A stretch of DNA of 64,000 bases. Source: Actinoallomurus purpureus (lineage in GTDB: Bacteria; Actinomycetota; Actinomycetes; Streptosporangiales; Streptosporangiaceae). The notes beneath the pieces were generated by a model. That model was not told the origin of the DNA and did no database searches. It was given only the letters and a program-made list of their open reading frames with translations. The position numbers were made by a program, and so were the translations under genes. Shown one piece after another: positions 1 to 64,000 of this stretch. The DNA is taken from positions 1 through 64,000 of the forward strand of contig NZ_JAMXMY010000021.1 of the NCBI RefSeq assembly GCF_024055795.1, written 5' to 3'. How positions within the stretch are numbered: position 1 is the stretch's first letter; each line of letters begins with the position of its first letter.

Positions 1-170
1 GCCACGTCGACGCGGAGCAGGCCCGCGGGCTCCTGGACGCTACGTCGGACTACTTCGGGCTGACCGGCGAGCGGCTGAGCTACCGCTTGTGGTGGGGGGA
101 CCGGCTGCGCGACGGGGGCGACGCCCTGCGCCCGCTCTACATCGACTACCTGAGCCGATCCGACACCTGA
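1..170 (+). CDS. C-terminal end of an unidentified protein (partial)
   Basis: The frame beginning at base 3 is open to a TGA at 168-170 and encodes the last 55 residues of a protein whose start lies outside the window. The fragment is rich in Asp, Arg, Tyr and Trp and ends in a short acidic/aromatic tail. I do not recognise a family. The next gene starts 180 bp downstream on the same strand, so an operon is possible but unsupported. Confidence 0.5.
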   Translation, partial: HVDAEQARGLLDATSDYFGLTGERLSYRLWWGDRLRDGGDALRPLYIDYLSRSDT

Positions 171-350
171 GCCACACGCCCTGACCGAATCCGGACAAAA
201 CGGCTGCGCAAGATCGTTTGTCCGTTAGCGTCCCAGACGAACCTGGGTGCGCGAGGACGGAAGAACGACCACGGCGGCCGGTGCTTTGAGGTCTCCGCGC
301 CCGAAACGGCGACGTTCGGGCAGGCGGCCTGCTCGGGATGGGAGCCCCCC

Positions 351-3300
351 ATGGCGGGCATCGGACGGCGGGATCTCCTGGCGGGCACGGCCGGTGCCGC
401 GGCGGTCGTGGGGGCGGGAATCGGCGCGGCGGCCCCGGCGGACGGGGCCACCACGACGCGGGCGCCCGTGGCGGAGCCGTCCGGCCGGCCGACGGGCCGC
501 GCGGTGCGGCTGCGCGAGGGCACGGACCTGGCGGCCCAGGTGTCGCCCGACGGGCGGCTCATCGCCATCGACCTCGTCGGCGTGCTGTGGACCCTGCCGG
601 CGTCCGGCGGGCCCGCGCACCGGCTGACCAGCGACCTGTTCGACATCGCGCAGCCCGAGTGGTCGCCGGACGGGCGCCGGCTCACCTTCCAGTCCTACCG
701 CGAGGGCGTCTTCGACATCTGGGTGATCGACGCCGACGGATCGAACCCGCGCCGGCTGACCGAGGGACCGTACGACCACCGTGAGCCGCGGTTCTCCCCC
801 GACGGCACCCGGATCGCCTTCTCCTCGGACCTGTCCGGCAGCTACGGCATCCACACGCTGCGGCTCGACACGGGGGCCGTCAGCCCGGTGACCGACTCGG
901 CGGACGAGGAGTACGAGCCGGCATGGTCGCCGGACGGCACCCGCATCGCGTTCGTCGTCGCGAACACCCGAATCGACGTCGTCGAGGTGGCGACCGGCGC
1001 GCGCCGTACGGCCGTGACGGTACCGGCGGGCCAAGTGATCCACGGCCCGGCCTGGACACCCGACGGAAAGGACCTCGTCTACACCCTCATCGCGGACGGC
1101 CGCAGTGAGCTGTGGCGATCGGGCCGGGCGCTGGTGACCGGCGAGGAGGTCTTCCCCTTCCGGGTGTCGTGGACCTCGGCGAACGAGTTCGTCTACACGG
1201 CGGACGGCCGGATCCGGCGCCGGTCGCTCGGGGGCGGCCGGCCGCGCGACATCGGCTTCACGGCGCCGGTCACCGTCGTCGCACCGTCGTACCGCAGGCG
1301 CCGGCGCGACTTCGACTCCACGGCGCAGAAGCCCGTCGCGGGCATCGGCAGCCCCGTGCTGTCCCCCGACGGGGAGCACGTGGCGTTCCGGGCGCTAAAC
1401 GACATCTACACCATGAAGATCGGGCAGGCGCCGCGACCGCTCACCCGCGACCAGTGGTGGAAGTGCGACCCCGCCTGGTCCCCCGACGGCCGGTACCTGT
1501 CCTACTCGACGGACCGCGGCGGGAAACTCGACATCTGGCTCCGGGACCTGCGCACCGGGCAGGACCGCCGGCTGACGAACCTGCCGGGCGCGGCGGCGGT
1601 CTCGGGCACCTGGTCCCGCGACGGGTCGCACCTGGCGTTCCTCGACCAGACCGGGGCCCTCTACACCGTCGCGGTGGCGTCCGGGGACGTCCAGCGCGTC
1701 TACCCGGCGACGTTCGAGCCCGGCCGCCCGACCTGGTCCGCCGACGGGAACGTCATCGCCCTGGCGGCGATCAAGCCGTACTCGGCGCGGTACCGCGAGG
1801 GCCTGAGCAAGATCCTCCTCGTCGACCGGCGGACCGGAGCCGGCACGTACGTCGACCCGCTGCCCGACCGCTCGATCCAGACGCGCGGGGACGATGGGCC
1901 GGTGTGGTCGCCCGACGGCACGAAGATGGCGTTCGTCGTGGCCAGCGTGCTGTGGGTGGTCGACGTCCACCCCGACGGCAAGCCGTCGGGGACGCCCCGG
2001 CCGGTGACCGACGAGGTCACCGACGCCGTCAGCTGGAGCGGCGACTCCTCCGAGCTGCTCTACCTGAACAACGGCCGCCTGCGCCTCGTCTCCGCCGACG
2101 GCCGCCGCACCCGCACCGTCCCAGCCCCGCTGACCTGGACGAACACCCGGCCTCGTGGCCGCACCGTCGTACGCGCACGGCGGATGTGGGACGGCACCGC
2201 GCGGCGGCTGCGCCAGGACGTGGACATCGTGGTCGAGGGCCACCGCATCGTCGCCGTCGAGGAACGCGGGCACGGGCGCGGCGACCGGATCCTCGACGCC
2301 GGGGACTCCGTGGTCATCCCCGGGCTGGTCGACATGCACAACCACCGGGAGATGCAGGGGTACGCCTACGGCGACCGCCAGGGCCGGCTCTGGCTCTCGC
2401 TGGGCGTCACGACGACCCGCTCGCCGGGCAGCCCGGCGTACCACATGGTCGAGGCCCGCGAGTCCTTCCAGTCCGGCGCCCGCGTCGCACCCCGGTACTA
2501 CGCCACCGGGGAGGCGGTCGACGGGCCGCGGATCTTCTACAACTTCATGCGCCCGACCTTCGACGCCCGCCAGCTCGCCCTCGAACTCGAACGCGCGGGG
2601 GCGCTGGAGTACGACCTCATGAAGGCGTACGTGCGTCTGCCCACCGAGTGGCAGCGGACGGTGATCGAGTGGGCGCACCGGCACGGCATCCCCGCCACCT
2701 CGCACTACCACTACCCGGCGTTCGCGTTCGGCGGTGACGGCATGGAGCACATCGGCGCCACGAACCGCCTGGGCTACTCCCGCACGGTCACCGCGCTCGG
2801 CACCGGATACGACGACGTCATCGACATCTTCAACGCCTCCGGCGCGGCGCGGACGCCGACGCTGTTCGGAGCCACGACGCTGCTCCGTGAGGACACCTCG
2901 CTCGTCACCGACCGGCGCGTGACGACGCTCTACCCGTCGTGGGAGTACGCCGTGCTACAGGCCGCCGTGACGACGGCGCAGACCACCGACCAGACCGTCA
3001 CCCGGGAGAACCTCGCCCGGCAGGTCGCGCAGGTCGCCGCCATGATCCGTGGCGGCGGGCGCGTCATCACCGGCACGGACTCCCCCATCGCCAGCACCGC
3101 CGTCAGTACCCACATGAACCTCCGGGCCATGGTGAAGTACGGCCTGACCCCGTACGAGGCGCTGACCACCGCCACCCGGGTGCCCGGGGAGGTCCTCGGG
3201 GAGCCCCTCGGGCAGATCAGGCCGGGGATGTACGCCGACCTCGCCTTCCTGGGCGGTGACCCGCTGGAGGACATCGCGCGGGCCGCCGACGTCCGGCAGG

Positions 3301-3497
3301 TGATGGTCAACGGGGAGGCGCACACCGTGGACGAGCTGCTTGCCCCGTTCGTCAGCGCCGAGCGCGCCGCCGCGACGGCCCCGCCGGTCGGGCGGATGCT
3401 GCCGCCCGTACCGGCGCATCCGTCCGACCGGCGTTACTGGTGGCACGACCCGCACTACCTCGAGGAGAGCAAGCGGTCCTGCTGCGTGGACTCCTGA
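351..3497 (+). CDS. Tat-exported beta-propeller/amidohydrolase fusion protein
   Basis: Exported two-part protein of 1048 residues. The N-terminus carries a twin-arginine signal (RRDLLAG followed by an Ala-rich stretch). Residues of roughly 50-600 are TolB/WD40-like PD40 repeats, with WSPDG or FSPDG recurring many times. The C-terminal part is an amidohydrolase: a GLVDMHNH metal motif near residue 660, later His residues around HYHYP and MEHIG, and the ITGTDSP aspartate near residue 908. It ends in the typical IRPGMYADLAFL strand. This architecture is known in secreted amidohydrolase-like proteins, where the propeller probably gates a peptide or cyclic amide substrate; the substrate cannot be read from the sequence. 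The ATG start has a G-rich stretch just upstream and places the Tat motif at the N-terminus. Confidence 0.88.
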   Translation: MAGIGRRDLLAGTAGAAAVVGAGIGAAAPADGATTTRAPVAEPSGRPTGRAVRLREGTDLAAQVSPDGRLIAIDLVGVLWTLPASGGPAHRLTSDLFDIAQPEWSPDGRRLTFQSYREGVFDIWVIDADGSNPRRLTEGPYDHREPRFSPDGTRIAFSSDLSGSYGIHTLRLDTGAVSPVTDSADEEYEPAWSPDGTRIAFVVANTRIDVVEVATGARRTAVTVPAGQVIHGPAWTPDGKDLVYTLIADGRSELWRSGRALVTGEEVFPFRVSWTSANEFVYTADGRIRRRSLGGGRPRDIGFTAPVTVVAPSYRRRRRDFDSTAQKPVAGIGSPVLSPDGEHVAFRALNDIYTMKIGQAPRPLTRDQWWKCDPAWSPDGRYLSYSTDRGGKLDIWLRDLRTGQDRRLTNLPGAAAVSGTWSRDGSHLAFLDQTGALYTVAVASGDVQRVYPATFEPGRPTWSADGNVIALAAIKPYSARYREGLSKILLVDRRTGAGTYVDPLPDRSIQTRGDDGPVWSPDGTKMAFVVASVLWVVDVHPDGKPSGTPRPVTDEVTDAVSWSGDSSELLYLNNGRLRLVSADGRRTRTVPAPLTWTNTRPRGRTVVRARRMWDGTARRLRQDVDIVVEGHRIVAVEERGHGRGDRILDAGDSVVIPGLVDMHNHREMQGYAYGDRQGRLWLSLGVTTTRSPGSPAYHMVEARESFQSGARVAPRYYATGEAVDGPRIFYNFMRPTFDARQLALELERAGALEYDLMKAYVRLPTEWQRTVIEWAHRHGIPATSHYHYPAFAFGGDGMEHIGATNRLGYSRTVTALGTGYDDVIDIFNASGAARTPTLFGATTLLREDTSLVTDRRVTTLYPSWEYAVLQAAVTTAQTTDQTVTRENLARQVAQVAAMIRGGGRVITGTDSPIASTAVSTHMNLRAMVKYGLTPYEALTTATRVPGEVLGEPLGQIRPGMYADLAFLGGDPLEDIARAADVRQVMVNGEAHTVDELLAPFVSAERAAATAPPVGRMLPPVPAHPSDRRYWWHDPHYLEESKRSCCVDS

Positions 3498-3498
3498 C

Positions 3499-6400
3499 TC
3501 AGAGGTACTGCCCCAGACGCTCGTCGCGGTCGGCGGGGGCGTCGGACTCCGGGAGGTCCTCCGGGCGGAGCAGCCGGATCTCCTCGCGGTCCGGCGTCTC
3601 CTGCCCGGTGATGCGCTGCGCCTGCAGGGCGACGGCCCGGTCGAGGAGGTTGCGCATGAGCCGCGCGTTGCCGAACGACTCGCCGCGGGCGGCCCTGCGC
3701 AGCCGGGAGCGTACGGCGTCGAGGACGCCCTCGGCCACCTGGAAGCCCGCGTCGGCCGCCATGACCTCGAAGATGGCGACGAGCTCGTGGTCGGTGTAGT
3801 CGGGGAACCGCAGGACGGTCGGGAAGCGCGAGGCGAGGCCGGGGTTGAACTCCAGGAACCGCAGCATCGGCCCTTCGTAGCCGGCCACGATGACGACGAG
3901 GTCGGCGCGGTGCTCCTCCATGAGCTTGAGCAGCTCGGCGATCGCCTCGTGGCCGTAGTCGCGGCCGGAGTCGGCGGGCGTCATGGCGTACGCCTCGTCG
4001 ATGAACAGCACCCCGCCCAGCGCCCGCTCCACCGCGGCGCGGACCTTCGGTGCGGTGTGCCCGACGTACTCGCCGACGAGGTCGGCGCGGGACACCTCGA
4101 CCAGGTGCCCGGACGACAGCAGCCCCAGCTTGGCGTAGACGGCGGCGAGCAGCCGGGCCATCGTGGTCTTGGCCGTTCCGGGGTTGCCGGTGAAGACCAT
4201 GTGGCGGGTGGGCGAGGCGATCGGGATGCCGGCGTCGCGGCGGAGCTGCTCGGCCTTGGCCTCGGCGACGAGCAGGCGCACCTCCTGCTTGACGGCGTCG
4301 AGGCCGATGAGCCGCTCGATCTCTGCCAGGGGGTCGCCGGGCAGGTCGATGTGGCCGCCGGCGGCCAGCGTGCCGGGGATGTCCTCGGCGAAGATCTCGT
4401 CGAGTGACTCGTCGTCGGTGAGCACCCCGTCGTCGAGGACGCGCCGCGACTGCATGGCCACCGCGCGGTCCAGCAGGTTGATCATGAGGCGGGCGTTTCC
4501 GGCGGCCCGGTCGCGGGCCCCGGCGTGCACGAGATCGCGGACCTTGTCCAGCACGCCCTCGCGGAGCGCGAACCCCGCGTCGGCGGCCTTGGCCTGGAAG
4601 ATCTCGATGAGCTCGTCCTCGGTGAGGTCGGGGAAGCGCAGTTGCTTGGGGAAGAACGCCGCAAGCTCCGAGTCGCTCTTGAGCAGGCCGTTCATCGCCC
4701 CCTCGGACCCGCACAGGACGACGATGAGGTCGTCCGGGTGGGACTGCATGCACGCCAGCAGGACGTCGATCGCCTCCCGGTTGCGCGGCGACTCCCCCGG
4801 CATGAGGTTGTGCGCGTCACCCACGGCCAGGACGCCGCCGTGGGCGCGCTCGACCGCGCGGCGCACGCGGGGGCCGCTCTCGCTGACGTACTCGCCGACG
4901 AGGTCGGAGCGGTCCACCTCGACGAGGTGCCCCGAGGACAGCACGCCGAGGTCGGCGTAGATGCGGCCGAGGATCCGCGCGACCTTCGACCTGCCGGTTC
5001 CGGAGTTGCCGGTGAAGACCAGGTGCCGCGGCCGGGCGGCGACCGGCATGCCCGCCTCGCGGCGCATCCGGGCCGCCTCCGCCTCGGCGACGAGCAGGCG
5101 CACCTCGTTCTTCACCGACTTCAGGCCGACGCAGGCGTCGAGCTCGGCCATGGGGTCGGCGTCGGCGGTGCCGCCGGGGATGACCCGCTGCGGGAGGTCC
5201 GCGACGGCGACCTCCGTCTCCCCCCGGGCGGTGGCCGCCGCGACGCACTGCTCGGCGAGGTACTCGACGAGACGCGCGCCGCGCAGGTTGAGCAGCGGCG
5301 GGGTGCGGGACAGCAGCACGCCGGCGGTGACGGCGGTCTCCCGGGCGGCGGTCAGGCCGCGCCGGGCGACGGCGCGCCGGAACAGCTCGGTGTAGTCGTC
5401 CTCGACGAACTCCCGCGTGCGGGCGACCCGGAAGTGCTGGTGCAGCGCGGGGTTCGCGTCGAAGATCCGTTCGTCGCCGCCCGTACGGCACGCCGCGACG
5501 ACGTGGAGCTTCTGGTGGCGTTCGAGGATGCGGCGCAGTTCCTCGGCGAACGCGGCGCCGCAGTGTTCGAGGGTGAGGATGCGGTCGAGCCCCTCGATGA
5601 TGAGCAGCCGTCCCTCGAGGCACTCGCGGACGCGGGCGAGGAGGTACAGGATCGTGTCGCTGACGTGGAGGTTCGCGAACACCTGGTCGGAGACCCACAC
5701 CGCCTCGCGTACGTCCCCGCGCTCGGTCAGGGTCTGCTCGATGAGGCGGACGGCCGTGCCCTTGCCCGTCGCATCCGGGCCGCTGAGCAGGACGCGCACG
5801 GGCCGTGGCGATGTGCCGGTGCGCAGGACGTCGGCGAGCGCCGTCACCAGCTCGGGCTGGCCGACGAGGTCGGCGCCGGTCTCCTCGGTCGCCGTGGCGG
5901 CCCGCGCCTCCTCGGCCGGCGGCACGCCGGCGAACGCGGCGGTGAGCGGGTTGACGACCGTACGGGCGCGGAACAGGCGGCGCAGGTCCATCTGGAACCC
6001 GCGCACCGGCAGCCGGCTCTTGGGGCTCACCGCGCTCTCGGGCAGCCCCTGCACGCACCCGGTGATCCGCAGTGCCATGTCCAGCCAGGCCCGGCAGGCG
6101 TCGGCCTCCCCCGCGACGAGGCCGCGCGCCAGCCAGGAGCGCACCTCCGCCTGCCACGACTCGACGCGGAAGCCCTCGCGCAGGTGCTGGAAGCGCTCCT
6201 GAACGCTTTCGTAGCGTTCCACGCCGACGGCGATCGCGAGGTCCGCCGGGACCGCGGACACGTCGGCCTGCAACAGCAGCCGGGCCAGCGCGGTGACGAG
6301 GGGGTCTGCGCCCGGGACCGCCGCGAGCAGCCGCTCGTGCGCGGCGACCCAGCCCGAGCACGACCAGGCGAGGTGGCCGGTCGGCCCCGCGAGCTCCGGC

Positions 6401-7026
6401 AGCGCCGACAGGGTCTCGTCCGGCAGGTCGGAACCCCACAGCCGCTCCAGGTCTCCGTGCGGCGTCGTCAGGTCCCGTGCCCGCAGCTCGGGGTCCTCGG
6501 CGTGCCGGTCGAAGACCGCGGCCAGGGCGCGGCGGCGCTCGTCCAGCGGCGGGATCCCGGCGAGCACGTCGAGGGACTCGCGGGCGAGCACGAGCATCGT
6601 CTCGCGCAGCGCGACGTCGTCCCCGGCGCTCTCGACCAGCCACAGGCCGGGCGGCCGCAACCGGCCGCCCTGGCTGAACCAGGCGACGGGGTCGCGCACC
6701 GGCGGCTCCGGCTTGGCCAGGAACTGCGCCAGCAGCTCGTAGTCCACGTCGCCGCGCGAACCCGCCCGGATCGCCGACGCCCCGAGCAGGAAGGTCAGGA
6801 GCGACCACAGCTCCGCACCCGCCGCGGAGGTGCCCGGGGCGTAGAAGTCGCTGAGCCCGCCGGTCAGCAGCCTGGCGCGCTCGTCGACGTCGAACGCGCG
6901 GGCACGCTCGCGGACCTCGTCGTACAGCCCGTCGGGGACACGCCAGGGTCCGTGCGCGTACACGTCGAGGACGGGCTCTTCGGTCAGCAGCAGTTCGAGG
7001 TGCTCGGGCAGGCGTGGGGGACTCAC
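3499..7026 (-). CDS. Large CbxX/SpoVK-type AAA+ ATPase with three nucleotide-binding modules
   Basis: A 1175-residue cytoplasmic protein. The N-terminal 400 residues are helical and unrecognised. A first P-loop (GPDATGKGT, near residue 415) belongs to an AAA/STAND-like module with a LLIIEGLD Walker B. Two CbxX/CfqX-type AAA+ domains follow. In the first, Walker A reads GNSGTGRSK (near 672) and Walker B reads VLAVGDAH, so the usual KT and DE residues are altered. The second is intact: GNPGTAKTT (near 946) and VLFIDEAYAM (near 1005). CbxX relatives act in Rubisco activation, sporulation (SpoVK) and ESX secretion (EccA). No ESX or Rubisco gene is nearby, so the role is unknown. It converges tail-to-tail with the amidohydrolase gene, 1 bp apart. 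Confidence 0.85.
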   Translation of the reverse strand: MSPPRLPEHLELLLTEEPVLDVYAHGPWRVPDGLYDEVRERARAFDVDERARLLTGGLSDFYAPGTSAAGAELWSLLTFLLGASAIRAGSRGDVDYELLAQFLAKPEPPVRDPVAWFSQGGRLRPPGLWLVESAGDDVALRETMLVLARESLDVLAGIPPLDERRRALAAVFDRHAEDPELRARDLTTPHGDLERLWGSDLPDETLSALPELAGPTGHLAWSCSGWVAAHERLLAAVPGADPLVTALARLLLQADVSAVPADLAIAVGVERYESVQERFQHLREGFRVESWQAEVRSWLARGLVAGEADACRAWLDMALRITGCVQGLPESAVSPKSRLPVRGFQMDLRRLFRARTVVNPLTAAFAGVPPAEEARAATATEETGADLVGQPELVTALADVLRTGTSPRPVRVLLSGPDATGKGTAVRLIEQTLTERGDVREAVWVSDQVFANLHVSDTILYLLARVRECLEGRLLIIEGLDRILTLEHCGAAFAEELRRILERHQKLHVVAACRTGGDERIFDANPALHQHFRVARTREFVEDDYTELFRRAVARRGLTAARETAVTAGVLLSRTPPLLNLRGARLVEYLAEQCVAAATARGETEVAVADLPQRVIPGGTADADPMAELDACVGLKSVKNEVRLLVAEAEAARMRREAGMPVAARPRHLVFTGNSGTGRSKVARILGRIYADLGVLSSGHLVEVDRSDLVGEYVSESGPRVRRAVERAHGGVLAVGDAHNLMPGESPRNREAIDVLLACMQSHPDDLIVVLCGSEGAMNGLLKSDSELAAFFPKQLRFPDLTEDELIEIFQAKAADAGFALREGVLDKVRDLVHAGARDRAAGNARLMINLLDRAVAMQSRRVLDDGVLTDDESLDEIFAEDIPGTLAAGGHIDLPGDPLAEIERLIGLDAVKQEVRLLVAEAKAEQLRRDAGIPIASPTRHMVFTGNPGTAKTTMARLLAAVYAKLGLLSSGHLVEVSRADLVGEYVGHTAPKVRAAVERALGGVLFIDEAYAMTPADSGRDYGHEAIAELLKLMEEHRADLVVIVAGYEGPMLRFLEFNPGLASRFPTVLRFPDYTDHELVAIFEVMAADAGFQVAEGVLDAVRSRLRRAARGESFGNARLMRNLLDRAVALQAQRITGQETPDREEIRLLRPEDLPESDAPADRDERLGQYL

Positions 7027-7101
7027 GACGTAGACCTTACGACCGACCGGAGGAGGCTCGCAGCCTCCTGAAGATCCGCCTGCTCGGCGCCTCGGCGGGG
7101 G

Positions 7102-7386
7102 TCAGCGCTTCCAGCCGGGGCGGCGCTGGTCGCGGTGCTCCGCCGCGATGCGCATCGGCCCGGCGGGGCGCGCCGGCTGCTCGGTGTCGGGCTCGGCGGG
7201 CAGCGACAGGCTGAAGCCGATCTCCGCGGGCCGGCGGTCGAGCGCCTCGAGGTCCTCCACCGGGACCAGCGCCGCGAGCGGCTTGCCGTGCCGGGTGAGG
7301 AGGATCCGTTCGCCGGTGTAGCCGACACGGTTGACGAGCTCCGCGAGTTCGGCCCGGGCCTGCGTCACTGGGACCTCTCGTGTCAT
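7102..7386 (-). CDS. YefM/Phd-family antitoxin-like DNA-binding protein, no toxin partner
   Basis: A 94-residue protein whose first 50 residues match the Phd/YefM fold: a short N-terminal strand and helix with QARAELAELVNRV, then RILLTRHGKPLAALVPVEDLE. In this family the N-terminal part dimerises and binds DNA, and the C-terminal tail binds a toxin. Here the tail is Pro/Arg-rich and no RelE/YoeB/Doc-type frame lies on either side. Downstream is the AAA+ gene; upstream is the divergent clpP pair. A TAGAAT hexamer (minus strand, 7393-7398) lies six bases before the ATG, which suggests a leaderless transcript. The shared spacer holds a TGTACA palindrome, the core recognised by E. coli YefM. I infer an autoregulator that may also control clpP. 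Confidence 0.8.
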   Translation of the reverse strand: MTREVPVTQARAELAELVNRVGYTGERILLTRHGKPLAALVPVEDLEALDRRPAEIGFSLSLPAEPDTEQPARPAGPMRIAAEHRDQRRPGWKR

Positions 7387-7400
7387 GTGGCAATTCTATC

Positions 7401-7431
7401 ATTCTGTACGTTCTTGCTATTCTGTACAGAA
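7401..7431. promoter_or_regulatory. Candidate YefM-type operator in the antitoxin/clpP divergent promoter
   Basis: A perfect 12-bp palindrome TTCTGTACAGAA lies at 7420-7431. The 9-mer ATTCTGTAC occurs at 7401-7409 and again at 7419-7427, 18 bp apart. The TGTACA core is the hexamer described for the E. coli yefM-yoeB operator. The palindrome overlaps a possible -10 (TATTCT, 7418-7423) reading toward clpP. The repeat and palindrome are seen directly; binding by the adjacent antitoxin is inference. Confidence 0.55.
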
Positions 7432-7513
7432 CCAAGCCGGTGCGCGGCAGGAGCGCACCGGCGCGTGGACGCCGGCCACGCGCACAGGCGCGCGTGGCGA
7501 CGAGGAGGCGCAG

Positions 7514-8131
7514 ATGGACTTTCCGACTCTCGAACCGCGCGCCCGGGTCACCGAGCTGCCGAAGGATCTCCACTCCGAACAGCTCTTCCAGCGACTGCTC
7601 GGGCAGCGCATCGTCTTCATCGGCACGGAGATCGACGACGAGCTCGCCAACCGCGTGTGCTCCCAGCTCCTGCTCCTCGCCGCCCAGGACGGGGAGCGCG
7701 ACATCAAGATCTTCATCAACTCGCCGGGCGGGTCGATGGACGCGATGTTCGCGATGTACGACGTGATGAAGTACCTGCCGAACGACGTCTCGACGGTCGC
7801 CCTCGGCATGGCCGCCTCGGCCGGGCAGTTCCTGCTCACCGCAGGCACGCGCGGCAAGCGCTACGCCCTGCGCAACACGCGGATCATGATGCACCAGCCG
7901 TCCGGCGGCATCCGGGGCACGGCGTCCGACATCCGCATCCAGGCGGAGCAGAGCGTGCACATGAAGCACCGGTTCCTGCAGCTCATCGCCGCGCACACCG
8001 GCCGGCCGTACGAGCAGATCGAGCACGACGCCGACCGTGACCGCTACTTCACCGCCGAGCAGGCCCGCGACTACGGCCTCATCGACCACGTCGTCACCAA
8101 CGCGCTCGAGGCCGGAGGCGTCGCCCCGTGA
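7514..8131 (+). CDS. clpP: ATP-dependent Clp protease proteolytic subunit (first of a pair)
   Basis: Serine protease of 205 residues that forms the Clp barrel and degrades unfolded or tagged proteins delivered by ClpX/ClpC ATPases. The triad is readable: Ser102 in GMAASAGQ, His127 in IMMHQPS and Asp176 in DRDRYFT. The INSPGGS oxyanion loop is present. The ATG at 7514 is chosen because GAGGAG lies about seven bases upstream and because it gives normal ClpP length; the open frame extends further 5' without similarity. The second clpP overlaps its stop codon. Actinomycetes usually carry several clpP genes in pairs. This pair, beside an antitoxin-type regulator and without tig or clpX, looks like a secondary one. 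Confidence 0.95.
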
Positions 8132-8742
8132 GCAGCACCATGACCGGGCGGTACATCCTGCCGTCCTACGTCGAACGCACCTCGTACGGGATGAAGGAGA
8201 GCAACCCGTACAACAAGCTCTTCGAGGAACGGATCGTCTTCCTCGGCGCGCCCGTCGACGACACGCTCGCCAACGACGTCATCGCCCAGCTCATCGCACT
8301 GGAGGGCATGGACCCGGACCGGGTCATCAGTCTCTACATCAACTCGCCCGGCGGCTCGCTCACCGCCATGACGGCGATCTACGACACGATGCAGTTCGTC
8401 AAGCCGGAGATCGAGACGACCTGCATCGGGCAGGCCGCCTCGGCCGCCGCCGTGCTGCTGGCCGCTGGCGCGACCGGCAAACGCGCCGCCCTGCCGCACT
8501 CGCGCATCCTGATCCACCAGCCGAGCACCGAGGGCGGGTACGGCCAGACGAGCGACATGGAGATCCAGGCCAGGGAGATCATCCGGCTGCGCGAGCAGAT
8601 GGAGACCATCCTCGCCCGGCACTCCGGCCGCCCGGTCGAGCAGGTCCGCTCCGACATCGAACGGGACCGCTACCTCACCGCCGAGGAGGCCCGCGACTAC
8701 GGCCTGATCGACGAGATCATCACCAGCCGCAAGGCGGGCTAG
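8128..8742 (+). CDS. clpP: ATP-dependent Clp protease proteolytic subunit (second of a pair)
   Basis: A 204-residue ClpP paralogue with triad Ser105 (GQAASAAA), His130 (ILIHQPS) and Asp180 (ERDRYLT), and the INSPGGS motif. The GTG start overlaps the stop codon of the first clpP (GTGA), so the two are translationally coupled and probably form a mixed ClpP tetradecamer, as established for actinobacterial ClpP1P2. A strong hairpin immediately downstream closes the operon. Confidence 0.95.
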
Positions 8743-8745
8743 ACC

Positions 8746-8797
8746 CTCGCCGCCGAAGATTTCCGTCGCCGGAGACACGGAAATCCTCGGCGGCGAG
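8746..8797 (+). terminator. Hairpin terminator after the clpP pair
   Basis: Long inverted repeat beginning four bases after the clpP stop. The left arm CTCGCCGCCGAAGATTTCCG pairs with a right arm ending TCGGCGGCGAG, with one mismatch. No T-run follows, which is common for actinobacterial terminators. Confidence 0.7.
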
Positions 8798-9229
8798 CGG
8801 CGCCTCGGCACACGAGTTGAGAGAGCCACTCGACGATCATCATGGGCCAGCACTACGTGCAGTCCACCGTCCGCGAGCTCCGCCTCACTGGATGTCCATG
8901 CGGGCTCGCCTTCGTGATGGCGATGCCGGGCAGAGCGACGATCTCCAGGCCGGTGGCGGGCGGAGACCACGCACGCCGGGCAGGCGCGATCCCGCTGGCC
9001 TCGTTGTGTGGGCGCAAGGATTGTGAGCGGGTAGAGCTGTGATCACGGGGGACAGCGCTATCCGCGGAATCTGCTGGTGACCGAGGGCAGGATCGGGGCC
9101 GACTGGCGGTCGACTCGGTGCCCGGGAGGTTTGGCCCACCCTCGGCTTGCACTTGCGCGTCGATCTCGGACGGTACTTACCGCCGCGGCAAAAAGTCGCG
9201 TCGCGAATGAGTGAACAAAGGAGAACCGT
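8798..9229. other. Intergenic stretch without a convincing gene
   Basis: About 430 bp between the clpP terminator and a tiny ORF. A 66-codon frame (8842-9042) has no recognisable motif, no ribosome binding site and no coding-like start. The stretch lies next to a decayed group II intron gene and may be remnant DNA from the same insertion, but I found no intron domain V or insertion-sequence ends. Confidence 0.4.
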
Positions 9230-9379
9230 ATGTCCAGTACTCCCCTTGAGGTCGCGGCCGCGCTGGCGGCCGGCGGCTTCGGCTCTAAGGCCGTCAAGGA
9301 AACCGTCAAGTCGGTTCGTGCGAAGGTGACCTCCGGCGACGGCAAGGGCAAGGGCAAGGACACCAAGAAGAACAGCTGA
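9230..9379 (+). CDS. Small Lys/Ala-rich peptide, unknown function
   Basis: A 49-codon ORF with a good ribosome binding site (AAAGGAGA five to eight bases before the ATG) and a strong hairpin directly after the stop. The first 20 residues are Ala/Gly-rich (VAAALAAGG), and the second half is strongly basic with the motif GKGKGKDTKKNS at the end. No family is recognised. The RBS and terminator argue for real expression of a peptide, possibly a nucleic-acid-binding or secreted one. It stands alone between the clpP operon and a broken reverse transcriptase. Confidence 0.55.
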   Translation: MSSTPLEVAAALAAGGFGSKAVKETVKSVRAKVTSGDGKGKGKDTKKNS

Positions 9380-9384
9380 GAAAT

Positions 9385-9414
9385 GCCGTCCTCCCCCGAA
9401 GGGGGGAGGACGGC
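9385..9414 (+). terminator. Perfect hairpin terminator after the small basic peptide gene
   Basis: A 13-bp perfect stem (GCCGTCCTCCCCC at 9385-9397 with its complement at 9402-9414) and a 4-nt loop, starting five bases after the stop codon at 9379. No long T-run follows. Confidence 0.75.
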
Positions 9415-9422
9415 ACGTTCGT

Positions 9423-9862
9423 TTGTGGCTGGCAATCAGGAGATCGCGCGGGGCCCGCCATTCGGGCCGGTCGACGCCGCGCTTGCCGGATTCCTTGGTG
9501 GCGGATCTGGCGGCGGCGTCCGATCGAATCGACCACACCCGGCTTCTTGAAGCACTCGGACCATTCCCGGCCAGGGAGATGATCCGGGACTGGCTGAAGG
9601 CCGGGGTATTCGAGGCGGGCAAGGGGTTCTCTCCCACCTAGGAGGGGACCCACAGGGCGGAGTTATCAGCCCCTTGCTCCTGAACGTCGCATTGCATGGT
9701 CTTGAGGAGGCCGCTGGAGTCCGCTACCGCACCGACGGCTGTCACGCCGGAGAAGCGGTGGCGGGCTGCCCGATCGCGGTCAGGTACGCCGACGACATGA
9801 TCGCGCTCTGCCACAGCCAGGAACAGGCGCAGCAGGTCAAGGCGCGGCTCGCCGAGCACTGA
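9423..9862 (+). pseudogene. Group II intron reverse transcriptase remnant
   Basis: Two frames together resemble the fingers/palm part of a group II intron maturase. The first (to 9641) has DRIDHTRLLEALG and a KGFSPT segment. After an in-frame TAG and a one-base deletion near 9650 the homology continues in another frame as GGVISPLLLNVALHG, then VRYADDMIALC with the catalytic YADD. It stops at 9862, so the thumb, maturase and endonuclease parts are missing. With a stop, a frameshift and both ends truncated, it cannot make an active enzyme. No intron RNA domains were identified around it. It marks a past mobile-element insertion between clpP and the GH31 gene. Confidence 0.75.
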
Positions 9863-9962
9863 TGGCGAGATTCACTGACGTCGCACGGCAAGACCCACTG
9901 CCACCCTCATGGCGCTTGGCATGATGCGGGAAAGGTGATCGAGATCTAATCGCCGGGACCGG

Positions 9963-12900
9963 ATGACCGGTTTTGATCGGCTATTGACGAATGTGATCGG
10001 TCGGCTCATGATCCAGTGCGTGAACCTCCTCACGCGCGCCCTCGTCGGCAGCCGTCCTCGTCGCGCGAGTCAGCGCGCCGGATCGCGATCGACACCGGTC
10101 AGAGCCGCTGTCGCACTGGCCGGGATGGCCGGCCTGATCGTGGCCGGTTCGCCGCCCGCGACCGCGTCCGCGACCGGAGGGCGGGCCGATCGGCAGGCGG
10201 TCCGGTCGGGGGACGCCCGGTTCGAAGTGCTCTCTCCGACGTTGATCCGGATGGAGTACGCGGGCGACGGCGCGTTCACCGACGCCGCGACGTTCAACGC
10301 GGTCGGGCGGGACGGCTTCGGGCGGACGCCGTACACCAAGAAGGTCGCGAGCGGCTGGCTGACCATCGGCACCGGCCGGCTGACGCTGCGCTACAAGGTC
10401 GGCTCCGGGCCCTTCACCGCGGAGAACGTCTCGGTGCGCCTGCGGAGCGGAGCGCAGACGGTGACCGCGCACCCGGCCTTCCCCGGATCGGTCGTCTGTG
10501 CGGCCGGGACCCTCTGTGAGGCGGAGCAGGCCCTGATCGAGGGCGGCGTGACCGTCGCCCGGGACCACACCGGATACACCGGCTCCGGATTCGCCGCCGG
10601 GTTCCAGAGCGCGGGCGGCGCGCTCACCTCCACGCTCGACGTGCCCACCGCCGGTACGTACGATCTCCGGCTGCGTTACGCCAACAGCGTCGGCGGCGAC
10701 GGGCAGAACACGACGCGTACGCTCAGCGCCGCCATCGACGGCGGCGCGGCCACGTCGCTCAGCCTGCCGACCACCGCGGACTGGAACACCTGGGCGTTCG
10801 CCTCCGCGCCCGCCGTGAAGCTGTCCGCCGGGCGGCACACGCTCGTCGTCTCGCGGGGCGCGAACGACTCGGGCAACGTGAACATCGACAGTCTGGCCCT
10901 GACGGCTCCCGGTGCGCCGTACCCGTCGCCCGAGGCGGCGCCGTGCGACTACGGCACCGTCTGCGAGGCCGAGGCGGGCGCGCTCGGCGGCGGTGCCACG
11001 CGTGCCGCCGACCATGGCGGCCACTCCGGGGATGCCTTCGTCGCCGGACTGACGAGGGCCGGCGCCTCCGACACCGTCACGGTGCGGAACGTCCCCACCG
11101 ACGGCACGTACGCGCTGCAGATCCGCTACGCCAACGGCGCCTCGCCGGGGACGCCGCGGACGATCTCGACGGCGGTGAACGGCGGGACGGCCACCCCGAC
11201 GACGCTTCCGCCGACCGCCGACTGGGACACCTGGTCGACGGCGACCGTCCCGGTGACGCTGGCCAAGGGCTCCGACACGATCGCGATCGGGTGCCCGACG
11301 GCGGACAGTTGTCACGTCAACCTCGACACCGTCGCGGTCGTCCCGGCCGGTTCACCGGTGCTGCCGGCGCACAGCCCCCTCGGCGGATACCGGCGCAGCC
11401 TCGACGGCGTGGACGGCGGCGCCCTCACCACGCCCGGACTCCTCTACCGCGACGGGTGGTACCTGCTCGACGACACCTCTTCGGCGGTCTTCGACACGAC
11501 GACCCGGACGGTCCACAGCCGGTCCGGCCACGGCGGCGAGCCGTACCAGGACGGCTACCTCTTCGGCTACGGCCAGGACTACAGGCGGGGGCTCGCCGAC
11601 CTGAAGACGCTGACCGGCCCGTCGGCGCTGCTGCCCCGGTGGGCGTACGGCGTGTGGTTCTCGGAGTACTACGACTTCACCGCCGCCGACTACCAGAACA
11701 CCATCCTGCCCAAGTTCCGCTCCGACGGTGTCCCACTGGACGTCCTGGTCACCGACACGGACTTCAAGTGGCCCAGCACCTGGAACGGCTGGCAGATCGA
11801 CCGGAGCAAGTTCCCCGACCCCGCGGCGTTCTTCGCGTGGTCGCACGCACAGGGACTGCACAGCACGCTGAACATCCACCCGAGCATCATGAGCGGCGAC
11901 CCGAAGTTCGCGCAGGCGCAGGCCACGGCCAAGGGAAAACTCGCCGCCTCCGGCTGCGACGCCCCCGCCGGGCAGACCTGCCACACGTTCGACTGGAGCG
12001 ACCCCGACCAGTTGGCGGCCTACCTCGGCCTGCACCAGACGATGGAGCAACGGGGCGTGGACTTCTGGTGGCTGGACTGGTGCTGCGAGGGCTCCCGGGC
12101 GTCGATGCCCGGCGTCACGCCCGATGCCTGGATCAACCAGCAGTACGCCACCGACACCGCGAAGAGGATCGGACGGGGGTTCGCCTTCTCCCGGGCGTAC
12201 GGATCCCTGCAGGCCGGCGGCTACAGCGGCCAGGCCGCGGTGCCGACCGGCCCGTGGGCGGACAAGCGCACCACCCTGCACTTCACCGGCGACACCACCT
12301 CGGACTGGCAGACCCTGCGGTTCGAGGCCGGCTACACGCAGGGCGAGTCGGCCGCCACCGGCCTGTCGCCCATCAGCCACGACATCGGCGGGCACATCGG
12401 CGGGCCCAAGCTCGCCGACGACCTCTACGTACGCTGGGTGCAACTGGGGGCGTTCCAGCCGATCATGCGGCTGCACAGCAACCACGGCGCCCGGCTCCCG
12501 TGGCAGTACGGGGAGCAGGCCCGCGTCGCGGCGGAGCGGTTCCTCAACCTCCGTGAGAACCTCGTCCCGTACACGTACACACTGGCCAAGGAGGCGGCGG
12601 ACACCGGCGTGCCGGTCGCGCGGGCCACCTATCTGGAGTACCCGGGCGAGCAGGGCGCCTACGACTCGGCGATGCGGGAGTACCTCTACGGTCCCGACGT
12701 GCTGGTGGCCCCCGCCACCTCACCCGGCACCACCGCGACCACGTCGGTCTGGTTCCCGCCCGGACGGTGGACCGACTACTTCACCGGGAAGACCTACAGC
12801 GGCCCCGCCACCCGGGACGTCACCACCGACTGGAACGCGATGCCCGTCTTCGTCAAGGCGGGCGGGATCCTCCCGACGCGCACGGACAACGTGCCGAACG

Positions 12901-13268
12901 ACGTGCAGAGCCCCCTGACCAAGGTCACCGTGAACGTGGCCGGAGGGGCCGACGGCTCGTTCGCACTGTACGAGGACGACGGACGGTCGGCCGGTCCGAT
13001 CCGGTCGGCGACGACCGCGCTGCGGTACACCGAACACGGCGGCGACCACGTTCTGCGCCTCGGCCCGGCGCGCGGAAGCTACCCGGGGCAGGTGACCCGG
13101 CGCCAGTGGACGGTCGTCTTCTCCGACACCGCCCCACCGACCGCCGTCCGGATCGACGGAGTACGGGCACCGGCGGGGAGCTGGACCTTCGACGCCACAC
13201 GGCGCACGTTGACGGTCACCGTCCCGGCCCGGCCGGTCGGCGCCGCCACGACGATCGACTATCGCTGA
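9963..13268 (+). CDS. Secreted glycoside hydrolase family 31 enzyme with two carbohydrate-binding modules
   Basis: Up to 1101 residues. After a basic N-terminus comes a hydrophobic signal segment (AAVALAGMAGLIVAG). An N-terminal GH31 sandwich segment follows, then two CBM35/CBM6-like modules each opening with CEAE, then the GH31 barrel. The nucleophile is probably the Asp in DFWWLDWCCEG; the acid/base is probably in FTGDTTSDW; SHDIGGHIGG and MRLHSNHG are family landmarks. GH31 enzymes are alpha-glucosidases, alpha-xylosidases and relatives, so it likely trims alpha-linked oligosaccharides outside the cell. The inserted modules interrupt the usual N-terminal region. The start is uncertain: an ATG at 10008 would give a more compact signal peptide. 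A sugar ABC importer lies 0.8 kb downstream, on the opposite strand. Confidence 0.88.
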   Translation: MTGFDRLLTNVIGRLMIQCVNLLTRALVGSRPRRASQRAGSRSTPVRAAVALAGMAGLIVAGSPPATASATGGRADRQAVRSGDARFEVLSPTLIRMEYAGDGAFTDAATFNAVGRDGFGRTPYTKKVASGWLTIGTGRLTLRYKVGSGPFTAENVSVRLRSGAQTVTAHPAFPGSVVCAAGTLCEAEQALIEGGVTVARDHTGYTGSGFAAGFQSAGGALTSTLDVPTAGTYDLRLRYANSVGGDGQNTTRTLSAAIDGGAATSLSLPTTADWNTWAFASAPAVKLSAGRHTLVVSRGANDSGNVNIDSLALTAPGAPYPSPEAAPCDYGTVCEAEAGALGGGATRAADHGGHSGDAFVAGLTRAGASDTVTVRNVPTDGTYALQIRYANGASPGTPRTISTAVNGGTATPTTLPPTADWDTWSTATVPVTLAKGSDTIAIGCPTADSCHVNLDTVAVVPAGSPVLPAHSPLGGYRRSLDGVDGGALTTPGLLYRDGWYLLDDTSSAVFDTTTRTVHSRSGHGGEPYQDGYLFGYGQDYRRGLADLKTLTGPSALLPRWAYGVWFSEYYDFTAADYQNTILPKFRSDGVPLDVLVTDTDFKWPSTWNGWQIDRSKFPDPAAFFAWSHAQGLHSTLNIHPSIMSGDPKFAQAQATAKGKLAASGCDAPAGQTCHTFDWSDPDQLAAYLGLHQTMEQRGVDFWWLDWCCEGSRASMPGVTPDAWINQQYATDTAKRIGRGFAFSRAYGSLQAGGYSGQAAVPTGPWADKRTTLHFTGDTTSDWQTLRFEAGYTQGESAATGLSPISHDIGGHIGGPKLADDLYVRWVQLGAFQPIMRLHSNHGARLPWQYGEQARVAAERFLNLRENLVPYTYTLAKEAADTGVPVARATYLEYPGEQGAYDSAMREYLYGPDVLVAPATSPGTTATTSVWFPPGRWTDYFTGKTYSGPATRDVTTDWNAMPVFVKAGGILPTRTDNVPNDVQSPLTKVTVNVAGGADGSFALYEDDGRSAGPIRSATTALRYTEHGGDHVLRLGPARGSYPGQVTRRQWTVVFSDTAPPTAVRIDGVRAPAGSWTFDATRRTLTVTVPARPVGAATTIDYR

Positions 13269-13291
13269 TCCTGCGCCGCGCCATTGAGCCT

Positions 13292-13334
13292 TGATCACTG
13301 GTGCCTGCTGCCTGCCAGGAGGCACCAGTGATCA
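13292..13334 (+). terminator. Hairpin terminator after the GH31 gene
   Basis: A perfect 15-bp inverted repeat, TGATCACTGGTGCCT at 13292-13306 and its complement at 13320-13334, separated by 13 bases. It starts 24 bp after the GH31 stop and lies before the acetyltransferase promoter. No T-run. Confidence 0.7.
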
Positions 13335-13374
13335 CGCGATCGCCCCTCCCCCGGTCGCCCTTTACGGTTGAGCG

Positions 13375-13926
13375 ATGCGTACGCTGACGACCACCCGGCT
13401 GGCCCTTCCGCCCTGGCATCCACGCTTCGAGGAGGACCTCTGCCGGCTCAGCGCCGATCCCCGCGTGACCCGCTACCTGGGGGACGGCCGTCCGTGGGAC
13501 CGCGAGCGCGCAGCCGCCCGGCACGGCGAATTCCTGGCGCACTGGCGGGAACACGGCTTCGGTTGGCGCGCCATCCTCCTCCGCGACGCCGCCGACGAAT
13601 CGGCCATCGGCGTCGCCGCGCTCAACCGCCTCCCCCGGCCGGTGCCCGGCATCGACGAACCCGCGATCGAGATCGGCTGGTGGGTCGACCCACGGCACTG
13701 GGGAAAGGGAATCGCCACCGAAGCGGCGACCGCGATCCGCGACGAGGCGTTCACCGACCACCGCGCCGCACGGCTCGTCGCGCTGTACCAGCCCGCCAAC
13801 CACGCCTCCGGCAACATCATGCGCAAGATCGGCATGCGCCACCACGACGACATCACCGGCCCGTACGACGAGGACGTTCGCGTCTACGTCCTCGAACGCG
13901 CGAACTGGAGTGTCATGCCACGTTGA
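13375..13926 (+). CDS. GNAT-family N-acetyltransferase (RimJ/RimL-like)
   Basis: A 183-residue cytoplasmic acetyltransferase. The opening TTRLALPPW is the typical first strand of RimJ/RimL-type GNAT proteins. IEIGWWVDPRHWGKGIATEA contains the acetyl-CoA pyrophosphate-binding turn (WGKGIATEA), and the NHASGNIMRKIGM motif near the C-terminus follows. Family members acetylate ribosomal protein N-termini, amino acids or antibiotics; the substrate is not evident here. It has its own spacer after the GH31 terminator and converges on the sugar-binding protein gene. Confidence 0.85.
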   Translation: MRTLTTTRLALPPWHPRFEEDLCRLSADPRVTRYLGDGRPWDRERAAARHGEFLAHWREHGFGWRAILLRDAADESAIGVAALNRLPRPVPGIDEPAIEIGWWVDPRHWGKGIATEAATAIRDEAFTDHRAARLVALYQPANHASGNIMRKIGMRHHDDITGPYDEDVRVYVLERANWSVMPR

Positions 13927-13986
13927 TCCGAACGACGACACCCACCTCGACCACGTCGACCACAAGGAGCTCTGAGCAAGCACGGT

Positions 13987-14017
13987 CCGGCCGGCGGGTG
14001 ATCGGCCCGCCGACCGG
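13987..14017. terminator. Possible bidirectional hairpin between convergent genes
   Basis: GC-rich inverted repeat (CCGGCCGGCGGG against CCCGCCGACCGG, one mismatch) in the 100-bp gap between the acetyltransferase and sugar-binding-protein stops. Position supports termination for both strands; the stem is pure GC and could be fortuitous. Confidence 0.4.
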
Positions 14018-14027
14018 GCCGTACGTG

Positions 14028-14987
14028 TCAGCAGTCCTGCTTGTAGAGGTACTTGGCGATGTCGGGCTGGTCGACGTTGTCCTTGGTGACGGCCACGAGC
14101 TGGGTCTTGATCTGCTTGGTCACCGGCTTGCCGTTCAGGGCGGCGACGGCCTGGTCGATGCCCTGGCGGCCGATGTCCAGGGGCTCCTGGCTGATCAGCG
14201 CCTCGATCGTGCCGGCCTTCAGGTCCTCGACCTGCTTCGGGCTGGCGTCGAACTCGACCAGTTTGACGGTGCTGGTCTTCTTGGCCTGCTTCAGCGCGGC
14301 GCCGGCGCCCTCGCCGGTCACGAGGTTGGAGGCGAAGATCCCCGCCAGGTCCGGGTTCTTGGACAGCTCACCATTGACGATCTCGGTGGCCTTGCCCGCG
14401 TCGTCCCCCGGGTACTGCTCCGAGACGAGTTTGACGTTCGGATGCTTGGCGATCTCGGCCTTGAACCCGGCGACCCGGTCGTCGGTGGTCGCGATGCCCT
14501 TCTTGGGAGCGAGGACGACCACCTTGCCCTTGTCACCGATCTGCTTGGCCAGCGTCTGGGCGGCCAACTGCCCGCCGAGCTTGTTGTCCGAGGAGATCCG
14601 CGACAGGCCGAGCGACTGGTCGGACAGCTCGGTGTCCACGAAGATCACCTTGCTACCGTTTCCGTTCAGCTGACGGACCGGGCCGGCCATCGCGTCCTTG
14701 TCGACGGGGGCGATCAGCACCGCCTTGGGGCGGGAGGCCGCGACGGAGGTGACGACCTGGGTCTGCTGGGCGACGTCCCACTGCGCGGGCGCCTGGACGC
14801 TGAGCTGGACGCCCTGCTTGGCCGCCTCCTCCTTCGCTCCGCAGTACATCGAGATGTAGAACGGCTCGTTCGCGATGCCCTGGATCAGGGTGATCTTCTT
14901 GGTGCCGCTGGACGCGCCGCCCGACGAGTCGTCCGAGCAGGCCCCGGTCAGGGCCAGCGCGAGCATGACGACGATGTACTTCTTCAT
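14028..14987 (-). CDS. Sugar ABC transporter substrate-binding lipoprotein (RbsB-like)
   Basis: A 319-residue lipoprotein: short signal peptide with lipobox LTGAC, a Ser/Gly linker, then a periplasmic-binding-protein type 1 fold of the ribose/xylose class (ANEPFYISMYCGAKEEAAKQG, LIAPVDKDAM, GIFASNLVTGEGAGAALK, ISQEPLDIGRQG). It should present a monosaccharide or small oligosaccharide to the permease encoded upstream. The ATG at 14987 follows a clear GGGAGG and yields the lipoprotein signal; the frame stays open upstream without similarity. It is the last gene of the lacI-ATPase-permease-binding protein operon, 14 bp after the permease stop. Confidence 0.9.
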   Translation of the reverse strand: MKKYIVVMLALALTGACSDDSSGGASSGTKKITLIQGIANEPFYISMYCGAKEEAAKQGVQLSVQAPAQWDVAQQTQVVTSVAASRPKAVLIAPVDKDAMAGPVRQLNGNGSKVIFVDTELSDQSLGLSRISSDNKLGGQLAAQTLAKQIGDKGKVVVLAPKKGIATTDDRVAGFKAEIAKHPNVKLVSEQYPGDDAGKATEIVNGELSKNPDLAGIFASNLVTGEGAGAALKQAKKTSTVKLVEFDASPKQVEDLKAGTIEALISQEPLDIGRQGIDQAVAALNGKPVTKQIKTQLVAVTKDNVDQPDIAKYLYKQDC

Positions 14988-15001
14988 CGACGTACCTCCC
15001 T

Positions 15002-16024
15002 CTATTCGCGTTCTCGCGCCCGACGGCGCAACTGGTCGAAGAACACGGCGACGACCAGTACGGCTCCGACCGCCACGTCGAGCCAGAACCGCTGTGCCCC
15101 GAGGATGATGAGACCGTCGCGCAGGACGCCGGGGATCAGTACGCCGATCACCGTCCCGCCGATGCCGCCGACGCCGCCGAACAGGCTGGCCCCGCCGATG
15201 ACGACCGCGGCGATCGCGCCGAGGTTGTCGGAGCTGTGGCTGGCGATCGTCGTCGTGCTGTAGTGCGCCAGGGACAGCACCCCCGCGACGCCCGACAGCA
15301 GGCCCGACAGCGCGTAGACCTTGATCAGGTGCCGGTCGACCTTGATACCGACCCGCCGCGCCGCCTCGGCGTTGGAGCCGATGGCGTACGTGTGCCGGCC
15401 GAACCGCGACAGCGCGAGCAGCAGCCCGAACAGCACCGCGATCAGACCGGCGATGATCACCAGCCAGGGCACGCCCGCGACGAGCCCGAACCCGATGACG
15501 TTGGACAGCCGGGACGGAATCCGGTTGACGTCGCTGCCGTTGGTGATGACCTGCGCGAGCCCGAGCGAGACGCCCAGCGTGCCGAGCGTCGCGATGAGCG
15601 AGGGGATCCTCGCCTTGGCCACGAGGAGGCCGTTGACGATCCCCCAGCCCAGGCCGCAGCCGATCCCCGCGAGCGCGCCGAGGAGGATGCCGCCCCAGCC
15701 CGCCGTCGTGCCGCCCAGCGCGACCATCGTCTTGGCCGCCACGACGCCCGAGAACACCAGGACGGAGCCGACCGACAGGTCGATCCCGGCGGTCACGATG
15801 ACGTACGTCATGCCGACCGCCAGCACGAGCAGGATCGCCGACTCGGTCAGCACGTTGCGGATGTTGAACGTCGTGGCGAACTCCGCCGGCTTGAGCACCG
15901 CGAAGAACACGAAGAGGACGACCAGGACGGCGAGCGTCCACAGCGTGTTGCTGCGCAGCAGAGCCGGGCCCCGTCGCCGGTGTTCTTCGACCGTGTCGTA
16001 CGACTCCGTCATGGGCGCGCTCAT
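15002..16024 (-). CDS. Sugar ABC transporter permease (RbsC-like)
   Basis: A 340-residue polytopic membrane protein of the BPD_transp_2 family with about nine to ten hydrophobic segments, including VLVVLFVFFAVLKP near the N-terminus and AVGMTYVIVTAGIDLSVGSV, the family signature. It forms the translocation pore for the ribose-type importer. The ATG at 16024 is supported by GGAGGG nine bases upstream; a second ATG lies four codons in. The 80-bp gap to the ATPase gene carries no obvious terminator, so the genes are likely cotranscribed. Confidence 0.9.
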   Translation of the reverse strand: MSAPMTESYDTVEEHRRRGPALLRSNTLWTLAVLVVLFVFFAVLKPAEFATTFNIRNVLTESAILLVLAVGMTYVIVTAGIDLSVGSVLVFSGVVAAKTMVALGGTTAGWGGILLGALAGIGCGLGWGIVNGLLVAKARIPSLIATLGTLGVSLGLAQVITNGSDVNRIPSRLSNVIGFGLVAGVPWLVIIAGLIAVLFGLLLALSRFGRHTYAIGSNAEAARRVGIKVDRHLIKVYALSGLLSGVAGVLSLAHYSTTTIASHSSDNLGAIAAVVIGGASLFGGVGGIGGTVIGVLIPGVLRDGLIILGAQRFWLDVAVGAVLVVAVFFDQLRRRARERE

Positions 16025-16104
16025 GGGTCGCTCACCCTCCTCACTCGCTCCGCGGCCACCTCGTCCCTCGGCGCCCACTCCGCTCGCTGCGTCGGGTTCG
16101 CTTC

Positions 16105-16857
16105 TCAAGCCGCCTCCTGGTCCAGGCCGCCCGTCATGGCGGACACCAGTTCTTCGACGGAGGTGTCGGCGGCGGTGAGGCGGGCGACGCGGCGGCCGAG
16201 CCGCAGCACCTCCACCCGGTCTGCGACGGCCAGCACCTCGGGCATGTTGTGGCTGATCAACACGACGGTGACGCCCTGGTCCCGTACCCGGCGGATCAGG
16301 TCGAGGACCTGCTTGCGCTGGACGACGCCGAGGGCCGCCGTCGGCTCGTCCATGAACACGACCTTGGACGCCCAGGCGACGGCCCGCGCCACCGCGACGC
16401 ACTGGCGCTGCCCGCCGGACAGCTGCCGAACGGGCGCGGACATGTCGGGCAGCCGGATGCCGAGCTCGTCGAACGCCTCCACCGCGCGCCGGCGCATCGC
16501 GCCCCGGTCGAGCAGGTGCAGCGGCGGGAAGCGGGTCAGCTCCCGGCCGAGGAACAGGTTGGCGGCGGCGTCGAGGTCGTGGGCGAGCGCGAGGTCCTGG
16601 TACACCGTCTCGATGCCGCGCCGCTGCGCTTCGACCGGGCCGGCGAAGTCGACCGGCCTGCCGTCCAGGAGGATCTCTCCGGAGTCCGGCCGCAGGGCGC
16701 CGGACAGCGTCTTGACCAGGGTGCTCTTTCCGGCACCGTTGTCACCGATCAGGGCGACGACCTCGCCGGGATGGGCGGTGAAGGCGGCCCCGCGCAGGGC
16801 CTGGACATGACCGAAGCGCTTGGTGACGCCCCGTGCCTCCAGCAGTGGATCGGTCAA
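16105..16857 (-). CDS. Sugar ABC transporter ATPase, single-domain
   Basis: A 250-residue ABC ATPase: Walker A GDNGAGKST, signature LSGGQ, Walker B VVFMDEPTAAL and switch His in LISHN. It closely resembles one half of RbsA/XylG, but RbsA proteins have two fused ATPase domains. A single domain, as in the fructose importer FrcA, implies that two copies pair to drive the permease. It sits 18 bp after the LacI regulator gene and before the permease gene. Confidence 0.9.
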   Translation of the reverse strand: MTDPLLEARGVTKRFGHVQALRGAAFTAHPGEVVALIGDNGAGKSTLVKTLSGALRPDSGEILLDGRPVDFAGPVEAQRRGIETVYQDLALAHDLDAAANLFLGRELTRFPPLHLLDRGAMRRRAVEAFDELGIRLPDMSAPVRQLSGGQRQCVAVARAVAWASKVVFMDEPTAALGVVQRKQVLDLIRRVRDQGVTVVLISHNMPEVLAVADRVEVLRLGRRVARLTAADTSVEELVSAMTGGLDQEAA

Positions 16858-16875
16858 CGGTGCACCTTCCTGTGG

Positions 16876-17895
16876 TCAGAACGGCGGCGACTCCCCCGAG
16901 CCACGGATGATCAGGCGGGTGGGCAGCAGCACGCGCTGCGGCGGCAGGTCCTCACCGTCCATGCGCCGGCACAGCAGTTCGGCGGCACGGCGGCCCATCT
17001 CGGCCGGGTAGTGCGCCACGACGGTGATGGGCGTGGCCAGCATGTCGGCGAGCTCGAAGTCGTCGAATCCGACGAGGGCGGTCGTCGTGCCGGTCGCCTG
17101 GATGGCGCGCAGCGCGCCGATGGTCAGCCGGTTGTTGCCGGTGAAGACGGCGGTCGGCGGGTCGCCGAGGGACAGCAGCTCGGCGGTCGCGGCCTCGGCA
17201 CCGGCGACGTCGTGCGGGCCGAGCCGCACGAGGGACTCGTCGACCGGGATGCCGTGGGCTCGCAGCGCCTCGTCGTAGCCCCGGCGGCGTTCCCGTGCGG
17301 TGAAGATGCCGGGCAGGTCGGCGAGGCAGGCGATGCGGCGGTGCCCGTGTGCGATGAGGTGCTCCACGGCCGACCGCGCTCCCCCGGCGTTGTCGATGAG
17401 GACGACGTCGGCGCGGATGGCCTCCTCGGGCGGGCGGTCCATGAAGACCGCCGCGGTGCCCATGTTCAGCTCCGGGATCAGGTAGCTGTGGTCGGCGGCG
17501 GACGGCACCACGAGCAGCCCGTCGACGCGGCGCTCGCACAGGGAACGGATGAGGTGCCGCTCGCGGGCCGGGTCCTCGTCGGAGCAACCGGAGATCACGA
17601 ACAGGTCGTGGAGGCGGGCGACCTCCTCCACCCCGCGCGCGATCTGCGAGTAGAAGGGGTTGGCGACGTCCTTGATCACCAGGCCGAGGCTGCGGGTGCG
17701 CTTCCCACCGCGCAGGGCGCGCGCGATGTCGTTGCGCCGGAATCCCAGGACCGCGATGGCGTCGTTGACCCTCTCCGCCGTGTCCGGGCGGACGCCCACC
17801 TCGCCGTTCACGACGCGGGAGACGGTCTTGAGACTCACCCCGGCATGCCGGGCGACGTCCCGCATGGTCGGACGCATGCGCCCCCTTCGGTCCAT
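16876..17895 (-). CDS. LacI-family transcriptional regulator of the sugar importer
   Basis: Up to 339 residues. The N-terminal helix-turn-helix reads MRDVARHAGVSLKTVSRVVNGE, followed by the hinge helix and a sugar-binding core (ANPFYSQIARGVEE, DGLLVVPS, VGFDDFELADML). It should repress its own operon until a sugar ligand is present. Start is uncertain: the first ATG (17895) has no ribosome binding site and could be leaderless, while ATG 17877 follows an AAGGGGG stretch. A perfect GACAACGTTGTC palindrome just upstream is the likely autoregulatory operator. The importer genes follow on the same strand. Confidence 0.92.
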   Translation of the reverse strand: MDRRGRMRPTMRDVARHAGVSLKTVSRVVNGEVGVRPDTAERVNDAIAVLGFRRNDIARALRGGKRTRSLGLVIKDVANPFYSQIARGVEEVARLHDLFVISGCSDEDPARERHLIRSLCERRVDGLLVVPSAADHSYLIPELNMGTAAVFMDRPPEEAIRADVVLIDNAGGARSAVEHLIAHGHRRIACLADLPGIFTARERRRGYDEALRAHGIPVDESLVRLGPHDVAGAEAATAELLSLGDPPTAVFTGNNRLTIGALRAIQATGTTTALVGFDDFELADMLATPITVVAHYPAEMGRRAAELLCRRMDGEDLPPQRVLLPTRLIIRGSGESPPF

Positions 17896-17901
17896 AAAGA
17901 C

Positions 17902-17913
17902 GACAACGTTGTC
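17902..17913. promoter_or_regulatory. LacI-type operator upstream of the sugar importer operon
   Basis: Perfect 12-bp palindrome GACAACGTTGTC with the central CG typical of LacI/GalR-family sites, located 7-18 bp upstream of the first possible lacI start. Autoregulation by the adjacent gene is inferred. Confidence 0.7.
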
Positions 17914-17969
17914 ATCTCATCCTAGGAGGCGCGCGTCAAGAGCGTCGCGCGCGAAAGATCGCCGGCCGG

Positions 17970-18746
17970 TCAGAGGGGCAGCAGGTCCGGTCGCTTCGCG
18001 GCGACCTCGTCCCCCGACGATCGGCCCTGCAGGCGCCGCTGGATCCAGGGCAGGAGGTACGCGCGGGCCCACCGCAGGTCACCGCGGCGCGAGGTCAGCC
18101 AGTCGACGGGCGGGACGGGCGGCCAGGGGTCGCGCCAGTCGCCCGTCACCGGTACGCCCAGGGCCTCGCAGGCGGCCAGCGCGACCCGGCGATGGCCCTC
18201 CGGCGACAGGTGCAGCCGGTCCTCGGCCCAGGCCCGCGGGTCGAGCAGCAGCCGCATCGACCACAGGTCGACGAGGTGGCAGTCGTGCCGGTCGGCGATG
18301 GACCGCAGGTGGAGGTTGAACGTCGCCGCCTTGCCGCGGATGCGGCGCAGGACCGGCACGTCGCGGGTGTCGAAACCGGTGAAGACCAGCACCTCGGCCC
18401 CGGTGGCGCGCAGCCGTCGTACGGCGGCGTCGAACACGGTCGCGAGGGCGTCGGGGTCGACTCCGGGCCGGAGTAGATCGTTGCCTCCGCCGGCGAACGT
18501 GATCAGGTCGGGACGCAGTTCGACCGCGCGGGGCACCTGCTCGTCGACGATCTGCCGCAGCAGCCTGCCGCGGACGGCCAGGTTGGCGTACCGGAGTTCC
18601 GGGCCGTCTGCGGCGAGGTGCTCGGCGAGCCGGTCCGCCCAGCCGCGGTAACCCGCGGCTGGGGCCGGGTCGTCCAGGCCCTCCGTGAAGCTGTCGCCGA
18701 GGGCGACATAGGAGGTGTATGTCGAAGCTTTAGTCACGTCCGACAA
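17970..18746 (-). CDS. SGNH/GDSL hydrolase
   Basis: A 258-residue esterase-like protein without a signal peptide. All four SGNH blocks are visible: ALGDSFTEG (nucleophile Ser), the glycine in VRGRLLRQI, the Asn in GGGNDLL, and DRLHLSPEGH with the catalytic Asp and His. Members hydrolyse acyl or acetyl esters of lipids, sugars or peptides; the substrate is unknown. It starts 36 bp after the conservon GTPase stop on the same strand, so it may be read through from the conservon. Confidence 0.9.
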   Translation of the reverse strand: MSDVTKASTYTSYVALGDSFTEGLDDPAPAAGYRGWADRLAEHLAADGPELRYANLAVRGRLLRQIVDEQVPRAVELRPDLITFAGGGNDLLRPGVDPDALATVFDAAVRRLRATGAEVLVFTGFDTRDVPVLRRIRGKAATFNLHLRSIADRHDCHLVDLWSMRLLLDPRAWAEDRLHLSPEGHRRVALAACEALGVPVTGDWRDPWPPVPPVDWLTSRRGDLRWARAYLLPWIQRRLQGRSSGDEVAAKRPDLLPL

Positions 18747-18782
18747 TGATGCAACATGCAGGTATCCGGTGGCGAACCGGGT

Positions 18783-19379
18783 TCAGTGATTGATGGGCAT
18801 CCGTGCACGCATCCTCATCGCGTGCTCGACGAGGGTGATGAGCGTCATCTTCGTCGACTCGCGGTTCCGGGCGTCACACGTGACGATCGGGACGTGCGCG
18901 CCGATCGTGAGCGCATCCCGTACGTCCTCGATGCCGTGGCCGTAGACGCCGTCGAAGCCGTTGATGCCGACGACGAACGGCAGCCCGGACTCCTCGAAGT
19001 AGTCCACCGCCGGGAAGGCGTCGGCCAGCCGGCGTGTGTCGACCAGCACGACCGCGCCGATCGCGCCCTTCACGAGGTCGTCCCACATGAACCAGAACCG
19101 GTGCTGACCGGGCGTCCCGAACAGGTACATGATGAGTTCCTGGTCGAGGCTGACCCGGCCGAAGTCCATGGCCACCGTGGTGGTCGTCTTGTCCGGCGTC
19201 GCGGAAAGGTCGTCGACCCCAGTGCTGGCCGATGTCATGACGGCCTCGGTCGTCAGCGGCATGATCTCCGAGACCGAGCCGACGAAGGTCGTCTTCCCGA
19301 CGCCGAAGCCGCCTCCGACGATGATCTTTACGGAGGTCAGGCCGGGCGAAATGCCCGGACTAGAGCTTGCGAAGTCCAA
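18783..19379 (-). CDS. cvnD: Conservon GTP-binding protein CvnD
   Basis: A 198-residue small GTPase of the actinobacterial conservon family. G1 is GGFGVGKTT, the G3 region is FGTPGQHRF and the G4 position reads NGFD in place of NKxD. In Streptomyces conservons it associates at the membrane with CvnA-C in a heterotrimer-like signalling complex. Start: TTG at 19379 gives the family-typical opening LDFASSSPG directly before the first strand and overlaps the cvnC stop by 20 bp. The open frame continues upstream but in cvnC territory. Confidence 0.92.
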   Translation of the reverse strand: MDFASSSPGISPGLTSVKIIVGGGFGVGKTTFVGSVSEIMPLTTEAVMTSASTGVDDLSATPDKTTTTVAMDFGRVSLDQELIMYLFGTPGQHRFWFMWDDLVKGAIGAVVLVDTRRLADAFPAVDYFEESGLPFVVGINGFDGVYGHGIEDVRDALTIGAHVPIVTCDARNRESTKMTLITLVEHAMRMRARMPINH

Positions 19380-19809
19380 CGAGAACCCTTTCCAGCAGCT
19401 GGAGGTCGGGCTGCCCCTCGGTGAAGGGGGACTGGTGCACGCGCACCAGGCCTTCGTGTGCCATGTCAGCGATGAGCACACGCGCGACGCCGAGCGGCAA
19501 CCTCAGCAGGGCTGACACCTCGGCCACCGAACGCCAGTTCCGGCATAGATCGATGATGGCTTTGTATTCGGGAGTGAGAGTGGTGATGTCACGGCGGGGG
19601 TACGGCGCCGCCGAGATCAACGCCTCGATGGGCAGGTCGTACCGTGGCTTGGTACGCCCGCCGGTCACGGCGTACGGCCGTACCAGCGAGCTAGATTCTC
19701 CCGTCTCCGAGGGCGGCGAGGGCAACCCCGGCGGCGGGCTCTGGTGCGGTCCGGACCCCGGCCCCTGGTACGCGCCGAAGTCCCGGTTTCCGTACCGGCC
19801 GCCGTCCAC
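19360..19809 (-). CDS. cvnC: Conservon DUF742 protein CvnC
   Basis: A 149-residue DUF742 protein. The first 45 residues are Gly/Pro/Ser-rich and disordered; the conserved part starts at VRPYAVTGGRT and includes the helix-turn-helix-like SVAEVSALLRLPLGVARVLIADM. It sits between cvnB (two-base gap) and cvnD (overlap), the invariant conservon order. Its function in the complex is not well defined; nucleotide-state-dependent contact with CvnD has been reported for the family. Confidence 0.92.
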   Translation of the reverse strand: MDGGRYGNRDFGAYQGPGSGPHQSPPPGLPSPPSETGESSSLVRPYAVTGGRTKPRYDLPIEALISAAPYPRRDITTLTPEYKAIIDLCRNWRSVAEVSALLRLPLGVARVLIADMAHEGLVRVHQSPFTEGQPDLQLLERVLVGLRKL

Positions 19810-19811
19810 CC

Positions 19812-20213
19812 TTAACCAATCCCTGGTTCCGCGCGCAGCGCCGGGGTCAGCACCCGGCCGACGCGCTCGACGAGCAGTGCCATTTCGTAGGCCACCAATC
19901 CCATGTCGCAGTCGGGCGCGGCGAGGACGCCGAGCACCGAACCGTCACTGATAGCCATCACGAAAAGCAGGCCACGCTCCATCTCGACAAGGGTCTGCGT
20001 GACCGCCCCGCCCTCGAAGATTCGCGCCGCACCCTGCGTGAGGCTGGTCAACCCGGAGGCGATCGCGGCGAGCTGGTCGACGCGGTCGGCCGGGAAGCCT
20101 TCGGAGTACGCCATCGGCAGGCCGTCGGAGGACACCACGACGGCGTGCGCGACACGTGGGACGCGCTCGACGAATGTGGTCACCAGCCAACTGAGATCCT
20201 GGCGGCTGTTCAC
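19812..20213 (-). CDS. cvnB: Conservon roadblock/LC7 protein CvnB
   Basis: A 133-residue roadblock/LC7 domain protein (SWLVTTFVERVPRVAHAVVVSSDGLPMAYS at the N-terminus, LLFVMAISDGSVLGVLA in the core), a fold that regulates small GTPases such as MglA. The GTG start overlaps the cvnA stop (GTGA), so translation is coupled. Expected partner of the GTPase CvnD. Confidence 0.92.
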   Translation of the reverse strand: MNSRQDLSWLVTTFVERVPRVAHAVVVSSDGLPMAYSEGFPADRVDQLAAIASGLTSLTQGAARIFEGGAVTQTLVEMERGLLFVMAISDGSVLGVLAAPDCDMGLVAYEMALLVERVGRVLTPALRAEPGIG

Positions 20214-23200
20214 TGGTTCTCCCGTTCATCATCTTCGGGCCGGATCGCGGCGCGACCCCTGCGTACGCCCTGCTGGAAGCTCGAGAATCGGTTCCGTACC
20301 GTTTCGGCCTCTGGCGGCTGGAAGGCCGGCCGGGCCGGTGGCTGGACCGGTTGCGGGACCGATTGCTGAGGCTGCGGCGCCGACCTCGGCGAGGGCGGCG
20401 AGGCCGCCGAGGCTATCGACCCGGGGATCCGGTTGTTACCCGGCACCCGTTTCGGCAGTCCTGCGGCGGTCTTCCCACCCACCGCAGGGGCGCGCACTGT
20501 CTCCGCCGCTCGGAAGCCCTCGTCTGCGGGCGAGGACCACTCGGGCGGAGGAGCCGACTCAGATTTGGCCATTGATCCCGTCTTGCGGCGTTGGAACCAT
20601 TCCGACTGCATTGCCTCGAAGATAGGGGAACGTCCTCCGTTCTCGTCGCCCATCCGACCCGCATCGCGTGTCGATCCCGTCACCGATGGCCGTGCCGGCT
20701 GCCTCCCCGGAGAGAACGGCGGGTTCTGCGGCCGCGGCGGGCGCCCCGTGGGCGGAGCGGTCGCCGGGGGACCCGAGCGGCCCGGCGCCGATGGCGCGGC
20801 GCCCCGGCCCGGCGGTGAGGTACTCGCAGGCTTGCGCTTGGGCAGCGGTCCTGTCTGGTCCCCGGGCGGCTCGGCCTGGTTGCGCACCGGCTCGGCCGGC
20901 GGCCGTACGGGCTCCCTGGGGTTCCATACCGGTTCCGACGAGCTCCGCGGTTGCTCGACCGGCCTCCCCAGCGTTTCCCTGGGGGCACGCGGCGGCTCCC
21001 TGTCGAACGGCGTGGATTCGACGCCGTCGTGAGCCGCCTCGTTGTAGTTCCGCTCGGCGAATCGCGCGGGTTCCCACGGGGTGTCGGGCACCGGTGCCGC
21101 GGCGACGGGCTCGATGCCGCGGGGCAGTTGCCCGCGCGCGACGGGCGCCTCGGCCGCGAGCGGCCGCCGGGCCGCCGCCTCCACCGGCGAGTCGAGACGC
21201 CGGGGGCTCGGCGCGTTCGCGTCCTGGGTGATCGCGCTCGAGGGAAGGATCACGAACGCGGTGAGGCCGCCCGAGAGGGCCGCGCGCAGCTCGACCCGGA
21301 TGCCGTGGCGCTGGGCCAGCCGGCCGACCACGAACAGGCCCATCCGCCGGGAGATCGAGACGTCGATCGTCGGCGGGTTGGCCAGCTTCCAGTTGGCCTC
21401 TTCGAGCTCGTCCGGCGACATGCCGACGCCGTTGTCGGAGATCTGGAGCATCGCGCCGCCGCCGCTGAGCAGGTGGCCGGACACCGCGACCTTGGTGTGC
21501 TCGGGCGAGAACGTGGTGGAGTTCTCCACGAGCTCGGCCACCAGGTGCACGAGGTCGTTGACGACGCGGCCGATGACGGAGACGTCGTCCTGGATCCGCA
21601 GGGTCACCCGTTCGTACTGCTCCACCTCCGACAGCGAGGCCCGGACGATGTCGACCAGCGCGACCGGCTTGTTCCAGCGCCGCGTCTGCTCCTGGCCGCC
21701 GAGGACCAGGAGGTTCTCACCGTTACGCCGCATACGGGTCGCGAGGTGGTCCAGCTTGAACAGTGCCTCCAGCCGGGTGGAGTCCTGCTCGCTCTGCTCC
21801 AGGTTCTCGATCAGGCGCAGCTGGCGTTCGATCAGCGACTGGCTGCGCCGGGACAGGTTGACGAACATCGCGTTGACGTTGCCCCGGAGCAGCGCCTCGT
21901 TGGACGCGAGGCGTACGGCCTCGCGGTGGACCTCGTCGAACGAGCGGGCGACCTCACCGATCTCGTCCGTCGTGCGCACGTCGATCGGCTCGACGTTGAT
22001 CGACGCGTTGCCGGCCTCCGGGTCGCGCAGCCGGCGCACCAGATCGGGCAGACGGTGGCTCGCGATCTCCAGCGCTCCGGAGCGGAGCCTGCGGAGCGGG
22101 CTGACCAGGGACTGGGCCATCAGGAGCGTCACGACCAGCACCAGGATGAGGACGATGACGATCGCGGCGGAGTTGAGGATCGCCGACTGCATGGCGTCGT
22201 CCCTGCGGTTCTTGCTGCCCGCGATGACCTGATCGGCGAGCTTCTTCTCGACCTGGCGCATCAGGTCGATCTTCGCCGTCGACGCCTTGAGCCACTCCGC
22301 GGCGTCTTCGTTCGTCTGGGGGTCGAGGTCCAGGTGCCTGGCCGCCTTTCCGCCGAGTGCCAGGGAGATCGCCCGCTGCCGGAGCACGGCGGAGGTGTCG
22401 ACCTGCGGGCCGATGACGGTGTCGTCGTACAGCTGGGCCTGATCGAACGTCGCGGCCTCGCGGAAGGAGGCGATCTCGCTGTCCTCCCGGGCCACGGCCG
22501 CGGAGAGGGACGACATGTCGCTGACGCCGAGGGAGCCGTTCAGCGCGGCCGAGTACAGGACCGCGCGCTGTTCGGACGCCTGCTCCTTGGCGCGCGAGAG
22601 CGCCACGAGGGCACGGACGGAGTTGCCGAGCTTCTCGTCCGCGGCACCCTGGGAGATGACGTCGTTGAAGGCCAGCAGGTCCCTGATCGACTCGGAGTAG
22701 ACGAGGATCACCGACGCCGCCGGCATCTTGGTCTTGGCGGCGTTCTGGCGCAGGTTGGTGATGGCCTCCAGTCGGTTCCGCATCCGGGTGGTGTTCGCGA
22801 CGACCTGCGCGCCGTACGACGCGTCGATGCCGTCGGCCAGCTTCCGCACTTGCACCGCGGCCGCGTCGGCCTTGGGGTACGCCTGTTCCACCTGGGCGAG
22901 CAATGTCGGCTCGCGGTCGGCCGCGATGTAGGCGGCCGTCAGGTCTCGTTCGCTGCTGAGCGCGTGAACGAGGGCGGTGATCTGGCTGCCGAGCTCCGAC
23001 AGTCGCTCGACCCGGCTGTACGACTGCGTCTGACTGACGGACGTGGCGATTCGCAGGCCACCGAAGGCCAGCGCGACGACCGTCGGGATCAGGATCAGGG
23101 CGATCAACCGCTGTCGCACGCGCCAGTTGCGCAGCCGGAACCTGCTGCCGGGCCCCGGGGACCCAGAAGGCGGGGGACCGCCATCCTCCGCCACCATCGG

Positions 23201-23266
23201 CGGCGGAGTGCGGTCACCAGGTTCGTCGTTTGGTTGCATCCGCACTTGGCGTTTACACCCTCTCAC
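20210..23266 (-). CDS. cvnA: Conservon sensor histidine kinase-like protein CvnA
   Basis: A 1018-residue membrane sensor. The first transmembrane helix (LIALILIPTVVALAFGG) starts near residue 52. It is followed by an extracellular nitrate/nitrite-sensing-like (NIT) domain and a second helix (AIVIVLILVLVVTLLMAQ). Then come a HAMP-like region with SLVSPLRRLR, a coiled dimerisation region, and a HATPase_c domain with ELVENSTTFSPEHT (N-box) and ISDNGVGMSPDEL (G1). The last 350 residues are Pro-rich and low complexity. No canonical phosphoacceptor His is obvious, as usual for CvnA. It heads the conservon; a second ATG nine codons in (MQPNDEPGD) is a possible start. Confidence 0.92.
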   Translation of the reverse strand: MRGCKRQVRMQPNDEPGDRTPPPMVAEDGGPPPSGSPGPGSRFRLRNWRVRQRLIALILIPTVVALAFGGLRIATSVSQTQSYSRVERLSELGSQITALVHALSSERDLTAAYIAADREPTLLAQVEQAYPKADAAAVQVRKLADGIDASYGAQVVANTTRMRNRLEAITNLRQNAAKTKMPAASVILVYSESIRDLLAFNDVISQGAADEKLGNSVRALVALSRAKEQASEQRAVLYSAALNGSLGVSDMSSLSAAVAREDSEIASFREAATFDQAQLYDDTVIGPQVDTSAVLRQRAISLALGGKAARHLDLDPQTNEDAAEWLKASTAKIDLMRQVEKKLADQVIAGSKNRRDDAMQSAILNSAAIVIVLILVLVVTLLMAQSLVSPLRRLRSGALEIASHRLPDLVRRLRDPEAGNASINVEPIDVRTTDEIGEVARSFDEVHREAVRLASNEALLRGNVNAMFVNLSRRSQSLIERQLRLIENLEQSEQDSTRLEALFKLDHLATRMRRNGENLLVLGGQEQTRRWNKPVALVDIVRASLSEVEQYERVTLRIQDDVSVIGRVVNDLVHLVAELVENSTTFSPEHTKVAVSGHLLSGGGAMLQISDNGVGMSPDELEEANWKLANPPTIDVSISRRMGLFVVGRLAQRHGIRVELRAALSGGLTAFVILPSSAITQDANAPSPRRLDSPVEAAARRPLAAEAPVARGQLPRGIEPVAAAPVPDTPWEPARFAERNYNEAAHDGVESTPFDREPPRAPRETLGRPVEQPRSSSEPVWNPREPVRPPAEPVRNQAEPPGDQTGPLPKRKPASTSPPGRGAAPSAPGRSGPPATAPPTGRPPRPQNPPFSPGRQPARPSVTGSTRDAGRMGDENGGRSPIFEAMQSEWFQRRKTGSMAKSESAPPPEWSSPADEGFRAAETVRAPAVGGKTAAGLPKRVPGNNRIPGSIASAASPPSPRSAPQPQQSVPQPVQPPARPAFQPPEAETVRNRFSSFQQGVRRGRAAIRPEDDERENQ

Positions 23267-23916
23267 GGTAAGGATCCGCGCTGGTTAGAAAAAGGAGGCG
23301 CTGACGAGGGGTCCATCGCGTCTTCCGTCCAGCGTCCGACATTGCAGCACACAGCGGGGACCACTCGCAAAGAGATCCAAATACTGCGACCCGGTTTGAT
23401 GTAGGAGTAACCTCACCGCCGCTCACAGTAACCAAAACTCGCTCAACCCGATCTAACGGAACGTAATTCGCCATTCATGCTGCGTGATATTAGACGCCGT
23501 GTTGACGGCATTCATCGCACCCAGCAATGGAGCAGAGCGATTTCACCGTTCGCGAGGGGCCGGCGACGGGCGGCCACCCATACCTGCACACCGCCCCGAT
23601 GCCGACGGCGGCGGCGACCGCCGACCCCTGCCGGACCACCCCCGAACGGGCGGGCACGGGACCCCAGGAGGGCACGGAGCGTCCTTCGAGGGCCACAACA
23701 CTGTGAGATCGGCACATATGCGACATATCGGGATGAATCGTACTTGACGCGAAGTAAACAAGAGCCGTTCTGTCCCCTGCGCATCACTCGACGCGTGCTG
23801 TAACCTCCCCCCTGTTCGCGATGAAAGCGGTTTGTCGAGTTGACAGACGCTTGACCGCGCTCCACCCCAGTAACCCCGCTTGCTCCTCTTCCCCTTCCTC
23901 CTATCAAAGGAGCGCC
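23267..23916. other. 650-bp divergent intergenic region
   Basis: This spacer separates cvnA from the importer operon and must hold both promoters. A TTGACG (23744-23749) could be a -35 for the importer, but the -10 at the right distance is poor. Short frames here lack ribosome binding sites and similarity. No hairpin or riboswitch motif was recognised. Confidence 0.4.
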
Positions 23917-24903
23917 ATGAGACGGTTCGGGTCTCGCCCCGCCCTCCTCACGAGTCTTCTTCTCACCGCCGCCCTTGCCGTGGGCTGCGGGGGCGGCTCA
24001 AAGTCGTCGTCCTCGGGAAGTGGCCTCGAGAAGAAGACCATCACAGTCGCCGCACTGCCCTTGGTCGACTCCGCGAGTCTGCACATCGCCGTGAAGCAGA
24101 AGCTCTTCCAGGCCGAAGGGCTCAACGTAAAGCTGCAGCCGGTGGCGAAGAGCACCGACGCGGTGCCCGCCCTGAAAAACGGACAGGTCGACGTCATCGC
24201 CGGCGGTAACTACGTCTCGTTCATTCAGATGAATGTCGCCGGTGCGCTGAAGCTGCGCATCGTCGCCGACGCCGCCGCTTCCGCCCCTCGCTTCATGGAA
24301 GCGGTGGTGCCGAAGAACTCGCCCATCAAGCAGCCCAAGGACCTCGAGGGCAAGCAGATCGCGGTCCACGTTCTCAACAACATCCAGTCGCTTACCTTCA
24401 ACGAGGTCCTCAAGGCGAACAACGTCGACCCCTCGAAGGTCAAGTACGTCCAGGTCCTGTTCCCGCTGATGGCCGCCGCGCTGCAGAAGCACCAGATCGA
24501 CGCCGCGCTCACGGTCGAGCCCTTCGGCACGGACATGCAGCGCAAACTGGGCGCGCGGATGATCCTCGACGCCGGCGGCGCCCCGGTCACCGACCTGCCG
24601 GTCAGCGGCTACATGTCGACCGAGAACTGGGTGACGAAGTACCCGAAGACCGCCGCGGCGTTCCAGCGGGCGATCAGCAAGGCGCAGCAGCTCGCGTCCA
24701 GCGACCGCAAGCAGGTCGAGTCGGTGCTGCCGGAGTACGCGAAGATCGACGCGCAGACGGCGTCCGTCCTGAGCCTGCCCGGCTACCCGTCGGACATCAA
24801 CCCGGCGCGCATCCAGCGGCTGCTCGACCTCATGCAGGCGAACGGCCTGCTCAAGAGCAAGATCGACGCCAAGAGCATCATCTTCACCCCCTCCGGCAAG
24901 TGA
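23917..24903 (+). CDS. ABC transporter substrate-binding lipoprotein (SsuA/NMT1-like)
   Basis: A 328-residue lipoprotein with signal peptide and lipobox LAVGC, then a Ser-rich linker and a periplasmic-binding-protein type 2 fold of the NMT1/SsuA/TauA family (TVAALPLVDSASLHIAVKQKLFQAEGL, KNGQVDVIAGG, PFGTDMQRKLGARMILDAGG). Relatives bind sulfonates, nitrate, thiamine precursors or aromatic acids. The ATG at 23917 has an excellent AAAGGAG upstream. It opens an operon of six tightly packed genes. The enzymes encoded with it suggest the ligand is an aromatic or branched 2-oxo acid or a precursor; this is inference. Confidence 0.9.
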   Translation: MRRFGSRPALLTSLLLTAALAVGCGGGSKSSSSGSGLEKKTITVAALPLVDSASLHIAVKQKLFQAEGLNVKLQPVAKSTDAVPALKNGQVDVIAGGNYVSFIQMNVAGALKLRIVADAAASAPRFMEAVVPKNSPIKQPKDLEGKQIAVHVLNNIQSLTFNEVLKANNVDPSKVKYVQVLFPLMAAALQKHQIDAALTVEPFGTDMQRKLGARMILDAGGAPVTDLPVSGYMSTENWVTKYPKTAAAFQRAISKAQQLASSDRKQVESVLPEYAKIDAQTASVLSLPGYPSDINPARIQRLLDLMQANGLLKSKIDAKSIIFTPSGK

Positions 24904-24913
24904 TCACACCGGT

Positions 24914-25723
24914 ATGACCGAGCACAACCCGCGAGCCCGGCGGCTCTCGCGCAGCGGAAGATGGCTGCGCGGGGCCGCCGGGCTCGCGATTCTCATCGCT
25001 GCAACCGAGATCCTCGGCCGGTCGGGGATCGTCGACCGTTCCTCCTTCCCGCCCGCCTCCGACATCCTGGCGCGGGCCGTCGGGCTGGCCGGCGACCCGG
25101 ACTTCCAGACGAACCTCCTGAGCACCATCAAGGCGTGGGCCCTCGGGCTGGCGATCGCCGTCGTCGGCGGGGTGCCGCTCGGCCTCCTGATCGGCGGCGT
25201 TCCCGCAGTGGGCACCGCGCTGCGGCCGATCCTGGAGTTCCTGCGGCCCATCCCCTCCGTCGCGCTCATCCCGCTCGTCGGCCTGATCCTGGGCGCGGGG
25301 ATCAGGACGGAGAGCACGCTCATCGTGTACGCCGCGCTCTGGCCGGTGCTGTACAACACCATTTACGGCCTGCAGGACGTCGACCCGGTCGCCAAGGAGA
25401 CGCTCCGCACGTTCGGCTTCGGCAGGCTGGCCGTCATGTGGCGGGTCTCGCTCCCGGCCGCGGCCCCGTTCATCGCGACGGGTATCCGGCTGGCCGCGGC
25501 GGTCGCCCTCATCCTCGCGGTCAGCACCGAGATCCTGTCCGGCTTCGGCGAGGGCATCGGGATCTTCATCGCGCAGGCGCAGTCGGGGATCGACAGCGCG
25601 AAGGACGTGCTGGCCGGCACCGTCTGGGCGGGCGCCCTCGGGCTGATCATCAACGCCGTGCTCGTCAAGGCCGAGCGGCGGCTGTTCCGCTGGCACGCCG
25701 CGCAGTCGGGAGGCCGGTCATGA
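24914..25723 (+). CDS. ABC transporter permease (SsuC/TauC-like), first subunit
   Basis: A 269-residue inner membrane permease of the BPD_transp_1 family with about six hydrophobic helices. The EAA-loop region reads DPVAKETLRTFGFGRLAVMWRVSLPAAAP, the contact site for the ATPase. Starts ten bases after the binding-protein stop and overlaps the second permease gene by ATGA. Confidence 0.9.
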   Translation: MTEHNPRARRLSRSGRWLRGAAGLAILIAATEILGRSGIVDRSSFPPASDILARAVGLAGDPDFQTNLLSTIKAWALGLAIAVVGGVPLGLLIGGVPAVGTALRPILEFLRPIPSVALIPLVGLILGAGIRTESTLIVYAALWPVLYNTIYGLQDVDPVAKETLRTFGFGRLAVMWRVSLPAAAPFIATGIRLAAAVALILAVSTEILSGFGEGIGIFIAQAQSGIDSAKDVLAGTVWAGALGLIINAVLVKAERRLFRWHAAQSGGRS

Positions 25724-26562
25724 GCAGTACCACCGCCGGCCGCCGGCCGGCCCGCCACGGCCTGGGCGTGCTCACCGCGGCCCTGCACCGCTGGCTCGCC
25801 CTGATCATCATGGTCGTCCTCTGGGAGCTCGGCACCCGGGCGGCGAAGAGCGTGTTCTTCCCGCCACCCTCGAAGATCGTCAGGCAGATGTACCACCTGT
25901 GGTTCTCCGGGCCGGTGTCGCATCTGTTCCTGACGTCCATGGCGACGGACAACATCCTTCCCAGTCTCGCCCGGATGGCCGTCGGGCTGGCCGCCGCGCT
26001 CGTCGTCGGCGTGGCCTTCGGGCTCCTGCTGGGCCGCTCGGACCGGGTGCTGGCCTACCTGGACCCGCTGTTCCAGTTCTTCCGGGTCATCCCTCCTCCG
26101 ACGCTCGCCCCGGTCTTCGTCGTGCTGTTCACGTTCGGCACCCCGATGCAGCTCGCCTCGATCATCTTCAGCGCGATCTGGCCGATCCTGCTCAACACGG
26201 CGGACGGCGCGCGCTCGGTCGACCAGCTGCAGCTGGCCACCGCCCGCGTGTTCAGGCTGCGGGCGACCACCCGGCTGTTCACGATCATCCTGCCGTCCAC
26301 GATGCCCAAGATCTTCGCCGGGCTGCGACTCAGCCTGTCGCTCGCGCTGATCCTGATGGTGTTCTCCGAGCTGCTGCCCGGGACCACCGACGGCATCGGG
26401 TTCCTGCTGGTCGACGCCCAGAGCCGGTCGGACCTGCCGGCGGTATGGGCGACGATCGTCCTGCTCGGAATCCTGGGATACCTGCTCAACGTGATGCTGC
26501 TCGTGGTGGAACGCCGGTCGCTGGCATGGCATCACGGGGCGCGAAGGACGGAGGCCACATGA
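25720..26562 (+). CDS. ABC transporter permease (SsuC/TauC-like), second subunit
   Basis: A 280-residue permease paralogous to its upstream neighbour, with EAA-loop region DQLQLATARVFRLRATTRLFTIILPSTMPK. Two distinct permeases imply a heterodimeric channel, whereas SsuC and TauC normally act as homodimers. The ATG overlaps the preceding stop (ATGA), as does the next gene's start, so translation is coupled along the operon. Confidence 0.9.
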   Translation: MSSTTAGRRPARHGLGVLTAALHRWLALIIMVVLWELGTRAAKSVFFPPPSKIVRQMYHLWFSGPVSHLFLTSMATDNILPSLARMAVGLAAALVVGVAFGLLLGRSDRVLAYLDPLFQFFRVIPPPTLAPVFVVLFTFGTPMQLASIIFSAIWPILLNTADGARSVDQLQLATARVFRLRATTRLFTIILPSTMPKIFAGLRLSLSLALILMVFSELLPGTTDGIGFLLVDAQSRSDLPAVWATIVLLGILGYLLNVMLLVVERRSLAWHHGARRTEAT

Positions 26563-28193
26563 CCGGAGCACCGCTCGGGCCGACCGGACCCACGGTCCGG
26601 GACGCCGTCTTCGACCTCCTGCGGCGGACCGGCCTGACGACGATGTTCGGCAACCCGGGCTCGACCGAGCTGCGCATGTTCCAGGACTGGCCCGAGGACT
26701 TCACGTATGTTCTCGGGCTCCAGGAGTCCGTCGCGATGGCGGTGGCGGCCGGGCACGCGATGGGCACCGGCCGCGCCGCGTTGGTCAGCCTGCACTCGGC
26801 GGGAGGCGTGGGGCACTCGCTCGGCGCGGTCTTCAACGCCTACCGCGACCGGGTGCCGCTCCTCATCGTCGCCGGGCAGCAGTCGCGCGCGATGCTGCCG
26901 ACCCGGCCCTTCCTGTCCGCGGACGAACCCGCGCTGTTCCCCCGCCCGTACGTCAAGTGGAGCCGGCAGCCCGAACGCGCCGAGGACGTCCCGGCGGCGT
27001 TCGCCGAGGCGTACCACGTCGCGATGGCGCCGCCGCGCGGACCGGTGTTCATCTCGGTTCCCGAGGACGACTGGGACCGCCCGGCTCAGTGGGTCGAGCA
27101 CCGGGAGGTCCACACCGGTTTCGTGGGCGACCCGCGGGCGCTGCTGGAGCTCGCGGACGCCCTGAACGCCGCCCGGAATCCGGCGATCATCGTGGGGGCT
27201 GGCGTCGACGACGACGGCGCGTCCCCGGCCGTCGCCGAGATGGCCGAGCGCACCGGCGCGGAGGTGTGGATCAGCCCGCTGTCCAGCCGGTCGGGCTTCC
27301 CCGAGGACCACGGTCTCTTCCGCGGCTTCCTGCCCCCGGTGCGCGACCAACTGGCCCACGCCCTCGAACCGTACGACGTCATCGTGTCGATCGGCGCGCC
27401 GGTCTTCACGTACCACGTGCACACCGAGGGGCCGTACCTGCCGGACGGGGCGCGCCTGTTCCACCTCGACTGCGATTCCGCGCAGACGGCCTGGGCGCCG
27501 GTGGGGACGAGCGTGCTCACGACGATCCGGGCCGGCGTCACCGCCCTGCTCGAACTCCTCGACAAGGCCGACCGGCCCGCGCCGCCGCCCCGCCCCCGGC
27601 TCGCCGCTCCCCCGGTCACCGATCCGATCGAGGCGGCCCTGGTGGTCGAGACCCTGCGCGGGCTGATGCCCGACGACGCGGTCCTCGTCGAAGAGGTGCC
27701 CAGTCACCGGGACGTGCTCCACGCCCGGTTGCCCATCACCCGGCCCGGCGGGTTCCTCACCACGGGCAGCGGCGCCCTCGGCTGGGGTCTTCCGGTCGCG
27801 GTCGGCCGAGCTCTGGCCGGGACGGGAGAGCGGGTCGTGTGCGTGGTCGGCGACGGCTCCAGCATGTACTCGATCCAGGCACTGTGGACGGCCGCGCGGC
27901 ACCGCGCGCCGGTCACCTTCATCGTGCTGAACAACCAGGCGTACGCGGCCGTCAAGGCGCTCGCCCGCCGCATCGACATCCCCGACGTGCCCGGCACCGA
28001 CCTGCACGGGATCGACTTCGTGTCCGTCGCCGCGGGGCTGGGCTGCCCGGGACGCCGCGTGGACAAGGCCGCCGACCTGGGCGAGGCGCTGTCGCACGCG
28101 CTCGGCCACGACGGCCCGTTCCTCGTGGAGGTTTCGGTGGCCGCGAGCACATCCTCCGCCTATTCCTCCCCCACCGACTCACGGAACAGGTGA
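26559..28193 (+). CDS. mdlC: Thiamine diphosphate-dependent benzoylformate decarboxylase-like enzyme
   Basis: A 544-residue ThDP enzyme. Residues that define benzoylformate decarboxylase are present: Ser35 in GNPGSTE (Ser26 of the Pseudomonas enzyme), His79 in SLHSAGG (His70) and a His near residue 286 in VFTYHVH (His281). The ThDP/Mg motif GDGSSMYS ... VLNN lies near residue 430. The predicted reaction is non-oxidative decarboxylation of an aryl 2-oxo acid to an aldehyde plus CO2. The gene sits inside a transporter operon, between the second permease and the ATPase, with start and stop overlapping both neighbours. That placement suggests the transported compound is its substrate or a precursor. 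Confidence 0.85.
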   Translation: MTGAPLGPTGPTVRDAVFDLLRRTGLTTMFGNPGSTELRMFQDWPEDFTYVLGLQESVAMAVAAGHAMGTGRAALVSLHSAGGVGHSLGAVFNAYRDRVPLLIVAGQQSRAMLPTRPFLSADEPALFPRPYVKWSRQPERAEDVPAAFAEAYHVAMAPPRGPVFISVPEDDWDRPAQWVEHREVHTGFVGDPRALLELADALNAARNPAIIVGAGVDDDGASPAVAEMAERTGAEVWISPLSSRSGFPEDHGLFRGFLPPVRDQLAHALEPYDVIVSIGAPVFTYHVHTEGPYLPDGARLFHLDCDSAQTAWAPVGTSVLTTIRAGVTALLELLDKADRPAPPPRPRLAAPPVTDPIEAALVVETLRGLMPDDAVLVEEVPSHRDVLHARLPITRPGGFLTTGSGALGWGLPVAVGRALAGTGERVVCVVGDGSSMYSIQALWTAARHRAPVTFIVLNNQAYAAVKALARRIDIPDVPGTDLHGIDFVSVAAGLGCPGRRVDKAADLGEALSHALGHDGPFLVEVSVAASTSSAYSSPTDSRNR

Positions 28194-28978
28194 ACCCCGT
28201 GCTGCTGATCGAGAAGGTCGGTCACTACTACTCCGATCACATGGCCTTGGAAGACGTGAACCTCGAGATCGCCCAGGGCGAACTGGTGAGCATCGTCGGG
28301 CCGTCCGGCTGCGGGAAGTCCACGCTCCTGCGCTGCATCGCCGGGCTGGTCCGGCCCTCGCAGGGCCAGATCTCGCTGAACGGCAAAGAGATCACCGACG
28401 TACCGGACAACCTGGCCGTCGTGTTCCAGGACTACAGCCGCTCCCTGCTGCCCTGGCTGACCGTGCGTGACAACGTGGCGCTGCCCCTGCGCCGGCGCGG
28501 CGGCTCCAAGGCCGCACGCCGGGCGGCCGCGGTGGACGCCCTCGAGGCCGTCGGCCTGGCGAACGCCGCGCATAAGTACCCGTGGCAGCTGTCCGGCGGC
28601 ATGCAGCAACGCGTGTCGATCGCACGCGCCCTCGCCTACCAGCCGGCGCTGCTCCTGATGGACGAGCCGTTCGGGTCGGTGGACGCGCAGACCCGCGAGG
28701 ACCTGGAGGACCTCGTCCTGCGGGTGCGCAAGCGCGGCATGACGATCCTGCTCGTCACGCACGACATCGACGAGAGCGTCTACGTCGGCGACCGGGTCAT
28801 CGTGCTGGGCCGGGCCCCGGGACGGGTCGTCGCCGACCTCGCCGTGGGCCTGCCGACCGCGCGCGACCAGATCACCACCCGTGAGCTCCCCGAGTTCGTG
28901 CACATGCGCGCGGAGGTCGGACGGCTCGTACGGGGGAACGGCCAGACTTTCAACCCCGGCCCGCCCTTCTCATCATGA
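28190..28978 (+). CDS. ABC transporter ATPase (SsuB/TauB-like)
   Basis: A 262-residue ATPase: Walker A GPSGCGKST, Q-loop VFQDYSRSLLPWLTV, signature LSGGMQQR, Walker B LLLMDEPFGSVD, switch His in LLVTHDI. This is the nitrate/sulfonate/taurine subclass. The GTG start overlaps the decarboxylase stop (GTGA). With the binding protein and two permeases it completes one importer. Confidence 0.92.
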   Translation: MNPVLLIEKVGHYYSDHMALEDVNLEIAQGELVSIVGPSGCGKSTLLRCIAGLVRPSQGQISLNGKEITDVPDNLAVVFQDYSRSLLPWLTVRDNVALPLRRRGGSKAARRAAAVDALEAVGLANAAHKYPWQLSGGMQQRVSIARALAYQPALLLMDEPFGSVDAQTREDLEDLVLRVRKRGMTILLVTHDIDESVYVGDRVIVLGRAPGRVVADLAVGLPTARDQITTRELPEFVHMRAEVGRLVRGNGQTFNPGPPFSS

Positions 28979-29006
28979 CCGCTCGCCTCGCAGGAGGAAC
29001 ATCGTC

Positions 29007-30290
29007 GTGAACGTGCTGATCGTGGGGGCGGGCATCGCCGGCCTGACGACCGCACTCGCGTTGGACAGGGCCGGCATCGACGCATGCGTCGTGGAGGCGA
29101 CCCCCGAGCTGCGACCGCTCGGCGTGGGCATCAACCTGCAACCGCACGCCGTACGGGAACTGACCGAACTCGGGCTCGCCGAGGCGCTGGAGGCCACCGG
29201 GATCCCGACGCGCGAGATGATCACGATGGACCGGTTCGGCAACCGGATCGCCGTTCATCCGCGCGGCCGCCACGCCGGGTACGCCTGGCCGCAGTACTCC
29301 ATCCACCGCGGCGAGCTGCAGATGCTGCTCGTCGACGCGGTGCGCGAACGCCAGGGCCACGACGCCGTACGGACCGGGCTGTCCTTCGAGGGGTTCGCGG
29401 AGGACTCCGCGGGAGTGGAGGCGCGGCTGCGCGACCGCGCGAGCGGGGAGGTCGTCACCCTGCGCGCGGACCTGCTGGTGGGCGCGGACGGGATCCTCTC
29501 CGCCGCCCGCAGGCTGCTGCACCCGGATGAGGGCGCGCCGCTGTGGAACGGCGTCCGCATGTGGCGCGGTGTCACCGAGGTGGACCGGTTCCTCACCGGC
29601 GACACCATGCTGGTCGCCGGCGCCCACGGGCTGGGGCGCATGGTCGCCTATCCGATCTCCAAGGCGGCGGCCGAGCGTGGCCGCTCCCTGGTGAACTGGG
29701 TGGCGGAGGTCCGCGTCTCCTCGGACCCGCAGGGCCGGGAGGCCACGGCGAACTGGACGCGCGCGGGCCGGTTGGAGGACGTGCTCCCCTACTACGCCGA
29801 CTGGTGCGTCGACGGCTTCGACGTGCCCGGCCTGCTGTCGAACGCGGAGTCGATCCTCGACTACCCGATGGTCGACCGTGACCCGCTGCCCTTCTGGGGC
29901 CGGGGCCGGGTGACGCTGGCCGGAGACGCCGCCCACCCGATGTACCCGGTGGGTTCCAACGGCGCCTCGCAGGCGATCCTGGACGCCCGGGTCCTCGCCC
30001 GGGAGCTGGCCTCGTCGGCGACGGACCCGGTCACCGGCCTGCGGGCGTACGAGGAGATCCGCCTTCCCGGGGCGAACGCGGTCGCGATGGCCTGCCGGGA
30101 CATGCCGCTCGACCGGGTGCTCGACCTGATCGCCGAGCGTGCGCCCGGGGGGTTCGGCCGGATCGAGGACATCCTCGACGCCGAGGAGCTCGCCGGGGTG
30201 CGTGCGATCTGGCAGCAGACGACCGACATGGACGCCGAGGCCCTGAACACCCGGGAGTCGTGGGACCCGATCGGCTCGCTCCGCGCCTGA
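29007..30290 (+). CDS. PhzS-like FAD-dependent monooxygenase
   Basis: A 427-residue class A flavoprotein monooxygenase (FAD_binding_3). It has the N-terminal GAGIAG dinucleotide fold (residues 8-13), the mid-chain VGADG, and WGRGRVTLAGDAAHPMYP binding the FAD ribityl chain. Segments such as SIHRGELQM, MWRGVTE and PMVDRDPLPFWGRGR resemble Pseudomonas PhzS (5-methylphenazine-1-carboxylate 1-monooxygenase) as I remember it. It should hydroxylate an aromatic acid using NAD(P)H and O2, possibly with loss of the carboxylate. GTG start with AGGAGG upstream; last gene of the importer operon. The C-terminal 40 residues are acidic and less conserved. Confidence 0.85.
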   Translation: MNVLIVGAGIAGLTTALALDRAGIDACVVEATPELRPLGVGINLQPHAVRELTELGLAEALEATGIPTREMITMDRFGNRIAVHPRGRHAGYAWPQYSIHRGELQMLLVDAVRERQGHDAVRTGLSFEGFAEDSAGVEARLRDRASGEVVTLRADLLVGADGILSAARRLLHPDEGAPLWNGVRMWRGVTEVDRFLTGDTMLVAGAHGLGRMVAYPISKAAAERGRSLVNWVAEVRVSSDPQGREATANWTRAGRLEDVLPYYADWCVDGFDVPGLLSNAESILDYPMVDRDPLPFWGRGRVTLAGDAAHPMYPVGSNGASQAILDARVLARELASSATDPVTGLRAYEEIRLPGANAVAMACRDMPLDRVLDLIAERAPGGFGRIEDILDAEELAGVRAIWQQTTDMDAEALNTRESWDPIGSLRA

Positions 30291-30360
30291 CCGAGCGTGT
30301 GCGAACGCCTCACTCGTCGTCCCCCTCGTCGTCCCCCTCGCCGTCTCACTCGGCGTCTCC

Positions 30361-30410
30361 CCGTCGTCTTCCGTCGTCTTCCGTCGTCTTCCGTCGTCTT
30401 CCGTCGTCTC
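30361..30410. repeat. Five tandem copies of a 10-bp repeat
   Basis: CCGTCGTCTT repeated five times without interruption (last base of the last copy differs), preceded by looser TCGTCGTCCCCC-type copies from about 30313. The array lies between convergent genes and its end runs into the stop codon of the polymerase gene (30409-30411). Confidence 0.9.
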
Positions 30411-32040
30411 ACTTGGCGTCGGCGTAGCAGGCGACGGCGACGGCCTCCATCGGGAAGCGGACCGGAGTGTCGCCGAATACCAGGCGACGCGCCTCCGCCG
30501 CGGACTCGCTGACCGAGTCGATCACCGCCTCGGTCAGCTCCCGCGGGGCATGCACGATCACCTCGTCGTGCTGGAAGAAGACCAGCCGTGGGGCGTTGGC
30601 GGCATCGCCAGAGCCCAGGGCGGTCAGCCTGCGGCGCAGCGCCGCCAGGAGCACCAGCGCCCAGTCTGCGGCACTGGCCTGGACGACGAAGTTGCGGGTG
30701 AACCGGCCGCGGCTGCGCAGGGCCGAGCCGCCGCCGTCCTGAACGGCGAGCTCGCGCCACTCCTGTGACGGTGGCGGACTGGTGCGGCCGAGCCTCGACC
30801 GCACCACGCGTCCCGCCTCACCCGCGCGGGCCGCCGCCTCCACATAGTCGTACGCGGCGGGGAATCGGCTGCGCATCACCGCGAGCAGCTGCGGCGCCTC
30901 GCCGCTCGTGCCGCCGTACATGGCGGACAGCATGGCGATCTTGGCTTTGTCACGGGCGCCGCCGAAGGCGCCCGCCAGCGCGGAGTACAGGTCGTTCTCG
31001 CCCGCCGCGGCGGCGAGCGCGTGGTCCCCGGCCAGCGCGGCCAGCACCCGTGGCTCCAGCTGGGCGGCGTCGGCGACGACGAGACGCCGGCCCGGATCTG
31101 CGACGACCGCGCGCCGCAGCACCTTGGGGATCTGCAGCGCTCCCCCGCCGTTGGTGGCCCAGCGGCCGGAGACGACGCCACCGACGACGTACTCCGGGCG
31201 GAAGCGGCCATCGCGCACCCACGTGTCGAGCCACGACCAGCCGTGCGCGACGTAGACGCGGGCCAGCTCCTTGTACTCCAGCAGGAGGCCCGCGGCCGGA
31301 TGCCCGACCTCCCGCAGCACGTGCGAGCGCGTCGACGGAATCTTGATCCCGGCCTGCGCGAACGCCTTGACGATCTGCGCGGGCGAATCCGGGTTGATGC
31401 GCCGGCCGAGCGCCTCCCCGATCCGGTCGGCCAGCTGCTGGAGCCCGCGCGGCCGCAGGCCCGGCGCCGGGCGGGGGCCCATGAGCTCGGTCAGCAGCGC
31501 GTCGTGGACGTCGGCGCGCCAGGGCAGGCCGTCGTGGCCCATCTCCGCCGCGACGAGCGCGCCCGCCGACTCGGCCGCGACGAGCAGCCGCAGGCCGGCC
31601 GCCGCCACACGACGCTGCTGGTCCGCGTGGACGGCCAGCACGGCATCGATGTCGTCGGACGGCCCGTCGTCGAACAGGGTCGGGAGGTCATCGGCGGCGC
31701 CCGGGTCGTCCGGCACCTCCTGGCCGTTCAGCCGGGCGAACGCCGCCGCCAGCGACCGCGGCTCGCCGAACCGGCCGGCGTGACCCAGCAGCAGCGTCTC
31801 GGTGAGCTCCAGGTCATGGCAGCGCCCGAGGCGGACGCCCGCCCGCAGCAGCCGCGGGTAGACGTGACTCGTCGCCGCCCAGATCCACCGCACACCGCCG
31901 GGGCCGGCCTCGGCCTCACTGCGGGCGATCGCGGAGACCAGGTCGCCGACCGGCTCGGCCGGACCGGCGGGCGTGCCGTCGTCGGCCACGGGCCGCAGCA
32001 CACCGTCCACGCCCGGGGCCGTGCCGACTGCGATCCGCAT
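30409..32040 (-). CDS. Family A DNA polymerase with 3'-5' exonuclease-like domain (PolA-like, no 5' nuclease)
   Basis: A 543-residue protein, much shorter than DNA polymerase I (about 900). Polymerase motif A is VVADAAQLEPRVLA, motif B region is RDKAKIAMLSAMYGG and motif C is FFQHDEVIVHAP with the catalytic His-Asp-Glu. The N-terminal 200 residues resemble a reduced exonuclease domain. Such bifunctional exonuclease/polymerases accompany a full PolA in many actinobacteria; a repair role is likely but not shown here. Motif B has Leu-Ser where PolA has Phe-Gly. ATG 32040 follows GGGAGG. It is divergent from a ThDP enzyme gene and unrelated to its neighbours. Confidence 0.85.
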   Translation of the reverse strand: MRIAVGTAPGVDGVLRPVADDGTPAGPAEPVGDLVSAIARSEAEAGPGGVRWIWAATSHVYPRLLRAGVRLGRCHDLELTETLLLGHAGRFGEPRSLAAAFARLNGQEVPDDPGAADDLPTLFDDGPSDDIDAVLAVHADQQRRVAAAGLRLLVAAESAGALVAAEMGHDGLPWRADVHDALLTELMGPRPAPGLRPRGLQQLADRIGEALGRRINPDSPAQIVKAFAQAGIKIPSTRSHVLREVGHPAAGLLLEYKELARVYVAHGWSWLDTWVRDGRFRPEYVVGGVVSGRWATNGGGALQIPKVLRRAVVADPGRRLVVADAAQLEPRVLAALAGDHALAAAAGENDLYSALAGAFGGARDKAKIAMLSAMYGGTSGEAPQLLAVMRSRFPAAYDYVEAAARAGEAGRVVRSRLGRTSPPPSQEWRELAVQDGGGSALRSRGRFTRNFVVQASAADWALVLLAALRRRLTALGSGDAANAPRLVFFQHDEVIVHAPRELTEAVIDSVSESAAEARRLVFGDTPVRFPMEAVAVACYADAK

Positions 32041-32203
32041 GCGTCGATTCTGCCTCCCCCCACCGACATCTCCGGCCGGTGTAACGGCGGTCTTGCGGTG
32101 GAACTCCGCGCTGGGCAAGATCCATTGGGTCCGCACGCCGTCCCGGCGGCGCGACCCGACGCACGCGGCGTGTCCAGCCGTCATTCCAGTGGAGAGAGAC
32201 CAC

Positions 32204-33898
32204 GTGAGCGACGATTTCCGACCCGACACCACGGCCGAGCACCTGCTGTGGCTGCTTCATCAGCATGGCGTCGACCATCTGTTCCTCAATCCCGGCACCG
32301 ACTCGGCCCCCCTGCAGGAGGCGGCGGTCACGCTCGCCGAGGCGGGCGTGGGGATGCCCCGGATCATCACCTGCACGTTCGAGTCGGTCGCCCTCGCCGC
32401 GGCGCACGGCTACTGGCAGGTGACCGGGCGCCCGCAGGCGGTGTTCGTCCACGTGGACGTGGGCACCCAGAACCTCGGCGCGATGGTGCACAACGCGATG
32501 CGCGACCGCGCCGGCGTCGTCGTCATCGCCGGCAAGACGCCCTACGGGGAGGACCCGGACTCCCTCGGCGGCCGTTCGCACACCATCCACTGGCAGCAGG
32601 ACGTGCCCGACCAGGCGGGCGTCGTCCGCGGGTACGCCAAGTGGACGCTGGAGGTGACGCGCCCGGACGTCCTGCCCCGGGCGGTCGGCCGCGCCGTGCA
32701 GGTCGCCGGCGGCGGGCGGCCCGGCCCCGCGTACCTCATGGTCTCCCGCGACGTCCTGATGGACCCGCCGGCCACGGGACCGAGCCGGACGACCGGGTAC
32801 GCCGTGCCGCGCCCGCCCGTGGCGGACGCCGAGACCGTGCGGCGGATCGCGGATCTCCTCTCCGAGGCCGAGAGGCCGCTGCTGATCACCTCACGGACGG
32901 GCCGGCGACCCGGCGGCTTCGAGGCGGTCACGCGACTGGCCGAGCTCACCGGGACGCGGGTCGTCGACAAGCCCGAGAGCGGATGTGTGAACATCGACAG
33001 CTCCCACCCGCTGAACGTCCGCTCGGCGGCGACGGCCCAGCGTCTCGTCGCCGAGGCCGACCTCATCCTCGTCGCCGACTGCGACGTGCCGTGGATCCCC
33101 AAGATCGTCCGGCCGCGTGCGGACGCCACGGTGGTGCAGATCGCCGCGGACCCGCTCCGGGAGGACATGCCGCTCTGGACGTTCCCCGCCGACCTGGCCG
33201 TCGCCGCGGACGGCGCGACCGTGCTCGGCCAGGTGACGGCCGCTCTGCCGGAGATCGACCCGGCCGCGAAGTGGGCGGGCGCGGAGGTCGGTGAGGCCCG
33301 CACCGCCGGCGGTGCGGAGACCCCGCAGGGGCCCATCGCCGCCGCGGAGGTCTTCGCGGCGCTGAACGAGGTGCTCCGCGCGGACGACATCGTCGTCGAG
33401 GAGACGGTCACCAACGCGACCACGCTGCGCGAGGTCCTGGACCGCAGCCTGCCCGGCACCCTCGCGGGAACCGGCAGCCCGGGGCTGGGCTGGGGTCTCG
33501 GCGGCGCCGTCGGCGTCAAGCTCGCCGCACCCGACCGCCGTGTGGTGACCGTCGTGGGAGACGGCAGCTTCATGTTCGGTGTGCCGACGTCCGCGCTGTG
33601 CCTGGCCGCGGAGGCGGACGCGCCAATCCTGGCGGTCGTGCTGAACAACGACGGTTACCGGGCGAGCAGGCTGCCCGTCTTCGAGCTGTTCCCCGAGGGC
33701 CGTTCGGCGGCGCGGGGGGACGCGGTCGGTACGCGTTTCCAGAGTCCCCCCGACTTCGCCGCGGTGGCCCGGGCCTGCCACGCCGACGGCGAGAGCGTGG
33801 ACGACCGCACGGACCTCGTCCCGGCGCTGCAGCGCGCGCTCAAGATCCTGGAGTCCGGGCGCTCGGCAGTGGTCGACGTGCGGATCGTGCGGGACTGA
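32204..33898 (+). CDS. Thiamine diphosphate-dependent enzyme (acetolactate synthase-like)
   Basis: A 564-residue ThDP enzyme with three domains. The opening HLLWLLHQHGVDHLFLNPGTDSAP and the Glu in CTFESVALAAAHGYWQ supply the cofactor-activating region; the ThDP motif is GDGSFMFG ... VVLNNDGY. The central domain carries LLITSRTGRRPGG. Overall layout resembles IlvB-type synthases and oxalyl-CoA/phenylglyoxylate-type decarboxylases, but the reaction cannot be assigned; no IlvN-like small subunit follows. The GTG start at 32204 follows GGAGAGAG. It is the second ThDP enzyme within 6 kb; a functional link to the importer operon is possible. Confidence 0.85.
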   Translation: MSDDFRPDTTAEHLLWLLHQHGVDHLFLNPGTDSAPLQEAAVTLAEAGVGMPRIITCTFESVALAAAHGYWQVTGRPQAVFVHVDVGTQNLGAMVHNAMRDRAGVVVIAGKTPYGEDPDSLGGRSHTIHWQQDVPDQAGVVRGYAKWTLEVTRPDVLPRAVGRAVQVAGGGRPGPAYLMVSRDVLMDPPATGPSRTTGYAVPRPPVADAETVRRIADLLSEAERPLLITSRTGRRPGGFEAVTRLAELTGTRVVDKPESGCVNIDSSHPLNVRSAATAQRLVAEADLILVADCDVPWIPKIVRPRADATVVQIAADPLREDMPLWTFPADLAVAADGATVLGQVTAALPEIDPAAKWAGAEVGEARTAGGAETPQGPIAAAEVFAALNEVLRADDIVVEETVTNATTLREVLDRSLPGTLAGTGSPGLGWGLGGAVGVKLAAPDRRVVTVVGDGSFMFGVPTSALCLAAEADAPILAVVLNNDGYRASRLPVFELFPEGRSAARGDAVGTRFQSPPDFAAVARACHADGESVDDRTDLVPALQRALKILESGRSAVVDVRIVRD

Positions 33899-33905
33899 GG
33901 GGATG

Positions 33906-33940
33906 GTCCGGGGCCGGGTCCGGCCGCCCGGCCCCGGGAC
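33906..33940. terminator. Bidirectional hairpin terminator
   Basis: Inverted repeat GTCCGGGGCCGGG with CCCGGCCCCGGGAC, 8-base loop, between the convergent ThDP-enzyme and DUF4234 genes. Confidence 0.65.
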
Positions 33941-33952
33941 TCCACCAGAGCG

Positions 33953-34558
33953 TCAGGCCGCCAGGGGAACCTGGGCACCGGTGGGCGCTCCGCTGTAGCG
34001 GTCGATGACCTTGTTCAGCTGGATCTGGTAGTACAGCGTGCCGAAGCCGAAGAGGCCGAGCAGGAAGGCGACGCCACCGCTGGCGGTGGGCTGGAGGCCG
34101 GCGGCCCGCTGGGCGTCGCGGATGTGGCTGCCGAGCTGGATGAAGGTGATGAGCGGCCAGATGCCCAGCGTGATCCACCCGAACAGCAGCGAGCACAGCG
34201 CCATACCGCCGCTGATCTGCCGGCGACGGTCGAAGTTCGCCAGCTCGCTGTGGACCGCGTAGTACCAGAACAGGTTGTAGATCCCCAAGGTGATCAGCGG
34301 CAGGCCCAGCCAGACACCGACCGGGTTACGGCGCTTCATCTGGATGCCCATGAGGGCCGGCTGGCCGTGCTGCGCCTGCTGCCCGTACGCGGCTCCGCCC
34401 TGCTGAGCGGGCACCATCTGACCGGGGTGTTGCTGCGGCGCGCCCTGCTGGTACTGGGGGGCGCCCTGGTGCTGCGGCTGGCCCTGGTATTGGGGCTGGC
34501 CCTGGTACTGCGGCGCCGCGCCGGGGTACGGCTGGTTCTGCGGATAGGGGTTGCTCAT
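33953..34558 (-). CDS. DUF4234 membrane protein with Gln/Pro-rich N-terminus
   Basis: A 201-residue protein. The first 75 residues are a low-complexity repeat of QYQGQPQ-type units. Then comes a DUF4234-like membrane part: three hydrophobic segments (GVWLGLPLITLGIYNLFWYY, MALCSLLFGWITLGIWPLITFI and VAFLLGLFGFGTLYYQI) with charged loops. Function unknown. ATG 34558 follows CGGGAGAACC; the frame stays open upstream but without similarity. Confidence 0.85.
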   Translation of the reverse strand: MSNPYPQNQPYPGAAPQYQGQPQYQGQPQHQGAPQYQQGAPQQHPGQMVPAQQGGAAYGQQAQHGQPALMGIQMKRRNPVGVWLGLPLITLGIYNLFWYYAVHSELANFDRRRQISGGMALCSLLFGWITLGIWPLITFIQLGSHIRDAQRAAGLQPTASGGVAFLLGLFGFGTLYYQIQLNKVIDRYSGAPTGAQVPLAA

Positions 34559-34662
34559 TAAGGGTTCTCCCGGGGTAGAGGGGGTCACGGCGGAGCTCGG
34601 GGGCGCCGTGGGTGCCATCTGTGATCGACGCGGATTAGAGTGCCGAGGTTCCTGCTGATTTG

Positions 34663-36168
34663 CTATTGATTGAGGTGAATCGTTATCTCGTCCTCGATCG
34701 GCGGGTCGAGTTCGTGTTCCAGACAGCCCGTGGCGGCGAAGCATCGGATCCTCAGACGCTCCGGCGTCACGTCGAGACGCAGGAAGCTCTTGAACAGCGG
34801 CGGGCAGTTCGAATCGGACATCGGTGAGAGGAACCGCTGATAGATGCGGCGTACGGGGAGGCGCAGACGTGACCGGCGATGTGGCCGCGGTGGCACCCCG
34901 AGCAGCGACGCGACGATCCGCGCGCGCCACGTCACCGCCGCCCGCGTCCCGCGCTTCGGCGGTATCCCGAGTCGTCGGGCGATGACCGCCGCCGCGTCGT
35001 CCTCGGTCAGCTCGAAGAACCGCCGCAGTCGCAGCCGCCTGCCGTACAGCCTGCTGTAGAAGGAGAGGCAGTCACCGCGCAGCGGGTAACAGCGGAAGTC
35101 CTCCTCGGTGACGCCGCCCACCGCCACCCGCGGGATGGTGTGGGTGGCGTGCATGAACGCGCCGCCGCCCCCCGAGACGATGTACTCGATGACGCGGTCG
35201 CCGACCCGCACCGGATAACGCTGGTAGTTGTGGATGTCGCCGCCGATCGCGGCGACATAGTTACAGGCCGGGTCGCGGACGATGTCGTCCACGGTGCCGC
35301 CGCCCGCGATCGGGCAGGGGTGCGATTCGTCGTCCACGTACAGCGGCTTGCCAGTGATCAGGATCTTCGGCTTGGGCCCCTGGGACACCCGGCGCAGCCA
35401 GGCGCCCTGGTCGGCGTCGATGCCGCCGATGATGCCCGTGTCGATGCCGACGATGCGGAGCGGGCCGGCGTCCATCACCCAGTACGGTCCGGGCTGCACC
35501 GCCCGCTGCTCCGGCGCGGCCCGCAGGGCCTCTGCCGCCGCGAGGCGCCCCTCGTCGGCGACGTCGGGTTCCTTCCAGAACAGCCGCCGCCACCAGGCGG
35601 CCGAGAACGCCTTCGGTCGGCCGTCCGGCGACAGCGGCGGCACACCGCAGAAGACGCGCATGAACCCACCAAGGCCGTCGTACCAGTCGTGGTTGCCCGG
35701 CACGGCGTAGATCGGCGCGTGGTAGCCCTGGTAGGGCCGGAAGAACTTGGTGGCGTACTCGTTCACGCTCCCCGTCGGGTAGATGACGTCGCTGGCGATG
35801 ATCGCGAACCGGGTGCCCTCGCCGATCCTGTGGAAACCGGGCACCACGGCGTACTGCGACCCGTCGCCTTCGCCCGTGTCGCCGAGGACCATGAAGGAGA
35901 AGGAGTCCGGGTCGTCGCGTTCGATCGCGAAATCCGGGCCCGCGCCGCGCGCGAGCTGTTCGCCGACCCAGCGCGCCCGCTCGTCGTCGGTCGGGTCTCC
36001 GAACCAGCGGGCGAGGACGTCGTTACGGGCCCGCCAGAGCGTCGAGGGGCGCGTCCAGGACAGGTCCCGGACCCGGCTCGGCAGCAGGGAGGTGTACGTT
36101 CCCGGCTCCTGGCACGTCCACCCGGCGCCGGCCGCCGAGTCGCGGGAAGAGTGGGAAGAGGGGGGCAC
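34663..36168 (-). CDS. Calcineurin-like metallophosphoesterase
   Basis: A 501-residue phosphoesterase: metal motifs GDTGEGD, VPGNHDWYDGLGG and IGGDIHNYQRY identify a dimetal calcineurin-like centre. The C-terminal 120 residues are Arg-rich, then a short beta-rich tail. It has no signal peptide or clear membrane segment, so it is probably cytoplasmic or membrane-associated. Substrate unknown. The start is uncertain, as no good ribosome binding site precedes the ATG at 36168. Confidence 0.82.
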   Translation of the reverse strand: MPPSSHSSRDSAAGAGWTCQEPGTYTSLLPSRVRDLSWTRPSTLWRARNDVLARWFGDPTDDERARWVGEQLARGAGPDFAIERDDPDSFSFMVLGDTGEGDGSQYAVVPGFHRIGEGTRFAIIASDVIYPTGSVNEYATKFFRPYQGYHAPIYAVPGNHDWYDGLGGFMRVFCGVPPLSPDGRPKAFSAAWWRRLFWKEPDVADEGRLAAAEALRAAPEQRAVQPGPYWVMDAGPLRIVGIDTGIIGGIDADQGAWLRRVSQGPKPKILITGKPLYVDDESHPCPIAGGGTVDDIVRDPACNYVAAIGGDIHNYQRYPVRVGDRVIEYIVSGGGGAFMHATHTIPRVAVGGVTEEDFRCYPLRGDCLSFYSRLYGRRLRLRRFFELTEDDAAAVIARRLGIPPKRGTRAAVTWRARIVASLLGVPPRPHRRSRLRLPVRRIYQRFLSPMSDSNCPPLFKSFLRLDVTPERLRIRCFAATGCLEHELDPPIEDEITIHLNQ

Positions 36169-36260
36169 CGGGGCACCGTAGCAGCGGTGATCACTCTCCG
36201 GCCGCTGTTCGGCACATTCCGGCCAGGCCGTCCGGTCGGCGGAGAGGCGCCGGCGGCTCG

Positions 36261-36692
36261 TCAGGGAATGGTCGGCGGCGAGTCGTGCTGCCCGGCGGGC
36301 GGCGGCTCGTACTGCCCGGGGGGCGGGGACTCGTACGGCCCTGCGGCCGGTGGCTCATACGGTGCGGCGGCCAGCGGCTCGTACTGCCCGGCAGTCTGCG
36401 GCTCATACTGCCCGGCGGGCGGCGGCCTGAGCCGGTCGGCGGGCGGCGGCTCGTACTGGCCGGTCTGCGGGAACGGCGGCCGGGTCTCCGGCGCCGCGCT
36501 GAGCAGCGCCTCCGCGAACGCGGCGATCTGGTCGGACGGCAGCCGGAAGGTGCCCTGGCACACGCCGCCGTTCCAGATGCTCAGCACGACGACGCCGGCG
36601 TCGGGATGGCGGCTGAGTCGCAGCGCGCGGTCCGCTCCCCGCGAGTCGAAGAACACGTCGCCCTGCCTGGGCAACGGAGTGGCCGCTGACAT
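36261..36692 (-). CDS. Hypothetical protein with C-terminal GQYEPPPA repeats
   Basis: A 143-residue protein. The first 70 residues form a compact conserved-looking domain (GDVFFDSRGADRALRLSRHPDAG, VVLSIWNGGVCQGTFRLPSDQ). The rest is a degenerate tandem of about eight GQYEPPPA-like units. ATG 36692 is preferred because homologous-looking sequence begins there; the frame is open to 36758. I do not recognise a family. The DNA repeats follow the protein repeats and may vary between strains. Confidence 0.6.
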   Translation of the reverse strand: MSAATPLPRQGDVFFDSRGADRALRLSRHPDAGVVVLSIWNGGVCQGTFRLPSDQIAAFAEALLSAAPETRPPFPQTGQYEPPPADRLRPPPAGQYEPQTAGQYEPLAAAPYEPPAAGPYESPPPGQYEPPPAGQHDSPPTIP

Positions 36693-36792
36693 GGGGCAAG
36701 TTTGTCCCTGTGACCAGCGGCTGTCCAGCCCGCGTGCGGAGAGGATGATCTTTCTCACCCGAGCCGTCTCCCCGGATCGGCCCGGGAGCGTG

Positions 36793-37191
36793 TCAGCCGA
36801 CCCCGAAGGCGCGCGGGTCGTCGGTGGAGACGATCTCGCGTCCCAGCGGCAGCAGCGACACCGGGATGAGCTTGAAGTTCGCCAGCCCGAGGGGGATCCC
36901 GATGATGGTGACGCACAGGGCGATCCCGGTGACCACGTGGCCGATCGCCAACCAGAGCCCGGCCACGAAGAACCAGATCACGTTGCCGATCGCGGACATC
37001 ACCCCCGCGTCGTTTCGCCGCACCACCGTCTTACCGAACGGCCACAGCGCGTACAGCGCGATCCGGAAGGCGGCGATGCCGAACGGAATGGTGATAATGA
37101 GGATGCAGCACACGATCCCCGCGAGGAAGTAGCCGAGCGCGAGCCAGAGGCCGGCGAATATCAGCCAGATGATGTTCAGGATGGTCCGCAT
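36793..37191 (-). CDS. YccF-family inner membrane protein
   Basis: A 132-residue protein made of two similar YccF units, each with two hydrophobic helices: NIIWLIFAGLWLALGYFLAGI and, in the second, NVIWFFVAGLWLAIGHVVTGI. Both contain the family pattern IPFGIAAF or IPLGLANF. Function unknown; a small membrane protein related to DUF307. Confidence 0.88.
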   Translation of the reverse strand: MRTILNIIWLIFAGLWLALGYFLAGIVCCILIITIPFGIAAFRIALYALWPFGKTVVRRNDAGVMSAIGNVIWFFVAGLWLAIGHVVTGIALCVTIIGIPLGLANFKLIPVSLLPLGREIVSTDDPRAFGVG

Positions 37192-37283
37192 GTCCCCTGC
37201 TCTTCCTCAGTGCCCCATGGCGTTCATCCGGTGAGACGCCCCGTCGCTGCCGGCGGTTCCACGGCGGCCGGGGAACCGCGGGC

Positions 37284-38156
37284 TCACCGGGGCCGGACGA
37301 CCGTGGAGACCTGGGCGGTGTCGTCCTCCGGGATATGGTCCGGCACTCCGCCGATCGCCGTGATCCGGCCCCGCGCGACGAGCTCCCCGCGGGTCTCCGG
37401 CAGCACCCTGACGTCGAACCGCGCTGCCAGCGACCGGCCCGGTCCGAGCCGGCGCACCACGAGAGCGGCCTCCCCGGCGCCGGTGTACCCGTCGACGCCC
37501 GTGGGCAGCCAGGCGCCGGTCCGTACGGTTCCGGGCGGCAGCGCGCTGCGCACCGTGATCGGGCCGGGAGTGCCGGGACCGTGGTTGGTGAGCCGGACCG
37601 AATACGAGAATCGGCCGCCGGGCCGGACGGTCGGCGGCGCGGCGATGGACAGCTCGAGATCGACCGGGCGCCCGGCACCTTCGTCGGTCGGTGTGCCGGC
37701 CGGGGGGCGCGACGGCGCCCGGCCGGGTTCCTGCGCGGCCGTACGGTCCGCGCCGCGTGGAGCCGCCTGTTCGGAGTCGCGGTAGGCGGTCGGACCGGGG
37801 CCGCTGTCGGCGGTCGGGCCGGGGCCGCGGCCTGCGGTCGGACCGGGTCGGTGGTACGGGAACGCGAGGGGGCCGCGGAGCACCGTCTGGGTCGACGGAG
37901 CCGGCGGCGTCCGGCCGGACCTGGACGCCAGGGGCCTTCGGGCGGCGGGCCGGCGTTCCGGCGCCCGCTGGTCCGCGAACGCCGTCGGGACGCGGTGCCC
38001 GACGCGGGCCCACGGAACGTAGCGGGCCGGCAGGCCTCCGGCGGGCTGCCCGTCCGGCCTGGACGCCAGGGCCGCCAGCACCGGCAGGCCCACCGCGATG
38101 CCCGCCAGTGCGGCCAGCGCGTGTTTCACGGTGATCGCCCCCGAATCACGGATCAC
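37284..38156 (-). CDS. Exported protein with a DUF11/CARDB-like domain
   Basis: A 290-residue protein: N-terminal hydrophobic segment (ALAALAGIAVGLPVLAAL) acting as signal or anchor, about 120 residues of Pro/Arg/Gly-rich linker, then a DUF11-like beta-sandwich (LELSIAAPPTVRPGGRFSYS, VRLTNHGPGTPGPITV, FDVRVLPETRGELVA). Such domains occur on cell-surface proteins. Function unknown; the start could lie a few codons later. Confidence 0.7.
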   Translation of the reverse strand: MIRDSGAITVKHALAALAGIAVGLPVLAALASRPDGQPAGGLPARYVPWARVGHRVPTAFADQRAPERRPAARRPLASRSGRTPPAPSTQTVLRGPLAFPYHRPGPTAGRGPGPTADSGPGPTAYRDSEQAAPRGADRTAAQEPGRAPSRPPAGTPTDEGAGRPVDLELSIAAPPTVRPGGRFSYSVRLTNHGPGTPGPITVRSALPPGTVRTGAWLPTGVDGYTGAGEAALVVRRLGPGRSLAARFDVRVLPETRGELVARGRITAIGGVPDHIPEDDTAQVSTVVRPR

Positions 38157-38210
38157 ACCCGGGAACGTACCGCCGTTCCCGTCTCGGACCGGTCAACCGC
38201 ATGTCAAGTG

Positions 38211-39098
38211 TCAGGCCGGATCGGCGATCACGTTGAGCGCGCCGGGGAGCACCCGGACCGTCGCCGGCAACGTGCCGAGCAACTCGCCGTCGGCGCCGTA
38301 CGGGATCTCCCGGTCGGCCTCGACCAGCACCTCCCGGCCCCGGAGGACCTGGATCTCCGGGCGGCGTACGTGCGTGCCCTGGGGCAGCTCCCGCATGACG
38401 GCGAAGAACAGCCGCTTGGGCGCGTGCCGGATGATCACGATGTCGAGGAGCCCGTCGTCGACCGCCGCGTCCGGCGCGACGTGCAGGCCGTAGCCGTAGA
38501 ACCCGGAATTGGCGACGACGACCGTGTAGCCGCGTTCCTCGTGGAGTTCGCCGTCCACGGTGACGCGGTAGGAGACCGGACGCCAGGTCGCGATCGCGCG
38601 CAGCGGGCCGAGGTAGTACGCGAGCGGGCCGGGCAACCGGGTGAGCCGGTTGATGTGGGCGTTCGCCACGGAGTCGACCCCGGCGTACACGCTCCCCGCG
38701 ACGACGCGCGCCGCGCCGCCCGGCGAGGTGACCTCGACGGCGTCGATCCGCCTCGGCTCCGCCTCCAGGAGCAGCGCGGCGAGCCGGTCCGGCCGGTCGG
38801 GCAGCCCCAGCTGGCGGGCGAAGTCGTTGCCCCGGCCCGCCGGCAGGATGCCGAGCAGACCGTCCGTGCCCGCCAGCGCCCCGGCCAGCCCGCCGACCAT
38901 GCCGTCGCCGCCCGCGGCGATGACCGCGTGGCCCTTGTCCGCCGCGGTGCGCGCGAGTTCGGCCGCGTGCTCGAGGCTGCGGCTGTACTCCACGGTCATC
39001 TCCGCGCCGGCCTCGCGCAGCAGCCGCGCGACCGGGATGAGCCGGGCGGCCGCGTCGCCGCCCGCCGCCGGGTTCACCACGGCGGTGAACGATCGCAT
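38211..39098 (-). CDS. Diacylglycerol kinase-family lipid kinase
   Basis: A 295-residue DAGK-type kinase: opening FTAVVNPAAGG, catalytic-domain signature AAGGDGMVGGLAG, LPAGRGNDFARQLG, and C-terminal DGELLGTLP. It would phosphorylate diacylglycerol or a related lipid. ATG 39098 is favoured because AAGGG lies upstream; a GTG three codons earlier is possible. It stands just downstream of the AGPS-like oxidase on the same strand. This matches the order Rv2251-Rv2252 in M. tuberculosis, where Rv2252 is a DAG kinase tied to phosphatidylinositol mannosides (recalled, not checked). Confidence 0.9.
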   Translation of the reverse strand: MRSFTAVVNPAAGGDAAARLIPVARLLREAGAEMTVEYSRSLEHAAELARTAADKGHAVIAAGGDGMVGGLAGALAGTDGLLGILPAGRGNDFARQLGLPDRPDRLAALLLEAEPRRIDAVEVTSPGGAARVVAGSVYAGVDSVANAHINRLTRLPGPLAYYLGPLRAIATWRPVSYRVTVDGELHEERGYTVVVANSGFYGYGLHVAPDAAVDDGLLDIVIIRHAPKRLFFAVMRELPQGTHVRRPEIQVLRGREVLVEADREIPYGADGELLGTLPATVRVLPGALNVIADPA

Positions 39099-39158
39099 CC
39101 TGAGCACCCTTCTCCTCGCCCGCTCCTCGTGGGCGGGCCCTCCGCCGGATCGTACGGG

Positions 39159-40742
39159 TTATCCGCCGGAGCGTGTGGAAGGGACGAGCACACCCGGGTT
39201 CAGGACGCCCATCGGGTCGAGCCGGTCCTTGACGGCCCGCAGGACGTCCGTGCCGAGCGGCCCGGCCTCGCGGGCGAGCCAGTCACGGTGGTCGGTGCCG
39301 ACGCCGTGATGATGGCTGATCGTGCCCCCGGCCTCGACGATCGCGTCGCTGACCGCGGCCTTGGCGCGCCTCCACCGGGCGAGAGGGTCGTCGCCCTGCG
39401 CGGACACCACGGTGAAGTACAGGGACGCGCCGTCCGGGTAGACGTGCGAGATGTGGCACATCACCAGGGAGGACGGGAGCTCTCGGGAGAGCGTCAGCCG
39501 CACCGTCTCCAGGAGGCGGGGCAGGTTCGACCAGAACCCGGCGGTCTCCAGGGTCTCGGCGAAGGCGCCGACGTCGAGCAGGGCGTCGCGGAGGTACGGC
39601 GCGGAGAACCGTCCGGCGGCCCAGCTCTCCCCCGGTCCCTCGCCCAGCGGCTCCCCTCCGTGCGCGCGCAGCACGGCGTGCGCGCCGGCGCGGCGGCCGG
39701 CCACCTCCTCGCGTGCGCCCTCGTACCCGCAGATGGCCAGGCAGCCGTCGCCGCGTCCCTCGCCGATCTCCTCGGGCCGGGCCAGGCCGATCATCGTCTC
39801 GGTCTCGTCGGACAGCCGCAGCACGGTCGGCAGCGGCCCGTCCTGGGCCAGGGCGCGTACGGCCGCGGTGCCCTCCGCGAACGTTGGGAACCTCCAGCCC
39901 TCGTACCGGCGGGCCTCCGGCAGCGGGCGGACGCGCGCGGTCACGTCCGTGATGACGCCGAACGCGCCCTCGGAGCCGAGCACCAGCTGGCGCAGGTCGG
40001 GCCCTGCCGCGGACTTCGGGGCCCGGCCGAGGGTCAGGGTGCCGCGCGGGGTGGCGACGGTCAGGCCGGCGACCATCTCGTCGAACCGTCCGTACCCCGC
40101 CGACGCCTGACCTGAGGACCGCGTCGCGGCGAATCCGCCGATGGTCGCCCACTCGTACGACTGGGGATAGTGGCCGAGCGTGTATCCACGCTCGGCCAGC
40201 AGCGCCTCGGCGCGCGGGGCGCGCAGGCCCGCCTGGAGGGTCACCGTGCGCGACACGGTGTCGAGGGCGGTGATCCGGTCGAGGCGGCGCAGGTCGAGCG
40301 CGACCACCCCGGCGAACCCCTCCCCCTCCGCCGTGAGGCCGCCGACGACCGAGGTGCCGCCGCCGAAGGGGACGACCGCGATCCGCTCGCGCGAACACCG
40401 CTCCAGCACCGCCAGGACCTCCGCGTGGGCACCGGGGAGCACGACGGCGTCCGGTGCCTCACGCGCGTCGCCCGCGCGCATGCGCAGCAGGTCCGCCGTC
40501 GACTTCCCGCGGGTGTGGCGGATCCGCGCCTCGTCGTCGGTGGACACGTGCTCGGGCCCCACGATCTCCGCCAGCGCGCGTACGGCGGGGCGGGGCGCCG
40601 GCGGTGCCATCTCCTCGAGGCTCACCGGGGGCAGGGGAACCGACCGGACGCCGAGCAGCTCCCGCAGCAGTCCAACGACGGAGTCGGGCAGCCGCGTGGC
40701 CCGGTCCGGATCACCCCAGCCGTTCCAGAGCATCGCCGGCAT
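39159..40742 (-). CDS. Alkyldihydroxyacetonephosphate synthase-like FAD-linked oxidase
   Basis: A 527-residue PCMH-type flavoprotein. The FAD pyrophosphate loop is VVPFGGGTSVVGG; the segment HYPQSYEWATIGGFAATRSSGQASAGYG corresponds to the YEF/ATR region of alkylglycerone-phosphate synthases; HHHGVGTDHRDWL is the His-rich active-site loop. AGPS-type enzymes exchange the acyl chain of acyl-DHAP for an alkyl group, the first step of ether lipids; in bacteria the actual substrate is often unproven. ATG 40742 follows GGAAGGGGAGG. It is divergent from the TetR-glpD pair. Confidence 0.88.
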   Translation of the reverse strand: MPAMLWNGWGDPDRATRLPDSVVGLLRELLGVRSVPLPPVSLEEMAPPAPRPAVRALAEIVGPEHVSTDDEARIRHTRGKSTADLLRMRAGDAREAPDAVVLPGAHAEVLAVLERCSRERIAVVPFGGGTSVVGGLTAEGEGFAGVVALDLRRLDRITALDTVSRTVTLQAGLRAPRAEALLAERGYTLGHYPQSYEWATIGGFAATRSSGQASAGYGRFDEMVAGLTVATPRGTLTLGRAPKSAAGPDLRQLVLGSEGAFGVITDVTARVRPLPEARRYEGWRFPTFAEGTAAVRALAQDGPLPTVLRLSDETETMIGLARPEEIGEGRGDGCLAICGYEGAREEVAGRRAGAHAVLRAHGGEPLGEGPGESWAAGRFSAPYLRDALLDVGAFAETLETAGFWSNLPRLLETVRLTLSRELPSSLVMCHISHVYPDGASLYFTVVSAQGDDPLARWRRAKAAVSDAIVEAGGTISHHHGVGTDHRDWLAREAGPLGTDVLRAVKDRLDPMGVLNPGVLVPSTRSGG

Positions 40743-40788
40743 GGGCCTCCCCTTCCTTCGGATGGTCACCGCATTTACACTGTTACAC

Positions 40789-41373
40789 ATGACGTCCATT
40801 CGTCACAAGAAGGACGCGATGCTCGACGCCGCCCGCGACTGTGTCCTCGCGGTCGGCGTGCGGCGCACGACGCTCACCGATGTGGCCCGGCGGGCCGGCG
40901 TGTCCCGCATGACGATCTACCGGCGCTGGCCGGACGTGCGCACGCTGGTCGGCGACCTGATGACACGGGAGTGGGCCGGCGTGGTCGCCCGCGTCGCGCC
41001 GCCCGGCGACGGCGCGCCGGTCCGGCCCCGCGCGGTCGAGGCCCTCGTCGCCGGCGTGGCGGCACTCCGCGAGCATCCGCTGTTCCACAAGATCCTCGAG
41101 GTGGACCCCGAGGTCCTGCTCCCCTACCTCCTCGAGCGGCGCGGCACGACCCAGGACGCCGTGCTGCGCGCCTTCGAGAAGACCCTGCGCGCCGGCCACC
41201 GCGACGGCACCATCCGCGCCGGCGACCCCGCGCGGCAGGCCCGTGCCGTTCTGCTCATCGTCCAGTCCTTCGCCATGTCCGGGCACATCGTCACCGACGG
41301 CACCCCCGCCCTGTCGCCGGACGCCTTCGACGATGAGCTGCGGCGGATCCTCGACGGGTACCTCGCCCCGTGA
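40789..41373 (+). CDS. TetR-family transcriptional regulator
   Basis: A 194-residue repressor: helix-turn-helix TTLTDVARRAGVSRMTIYRRWP, then an alpha-helical ligand domain. The ATG has no ribosome binding site, but TACACT at 40776-40781 lies seven bases upstream, the position expected for a -10 of a leaderless transcript. The spacer to the divergent AGPS-like gene is only 46 bp and contains two TTACAC direct repeats. glpD follows with a GTGA overlap. It probably controls the glycerol-phosphate/lipid genes on both sides. Confidence 0.9.
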   Translation: MTSIRHKKDAMLDAARDCVLAVGVRRTTLTDVARRAGVSRMTIYRRWPDVRTLVGDLMTREWAGVVARVAPPGDGAPVRPRAVEALVAGVAALREHPLFHKILEVDPEVLLPYLLERRGTTQDAVLRAFEKTLRAGHRDGTIRAGDPARQARAVLLIVQSFAMSGHIVTDGTPALSPDAFDDELRRILDGYLAP

Positions 41374-42914
41374 CGTCCGCGTCATCCCTGAACGCCGCCC
41401 GCCGGGCCCGCGACCTCGCCGCGCTGGCCGAGGGAGAGGTCGTCGACGTCCTGGTCGTCGGGCTCGGCGCGACCGGCGCCGGAGTCGCCCTCGACGCCGC
41501 CGCGCGGGGCCTGTCCGTGGCCGCCGTCGACGCCCACGACCTCGCCTTCGGCACGTCGCGATGGAGTTCGAAGCTGGTGCACGGCGGTCTGCGCTACCTG
41601 GCCTCCGGGCAGTTCGGCGTCGCGCACGAGAGCGCGGTCGAACGCGGGGTGCTGATGGAGCGCACCGCCCCGCACCTCGTACGGGCGCTGCCGTTCGTGC
41701 TGCCGCTCACGCCGCTGGTGTCCGGCTCCGCGGCGGCCCTGTCCATGAGCGCCATGCTCGCCGGCGACCTGCTCCGGCTGACCGCCCGCACACCGCGCGC
41801 CGTCCTGCCCCGCCCGCGCCGCCTGTCCACGGTCGAGACGCTGCGTCTCGCCCCGGCGCTGCGCTCGTACGGGCTGCGCGGCGGCATCCTGTCCTGGGAC
41901 GGCCAGCTCGCCGACGACGCCCACCTCGTGACCGCGATCGCGCGGACGGCCGCCGCGCACGGCGCCCGGATCATCACCCGCTGCCGGGCCCTGGCCCTGG
42001 CCGGCGACGGCGCGGACGTGCGCGACGAGCTGACCGGCGCGGAGCACGTCATCCGCGCCCGCGCCGTGATCAACGCGACCGGGGTGTGGGCCGGCGGACT
42101 CGCCGACGGCGTACGGCTCCGGCCCTCTCGCGGCACCCACCTCGTCCTGCGGGCCGAGACGCTGGGCGCGCCGCTGTCCGGGCTGCACCTGCCCGTTCCG
42201 GGGACGACCGGGCGGTTCGCCCTCGTCCTGCCGCAGGACGACGGCCGGGTCCACGTCGGCCTGACCGACGAGCCCGCGGACGGCCCGATCCCGGACGTGC
42301 CACGGCCGACGGAGGCCGAGATCGGCTTCCTGCTCGACCTCGTCGACTCCGCGCTCGAGGTGCCCGTACGCCGAGCCGACGTCGCGGGCGCGTACGCCGG
42401 GCTGCGCCCCCTGCTCGACGGCCCCGGCGGCCGGACCGCCGACCTGTCCCGGCGCCACGCGGTGCTGACGGGCGGGAACGGCGTCGTCACGGTCGTCGGC
42501 GGCAAGCTCACCACCTACCGCCGGATGGCCCAGGACGCCGTCGACGCGGCGATCGAGGGGCGCGGCCTCGCGGCCGGACCGTGCCGGACGGCGCGGCTGC
42601 CCCTGGTCGGCGCCGCCCCGGAGCTGGGCCGCCTGACCGCGCCGCCGCGCCTCGTGCGGCGGTACGGCGCCGAGGCGCCCGCCGTGGTGGCGCTCGCGGC
42701 GGAGGATCCGTCGCTCCTCGATCCGGTGGCGCCGGGCTCGTCCACCATCGGCGCCGAACTGGTCTGGGCGGTCCTCCACGAGGGGGCCCTCGACGAGTCC
42801 GACCTCCTCGACCGCCGCACCCGCGTCGGCCTCGTCGCCGCCGACCGGCGGGCCGCCCTCCCCTCCGCCCGCCGCGCCCTGGCGAACGCCCCCACCGCGA
42901 CCGGCTCCCGCTGA
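41370..42914 (+). CDS. glpD: Glycerol-3-phosphate dehydrogenase (FAD-dependent)
   Basis: A 514-residue flavoprotein oxidising sn-glycerol 3-phosphate to dihydroxyacetone phosphate with electrons passed to quinone. The N-terminus has the dinucleotide fold (VVGLGATGAGVALDAAARG). GTSRWSSKLVHGGLRYL is the GlpD signature, and VVGGKLTTYRRMAQDAVD near residue 380 is the second family motif. DAO fold overall, with the C-terminal helical domain present. The GTG start overlaps the tetR stop, so the two are coupled. Product DHAP links to the AGPS-like enzyme across the divergent promoter. Confidence 0.93.
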   Translation: MTSASSLNAARRARDLAALAEGEVVDVLVVGLGATGAGVALDAAARGLSVAAVDAHDLAFGTSRWSSKLVHGGLRYLASGQFGVAHESAVERGVLMERTAPHLVRALPFVLPLTPLVSGSAAALSMSAMLAGDLLRLTARTPRAVLPRPRRLSTVETLRLAPALRSYGLRGGILSWDGQLADDAHLVTAIARTAAAHGARIITRCRALALAGDGADVRDELTGAEHVIRARAVINATGVWAGGLADGVRLRPSRGTHLVLRAETLGAPLSGLHLPVPGTTGRFALVLPQDDGRVHVGLTDEPADGPIPDVPRPTEAEIGFLLDLVDSALEVPVRRADVAGAYAGLRPLLDGPGGRTADLSRRHAVLTGGNGVVTVVGGKLTTYRRMAQDAVDAAIEGRGLAAGPCRTARLPLVGAAPELGRLTAPPRLVRRYGAEAPAVVALAAEDPSLLDPVAPGSSTIGAELVWAVLHEGALDESDLLDRRTRVGLVAADRRAALPSARRALANAPTATGSR

Positions 42915-43061
42915 CCGGGCGCGGGGTCACCGGGTGTTCCGCGCACGGCCCGTTCGGCCGGAAAGCCGAAGTCCTGCCGAGGGCTGGTCAGGCGTGCGGA
43001 AAAGTGGCAACCTAGCGATTGCTTGCTGACGAGCGGAGTGCGTCGACGGAGGCTCCACGAC

Positions 43062-43904
43062 ATGATCGAATTTCATCCCGTAACACGGCACATCGGCGCC
43101 GAGGTGACAGGACTGGACCTGCGCAGACCACCGTCGGATGAGGAGGTCGCGGAGATCCGCCGGGGCCTGCTCGACCATCTGGTCCTGTTCTTCCGCGACC
43201 AGGAGATCACCGACGAGCAGCATCTGGCCTTCGCCGAGCGGTTCGGCACGCTCAACGAGCCGCCGATGAAGACCTCGGCGAGCGCCATCCACATCCTCGA
43301 CCAGAAGGATCCCAAGGGCGAGGGCGGGGACTCCTGGCACAGCGACAACACCTTCATGAAGGTGCCTCCGATGGGGTCGCTGCTGCGCGCGATGATCCTG
43401 CCCGACGTCGGCGGCGACACCAACTGGGCCAACATGTACCTCGCCTACGAGTCGCTGCCGACGTCGATCCAGCGGCTGTGCGACGAACTCGAGGCCGAGC
43501 ACGACCTCACCATGTCGGTGACCAAGGCCATCGCCAAGGGACACGAGCTCGACCTGGCGGAGATGCGGCGCAAGTGGCCGCCCGTACGGCACCCGGTCGT
43601 GCGCGTCCACCCGGAGACCGGCCGTAAGGCGCTCTACGTGAACCGCAGCTCCACCACCCGCCTGGTCGGCCTCGACGACCGGGAGAACGAGGCGCTGCTG
43701 CCGCTGCTCCAGGACGTCGTCCGCTCACCGGAGTTCCAGGTCCGGCTCAAGTGGAGGGTGGGCACGCTCGCCTTCTGGGACAACCGGCCCACCCAGCACT
43801 ACGCGGTCGCCGACTACACCCAGCGGCGCAAGATGCACCGCGTCACGATCAACGCTCCGGCCGAGATCGACGACGGCGTTCCGAAGGGCCCCGGCCAGGC
43901 CTGA
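43062..43904 (+). CDS. TauD/TfdA-family Fe(II)/2-oxoglutarate dioxygenase
   Basis: A 280-residue dioxygenase. The iron-binding HxD is in WHSDNTF near residue 93; the distal His is in RKMHRVTI near the C-terminus; FWDNRPTQHYAVADY is the family segment before the 2-oxoglutarate-binding Arg. TauD relatives hydroxylate taurine, phenoxyacids or sulfate esters to release sulfite or similar; the substrate here is unknown. ATG 43062 follows CGGAGG. Confidence 0.9.
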   Translation: MIEFHPVTRHIGAEVTGLDLRRPPSDEEVAEIRRGLLDHLVLFFRDQEITDEQHLAFAERFGTLNEPPMKTSASAIHILDQKDPKGEGGDSWHSDNTFMKVPPMGSLLRAMILPDVGGDTNWANMYLAYESLPTSIQRLCDELEAEHDLTMSVTKAIAKGHELDLAEMRRKWPPVRHPVVRVHPETGRKALYVNRSSTTRLVGLDDRENEALLPLLQDVVRSPEFQVRLKWRVGTLAFWDNRPTQHYAVADYTQRRKMHRVTINAPAEIDDGVPKGPGQA

Positions 43905-43913
43905 CGGCCTCGT

Positions 43914-44429
43914 TCAGGAGCCGACGCGGTCCACCACCGTCGAGTGCGTCGCTCCGGTCGCGAACGGCCGGGGCGGCGCGGGCCGTGCACGCAGCGGGGG
44001 TGAGCCCTCGCCGTCGTCGGCCGAGAGCCGCCGGACGAGCTCGACCAGGGCTCCGGCCTGGGCCACCGGCACCCACGCGGCCAGCAGGTTCATGGCGTCC
44101 GGGAGGGTCTCGGCGAAGACGTGCTCGACCACGTTCCCGGCGTTGCCCTCCAGCTGCAGCAGGAACTGCAGCGGCGGCTTCTCACGGGAGTAGACCGTCA
44201 GCGTGAGCGGGGCCGCGCCGAACCCCTCGTCCCCGATCCGGCACCATGCCTCGAAGCCGAGCCCGGCCATCGCGGCGTACACGTCGCCGCCTTGGGGGTC
44301 GCAGGCCGCCATCACCGGGTCCTCGCACTCCGTCCACTCGCCGTTGACCAGGCACCATGCGGGGACGGGCTCCATCACGATCACAGCGTCACGGTAGGAC
44401 GCCCGGCCCGTCGGCCGCGAGGCCGCCAC
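43914..44429 (-). CDS. Hypothetical protein
   Basis: 171 residues at most; an internal ATG at 44375 (MEPVPAWCLVNGEW) may be the true start, as the preceding 18 residues look non-coding. Cys residues occur early (AWCLV, ECED, AACD, AWCR) and the C-terminus is Pro/Arg-rich. No family recognised and no transmembrane segment. It ends ten bases from the convergent dioxygenase gene. Confidence 0.55.
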   Translation of the reverse strand: MAASRPTGRASYRDAVIVMEPVPAWCLVNGEWTECEDPVMAACDPQGGDVYAAMAGLGFEAWCRIGDEGFGAAPLTLTVYSREKPPLQFLLQLEGNAGNVVEHVFAETLPDAMNLLAAWVPVAQAGALVELVRRLSADDGEGSPPLRARPAPPRPFATGATHSTVVDRVGS

Positions 44430-44537
44430 GCCATGACCTCCCGGCCGGCACGGGCGCCGGCCCGCCCGCGAACCGGACGAATGTGGTGATTCCAGGAGGG
44501 TCCCGGCGCCGCGCCGGGGCGGGTCGCCGACCGGGCG

Positions 44538-45260
44538 TCATGGCGCCGCGGCGAGGCATTCGAGATGGATGTACGAGTGTGACGCCGGCGCCGTGACCGC
44601 CTCGCTGGAGACGGTGACGCGCTCCCCGGAGGGGGTCCCGAGGCGGTCGGCGACGTCGCCCAGGTCGGCTCCGGGAACGTCGATGTGCACGGTCAGCCGG
44701 CAAAGCGGGGGCGGGTCGGAGGCCACCTCCAGCCGCGCGCTCGGCAGGCGGTCCGCCGGGATGAGGTCGAAGATCTGCTTGAGGACCGCGCCGACCTGGT
44801 GCGCGAGCCCCTCGTCGGGGAAGTCCGCTCCGCCGCTCAGGGTGATGACGGGACAGCCGCCACCCGGTCTGTGGGCGCGTTCGATCGCGCGCACGACGCT
44901 GGAGCGGATGCCGCCGGACGCCGTCCGGTCCGCCGACCAGAGATCGAGGACCATGCCGCGGAACTGCTTGATCGTCTCATCCAGAGCGGAGATCGCCTGG
45001 CGGATCGTCCGGGCGGCGGCCTCCTCGTCGACGTGCTCGTGAATGTGGCCCAGCGCGCCGTGCAGGTCCAGGCCGACCGCGAAGAGACGGCGGATCACCA
45101 TGTCCACCCGCTCGTACGGGGCGTCGGCGGCGTCGTCATCGGCCTGGATCAACGGGTCCGAGAGGCTCCCGTCGCCGACGGTGAGCTCGGGCAGCCGCCC
45201 CCCGGCTTTCCCGCCGTACCGTTCCTCGGCGCCGGTCACGCGTCTCAGCCCCCTTCGCAC
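44538..45260 (-). CDS. Degenerate DevS/DosT-type histidine kinase-like protein without phosphoacceptor or ATPase domain
   Basis: A 240-residue protein. Residues 49-105 align by eye with the HisKA_3 helix of DevS/DosT kinases (VIRRLFAVGLDLHGAL, ALDETIKQFRGMVLDLW). The position of the phosphoacceptor His is Val52 (RVDMVIRRLF where DevS-like proteins have LHD-VIQRLF). The remaining 130 residues show no N- or G-box of a HATPase; they contain GGADFPDEGLAHQVGAVLKQIFDLIP, which may be a reduced ATPase-like fold. It cannot autophosphorylate in the usual way. No response regulator is adjacent. Confidence 0.7.
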   Translation of the reverse strand: MRRGLRRVTGAEERYGGKAGGRLPELTVGDGSLSDPLIQADDDAADAPYERVDMVIRRLFAVGLDLHGALGHIHEHVDEEAAARTIRQAISALDETIKQFRGMVLDLWSADRTASGGIRSSVVRAIERAHRPGGGCPVITLSGGADFPDEGLAHQVGAVLKQIFDLIPADRLPSARLEVASDPPPLCRLTVHIDVPGADLGDVADRLGTPSGERVTVSSEAVTAPASHSYIHLECLAAAP

Positions 45261-45373
45261 GGTCCACTGGGGGCAGCACCGCCGGTTTGTCCGCTTGCGA
45301 GGGGATTAACGGTTTACATAGTCGTACCCGGCGGACGGCCGGATGCACCTCCGCATTGCGGGGTAGGGCTCCG

Positions 45374-46057
45374 GTGAGAAAGACCACTGACCCGTGCGAG
45401 GTGGTCGCCGTGGGCTGGAGCCGTCAGGGAGTACGGCTGCCCTTCACCGACCGCGCCGAGGCCGGACGCCTGCTCGCGGAGCAGGTCGTGCCTCTGCGGC
45501 TCGCCGATCCGCTCGTCCTCGCCCTGCCCCGCGGCGGCGTGCCGGTGGCCCGTGAGATCGCGAGCCGCCTCGACGCGCCCCTCGACGTGCTGGTGACCCG
45601 CAAGATCGGATGCCCGAGCCAACCGGAGCTGGGCGTGGGGGCGATCGCCGAGGGCGGGGAGCCGGTATTCGACACCGACCTGATGCGCCGCGTCGGGCTG
45701 ACCTGGGAGGACCTGGAGGAGACCGTACGGCGCGAGCGAACGGAACTCGCGCGGCGGGTCGCGGCCTACCGGGGGGACAGGGCGCTGCCGCGCCTCAAGG
45801 GCCGGGACGTCGTCGTGGTCGACGACGGCCTGGCCACGGGCGGGACGGCGCGTGCCGCGCTCGCGGCGGTCCGGGCGGGAGAGCCCCGGCGGGTCGTGCT
45901 CGCCGTACCGGTCGGGGCCGCTCAGACGGTGAAGGCCCTGGCCGGCGACGCCGACGAGATCGTGGTGCTGGCCGCCCCCTGGACGTTCCGCGCGGTGGGC
46001 CAGTGGTACGTGCGCTTCGACCAGCTGTCCGACGACGATGTGCAGAGGCTGCTGTGA
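45374..46057 (+). CDS. Phosphoribosyltransferase-like protein
   Basis: Up to 227 residues. PRPP-binding motif VVVVDDGLATGGTA and the opening LVLALPRGGVPVAREIA identify a type I PRTase fold of the group often fused to a dienelactone hydrolase-like domain. In this genome the two parts are separate but overlapping genes. GTG 45374 or GTG 45410 (with GAGG upstream) could be the start. The base used is not known. Confidence 0.85.
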   Translation: MRKTTDPCEVVAVGWSRQGVRLPFTDRAEAGRLLAEQVVPLRLADPLVLALPRGGVPVAREIASRLDAPLDVLVTRKIGCPSQPELGVGAIAEGGEPVFDTDLMRRVGLTWEDLEETVRRERTELARRVAAYRGDRALPRLKGRDVVVVDDGLATGGTARAALAAVRAGEPRRVVLAVPVGAAQTVKALAGDADEIVVLAAPWTFRAVGQWYVRFDQLSDDDVQRLL

Positions 46058-46662
46058 GGATCCCGGCGGCGGGCGTGACGCTCGAAGCGGACCTGAAGGA
46101 CGGGGAACGCGGGCTGGTGATCTTCGCGCACGGCAGCGGCAGCAGCCGCCGCAGTCCCCGCAACCGGCAGGTCGCCGCCGCGCTGCGCGACCGGGGGTTC
46201 GGCACGCTGCTGTTCGATCTGCTCACTCCGGACGAGGATCTGGAAGACGCCCGGACGGCGCGGTCCCGGTTCGACATCCCGCTGCTCGCGGAGCGTCTTT
46301 CCGCCGTCGTGGAGTGGGCGAGAACACGACCGGTGGGCGTGTTCGGGGCCAGCACGGGAGCGGCCGCCGCGCTGGTCACGGCGGCCGCCCGCCCCCAGGA
46401 CGTCGCAGCGGTGGTGTCCCGGGGCGGCCGCCCGGACCTCGCCGGCGAGGCTCTAGCGGTCGTACGTGCGCCTACACTGTTGATCGTGGGCGGACGCGAC
46501 CTGGACGTGCTATCGCTGAACGAGCGGGCGGCCGCGCGGATGACGGCCGAGAAGGCGATCGTGGTGGTGCCTGGTGCGGGCCACCTGTTCGCCGAGCCGG
46601 GCGCACTCGAGGAGGTCGCCCGGCTCGCGGGGGATTGGTTCGCCCGCCACATAAAGGGGTGA
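46054..46662 (+). CDS. Alpha/beta hydrolase, dienelactone hydrolase-like
   Basis: A 202-residue hydrolase: VIFAHGSGSSRRSPRNR oxyanion region, nucleophile Ser in GASTGAAAAL, Asp in GGRDLDV and His in GAGHLF. It is coupled to the phosphoribosyltransferase gene by a GTGA overlap, matching proteins in which both domains are fused. Substrate unknown. Confidence 0.88.
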   Translation: MRIPAAGVTLEADLKDGERGLVIFAHGSGSSRRSPRNRQVAAALRDRGFGTLLFDLLTPDEDLEDARTARSRFDIPLLAERLSAVVEWARTRPVGVFGASTGAAAALVTAAARPQDVAAVVSRGGRPDLAGEALAVVRAPTLLIVGGRDLDVLSLNERAAARMTAEKAIVVVPGAGHLFAEPGALEEVARLAGDWFARHIKG

Positions 46663-46742
46663 AAACTCTGGACTGCTCGGCGCTCTTGCGGTTCGGCCCG
46701 CGTTCGGGCCTCGGTCGCGCGGTCGCTGGTAGCGGGGGGACG

Positions 46743-47039
46743 CTACGCGGCGTTGGCGCGACGCATGCGACGGCGACGCTCGGAGGCGCGCTCGTCTTCG
46801 TTCAGACCGCCCCATGTGCCGTACTTCTCGGGCCGGGAGACGGCGTAGTCAAGACATTCGGTGCGCACGGGGCAGCGCATGCACACGGTCTTGGCCTTAC
46901 GCTCGCGGATCTCACGCTCCGGCTGACGCTCTCCATCGGGGCCGAAGAACAGGACGAGGTCCTCCCCCCGGCACTCGGCAGCGTCCTGCCAGCCCCAGCT
47001 GGGACGGGGGAGGTTTGCCTGCCGACGTACCTGAGCCAT
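46743..47039 (-). CDS. WhiB-family iron-sulfur regulator
   Basis: A 98-residue Wbl protein: [4Fe-4S] ligands Cys23, Cys53, Cys56 and Cys62 (AECRG, CMRCPVRTEC), the GTWGG turn at 74-78 and a basic C-terminus (ERRRRMRR) for DNA or sigma-factor contact. Wbl proteins bind the SigA region 4 and tune transcription in response to redox or NO. Which Wbl subgroup this is cannot be decided by eye. ATG 47039 follows GAGGTGG; upstream sequence in frame has no similarity. Confidence 0.93.
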   Translation of the reverse strand: MAQVRRQANLPRPSWGWQDAAECRGEDLVLFFGPDGERQPEREIRERKAKTVCMRCPVRTECLDYAVSRPEKYGTWGGLNEDERASERRRRMRRANAA

Positions 47040-47195
47040 AGAACTACCACCTCGTAGCTTGCTGGTGAGCAAATTTCGGTCACGGGCGCTATAGCAGTAA
47101 GAAGCGCGCAAAATATTGCAACGTCTTGAAGCGCCGTGATGTTCCCCGAGAGCCGCCGTGTCCTCGCGGGAACGGCGATTAGGGCCTCGGAGAGG

Positions 47196-48107
47196 CTACA
47201 CGAGGGCCGCCCCGTTGAGAAGGGCCAGATCCCTTTTAACATACGTGCCGAGGTTCTCCGTACATCCCGGACCGCACGCGCCGACATCCACGCGCTCCAC
47301 CCGGACACGGTATCGCCCCAGGCCGGCGCGTACGACGGCCGTGTCCGCGGTCATGGACTCCACCGTGACGCCGTCCACCGACACGATCCCGGTGTGCGCC
47401 CGCACGAAGTGCTCGGCGGCCTGCACCGGCTCGGGCAGGCCCGCCCGCCCACGGTAACGGTCGAGCACCACCTCCCCGCGATGGTAGGCGCGGGCGGCCG
47501 TCACGGCCCGCTGTTCGTCGAGGTCGCCGTAGTAGAGGCCGTGCGGGAGGCAGACGAGGTTGGCGGCGTACCGGTCGCCGCCCACGTGTGTGGTCTCCCA
47601 CACTTCCTCCCCGAAACGCTCGCGCAGGGCGCGGGCCAACGGCGCACCGGTCCGCGCGCAGCAGGCGTTCCGGCGGCCGTGGGCGCAGACGAGCAGCAGC
47701 GGGCCCGCGACCGGTGACCCGAAACCGGGGCGCCGCCCGGCGGCCACGGCCGCCAGGTCGAGGTCGGCCAGCTCCGCCGGATCGCCCAGTTCCCGCCCCT
47801 CCAGCCAGGCGGTGACGGGACGGCCGTCAGGGGCGGTGTCGCCGGAGAAGCCGGTGTACACCCACAGCGGCGGCGTCGGGCGTCGCCTGCCGGGGGCGCG
47901 GATGAACTGGGCGCGGATCCCGTGCCGCCCGGCGCGCCGCAGCGCGTCGGCGACCGGCCCCGGCAGGTCGGTGTCCTCGACGCGTTCGGCCCACGGCCCC
48001 GGATGCTCGACGAGCAGCCAGGAGCGCGCCTTCGTCGTGGCGCTGGCCAGGCACGAACGCTCCCCGGTATGGCTTCCGGGGCAGTGTGCGCAGCGACGGT
48101 CCGCCAA
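47196..48107 (-). CDS. Sucrase/ferredoxin-like (Apd1-type) protein
   Basis: A 303-residue Suc_Fer-like protein. N-terminal CAHCPG precedes a central thioredoxin-like half: LLLVCAHGRRNACCARTGAPLARAL supplies the first iron-sulfur Cys residues and HVGGDRYAANLVCLPHGLYYG the His ligand(s), as in Apd1-type [2Fe-2S] proteins. Members are linked to iron or siderophore reduction. TTG 48107 is chosen: AGGGGA lies just upstream and no ATG/GTG fits; the long open frame beyond it is antisense to efeO. It is divergent from efeO across an iron box, which supports iron regulation. Confidence 0.82.
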   Translation of the reverse strand: MADRRCAHCPGSHTGERSCLASATTKARSWLLVEHPGPWAERVEDTDLPGPVADALRRAGRHGIRAQFIRAPGRRRPTPPLWVYTGFSGDTAPDGRPVTAWLEGRELGDPAELADLDLAAVAAGRRPGFGSPVAGPLLLVCAHGRRNACCARTGAPLARALRERFGEEVWETTHVGGDRYAANLVCLPHGLYYGDLDEQRAVTAARAYHRGEVVLDRYRGRAGLPEPVQAAEHFVRAHTGIVSVDGVTVESMTADTAVVRAGLGRYRVRVERVDVGACGPGCTENLGTYVKRDLALLNGAALV

Positions 48108-48159
48108 GGAGTCCCCTGTTCGATCGGATGAGGTCGGGACCGGCCGCGGCCGATCTTTA

Positions 48160-48178
48160 TTAGGTGAGACTAACCTAA
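48160..48178. promoter_or_regulatory. DmdR/IdeR-type iron box
   Basis: TTAGGTGAGACTAACCTAA, a 19-bp imperfect palindrome (TTAGGT...ACCTAA), matches the actinobacterial iron-box consensus TTAGGTTAGGCTCACCTAA at 15 or more positions. It is located between the divergent sucrase/ferredoxin-like gene and efeO, so Fe-loaded DmdR/IdeR probably represses both. Confidence 0.85.
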
Positions 48179-48425
48179 CTTGCCGCGGAGCCGCCGGGAA
48201 TCCCCGGGGGCGAGATCGCGAGAAAGGCGCCGGTGAAGACCTGGTGACGCGACGGTGAAACAGCGACGCGGACCCGCGCGTACCCGGGGATCCGCCACAA
48301 AGCGCCGCCCGTCGCGTTCTACAGTGTCCTGGTCCGTTCGCCGCCGGCGCCGTGGGCGCGGCCGGTGGCCGCCGATCGGGGACGGCCCGCATGCCCCACT
48401 GAGGACGATGGTGACAGGAATCGCG

Positions 48426-49574
48426 ATGCGCGCGCCGGTGCTCGTAGCGGGTGCGGCGCTGCTGCTCGCCGTGGCCGGGGACGTGGCGCGTCCGGCACCC
48501 GCGGCGCCGACTGCGGCGGCCGCGATCGAGGCGGGGGCCTCCGGGTGCGGCACCGGACGGCTTCCGCTGCGGCCGGGCCGGCAGGCGCTCCTGCTGCGCA
48601 ACGACGGCGGAACCGCGACCAACGTCACGCTCACCGACCCGGCGACGGGCGCGGTGTACGCCGAGCTGGAGAGCCTGGGCCCCGGAACCGATCGCGTGCT
48701 GCGAATCACGCTCGGCCCCGGCTCGTACGCCTTCCGCTGCGCGCAGGACGGGCCCGGCGACCCCGTCACCGGCCCCGTGACGCGGCTCACCGGCACCGGA
48801 AGCGGCGCCCCGGGAATCGTCCCGGTCGCCGAGAACGACCTGTACGCGCCGACGCGCTCCTACCAGGCCTATGTCTCCGCCGGCCTCGACCGCCTGGTCG
48901 CCCGGACCGACGCCCTGCGGTCGGCCGTCGACGACGGCGACCTGGGCGCGGCGCGGGCCGCCTGGACGCCGGCGCATATGGCCTACGAGCGCCTCGGGGC
49001 GGCGTACGGCACCTTCGGCGACTTCGACGGCCGGATCAACGGCCGTCCCGCGGGACGGCCCGCCGGCGTGCGCGACCCCGGCTTCACCGGGTTCCACCGC
49101 GTGGAGTACGGCCTGTGGCACGGCGAGTCCGCCTCCTCGCTCGCCGCCGTCACCGACCGTCTCGCCCGGGACGTCCGCGCCCTGCGGTCCGACTTCCCGG
49201 ACGAGCGCATCGACCCGGCCGACCTTCCCCTGCGGGCGCACGAGATCCTGGAGAACACCCTCCAGTTCCAGCTGACCGGCGAGGCGGACCAGGGCAGCGG
49301 CACGACGCTGCGGACGGCCGCGGCGAACCTGGAGGGCACGCGGGAACTGGTCGACGTGCTCCGCCCGCTGCTGCGCCCCCGCTATCAGGGCCTGGCCACG
49401 GTCGACGCCTGGACGGACCGGATGGCCGCGCTGCTGAAGGGCCGGTCGTCCGTCGACCGGCTCTCCCGCGCCGACCGCGAACGCCTGAACGGCGCGGCGG
49501 GGGAACTGCTCGAACGACTCGCCCCCATCGCCACGATCTGCGCGCCCCGACGTCGCGCCCAGGGAACGAGATGA
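48426..49574 (+). CDS. efeO: EfeO: iron-binding cupredoxin/M75 peptidase-type component
   Basis: Exported protein of 382 residues: signal peptide (VLVAGAALLLAVAGDVA), an N-terminal cupredoxin-like part with GCGTGRLPLRPGRQALLLRNDGG, then an imelysin/M75 helical domain with HMAYERLG and the GFHRVEYGLWHG iron-binding motif. It delivers ferric iron in the EfeUOB system. Start: ATG 48426 (AGGA six bases upstream) gives a normal signal peptide; ATG 48408 is an alternative. efeB follows 7 bp downstream, but no EfeU permease gene is present. Confidence 0.9.
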   Translation: MRAPVLVAGAALLLAVAGDVARPAPAAPTAAAAIEAGASGCGTGRLPLRPGRQALLLRNDGGTATNVTLTDPATGAVYAELESLGPGTDRVLRITLGPGSYAFRCAQDGPGDPVTGPVTRLTGTGSGAPGIVPVAENDLYAPTRSYQAYVSAGLDRLVARTDALRSAVDDGDLGAARAAWTPAHMAYERLGAAYGTFGDFDGRINGRPAGRPAGVRDPGFTGFHRVEYGLWHGESASSLAAVTDRLARDVRALRSDFPDERIDPADLPLRAHEILENTLQFQLTGEADQGSGTTLRTAAANLEGTRELVDVLRPLLRPRYQGLATVDAWTDRMAALLKGRSSVDRLSRADRERLNGAAGELLERLAPIATICAPRRRAQGTR

Positions 49575-49580
49575 TGCCCG

Positions 49581-50803
49581 ATGACCGACCGCCGATCCTT
49601 CCTGCGCGGCGCCCTGGCCGCCGGTGTGGCGGGGGCCGTGGCCGGTCCGTCCGCCGCCGGAGCGGCCCTGCCCGGCGGAGGCCCCGGGGCGGCGACCCGC
49701 CCGTTCCACGGGGAGCACCAGGTGGGCATCCTCGAACGGCCCGGGCGGCGGACCATCGTCGCGTCCTTCGACGTCATCGCGGCCGGCCCTCGTGAGCTGA
49801 CCGAGCTGCTGCGCACCCTCACCGACCGCGCCCGCGCGCTGACCGCCGGAGGGGCGCCCGGAGACGGCGGCATCGCCACGCCTCCCCCCGACTCCGGAGT
49901 GCTCGGCCCCGACGTGCCCGGCGGCGGGCTGACGGCGACGGTGGGCGTCGGGGCGTCCCTCTTCGACGACCGGTACGGCCTGGCGGGCCGCAGGCCGCCC
50001 GGGCTGACGCCGATGCGCACGTTCCCCAATGACACGCTCGACCCCGCCTGGTGCCACGGCGACCTCAGCCTGCAGCTGTCCGCGGACGACGAGGACACGA
50101 TCGTGCACGCGCTGCGCGACGTCACGCGGCACACGCGCGGCACCATGCAGGTGCGGTGGCGGATGAACGGCTTCGCCAGCCCGCCCCGGCCCAGCGGCAC
50201 GCCGCGCAACCTCATGGGGTTCAAGGACGGCATCGCCAATCCCGACGTCACCGACGCCCGGGAGATGAGCCGCCTGGTCTGGGCGGCACCCGGCACGACC
50301 GGACGCGGCCGGAGCCCGCCTGGACGGCCGGCGGCTCGTACGTCGTCATCCGGCTCATCCGGATGCTCGTGGAGTTCTGGGACCGGGTGGGCCTGACCGA
50401 ACAGGAGCAGATGTTCGGCCGCAGCCGCGACACCGGCGCCCCGCTCGACGGGAACCACGAACTGGACGAGCCACGCTACGCCGAGGACCCGATCGGCAAG
50501 GTCATCCCGCTCACGAGTCACATCCGGGTGGCGAACCCGCGGACGCCGCAGACCGCCGACAGCCGGATCCTGCGCCGCGGCTTCAACTACGACCGGGGCG
50601 TGGACGCGGTCGGCGACCTCGACATGGGGCTGATCTTCACCTGCTACCAGCAGGACATCGCCCGGCAGTTCGAGGCGGTCCAGGACCGGCTGAAGGACGA
50701 GCCGCTCACCGACTACATCCGGCCGTTCGGCGGCGGCTACTTCTTCGCGCTGCCCGGCGTCCGGGACGCCACGGACTTCTTCGGTCGCGCCCTCCTGAGC
50801 TGA
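49581..50803 (+). pseudogene. efeB: EfeB Dyp-type haem peroxidase, frameshifted
   Basis: Tat signal (RRSFLRGALAAG) and Dyp peroxidase N-terminal domain read in one frame to about 50310 ([10 protein letters not shown], the GxxDG-type motif). From about 50318 the homology continues in another frame ([18 protein letters not shown] ... HIRVANPR with the proximal His ... [11 protein letters not shown]) to the stop at 50803. The switch corresponds to eight extra bases between GTTG and EPAW codons. In the first frame translation ends early at 50396. As written the gene cannot make full-length EfeB; a sequencing error or real mutation cannot be told apart here. Normal function: haem- or ferrous-iron-oxidising partner of EfeO. 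Confidence 0.85.
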
Positions 50804-51030
50804 CCACGCTCGTGGGCATGAAGTCCAAAAGCGGCAAATCAGTCATTGACGGGACACAGGGCCACGAGATCGGATAAAGATCAGCTAAAGAGACTTGAGA
50901 GAGTCATGGTGACCTGTTTACGTTGCCGTCACCTTACGTCAGCGTGATCGTCGACCCGGCTCGATGTGATCCCGGCTGTACCGGGACTCCGTCGGAGGCC
51001 CGGCGCTTCATACCTTCAGGAGGAAACACG

Positions 51031-52659
51031 ATGGGTCCCGGAAAGTGGAAGGGCCGACGTTCGGCGTTGATCGCCGGATCGGTGGTCGCGGCCGGAGCGC
51101 TCGCGCTCGCCACGGCGCCGAGCTGGGCGAGCGGCGAACAGCACCAGGGTGCCTCGCTGACCGCGGCCGAGACGCCGGCCCGCACGGCCACGCCGATCAA
51201 GCACGTCGTCGTGCTGTTCGACGAGAACAACTCCTTCGACCACTACTTCGGCACCTACCCGAAGGCCGCCAACACCGACGGGACGAAGTTCACCGCCGCG
51301 CGGCACACGCCCCGGGTCGACGGGCTGACGAAGAAGCTGCTCACGCAGAACCCAAACCAGTACAACCCGAAGCGCCTCACGCACGAGCAGGCGCTCACCT
51401 GCGACCAGGACCACGGGTACGGGTCCGAGCAGAAGGCCGTCAACGGCGGCAAGGTGGACAAGTTCGTCGAGTACACCGAGAAGGACAAGTGCACCGGCCA
51501 GCCGATCCTGTTCGGCGAGCCGGGCCTGGTGATGGACTACTACGACGGCAACACCGTCACCGGGCTGTGGAACTACGCGCAGCACTACGCGATGAGCGAC
51601 AACTCCTGGGACACGGTCTTCGGCCCGTCGACGCCGGGAGCGCTCAACCTGATCTCCGGGCAGACGCACGGCGGCTACGCGGTCGACCCGGTCAAGCACG
51701 CCAAGGTCAGTGACTCCTACGTCGTGCAGTCCCCGGACAAGGACGGCGTCGGCACGGTCATCAACGACCCCGACCCGGCGTTCGACGACTGCTCGGGCAC
51801 CAACCACACCTCGAAGAACAACCTGGCCGTGATGACCGGGAAGAACGTCGGGGACCTGCTCAACGAGAAGAAGGTCACCTGGGGCTGGTTCCAGGGCGGC
51901 TTCCGCCCGACCGGCACGGCGAACGGCTACGCCGTCTGCGGCGCGGCGCACCAGAACATCGGCGGGATCACGCAGACCGACTACAACCCGCACCACGAGC
52001 CGTTCCAGTACTACAAGTCCACGGCCAACGAGCAACACCTGCCGCCGTCCTCCGTCGCGGCGATCGGCAGCACCGACCAGGCCAACCACCAGTACGACCT
52101 GGCCGACTTCGACGCCGCGCTGAACGCCGGCCACCTGCCCGCGGTCAGCTTCCTCAAGGCCGCCAACTACCAGGACGGCCACGCCGGCTACTCCGACCCC
52201 CTCGACGAGCAGCAGTTCCTCGTCAACTCCATCAACAAGCTCCAGAAGTCGCCGGAGTGGAAGTCCACGGCGGTCGTCATCGCCTATGACGACTCCGACG
52301 GCTGGTACGACCACAAGGCCCCGAAGATCCTGAACGGCTCGGCGGACGCCGCGGCGGACCAGTCCGCGCTGTGCGGCACGGCCAAGGTGGCCGGCGGTTA
52401 CCAGGACCGCTGCGGCCCCAGCCAGCGCCTCCCGCTCCTCGTCATCTCGCCGTACGCGAAGGTCGACCACGTCGACCACCGCTACACCGAGCAGACGTCG
52501 GTGCTGAAGTTCATCGAGGACAACTGGGGCGTCGGCCGGATCGGCGACGCGTCGTTCGACCAGCGGGCCGGTGGCCTCTGGGGCATGTTCGACTTCTGGC
52601 ACCCCCGTGCCGGACGTCTCATCCTCGACCCGAAGACCGGCGCCCCGGTCTCCGGCTGA
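51031..52659 (+). CDS. Secreted phospholipase C / acid phosphatase-type phosphoesterase
   Basis: A 542-residue exported enzyme: signal peptide (ALIAGSVVAAGALALA ... AWASG), then VVVLFDENNSFDHYFGTYP, the metal-binding opening of PLC/AcpA-type phosphoesterases, and IAYDDSDGWYDHKAPK near residue 420. Substrates are phospholipids or organic phosphates outside the cell. ATG 51031 follows AGGAGG. Not part of an obvious operon; closed by a strong hairpin. Phosphate regulation is plausible for this family but no clear PHO box was found. Confidence 0.92.
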   Translation: MGPGKWKGRRSALIAGSVVAAGALALATAPSWASGEQHQGASLTAAETPARTATPIKHVVVLFDENNSFDHYFGTYPKAANTDGTKFTAARHTPRVDGLTKKLLTQNPNQYNPKRLTHEQALTCDQDHGYGSEQKAVNGGKVDKFVEYTEKDKCTGQPILFGEPGLVMDYYDGNTVTGLWNYAQHYAMSDNSWDTVFGPSTPGALNLISGQTHGGYAVDPVKHAKVSDSYVVQSPDKDGVGTVINDPDPAFDDCSGTNHTSKNNLAVMTGKNVGDLLNEKKVTWGWFQGGFRPTGTANGYAVCGAAHQNIGGITQTDYNPHHEPFQYYKSTANEQHLPPSSVAAIGSTDQANHQYDLADFDAALNAGHLPAVSFLKAANYQDGHAGYSDPLDEQQFLVNSINKLQKSPEWKSTAVVIAYDDSDGWYDHKAPKILNGSADAAADQSALCGTAKVAGGYQDRCGPSQRLPLLVISPYAKVDHVDHRYTEQTSVLKFIEDNWGVGRIGDASFDQRAGGLWGMFDFWHPRAGRLILDPKTGAPVSG

Positions 52660-52680
52660 CCCGAACCCCCGCGCTCTCCC

Positions 52681-52708
52681 GGAAGCCCCCGCCACGGCGG
52701 GGGCTTCC
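52681..52708. terminator. Hairpin terminator after the phospholipase gene
   Basis: Perfect 13-bp GC-rich stem (GGAAGCCCCCGCC with its complement) and two-base loop, 22 bp after the stop. It lies between this gene and the convergent YihY gene and may serve both. Confidence 0.75.
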
Positions 52709-52816
52709 GCCATACCCGAGGCGCGGCGGCGAGCCGCGACGAAGCCCGTGGGTCACTGTCCGGCTCCGGTCTCCACCGGGCGATCGGTACGGCCGGCGAG
52801 CCGACGACGGACGCGC

Positions 52817-53749
52817 TCAGCGGCGCGGGGACTCGTCCTCCAGGCGGGCCCGTTTCGTGAACTCCCCCGGCCACAGCTTGTCGATCTCGGCGTTGAGCGC
52901 CGCGCCGATCAGGACGGCCAGCGCGGTGACGTACAGCCAGGCGAGGACGGCGATGGCGGCGCCCAGCGACCCGTACACCGACACCGACGTGGAGCCGTCC
53001 AGATAGAGCCTGAGCACGAGGCTGCCGAGCCCCCAGATGGCCAGCGCGGTGACCCCGCCCGGAACCTCGCGCCACCACGCCGTCCGTACGGGGACGCTGA
53101 GGTGGTAGAGGAGCGCCAGGAAGATGACCGCGACGATGACGAGGATCGGCCAGTAGAGGAGGCGCACGATCACGGATCCGGCCGGGACCCAGTGCAGCAC
53201 CAGCGTCGGCCCGGCGACCAGGAGGGGGATGACGATCAGCCCGACCCCGAGCCCGGCGAGGTAGAGGAAAAACGCGCGCAGGCGGGTGCGGATCACGCCG
53301 CGCACTCCTGACAGGCCGTGCGCGATGGTGATCGTGTCCACGTAGACGTTGAGGGCGCGGGAGCCGGCCCACAGGGAGATGAGGAAGCTCAGCGAGACGA
53401 TCCCCACCTTGCCGCCGCGCAGCACCTCGTCGAGCAGGGGCTCGACCACGGACTTCACGGTCTGGTCGGTGAGGACCGTCTCCGCGCGGTCCAGCACCCA
53501 CGTGCGGGTCTCGGTGATCGTCGCGGTCCCCAGCATGGTCCGGAAGTGCCCGATCATGCCGATCAGCCCGAGCGCCAGGGGCGGCAGCGACAGGAGCGTG
53601 AAGAACGCCGCCTCCGCGGCCAGCCCGGTCACCCGGTAGCGGAACGCCGACACGGCGGTGCCGCGGAGGATCTGCCAGAGGGCGGAGCGCAGCCGTGAGA
53701 CGGTCGACGCCTCGGCAACGCCCGTCGAAGCGTCGGAGGCGGTGGTCAC
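52817..53749 (-). CDS. YihY/BrkB-family membrane protein
   Basis: A 310-residue polytopic membrane protein with about six hydrophobic segments, including AAFFTLLSLPPLALGLIGMIG, VGLIVIPLLVAGPTLVLHW and LGAAIAVLAWLYVTALAVLIGAALNAEI, the last being the conserved YihY tail. Function unproven; older annotation as ribonuclease BN is not supported for the family. Confidence 0.9.
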   Translation of the reverse strand: MTTASDASTGVAEASTVSRLRSALWQILRGTAVSAFRYRVTGLAAEAAFFTLLSLPPLALGLIGMIGHFRTMLGTATITETRTWVLDRAETVLTDQTVKSVVEPLLDEVLRGGKVGIVSLSFLISLWAGSRALNVYVDTITIAHGLSGVRGVIRTRLRAFFLYLAGLGVGLIVIPLLVAGPTLVLHWVPAGSVIVRLLYWPILVIVAVIFLALLYHLSVPVRTAWWREVPGGVTALAIWGLGSLVLRLYLDGSTSVSVYGSLGAAIAVLAWLYVTALAVLIGAALNAEIDKLWPGEFTKRARLEDESPRR

Positions 53750-53933
53750 GACGGTCTACCGTAGGGCCTTGCGCACCCGGGATGGGGCATGACGCTCATC
53801 TCGCCGATCACCTCCGGCCGGCCGCCCCGGCCCCGAGTCGGCGCCGGGATCCCCTTCCGTAACGGGAATCGAAGGATTCCCGATGAGATCACCCGGCCCG
53901 CGCGGCGGACGCATCGACAGGATGTGATGATCG

Positions 53934-54722
53934 TCACACGTCAGGCGACCCCCCGGGCCGCCGCCCGGCGCCGGCCGGCCCCGCGAACGCCTGTGCGACG
54001 TCCATCCACTCCTCCGCGACCGGTCCGGTGATCGTGAGGTCCACGTCGGCTCGGTGCCGCCGCTGGGTGACGACCAGGCAGAAGTCCAGCACCGGTCCCT
54101 GGACGAGGTCGGCGGCGTCCTCCGGCCCAGCGGCCCAGCGGCCGCCGCCCGGGAGGGTGAGCTCGACGCGTACCGGCGTCTGCGGGACGGGCCTGCCGTG
54201 GACGGTGAAGCTCCACGGCAGGGTGCGCACGCCGATCTGGGCGACGTGACGGAGCCGGTCCGTGGGCGCGCGCCGGACCTTGACGGCGTCGGCGACGTCC
54301 TGACCGTGCGCCCAGGTCTCCATCAGGCGCGCGGTGGTGAACGAGGCCGCTCCCATGTCAGGGCCGTACCAGGGGATCCGCGCCTTCGGCTCCAGGGCCG
54401 CCAGCGCCTCGATCATCCGGTGGCGGGCCGTCCGGAACCAGTCCAGGACCGCGTCGCCGGGCATGGACCTCCGCTCCTCCACGGCCCGGTCCACGTCGAA
54501 GCCCTCCGCGACCAGCGTGCGGACCTCCTCGCGGAAGGCGGCGGGGTCCGTCACGGCGCGTACGGCCGCCTCGTCGAACCACGCCAGGTGGGTGACCTGG
54601 TCGCGGACGGTCCATCCCTCGGCGGGGGTCGGCAGGTCCCAGACCCGCGGCCCCAGAAGGCGCTCGAGGTCGCCCGTCTCCTCGCGCAGATCGGTGAGCA
54701 GTTCGTCCATCGCCACGGCCAC
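53934..54722 (-). CDS. TIGR03084-like maleylpyruvate isomerase-family protein
   Basis: A 262-residue protein of the DinB/MDMPI-like superfamily: helical N-terminal domain with WTVRDQVTHLAWFDEAAVRAV and WAHGQDVADAV, matching the metal-binding His pattern of mycothiol-dependent enzymes, then a C-terminal SCP2-like fold. Such proteins may use mycothiol; no substrate is evident. A second ATG four codons in (54710) could be the start. Confidence 0.8.
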   Translation of the reverse strand: MAVAMDELLTDLREETGDLERLLGPRVWDLPTPAEGWTVRDQVTHLAWFDEAAVRAVTDPAAFREEVRTLVAEGFDVDRAVEERRSMPGDAVLDWFRTARHRMIEALAALEPKARIPWYGPDMGAASFTTARLMETWAHGQDVADAVKVRRAPTDRLRHVAQIGVRTLPWSFTVHGRPVPQTPVRVELTLPGGGRWAAGPEDAADLVQGPVLDFCLVVTQRRHRADVDLTITGPVAEEWMDVAQAFAGPAGAGRRPGGSPDV

Positions 54723-54790
54723 GCGCCACAGCGTACAGAACGCGGTTCGGTCATGGTCCTACACCGGTCTCCACCGGGCACAATGGAGGC

Positions 54791-54973
54791 ATGATCTGCC
54801 CAGCGTGTCGCGAACGACGGCACGGCGAGTGCCGCGGCGGCAGTTGGTGCGACTGCCAGCACCTGCCGCCGGCCGAGCCCGCGACCTCGCGGGAGCGGAC
54901 CCCGCCGAGCGGCGACCGTACGAGCGAGGATGACGGCGCCGAACCGGACGTCAACTGGCTGCGCCAGGGCTGA
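54791..54973 (+). CDS. Small Cys-rich zinc-ribbon-like protein
   Basis: A 60-residue protein with five Cys near the N-terminus (MICPACRERRHGECRGGSWCDC), a Pro/Arg/acidic middle and the ending PDVNWLRQG. This pattern recurs in small actinobacterial proteins of unknown function. A metal site is likely; DNA binding is possible. Confidence 0.65.
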   Translation: MICPACRERRHGECRGGSWCDCQHLPPAEPATSRERTPPSGDRTSEDDGAEPDVNWLRQG

Positions 54974-55054
54974 GGACCCCCGGCGGGCAGGGGCTCTCAC
55001 CTGCGTCGACGCACGCGCGCACCAATGTGACGTTCGTCCGCATTTCGGACAAGG

Positions 55055-55084
55055 TTGGACAGTCATCGAACCACATGTCATCAT
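55055..55084 (+). promoter_or_regulatory. Candidate promoter for the sulfur-assimilation leader
   Basis: TTGGAC (55055-55060) and CATCAT (55079-55084) are 18 bp apart. The expected start point falls at the ATG of the leader ORF at 55091, which would make that ORF leaderless. Confidence 0.45.
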
Positions 55085-55090
55085 CGGTGT

Positions 55091-55168
55091 ATGGCTGCTG
55101 CGAATCCGTTGCTGGTAATGCGCCGGCACGTTGACTATCTCCGTGTGGGCAGCGCCATCTGTCGTTGA
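55091..55168 (+). CDS. Cysteine-codon leader peptide (putative attenuator) of the sirA-cysH operon
   Basis: A 25-codon ORF encoding MAAANPLLVMRRHVDYLRVG and ending SAICR, with no ribosome binding site (an inner ATG at 55118 gives 16 residues). The core RRHVDxxRVxSALC(R/C) is the hallmark of actinobacterial putative leader peptides found upstream of cysteine and sulfur genes; mycobacterial relatives are leaderless Cys-rich ORFs shown to sense cysteine. A Cys codon is the penultimate sense codon. Ribosome stalling there at low charged tRNA-Cys would be expected to raise downstream expression. The 130 bp that follow lead to sirA. Confidence 0.7.
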   Translation: MAAANPLLVMRRHVDYLRVGSAICR

Positions 55169-55297
55169 CACCTCATCTCCGCCACTGCCTCATGGGCGCG
55201 CGGTATGCCGGTGTCATCTCCCACAGCTCAGTGTTGAGCCAGCAGTGCGATCTGCCGGCGTGCTTCGCGTCCCCCACCACCACGGAGGACGCGCACA

Positions 55298-56953
55298 ATG
55301 CCACCCCGTCAGCAGCGGAAACGAGGCGAGGGCCAATGGGCCCTGGGCTATCGTGAGCCGCTCAACAAGAACGAAGAGAACAAGAAGAACGACGACGGCC
55401 TCAACGTCCGTCGTCGCATCATCGACGTCTACGCCAAGGGCGGCTTCGACTCCATCGACCCCGCCGATCTGCGGGGCCGGTTCCGCTGGTACGGCCTGTA
55501 CACCCAGCGCCGGCCCGGCATCGATGGCGGCAAGACGGCCGTGCTCGAGCCCGAGGAGCTCGACGACCGCTACTTCATGCTGCGCGTCCGCATCGACGGC
55601 GGCCAGCTGAACCTCGAGCAGCTGCGCACGATCGCCGACGTGTCGACGAAGTACGCCCGTGGCACCGCCGACATCACCGACCGGCAGAACATCCAGCTGC
55701 ACTGGATCGAGATCGAGAGCGTCCCGGCCATCTGGGAGGCCCTGGAGTCGGTCGGGCTGGACACCACCGAGGCCTGCGGCGACACGCCCCGGGTCATCCT
55801 CGGCTGCCCGCTCGCCGGGATCGACGCCGACGAGGTCATCGACGCGACGCCGCAGATCCACGACATCCACGACCGGTACATCGGCCGCCCGGAGTTCTCC
55901 AACCTGCCGCGGAAGTTCAAGTCGGCGCTGTCCGGCTGCACGGCGCAGTGCACGATCCACGAGATCAACGACATCGCGTTCGTCGGCGTCGTCAACGACG
56001 AGGGCGAGGTCGGGTACGACATCTGGGCGGGCGGCGGCCTGTCCACCAACCCGATGTTCGCCAAGCGGCTCGGGGCGTTCGTCCGGCCGGAGCAGGTCCA
56101 CGAGGTCTGGGCGGGCATCGCCGGCATCTTCCGCGACTACGGCTACCGCCGGCTCCGGCACCGCGCGCGGCTGAAGTTCCTGATGAACGACTGGGGCCCG
56201 GAGCGGTTCCGCGAGGTCCTGGAGAAGGAGTACCTCGGGTACGCCCTGGCGGACGGACCGGCGCCCGGTGGGCCCCGGAACGACCGCCGCGACCACGTCG
56301 GCATCCGCCGGCAGCGCGACGGCCTCTACTACGTCGGCTTCGCGCCGAGGGTCGGTCGGGTCGACGGCGACCTGCTGCGCGTCATCGCGGACCTGGCCGA
56401 GGAGTACGGCTCCGGCCGGGTGCGCACGACGACCGAGCAGAAGATGGTCATCCTGGACGTTCCGGAGGACCGGACCGACGCGCTGGCCGCCGAACTCGAA
56501 GCGCACGACCTGCGGGTCCGCCCGTCGACGTTCCGGCGTCAGACGATGGCGTGCACCGGCATCGAGTTCTGCAAGCTCGCCATCGTCGAGACCAAGCAGC
56601 GCGGCATGGACCTGATCGAAGAGCTGGAGCGGCGCCTGCCGGACTTCGACGAGCCGCTGACGATCAACATCAACGGCTGCCCGAACTCCTGCGCGCGCAT
56701 CCAGACCGCCGACATCGGCCTGAAGGGCCAGCTGGTCACCGACGCCGACGGGAATCAGGTCGAGGGCTTCCAGGTTCACCTTGGAGGCTCCATCGGCGGC
56801 GAGTTCGGCAAGAAGATCCGTGGCCTCAAGACCACCGCCGAGGAGCTGCCCGACTACGTGGAGAGGGTGCTGCGCCACTTCCAGGAGGGCAGGACCGCCG
56901 GCGAGTCCTTCGCCGCGTGGGTGCAGCGTGCAGAGGAAGGTGAGCTGAAATGA
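55298..56953 (+). CDS. sirA: Ferredoxin-dependent sulfite reductase (SirA-like)
   Basis: A 551-residue sirohaem/[4Fe-4S] reductase that converts sulfite to sulfide (nitrite reductases share the fold). Cluster ligands are in TGIEFCKLAIVETK with the preceding ACT Cys, and NGCPNSCAR. RFRWYGLYTQR and TEACGDTPR supply the Tyr and Cys that form the SirA-type Tyr-Cys crosslink. Start is the ATG at 55298, preceded by GGAGG. The stop overlaps the next ORF (ATGA). With CysH it completes APS to sulfide; the CbiX-like gene downstream could supply sirohaem. Confidence 0.93.
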   Translation: MPPRQQRKRGEGQWALGYREPLNKNEENKKNDDGLNVRRRIIDVYAKGGFDSIDPADLRGRFRWYGLYTQRRPGIDGGKTAVLEPEELDDRYFMLRVRIDGGQLNLEQLRTIADVSTKYARGTADITDRQNIQLHWIEIESVPAIWEALESVGLDTTEACGDTPRVILGCPLAGIDADEVIDATPQIHDIHDRYIGRPEFSNLPRKFKSALSGCTAQCTIHEINDIAFVGVVNDEGEVGYDIWAGGGLSTNPMFAKRLGAFVRPEQVHEVWAGIAGIFRDYGYRRLRHRARLKFLMNDWGPERFREVLEKEYLGYALADGPAPGGPRNDRRDHVGIRRQRDGLYYVGFAPRVGRVDGDLLRVIADLAEEYGSGRVRTTTEQKMVILDVPEDRTDALAAELEAHDLRVRPSTFRRQTMACTGIEFCKLAIVETKQRGMDLIEELERRLPDFDEPLTININGCPNSCARIQTADIGLKGQLVTDADGNQVEGFQVHLGGSIGGEFGKKIRGLKTTAEELPDYVERVLRHFQEGRTAGESFAAWVQRAEEGELK

Positions 56954-57174
56954 CCGAGAGAGCCGTTCCCTTCTACTGCCCTTACTGCGGAGACGAGGAC
57001 CTGGAGCCGTACGAGAACGACGGCGGCTGGCACTGCCGCGCGTGCACGCGCGCGTTCCGCCTCCGTTTCGTCGGGCTCGGCGCGCTCAGCGCTCCGGCCG
57101 CTCCGGCCGCTCCGGCCGCTCCGGCCGCTCCGGCCGCTCCGGCGCACCATGGCGGACGGGAGGGCTCGGCATGA
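56950..57174 (+). CDS. Small zinc-ribbon protein with an Ala-Pro repeat
   Basis: A 74-residue protein: a CPYCG ... HCRAC zinc ribbon in the first 35 residues, then AFRLRF and an Ala-Pro-Ala repeat. It overlaps sirA (ATGA) and cysH (ATGA), so it is coupled within the sulfur operon. Similar small ribbon proteins occur between sirA and cysH in other actinomycetes; their role is unknown. The repeat is encoded by six 9-bp units and may vary in length. Confidence 0.75.
   Translation: MTERAVPFYCPYCGDEDLEPYENDGGWHCRACTRAFRLRFVGLGALSAPAAPAAPAAPAAPAAPAHHGGREGSA
57091..57143 (+). repeat. 9-bp tandem repeat inside the zinc-ribbon gene
   Basis: GCTCCGGCC repeated five times plus an 8-base partial copy, in frame, coding for Ala-Pro-Ala units. 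Because the unit is a multiple of three, slippage would change protein length without breaking the frame. Confidence 0.9.
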
Positions 57175-57884
57175 CGCTCCTGTTCGAGTCGGCGCCCGCG
57201 GCGCTCGACCTGACCGACATCGTGGAGTCGGCCGCCGACGCGCTGGAGGAGGCCTCCGCCGAAGAGATCGTCCGCTGGTCGATCGCCACCTTCGGCGACC
57301 GGATCTGCGTCACGTCGTCCATGAAGGACGCCGTGCTCGTCGACATCGCGTCGAAGGTCCGGCCCGGCATCGACGTGCTGTTCGTCGACACGGGCTACCA
57401 CTTCGCCGAGACGGTCGGCACCCGCGACGCGGTCGAGGCCGTCTACCCGGTCAACGTGGTGAACGTCACCCCCTCCAGAACCGTCGCCGAGCAGGAGCGC
57501 GACCTCGGGCCCCGGCTGAACGGCCGGAACCCGGACCTGTGCTGCCACCTGCGCAAGGTCGAGCCGCTGAACCGCGCGCTGGAGCCCTACCTCGCGTGGA
57601 TCACCGGCATCCGGCGCGAGGAGACCTCGCATCGGCGCGGCGCGCGCGTGGTCGAGTGGAACGCCGCGCGCGGCAAGGTGAAGGTCAACCCGCTCGCGCG
57701 CTGGACACAGACGCAGCTGGAGGGCTACATCGAGGAGCACGGCATCCTGGTGAACCCGCTGCAGTACGACGGGTATCCCTCGATCGGCTGCGAGCCCTGC
57801 ACCAAGCAGGTCGCACCCGGAGAGGACCCGCGCAGCGGACGCTGGGCCGGCACCGGAAAGACCGAATGCGGTATCAACATCTGA
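57171..57884 (+). CDS. cysH: APS reductase (thioredoxin-dependent, [4Fe-4S])
   Basis: A 237-residue PAPS/APS reductase-fold enzyme. Cys124-Cys125 (DLCCHLRK) and Cys207/Cys210 (GCEPC) form the cluster motif that marks APS rather than PAPS reductases; the catalytic Cys is in TECGINI at the C-terminus. SSMKDAVLVDI and DTGYHFAET bind the nucleotide. It converts adenylylsulfate to sulfite. ATG 57171 overlaps the previous stop (ATGA). No cysDN sulfurylase gene lies in the window. Confidence 0.93.
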   Translation: MTLLFESAPAALDLTDIVESAADALEEASAEEIVRWSIATFGDRICVTSSMKDAVLVDIASKVRPGIDVLFVDTGYHFAETVGTRDAVEAVYPVNVVNVTPSRTVAEQERDLGPRLNGRNPDLCCHLRKVEPLNRALEPYLAWITGIRREETSHRRGARVVEWNAARGKVKVNPLARWTQTQLEGYIEEHGILVNPLQYDGYPSIGCEPCTKQVAPGEDPRSGRWAGTGKTECGINI

Positions 57885-58627
57885 GCACCTGGGCGGTCCC
57901 CCTGGTCGCGGTGGCCCACGGAAGCCGGGATCCGCGTGCGGCGGCGACGGTCGAGGAACTTCTCGATCTTGTACGTCGTTCATCGGGGGTGCGTGTCGTG
58001 ACCTCGTATCTCGACCACGCTCCCCCGGCACCGGGGCAGGCGCTCGGTGGTCTCGTCGGCGAGGGGGCCGACGAGGCCGTCGTGCTCCCTCTCCTACTCA
58101 CCGCGGCATACCACAGCAAGACCGACATCCCCGGCGCGCTGCGGGAGGCCCGAGCGGCCCATCCGCTGCTGACCCTGCACTACGGCGCCACGCTGGGCCC
58201 CCACCCGCTGATGACGAGCGCCCTGGAGGGACGGCTCGCCGAGGTGGGCGTGCGGCCCGACCCGGACACGGCCGTGGTGCTGGCCGCCGCCGGTTCCAGC
58301 GATCCGGCCGCGAACGCCACGATCGGCCGGATGGCGCGCAGCTGGCGCGGCTGGCGCACCGTCGTCCCCGCGTACGCCTCCGCGGCGCGCCCCACGCCCG
58401 CCGAGGCCGTGCGCACGCTGTACGAGGCGGGCGCACCACGGGTCGTGGTGGCGTCCTACTTCCTGGCCCCGGGCTTCTTCGCGGACAAGGTCCGGGAGGA
58501 GTCCCTGGCGGCCGGGGCGGTGGCCGTCTCACCGGCTCTGGGCGCCGTCCCCGAGCTGGCGGCGATCGTCTCGGAGCGCTATCGCGAGGCCCTCGTTCGC
58601 GCTGACCGCGTCGCGGCGGCGGGCTGA
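57866..58627 (+). CDS. CbiX/SirB-like sirohydrochlorin chelatase
   Basis: A 253-residue class II chelatase with two CbiX-like halves. N-terminal VAVAHGSRDPRAAATVEEL has the metal-binding His; AAYHSKTDIPGAL follows; the second half contains LAAAGSSDPAANATIG and VVVASYFLAPGFFADKV. It would insert iron (or cobalt) into sirohydrochlorin to make the sirohaem SirA needs. The ATG overlaps the end of cysH by 19 bp, which gives coupling; the start could be a little later. Confidence 0.85.
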   Translation: MRYQHLSTWAVPLVAVAHGSRDPRAAATVEELLDLVRRSSGVRVVTSYLDHAPPAPGQALGGLVGEGADEAVVLPLLLTAAYHSKTDIPGALREARAAHPLLTLHYGATLGPHPLMTSALEGRLAEVGVRPDPDTAVVLAAAGSSDPAANATIGRMARSWRGWRTVVPAYASAARPTPAEAVRTLYEAGAPRVVVASYFLAPGFFADKVREESLAAGAVAVSPALGAVPELAAIVSERYREALVRADRVAAAG

Positions 58628-58714
58628 TCGACCTTCTCCGGATCCGCCGGAACGTCCTGTCCCGTAAGGCTTTTCGGTAGATCCTCACGATGCGATCTCT
58701 TTCTGCCGTTCATG

Positions 58715-58795
58715 ATTGGTCGATCACGAGCGCTGAAATTGATCACGCGATGCGCTAATTCGATCTTTATTGGCGATCTTTATGGCGATCTTTGT
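58715..58795. repeat. Three CGATCTTTAT direct repeats upstream of the riboswitch promoter
   Basis: CGATCTTTAT occurs at 58761-58770, 58774-58783 and (as CGATCTTTGT) 58786-58795, about 12-13 bp apart. Just upstream, GATCACG occurs twice (around 58717 and 58740). The spacing suggests same-face protein binding. Confidence 0.7.
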
Positions 58796-58831
58796 TGCAC
58801 CCCCCATGTAACCCATGTCCAAACCCTATAT

Positions 58832-58860
58832 TTGGCATGTCGCTAATTGTCTGCTATGTT
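58832..58860 (+). promoter_or_regulatory. Candidate SigA-type promoter of the CHAP-protein transcript
   Basis: TTGGCA (58832-58837) and TATGTT (58855-58860) separated by 17 bp. Transcription from about 58867 would carry both riboswitch-like elements in a leader of about 570 nt. Confidence 0.55.
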
Positions 58861-59046
58861 CCTCTAAGTCCGGCGACGCCCCCCATGCGCCGCTCCGACA
58901 CCCGCCGGCAACGGCCGGCCCACCAGCGCAAACAGCGCAGCGCGAAGACTCGTGCGAGGGCCTCCGTACAGAGCCGAGACGGTTCATATCTCACATCGCG
59001 CCACTCCCGCGGAAACCCGTTGATCCATATGAAGCGGGAGCGGCAA

Positions 59047-59167
59047 CGTCGAGTCCGTGAAGATCACGGAGCCGGGGACCCATCAGAAGTCCCGGGGTGA
59101 ATCGGCACATCCCCTCGTGCCGTAGGGCGACTTCCACGCCCGAACCCGTCAGCTAACCCGGTAGGCG
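59047..59167 (+). promoter_or_regulatory. YdaO-type (c-di-AMP) riboswitch aptamer, first copy
   Basis: Contains the conserved YdaO core in order: a TCCGTGA/TCACGGA stem, GGGGACCCA, GGGGTGAATC, a GGCAC/GTGCC stem, GTAGGGC, and CCCGAACCCGTCAGCTAACC ending GGTA. The closing stem is short (CGTC/GGCG). This family binds c-di-AMP and in actinomycetes precedes cell-wall hydrolase genes such as rpfA. Here the aptamer is followed by AAGGAG, a seven-codon TTG mini-ORF (59189-59209) and a hairpin with a T-rich run, not a full gene. Confidence 0.85.
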
Positions 59168-59219
59168 CCTGGAAGTAAGGAGCAGAACTTGTCCGCGAGT
59201 CTTCCCTGATCTGAATACC

Positions 59220-59270
59220 GGCCGTCATCCCCACCCCTAGGCGACGACGGCCAGACCCTGTCTTTTGTTC
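59220..59270 (+). terminator. Intrinsic terminator-like hairpin between the two aptamers
   Basis: GGCCGTC (59220-59226) pairs with GACGGCC (59246-59252), followed after eight bases by TCTTTTGTTC. It could be the expression platform of the first aptamer. Confidence 0.55.
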
Positions 59271-59294
59271 GAGCCGCCCGCATGAGCGGGCGAC

Positions 59295-59409
59295 CCGCTG
59301 AATCCGCACCTCGCGGAACCGGGGACCCACCGCATCACTGGGGTGAATCGGCACATCGTGCCGTAGGGCAGCTTCCACGCCCGAACCCGTCAGCTAACCC
59401 GGTAAGCGG
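59295..59409 (+). promoter_or_regulatory. YdaO-type (c-di-AMP) riboswitch aptamer, second copy
   Basis: Same conserved core as the first copy: TCCGC/GCGGA stem, GGGGACCCA, GGGGTGAATC, GGCAC/GTGCC, GTAGGGC, CCCGAACCCGTCAGCTAACC, GGTA; closing stem CCGCT (59295-59299) with AGCGG (59405-59409). It ends 10 bases before the ribosome binding site of the CHAP gene, so it may control translation initiation rather than termination. Confidence 0.88.
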
Positions 59410-59435
59410 CATGGAAGCCGAAGGAGTACCCCCCA

Positions 59436-60218
59436 GTGTCCCCTCGTCACGCCAAACCCCGCCGTACCCCGAAGAGCAAGTACCTCGCCGGCCTCATCGC
59501 CGGCACCGCCACCGCGGGCGCGGCCGCGATCACCATGGTGTCCGCAGGGCCCGCCGTGTCCGCGCAGGTTCCCAGTACGTCCCGTCCGGCCGTTCAGCAC
59601 GTGGGCCAGATACCTGCTCCCGGTACGGGTACGGCGATGAGCGCCGACGCCCTGAGGGACTACGCGCACGTCGACCTGCGCCCCCTCGCCGCGCCGAAGC
59701 AGGCTGTGAAGAAGCTTCCCGCCGCTGTGAAGAAGCTGCCCTCCGCCGGGGACGTTCTCAAGCTCGCCCAGTCCCAGGTCGGCACCACCGAGAACGCGGC
59801 CGGCGGCAGCAAGTTCAACCAGTGGTTCATGTCGACCCCGTACGCCAAGCACGGCGTCCAGGAGAACGGCGGGTCCATCAGCGACTACGCCAACGCCTCC
59901 TGGTGCGACATGTTCGTCTCCTGGGTCGGCGACCAGCTCGGCGTCAAGGGAATGGGCGCCGACGCGTTCACTCCCACCCACGCCAAGTGGTTCATCTCCC
60001 AGGGCCGCTGGGGCAACGTCCCCAAGCCCGGAGCCGTCGTGTTCTTCTCCTGGAGCGGCGGCGGCGTCGACGGCATCGATCACGTCGGCCTGGTCATCAA
60101 GGACAACCACGACGGCACCATCCAGACCGTCGAGGGCAACACGGACGACGCCGTGAGGGTCCGGACGCGGACCACCTCCAGCGTCGTGGGCTACGGCTAC
60201 CCGCAGTACGCCCAGTAA
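59436..60218 (+). CDS. Secreted CHAP-domain cell-wall hydrolase
   Basis: A 260-residue exported protein with GTG start and GAAGGAG upstream. The basic signal region is followed by AGTATAGAAAITMVSAGPAV, then a Val/Lys/Pro linker and a C-terminal CHAP domain. The catalytic Cys is in ASWCDMFVSW, the His in DHVGLVIKDN, and TVEGNT completes the site. CHAP enzymes cut peptidoglycan stems or cross-bridges. Control by c-di-AMP riboswitches matches known actinobacterial resuscitation and cell-wall hydrolase genes. Confidence 0.9.
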   Translation: MSPRHAKPRRTPKSKYLAGLIAGTATAGAAAITMVSAGPAVSAQVPSTSRPAVQHVGQIPAPGTGTAMSADALRDYAHVDLRPLAAPKQAVKKLPAAVKKLPSAGDVLKLAQSQVGTTENAAGGSKFNQWFMSTPYAKHGVQENGGSISDYANASWCDMFVSWVGDQLGVKGMGADAFTPTHAKWFISQGRWGNVPKPGAVVFFSWSGGGVDGIDHVGLVIKDNHDGTIQTVEGNTDDAVRVRTRTTSSVVGYGYPQYAQ

Positions 60219-60274
60219 TCGCCTGTCCCGGCGCGTGCCCTGCCGCCGCCCAGACGACACGGCACGCGCCGGAT

Positions 60275-60322
60275 CCTTCCCGGGCCCTCCCCTTCCCGGG
60301 CTCTCCCCTTCCCGGACTCTCC
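60275..60322. repeat. 16-bp direct repeat, three copies
   Basis: CCTTCCCGGGCCCTCC (60275), CCTTCCCGGGCTCTCC (60291) and CCTTCCCGGACTCTCC (60307) follow each other without gaps between the CHAP gene and the next start codon. Each unit contains CCCGGG or CCCGGA. Function unknown. Confidence 0.9.
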
Positions 60323-60369
60323 CTCGAGTCCCCCGTGCCCCCATCCCCCATGCCCCCGAGAGGAATGCC

Positions 60370-60948
60370 ATGATCAAGTTCTCGACGAAGGCCATCACGA
60401 CCGCCGCCGCCGGACTGACCCTGGCGGGCGTCGGCGTGACCACCGCTCTCGCCCACACGAGCACCCCCGAGGCGGCGTCGCAGAGCCAGAGTGCGCCCGC
60501 GCAGGCCGAGAAGCGCGCCGAGAGCACGAGCAAGGACCGGCTGTTCATAGCGGTCAAGAAGGACAAAGACCCCAAGGCGGAAAAGAAGGCCGCCCTTCCG
60601 GGCGGCGTCTCCACCGCGACCTCCTTCTGGGACGCGTCGACGGCGTCCGGCAAGCCGATGTCGTACCACACGCTCGCCAGCCCGTACTGGCCGCTCGGCA
60701 CGAAGGTGAAGATCACCTACAACGGCAAGAGCGAGATCGGCATCGTGGAGGACTTCGGCCCGGCGGAGTGGGCGGTCGCCCAGCACAACCCGCCGGCGCT
60801 GGTCGACCTGTCCGAGAAGATGATGCAGCACCTCACCGGCACCGCGTCGAACTCGGTGACGATCAGCTTCCAGGTGCTCCAGCTGGGCACCGGTGGCGTG
60901 TACCGCCACTCGGGCACCGGCTACGGGACGGCCACCGGCAAGGCGTAA
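60370..60948 (+). CDS. Secreted double-psi beta-barrel (RlpA/resuscitation-related) protein
   Basis: A 192-residue exported protein: signal peptide (TTAAAGLTLAGVGVTTALA), a Lys/Ala/Gln-rich linker, then a DPBB domain with YHTLASPYWPLGTKVKITYNGK, VEDFGPAEWAV and LVDLSEKMMQHL. Related domains occur in RlpA, expansins and resuscitation factor partners. It follows the CHAP gene by 150 bp, including three 16-bp repeats; both probably act in the cell wall. Confidence 0.85.
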   Translation: MIKFSTKAITTAAAGLTLAGVGVTTALAHTSTPEAASQSQSAPAQAEKRAESTSKDRLFIAVKKDKDPKAEKKAALPGGVSTATSFWDASTASGKPMSYHTLASPYWPLGTKVKITYNGKSEIGIVEDFGPAEWAVAQHNPPALVDLSEKMMQHLTGTASNSVTISFQVLQLGTGGVYRHSGTGYGTATGKA

Positions 60949-60978
60949 CCCGCTCCCCCCCTCGCCTGCCGGCCCGGG

Positions 60979-61016
60979 ACGGCGCGGGATCCCCATGGGA
61001 TCCCGCGCCGTTTTTT
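60979..61016 (+). terminator. Rho-independent terminator after the cell-wall genes
   Basis: Perfect 15-bp stem (ACGGCGCGGGATCCC with its complement), CAT loop and six T residues, 30 bp after the stop. The clearest intrinsic terminator in the window. Confidence 0.92.
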
Positions 61017-61063
61017 CGTTGCCCGCGTTCCGTCCGCCCCGTCACGGGCTTGCCGGGAAGAAG

Positions 61064-61077
61064 TGAACTACGGTTCA
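61064..61077. promoter_or_regulatory. Candidate TetR operator
   Basis: TGAAC at 61064-61068 and GTTCA at 61073-61077 form an inverted repeat with a four-base spacer, eight bases before the GTG of the tetR gene. Confidence 0.5.
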
Positions 61078-61085
61078 ATCCTTGT

Positions 61086-61709
61086 GTGCCCTACCGCCGT
61101 ACACCCGGGGTGGAGGCTCGGCTGAGCGCCTCACGGGACCGCATCCGCGCCGCCGCGCTGGCGGTCGTGGCCGAGCGGGGCTACGCCGGTTGCTCGATCA
61201 CGGCCGTCGCCCAGCGGGCGGGCGTGGCGACCGGCAGTGTCTACCGCCACTTCCCGGCAAAGGCCGATCTGGTCGCCGAGGTGTTCCGGGCGGCCTCGCA
61301 GCGCGAGGTCGACGCGTTCGCGCGGGCGGCAGCGCTCGAGCGCTCGGCGGCCGAGGGCGTCGCGGCGGTGATCGAGACGTTCGCGGGCCGGGCCCTGCGA
61401 GCCCCGCGCATGGCGTACGCGCTGCTCGCCGAGCCGGCGGACCCCGCCGTCGACGCCGAGCGCCTGGTGTTCCGCCGGGCGTACGCCGCGGTCCTCGCCG
61501 AACTCATCCGCCGCGGCATCGCCGCCGGCGAGCTGCCCGACCAGGATGTCGAGGTCGGCGCCGCCGCACTCGTCGGGGCCATCGGCGAGGCCCTCGTCGG
61601 CCCGCTCGCGGTGGGCGCGGCGGGCTCGGACAATATCCGGGATGACTTGATCACCAATCTCATCTCCTTCGCCCAGCGCAGCATCGGAGCGGTCAGTGAC
61701 GACGCATGA
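61086..61709 (+). CDS. TetR-family transcriptional regulator
   Basis: A 207-residue regulator: HTH GCSITAVAQRAGVATGSVYRHFP, followed by a helical ligand domain. GTG 61086 is used. The acyl-CoA dehydrogenase gene overlaps its end by 14 bp, so the regulator and enzyme are coupled; an acyl-CoA-type ligand is a reasonable guess. Confidence 0.9.
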   Translation: MPYRRTPGVEARLSASRDRIRAAALAVVAERGYAGCSITAVAQRAGVATGSVYRHFPAKADLVAEVFRAASQREVDAFARAAALERSAAEGVAAVIETFAGRALRAPRMAYALLAEPADPAVDAERLVFRRAYAAVLAELIRRGIAAGELPDQDVEVGAAALVGAIGEALVGPLAVGAAGSDNIRDDLITNLISFAQRSIGAVSDDA

Positions 61710-63303
61710 GGTCTTCAACCAGGTCCCCCCGCTCGTCGGCCATGACGTGGCCGACGACCCGGCCCTCCTGGACGGGCTCTTCCGCGAAGGCGGCGGCTGG
61801 GCGGCCGAGGCCGTCCATGAGCTCGGCCGGCTCGCGGGCACGGAGCAGGCCCGCGAATGGGGCCGCCTCGCCAACGAGCACCCACCCGCGCTGCGGACCC
61901 ACGACCGGTACGGCCATCGCGTCGACGAGGTGGAGTTCCATCCCGCCTGGCACGAGCTCATGCGCGTCGCGGTGGGCCACGGGCTGCACGCGCGCGCCTG
62001 GACCGAACGATCCGGGGCGCACGTCGCCCGTGCCGCGAAGTTCTACGTCTGGCGGGTCGACGCCGGGCACAGCTGTCCCATCTCGATGACCTATGCCGCC
62101 GTGCCGGCGCTGCGTCACGCGCCCGACCTCGCCCGGCGGTACGAGCCCCTGCTGACGTCCGATACTTACGACTTCGGCCTGCGCGTTCCCACGGAGAAGC
62201 GCGGCATCCTCGCCGGCATGTCGATGACGGAGAAGCAGGGCGGATCGGACGTCCGGGCCAACACGACGCGTGCGGTGCCCCAGTCCGACGGCACGTACCT
62301 GCTGACCGGCCACAAGTGGTTCACGAGCGCGCCGATGTGCGACGTGTTCCTCGTCCTCGCGCAGGCGCCGGAGGGCCTGACCTGCTTCCTGCTGCCCCGC
62401 GTGCTGCCGGACGGCACGCGCAACGCCGTCCGCCTGCAACGGCTGAAGGACAAGCTGGGCAACCGGTCGAACGCGTCCGCCGAGGTGGAGTACGAGGACG
62501 CGGTCGCCTGGCGTGTCGGTGACGAGGGGCGTGGCGTCCGTACGATCATCGAGATGGTCAACATGACCCGGCTCGACTGCGTCATCGGCGCCGCCTCCGG
62601 GATGCGCGAGGGCCTGGTGCAGGCGACCCACCACGCCGCACACCGGCAGGCGTTCGGCCGGTACCTCATCGACCAGCCGCTGATGCGGAACGTCCTCGCC
62701 GACCTGGCCGTCGAGTCGGAGGCGGCGACCGTGCTGATGCTCCGCCTGGCCGGGGCGACCGACCGCGGCGAGACCGCTTTCAAGCGGCTCGGGCTCGCCG
62801 CCGGCAAGTACTGGGTCTGCAAGCGCTGGCCCGCCCACGCGGCGGAGGCACTGGAGTGCCTCGGCGGGAACGGCTATGTCGAGGACTCCGGCATGCCGCG
62901 GCTGTTCCGCGAGTCGCCGCTCAACTCGATCTGGGAGGGCTCGGGCAACGTCTCGGCGCTCGACGTGCTGCGGGCCATGGTGAAGGAGCCGGAGACCGTC
63001 GAGGCGTTCTTCGACGAGGTGGCCCTGGCCGCGGGCGCGGACGCCCGGTTGGACACCGCCGTCCAGGAGGTCAAGGACTCGCTCGCCGAGGTGGCGACGA
63101 TCGAGCTGCGCGCCCGGCGGGTCGTGGAGCGTCTCGCCCTGGTGCTGCAGGGATCGCTGCTGGTCAAGCACGGTCACCCGGCCGTCGCCGACGCCTTCTG
63201 CGCCTCCCGCCTGAGCGGTGACGGGGGGCGGGCGTTCGGCACGCTCCCGGCCGGCGTCGACTTCGCCGCCATCGTCGAGCGGGCCCGGTCGAAGACCGGC
63301 TGA
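61696..63303 (+). CDS. AidB-like acyl-CoA dehydrogenase
   Basis: A 535-residue flavoprotein. GMSMTEKQGGSDVRANTT and LNSIWEGSGNV with a nearby LDVLRAM are landmarks of the AidB/isovaleryl-CoA dehydrogenase-like subgroup; GGNGYVEDSG is the ACAD FAD-binding segment. AidB proteins are linked to alkylation damage protection, and some retain acyl-CoA dehydrogenase activity. A GTG start inside the tetR gene couples translation. Located before a decayed GH2 gene. Confidence 0.88.
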   Translation: MTTHEVFNQVPPLVGHDVADDPALLDGLFREGGGWAAEAVHELGRLAGTEQAREWGRLANEHPPALRTHDRYGHRVDEVEFHPAWHELMRVAVGHGLHARAWTERSGAHVARAAKFYVWRVDAGHSCPISMTYAAVPALRHAPDLARRYEPLLTSDTYDFGLRVPTEKRGILAGMSMTEKQGGSDVRANTTRAVPQSDGTYLLTGHKWFTSAPMCDVFLVLAQAPEGLTCFLLPRVLPDGTRNAVRLQRLKDKLGNRSNASAEVEYEDAVAWRVGDEGRGVRTIIEMVNMTRLDCVIGAASGMREGLVQATHHAAHRQAFGRYLIDQPLMRNVLADLAVESEAATVLMLRLAGATDRGETAFKRLGLAAGKYWVCKRWPAHAAEALECLGGNGYVEDSGMPRLFRESPLNSIWEGSGNVSALDVLRAMVKEPETVEAFFDEVALAAGADARLDTAVQEVKDSLAEVATIELRARRVVERLALVLQGSLLVKHGHPAVADAFCASRLSGDGGRAFGTLPAGVDFAAIVERARSKTG

Positions 63304-63321
63304 GAGCCGGCGCCGGGCCCG

Positions 63322-64000
63322 TCAGATCTTGACCCTCCTGCGGCATCTGGGTGGAATGCTGCGACAAGTGGCAGAGCGTCTCTGAGCGGCTGGAGCAGCG
63401 CGGACCACGCCGTCGCGAAGGCGTCGATGGCCGCCGAGGCCACGCGGCTCCGCGACCACCCGAGCGTCATCTCCTTCCTCATCGGCAGCGATGAGGCGCC
63501 GACCAAGCAGGTCGAGCAGGAGTACGTCGACGCGCTCAAGGCCGCGGACTGGCCGAACCCGATCGTCCCGGCCGCGTCGGACGCCTCCGCGCCGATCACG
63601 GGCTCGTCCGGCATGAAGATGACCGGGCCGTACGACTGGGTTCCGCCGAACTACTGGTACACCAAGCGGGAGGGCGGCGCGTACGGCTTCAGCTCCGAGA
63701 CCAGCGCCGGCCCGGACGTGCCGACGCTCGACACGCTCCGCCGGATGATGAGCTCCAGTGAGCTCGCCACGCTGTGGCAGGACCCCTCCGCCAAGCAGTA
63801 CCACCGCTCGCCGTCCAGCACGTTCGGCACCCTGAAGATCTTCGACAACGCGCTCATCGGCCGCTACGGCAAGCCGACGAGCCTCGAGGACTACGTACGA
63901 AAGGCGCAGCTCGCCCAGTACGAGGCGGTGCGCGCGCAGTTCGAGGCGTACGGCCGGAACTTCACCAACTCCTCCAAGCCGTCCACCGGCGTCGTCTACT
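63322..64000 (+). pseudogene. GH2 exo-beta-glucosaminidase-like remnant (runs off the window)
   Basis: From 63427 an open frame runs to the end of the window with AEATRLRDHPSVISFLIGSD, GSSGMKMTGPYDWVPP, FSSETSAGPD and SSTFGTLKIFDNALIGRYG, resembling C-terminal parts of CsxA-type exo-beta-D-glucosaminidases. Just upstream GIWVECCDKWQSVSERLE is readable in another frame, preceded by a stop, so the gene is frameshifted and lacks its N-terminal 400 or so residues. No start site or ribosome binding site is visible for the remaining frame. Confidence 0.75.

Follow-up and report, generated by a model that had tools for sequence, protein, structure and literature searches.

A gene for a CHAP-domain cell-wall hydrolase in Actinoallomurus purpureus is preceded by two complete c-di-AMP riboswitch aptamers in tandem. 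We lean towards an origin of this tandem by loss of an NlpC/P60 hydrolase gene, after which the first riboswitch would have been retained by selection and would now serve as an upstream OFF checkpoint for the CHAP gene. Two aptamers of one class before one gene, without a gene between them, constitute the tandem c-di-AMP doublet architecture, which is already described. Since 77 c-di-AMP doublets are counted in the available text of PMC9481103, the architecture itself is not new, and the first-pass annotation went too far in calling such a pair unusual, as it is not rare in this bacterial group either. The new part is the origin. In the open-licence literature, among the matches listed, no account was found of tandem riboswitches originating by gene loss or duplication, nor anything relevant on tandem c-di-AMP riboswitches with Actinomadura; within that scope, the birth of a tandem switch by gene loss would be new. 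Its stages (gene present, remnant, gone) survive in one genus, with more than one loss and with conserved aptamers, so that one can trace and test how such a switch originates and how a new target gene may take it over. In addition, the case connects c-di-AMP with hydrolases of the cell wall in rare actinomycetes.

Tandem aptamers and leader elements

The window, meaning the whole stretch of DNA analysed (64,000 nucleotides), contains the following elements, all on the forward strand.

58832..58860, +, promoter-like site TTGGCA-17-TATGTT, a TG preceding its second hexamer; lies ahead of both aptamers
59037-59182, +, aptamer 1, Rfam span (80.0 bits, E 5.7e-17)
59045..59168, +, aptamer 1 core (c-di-AMP / ydaO type), model R1; 1 of 61 conserved columns deviates
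59131..59136, +, loop sequence CTTCCA in aptamer 1, able to pair with TGGAAG at 59170-59175; putative pseudoknot, found by eye
59177..59182, +, AAGGAG, probable Shine-Dalgarno sequence of a lost gene, one base behind the pseudoknot strand
59189..59209, +, mini-ORF TTG TCC GCG AGT CTT CCC TGA, six sense codons and a stop
59220..59252, +, GC-rich hairpin between the aptamers, outer stem of 7 pairs; weak terminator candidate
59261..59270, +, T-rich stretch TCTTTTGTTC, whose run of four T begins ten bases downstream of the hairpin stem
59275..59292, +, hairpin of 7 bp immediately upstream of aptamer 2
59286-59422, +, aptamer 2, Rfam span (88.9 bits, E 1.8e-19)
59294..59409, +, aptamer 2 core (c-di-AMP / ydaO type), model R1
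59421..59426, +, AAGGAG, Shine-Dalgarno sequence of the CHAP gene; three bases separate it from the pseudoknot strand TGGAAG at 59412-59417
59436..60218, +, gene for the CHAP-domain cell-wall hydrolase (260 aa; PF05257, E 1.1e-11), beginning with GTG

The Rfam c-di-AMP model (RF00379) matches twice, each time at full length (model positions 1-134) and above the gathering score of 38. Two copies, not one, thus exceed the Infernal cut-off, which bears out the first-pass annotation of two complete c-di-AMP cores ahead of a single CHAP hydrolase gene; the AAGGAG and TTG mini-ORF that it placed after the first aptamer, and the AAGGAG and GTG after the second, are likewise present. Model R1 was partly built from these sequences, and the independent test is the Rfam model. 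None of the 61 conserved core columns deviates in aptamer 2, for a column set slightly different from that of aptamer 1. The spacer measures only 125 bases; the ORF list holds no complete frame of at least 80 aa between the cores, and the frame behind the spacer Shine-Dalgarno sequence has six codons. Over the whole genome (9.25 Mb, 52 contigs), RF00379 matches nine times, and one diadenylate cyclase domain, belonging to the enzyme that makes c-di-AMP, was found. The gene order at the locus is nirA - cysH - cbiX - aptamer pair - CHAP - DPBB-like gene, where the second gene is a presumed cysH, and the DPBB match of the last scores 22.3 bits, below the cut-off of 28.8.

Only one promoter-like site was found in 58600-59460, against 0.2 expected from shuffles, and it lies upstream of both aptamers; no predicted transcription start separates the copies, which may share one RNA. 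At its second hexamer, GCTATGTTC is kept in 6 of 7 aligned Actinoallomurus loci, RYN_226 having GCTATCGTC; the first hexamer is without conservation among these seven loci. The terminator annotated between the aptamers holds up less well. The hairpin is stable (59205-59270 folds at -19.4 kcal/mol, z -2.61, more stable than shuffles), but it is not a canonical terminator, given the displaced T run, and only a 4-bp mini-hairpin lies between its stem and the four T. As the intrinsic terminator that a pseudo-cooperative tandem with two platforms would carry behind its first aptamer, it is thus a weak candidate. A terminator scan of 58600-59460 returned one site, with a different 5-pair stem, against a shuffle mean of 0.6. 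The hairpin directly before riboswitch 2 (folding of 59262-59293: -15.6 kcal/mol, z -2.85) has a counterpart in Actinomadura, where the consensus fold of 13 close tandems also shows a hairpin at this position.

Pseudoknots and spacer folding

A complement of at least five bases between the aptamer loop and the 3-prime flank is found in 110 of 114 distinct riboswitches of the A3 alignment (27 of 114 when a control stretch is used instead); for the A2 alignment the count is 66 of 79, against 12 in the control. A Shine-Dalgarno sequence was found in 104 of these 110 (A3) and in 49 of these 66 (A2), and it begins 0-5 and 0-6 bases, respectively, after the pseudoknot strand. A ligand-formed pseudoknot would cover the ribosome site, and the sequence fits translation control by aptamer 2. 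In the window, the complement stands beside a Shine-Dalgarno sequence in both copies, which would fit translation control for both; aptamer 1 has the same pseudoknot device, but only a dead start behind it. Aptamer 1 could act through the hairpin, through an untranslated spacer (Rho), or by termination without a canonical terminator, the last being the mode reported for Streptomyces rpfA.

Folded as single loci, all five Actinomadura spacers are lower in energy than shuffles (z -3.5 to -6.4), and the seven Actinoallomurus spacers range from z -3.0 to +0.6 (window -2.1, A. spadix -0.7, RYN_226 +0.6). In the consensus fold of the 13 close tandems, GGTAGGC pairs with GCGTTACC; the aptamer columns are invariant, so this pairing offers no countable covariation. 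The main stem of the inter-aptamer hairpin (11 pairs) shows no double change in these 13 tandems, with three single-side changes and one broken cell. The arms stay unaligned in the seven-row Actinoallomurus hairpin alignment, and nothing was counted on them. An antiterminator in which the spacer would pair with the 3' strand of aptamer 1 was considered and rejected: its duplex energies are not below those of shuffled spacers in most loci, reaching p <=0.05 in 3 of the 43 loci examined (L251, L192, L190).

The pair in Actinoallomurus

The pair was sought in related genomes, as the first-pass annotation had proposed, and occurs above the Rfam cut-off in six of eight genomes of the genus, with the copies 94-129 bases apart. 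In G000, G001, G003, G004, G006 and G007, respectively, the upstream copy scores 80, 39, 79, 56, 41 and 82 bits, and the downstream copy 89, 85, 89, 91, 89 and 92 bits; the two lowest upstream scores are 39.1 and 41.1 bits. A. iriomotensis (G002) carries the downstream copy alone at this locus, model R1 finding no first copy, and the incomplete genome G005 has no such pair.

Across the seven aligned loci, the promoter-like element and blocks of the leader are conserved, followed by aptamer 1, the spacer and an almost invariant aptamer 2. With a reference that leaves these rows out, aptamer 1 deviates in 1 of 61 conserved columns in the window, in A. soli and in A. spadix, and it is decayed in RYN_226, DC4 and G001 (6, 9 and 10 of 61 columns). 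Among the window, A. soli and A. spadix, identity amounts to 92-95% for aptamer 1, 96-98% for aptamer 2, 82-92% for the spacer (with up to 25 gaps), 83-90% for the CHAP gene, 88-92% for cbiX and 69-78% upstream of the promoter.

The mini-ORF has a start (CTG included) and a stop in 6 of the 7 loci when judged by eye, and its six codons are too short for a peptide test. The window, A. soli, G001 and A. iriomotensis have the six-codon frame; that of A. spadix has 13 codons after an in-frame 21-base insertion, that of RYN_226 eight codons from CTG (all by eye), and DC4 shows no matching start in the alignment. None of the seven loci holds an intact NlpC gene at the cysH-cbiX-...-CHAP locus.

Gene present, remnant and gone in Actinomadura

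Two samples of loci were assembled, which partly share organisms and are not independent. The first, drawn from relatives of the CHAP protein in named genomes, kept 80 loci out of 156. More than one riboswitch match occurs in 19 of these 80 (one, L043, is cut by a contig end), and an NlpC/P60 gene lies between the riboswitches in 5 of the 19, two of them verified against Pfam. The second sample comprises 60 genomes of the genus containing Actinomadura, drawn from a larger group, and was searched with model R1 at 80 of the 83 best CHAP places; G244:C303 (contig end), G209:C20 and G228:C1 were omitted.

Within the second sample, the order riboswitch 1 - NlpC/P60 - riboswitch 2 - CHAP is found in 8 of 80 loci (gap of 692-814 bases), and both riboswitches without an NlpC/P60 gene between them in 29 of 80 (gap of 141-392 bases); 41 loci have a single riboswitch and two (L205, L239) have none. 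An NlpC match lies upstream of all 37 two-riboswitch loci. When 20 of the 29 gene-less tandems were submitted to the Rfam model, 40 matches exceeded the cut-off, two per locus in 20 of 20.

The start site of the NlpC/P60 gene can be followed through these loci. All eight intact loci present a Shine-Dalgarno sequence, 5-6 bases, CTG and an open frame of 182-185 codons. Of the 29 gene-less loci, 16 (gap 231-392) retain a CTG start remnant whose frame stops after 21-68 codons, and 13 (gap 141-180) have lost that start but still show a Shine-Dalgarno-like sequence, which is present at the lost gene's site in all 29. When a tree is built from the upstream NlpC protein of 42 loci (gene present in 9, absent in 33), a single loss is rejected (p-AU 0.007); three changes are required on the best tree, and starred branches force at least two. 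L208, where the gene is present and riboswitch 2 was not found, is counted as with-gene in this tree and stands outside the eight intact loci. The single-riboswitch loci L174 and L175 were first included and later removed, because their upstream NlpC gene forms a very long branch. Both AU tests of this study were run after a tree had been seen. Series, synteny and trees together support the view that the Actinomadura tandems arose via loss of the NlpC/P60 gene. Because strong hairpins stand between the NlpC gene and the next unit in all six folded loci with the gene, the hairpin between the aptamers of gene-less loci may derive from the terminator of the lost gene.

Origin of the window's first aptamer

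In a 54-row aptamer tree, aptamer 1 of the window groups with NlpC-type riboswitches, against the CHAP type (branch 95/83), and the AU test rejects a clade that unites the aptamers 1 with the aptamers 2 of Actinoallomurus (p-AU 0.035). Two decayed aptamers 1 and eight other rows of a 64-row tree were left out of it. In the 64-row tree, all 23 named riboswitches 2, from both genera, make up one branch (99/85) together with five other CHAP riboswitches, and this branch holds no aptamer 1. The aptamers 1 of Actinoallomurus, six in number, are divided there between two weakly supported positions; four stand next to two single CHAP riboswitches at an open fork (90/79). All these trees are built on about 125 columns only.

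On both sides, the window's aptamer 1 is flanked by sequence of the NlpC type (AGCGGC upstream, CTGGAAG downstream). Its mini-ORF begins with TTG TCC six bases after AAGGAG, where most intact NlpC/P60 genes have CTG TCC; TG TCC is also frequent at the start of CHAP genes. Judged by its type and by where the start site lies, and by analogy with Actinomadura, the window's aptamer 1 appears to descend from the riboswitch of a lost NlpC/P60 gene, and the mini-ORF is probably a relic of that gene's start. Since the seven aligned Actinoallomurus loci show no intact NlpC gene, the window's case rests on type and analogy.

The first-pass annotation had offered, beside a functional pair, the idea that the first aptamer is the relic of a duplicated and deleted hydrolase gene, and the sequence evidence fits both readings. 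The deleted gene finds a counterpart in the NlpC/P60-type grouping and in the Actinomadura series; the duplication does not, as the lost gene would have been NlpC/P60 rather than a CHAP copy, for the window by inference. As to its present state, the kept core of aptamer 1 argues against a dead relic.

Conservation of aptamer 1 after gene loss

Conservation was scored over 68 columns chosen as conserved in riboswitch 2 and in single riboswitches, so defined that these two groups are the reference itself (means of 0.16 deviations, n=37, and 0.24, n=41). Aptamer 1 averages 0.72 deviations (range 0-4) in the 29 gene-less Actinomadura loci, and 1.38 where the gene is present (n=8). Pair cells are kept in 721 of 754 cases (95.6%) in gene-less aptamers 1, and at 95.1-95.7% in the other groups. 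Of the 33 array loci without the gene, 31 have a complete riboswitch 1 and 30 a complete riboswitch 2: L193 and L217 have riboswitch 1 alone, L236 has riboswitch 2 alone, and the front of riboswitch 1 and the back of riboswitch 2 look fused in L215 (all four by eye). Aptamer 1 is thus not lost more often than riboswitch 2, as would be expected of a useless relic. The decayed Actinoallomurus copies point the other way. Among five closely related tandems of Actinomadura, identity is 87-93% for aptamer 1, 85-94% for riboswitch 2, 72-90% for the spacer and 83-93% for the 400 bases before aptamer 1; as this upstream stretch is about as alike as aptamer 1, identity alone is no proof of selection there. 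Taken over the window, A. soli, A. spadix and the 29 gene-less tandems, the kept core of aptamer 1 argues against a dead relic.

Proposed mechanism

According to the proposed explanation, the ancestral unit would have been riboswitch 1 - NlpC/P60 hydrolase - riboswitch 2 - CHAP hydrolase. Loss of the NlpC/P60 gene would have left riboswitch 1 with the dead gene's Shine-Dalgarno sequence and, in the window, with its first six codons as well, followed by the hairpin and riboswitch 2. Selection would keep riboswitch 1 in the window's lineage, and both aptamers would be read from the promoter at about 58832-58860. At high c-di-AMP, aptamer 1 would be stabilised, and fewer RNA polymerases would pass the spacer, owing to the hairpin or to the untranslated spacer. 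RNA extending past the spacer would then meet aptamer 2, whose pseudoknot beside the CHAP Shine-Dalgarno sequence would block ribosome binding; at low c-di-AMP, the hydrolase would be on. The OFF direction and the termination and translation steps are taken by analogy from studied relatives. Confidence in the two-checkpoint model is moderate, because the T run of the hairpin is displaced and no antiterminator stands out above shuffles. A broader proposition seems to us evenly poised: gene loss between riboswitch-controlled genes would repeatedly make tandems, the orphan becoming the next gene's checkpoint, and the window's dead codons may constitute a riboswitch-gated leader ORF that sets termination.

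Alternative explanations

Aptamer 1 might be a functionless leftover that has simply not yet decayed after the gene was lost. The start remnant of the lost gene would fit, as would the decay of aptamer 1 in three other Actinoallomurus genomes and its absence from detection in one more, the Rfam scores close to threshold in two, and the close Actinomadura tandems, whose upstream stretch is about as conserved as the aptamer. Nevertheless, the window, A. soli and A. spadix differ at none of 61 conserved columns, while 17.6% of the spacer differs between the window and A. soli; at the spacer rate, no change at 61 sites has a chance of about 7e-6, a rough guide given that the columns were chosen with these rows in, and a reference free of them still gives the single deviating column in each. 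Together with the 31 of 33 gene-less Actinomadura array loci in which aptamer 1 is complete, this makes a mere leftover unlikely. We regard as similarly doubtful a riboswitch-gated leader-peptide attenuator, in which translation of the mini-ORF would decide passage through the spacer, by a ribosome on the hairpin or by Rho. It draws on the Shine-Dalgarno sequence and start codon behind the pseudoknot, on the short frame in six Actinoallomurus loci (by eye), and on precedents: the Mbox of Mycobacterium tuberculosis, with a small upstream ORF and Rho-dependent termination (PMC12810186, available text), and B12 riboswitches with uORFs (PMC11260477, available text). Yet a matching start is missing from DC4, no start codon stands 3-15 bases after the Shine-Dalgarno sequence in 10 of the 13 Actinomadura tandems with the closest spacing, a relic would leave the same frame, and regulation of S. 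coelicolor rpfA is reported to be Rho-independent in the part of PMC9960051 available.

That aptamer 1 and the hairpin form a separate short RNA, aptamer 2 being read from its own start, would agree with the hairpin and T-rich stretch between the copies, but no promoter-like site was found between them and the spacer has only 125 bases; this we judge quite improbable. Duplication is a common way of making tandem copies, and the shortness of the aptamer alignments leaves it some room. Nevertheless, duplication of aptamer 2 is rejected as the origin by the 54-row tree and its AU test, the riboswitch 2 / CHAP branch of the 64-row tree holds no aptamer 1, and the flanks differ as they do between Actinomadura NlpC and CHAP riboswitches, so that we give it hardly any weight. 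Joint folding of both aptamers, binding four c-di-AMP cooperatively with one expression platform, is raised in the available text of PMC9481103 as a possibility for doublets without a strong terminator. It is just as hard to credit here, where each copy has its own loop/3-prime complement and Shine-Dalgarno sequence, and separate hairpins stand between the two.

Comparison with known systems

Gene loss with a retained first checkpoint, the reading preferred here, can be set beside several studied riboswitches, each cited from the available part of its source. The c-di-AMP doublets of PMC9481103 likewise combine two c-di-AMP aptamers within a single leader, and in most of them an intrinsic terminator appears to separate the two; their taxa and origin are not given in that part of the report. 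The window differs in that its hairpin is not a canonical terminator, in that a Shine-Dalgarno sequence ends each aptamer, and in the apparent remains of a lost gene. The SAM-II/SAM-V bi-mechanism tandems (PMC9481103) are predicted to terminate transcription first and control translation second, as proposed here, but combine two riboswitch classes and have an intrinsic terminator after the first aptamer.

The Streptomyces rpfA riboswitch (St-Onge and Elliot) belongs to the same aptamer class and also targets a cell-wall hydrolase, but is a single aptamer. It is described as acting by premature termination without a canonical terminator (PMC10117811, PMC9960051), and for S. coelicolor, PMC8079986 gives translation initiation instead. 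The nlpC riboswitch of Corynebacterium glutamicum, most likely translational and with a suggested pairing to the ribosome site, puts an NlpC/P60 peptidase under c-di-AMP control, but again with a single aptamer and with its gene present (PMC9960051). Finally, the Mbox of M. tuberculosis shares with the window the succession of riboswitch, Shine-Dalgarno sequence with small ORF, and downstream gene, coupled there to Rho-dependent termination, and differs by its other ligand, its one aptamer and its conserved uORF peptide (PMC12810186).

Probable start codon of the riboswitch-controlled NlpC/P60 gene

In all eight intact Actinomadura loci (L176, L178, L180, L182, L183, L204, L209, and L210), in which the NlpC/P60 gene is located behind riboswitch 1, a CTG lies 5-6 bases 3' of the AAGGAG. 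The same arrangement is found at the riboswitch-controlled NlpC/P60 gene of the window's own genome (L006:1674-2222). Only the gene of L178 has an in-frame ATG immediately upstream of the CTG. The CTG at this position seems to be the start codon of the riboswitch-controlled NlpC/P60 gene.

Conserved sequences around the first riboswitch and in the spacer

In the 13 close-spaced Actinomadura tandems that have no NlpC/P60 gene, the spacer AAGGAG is kept in 12 (L225 reads AGAGGAG), and a CCGCAGCG-like stretch 3' of it is likewise conserved. Despite the conservation of both elements, a start codon 3-15 bases downstream is absent in 10/13 of these tandems.

The alignment of seven Actinoallomurus loci provided the following features.

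Conserved elements in the seven-locus Actinoallomurus alignment
Window 58880-58990 (within), leader block around CGCCGGC..GGCC.GCCC
Window 58880-58990 (within), leader block around GCCG.GACGGTTCATA; G001, a genome with a decayed aptamer 1, differs at two positions
Window 59209-59217, box ACCTGAATA (window version ATCTGAATA), 3' of the mini-ORF stop

The leader region 5' of aptamer 1 keeps these sequence blocks with a few changes; searching their exact patterns in the other collected loci gave no match outside these seven. The box follows the mini-ORF stop in 7/7 loci, with at most one change each, and persists also in Actinoallomurus loci with a decayed aptamer 1. In A. spadix (L014:1381-1422), the mini-ORF has 13 codons rather than six, owing to a near-duplication of 21 bases that keeps the frame.

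Other riboswitch arrangements

L215:1941-2116 contains one riboswitch, the front flank of which is, by eye, of the riboswitch-1 type and the back flank of the riboswitch-2 type, as if both copies had recombined into one. In an actinomycete MAG (L044:2115-5146), three c-di-AMP riboswitches occur inside about 3 kb, the first two forming a gene-less tandem that precedes a CHAP gene.
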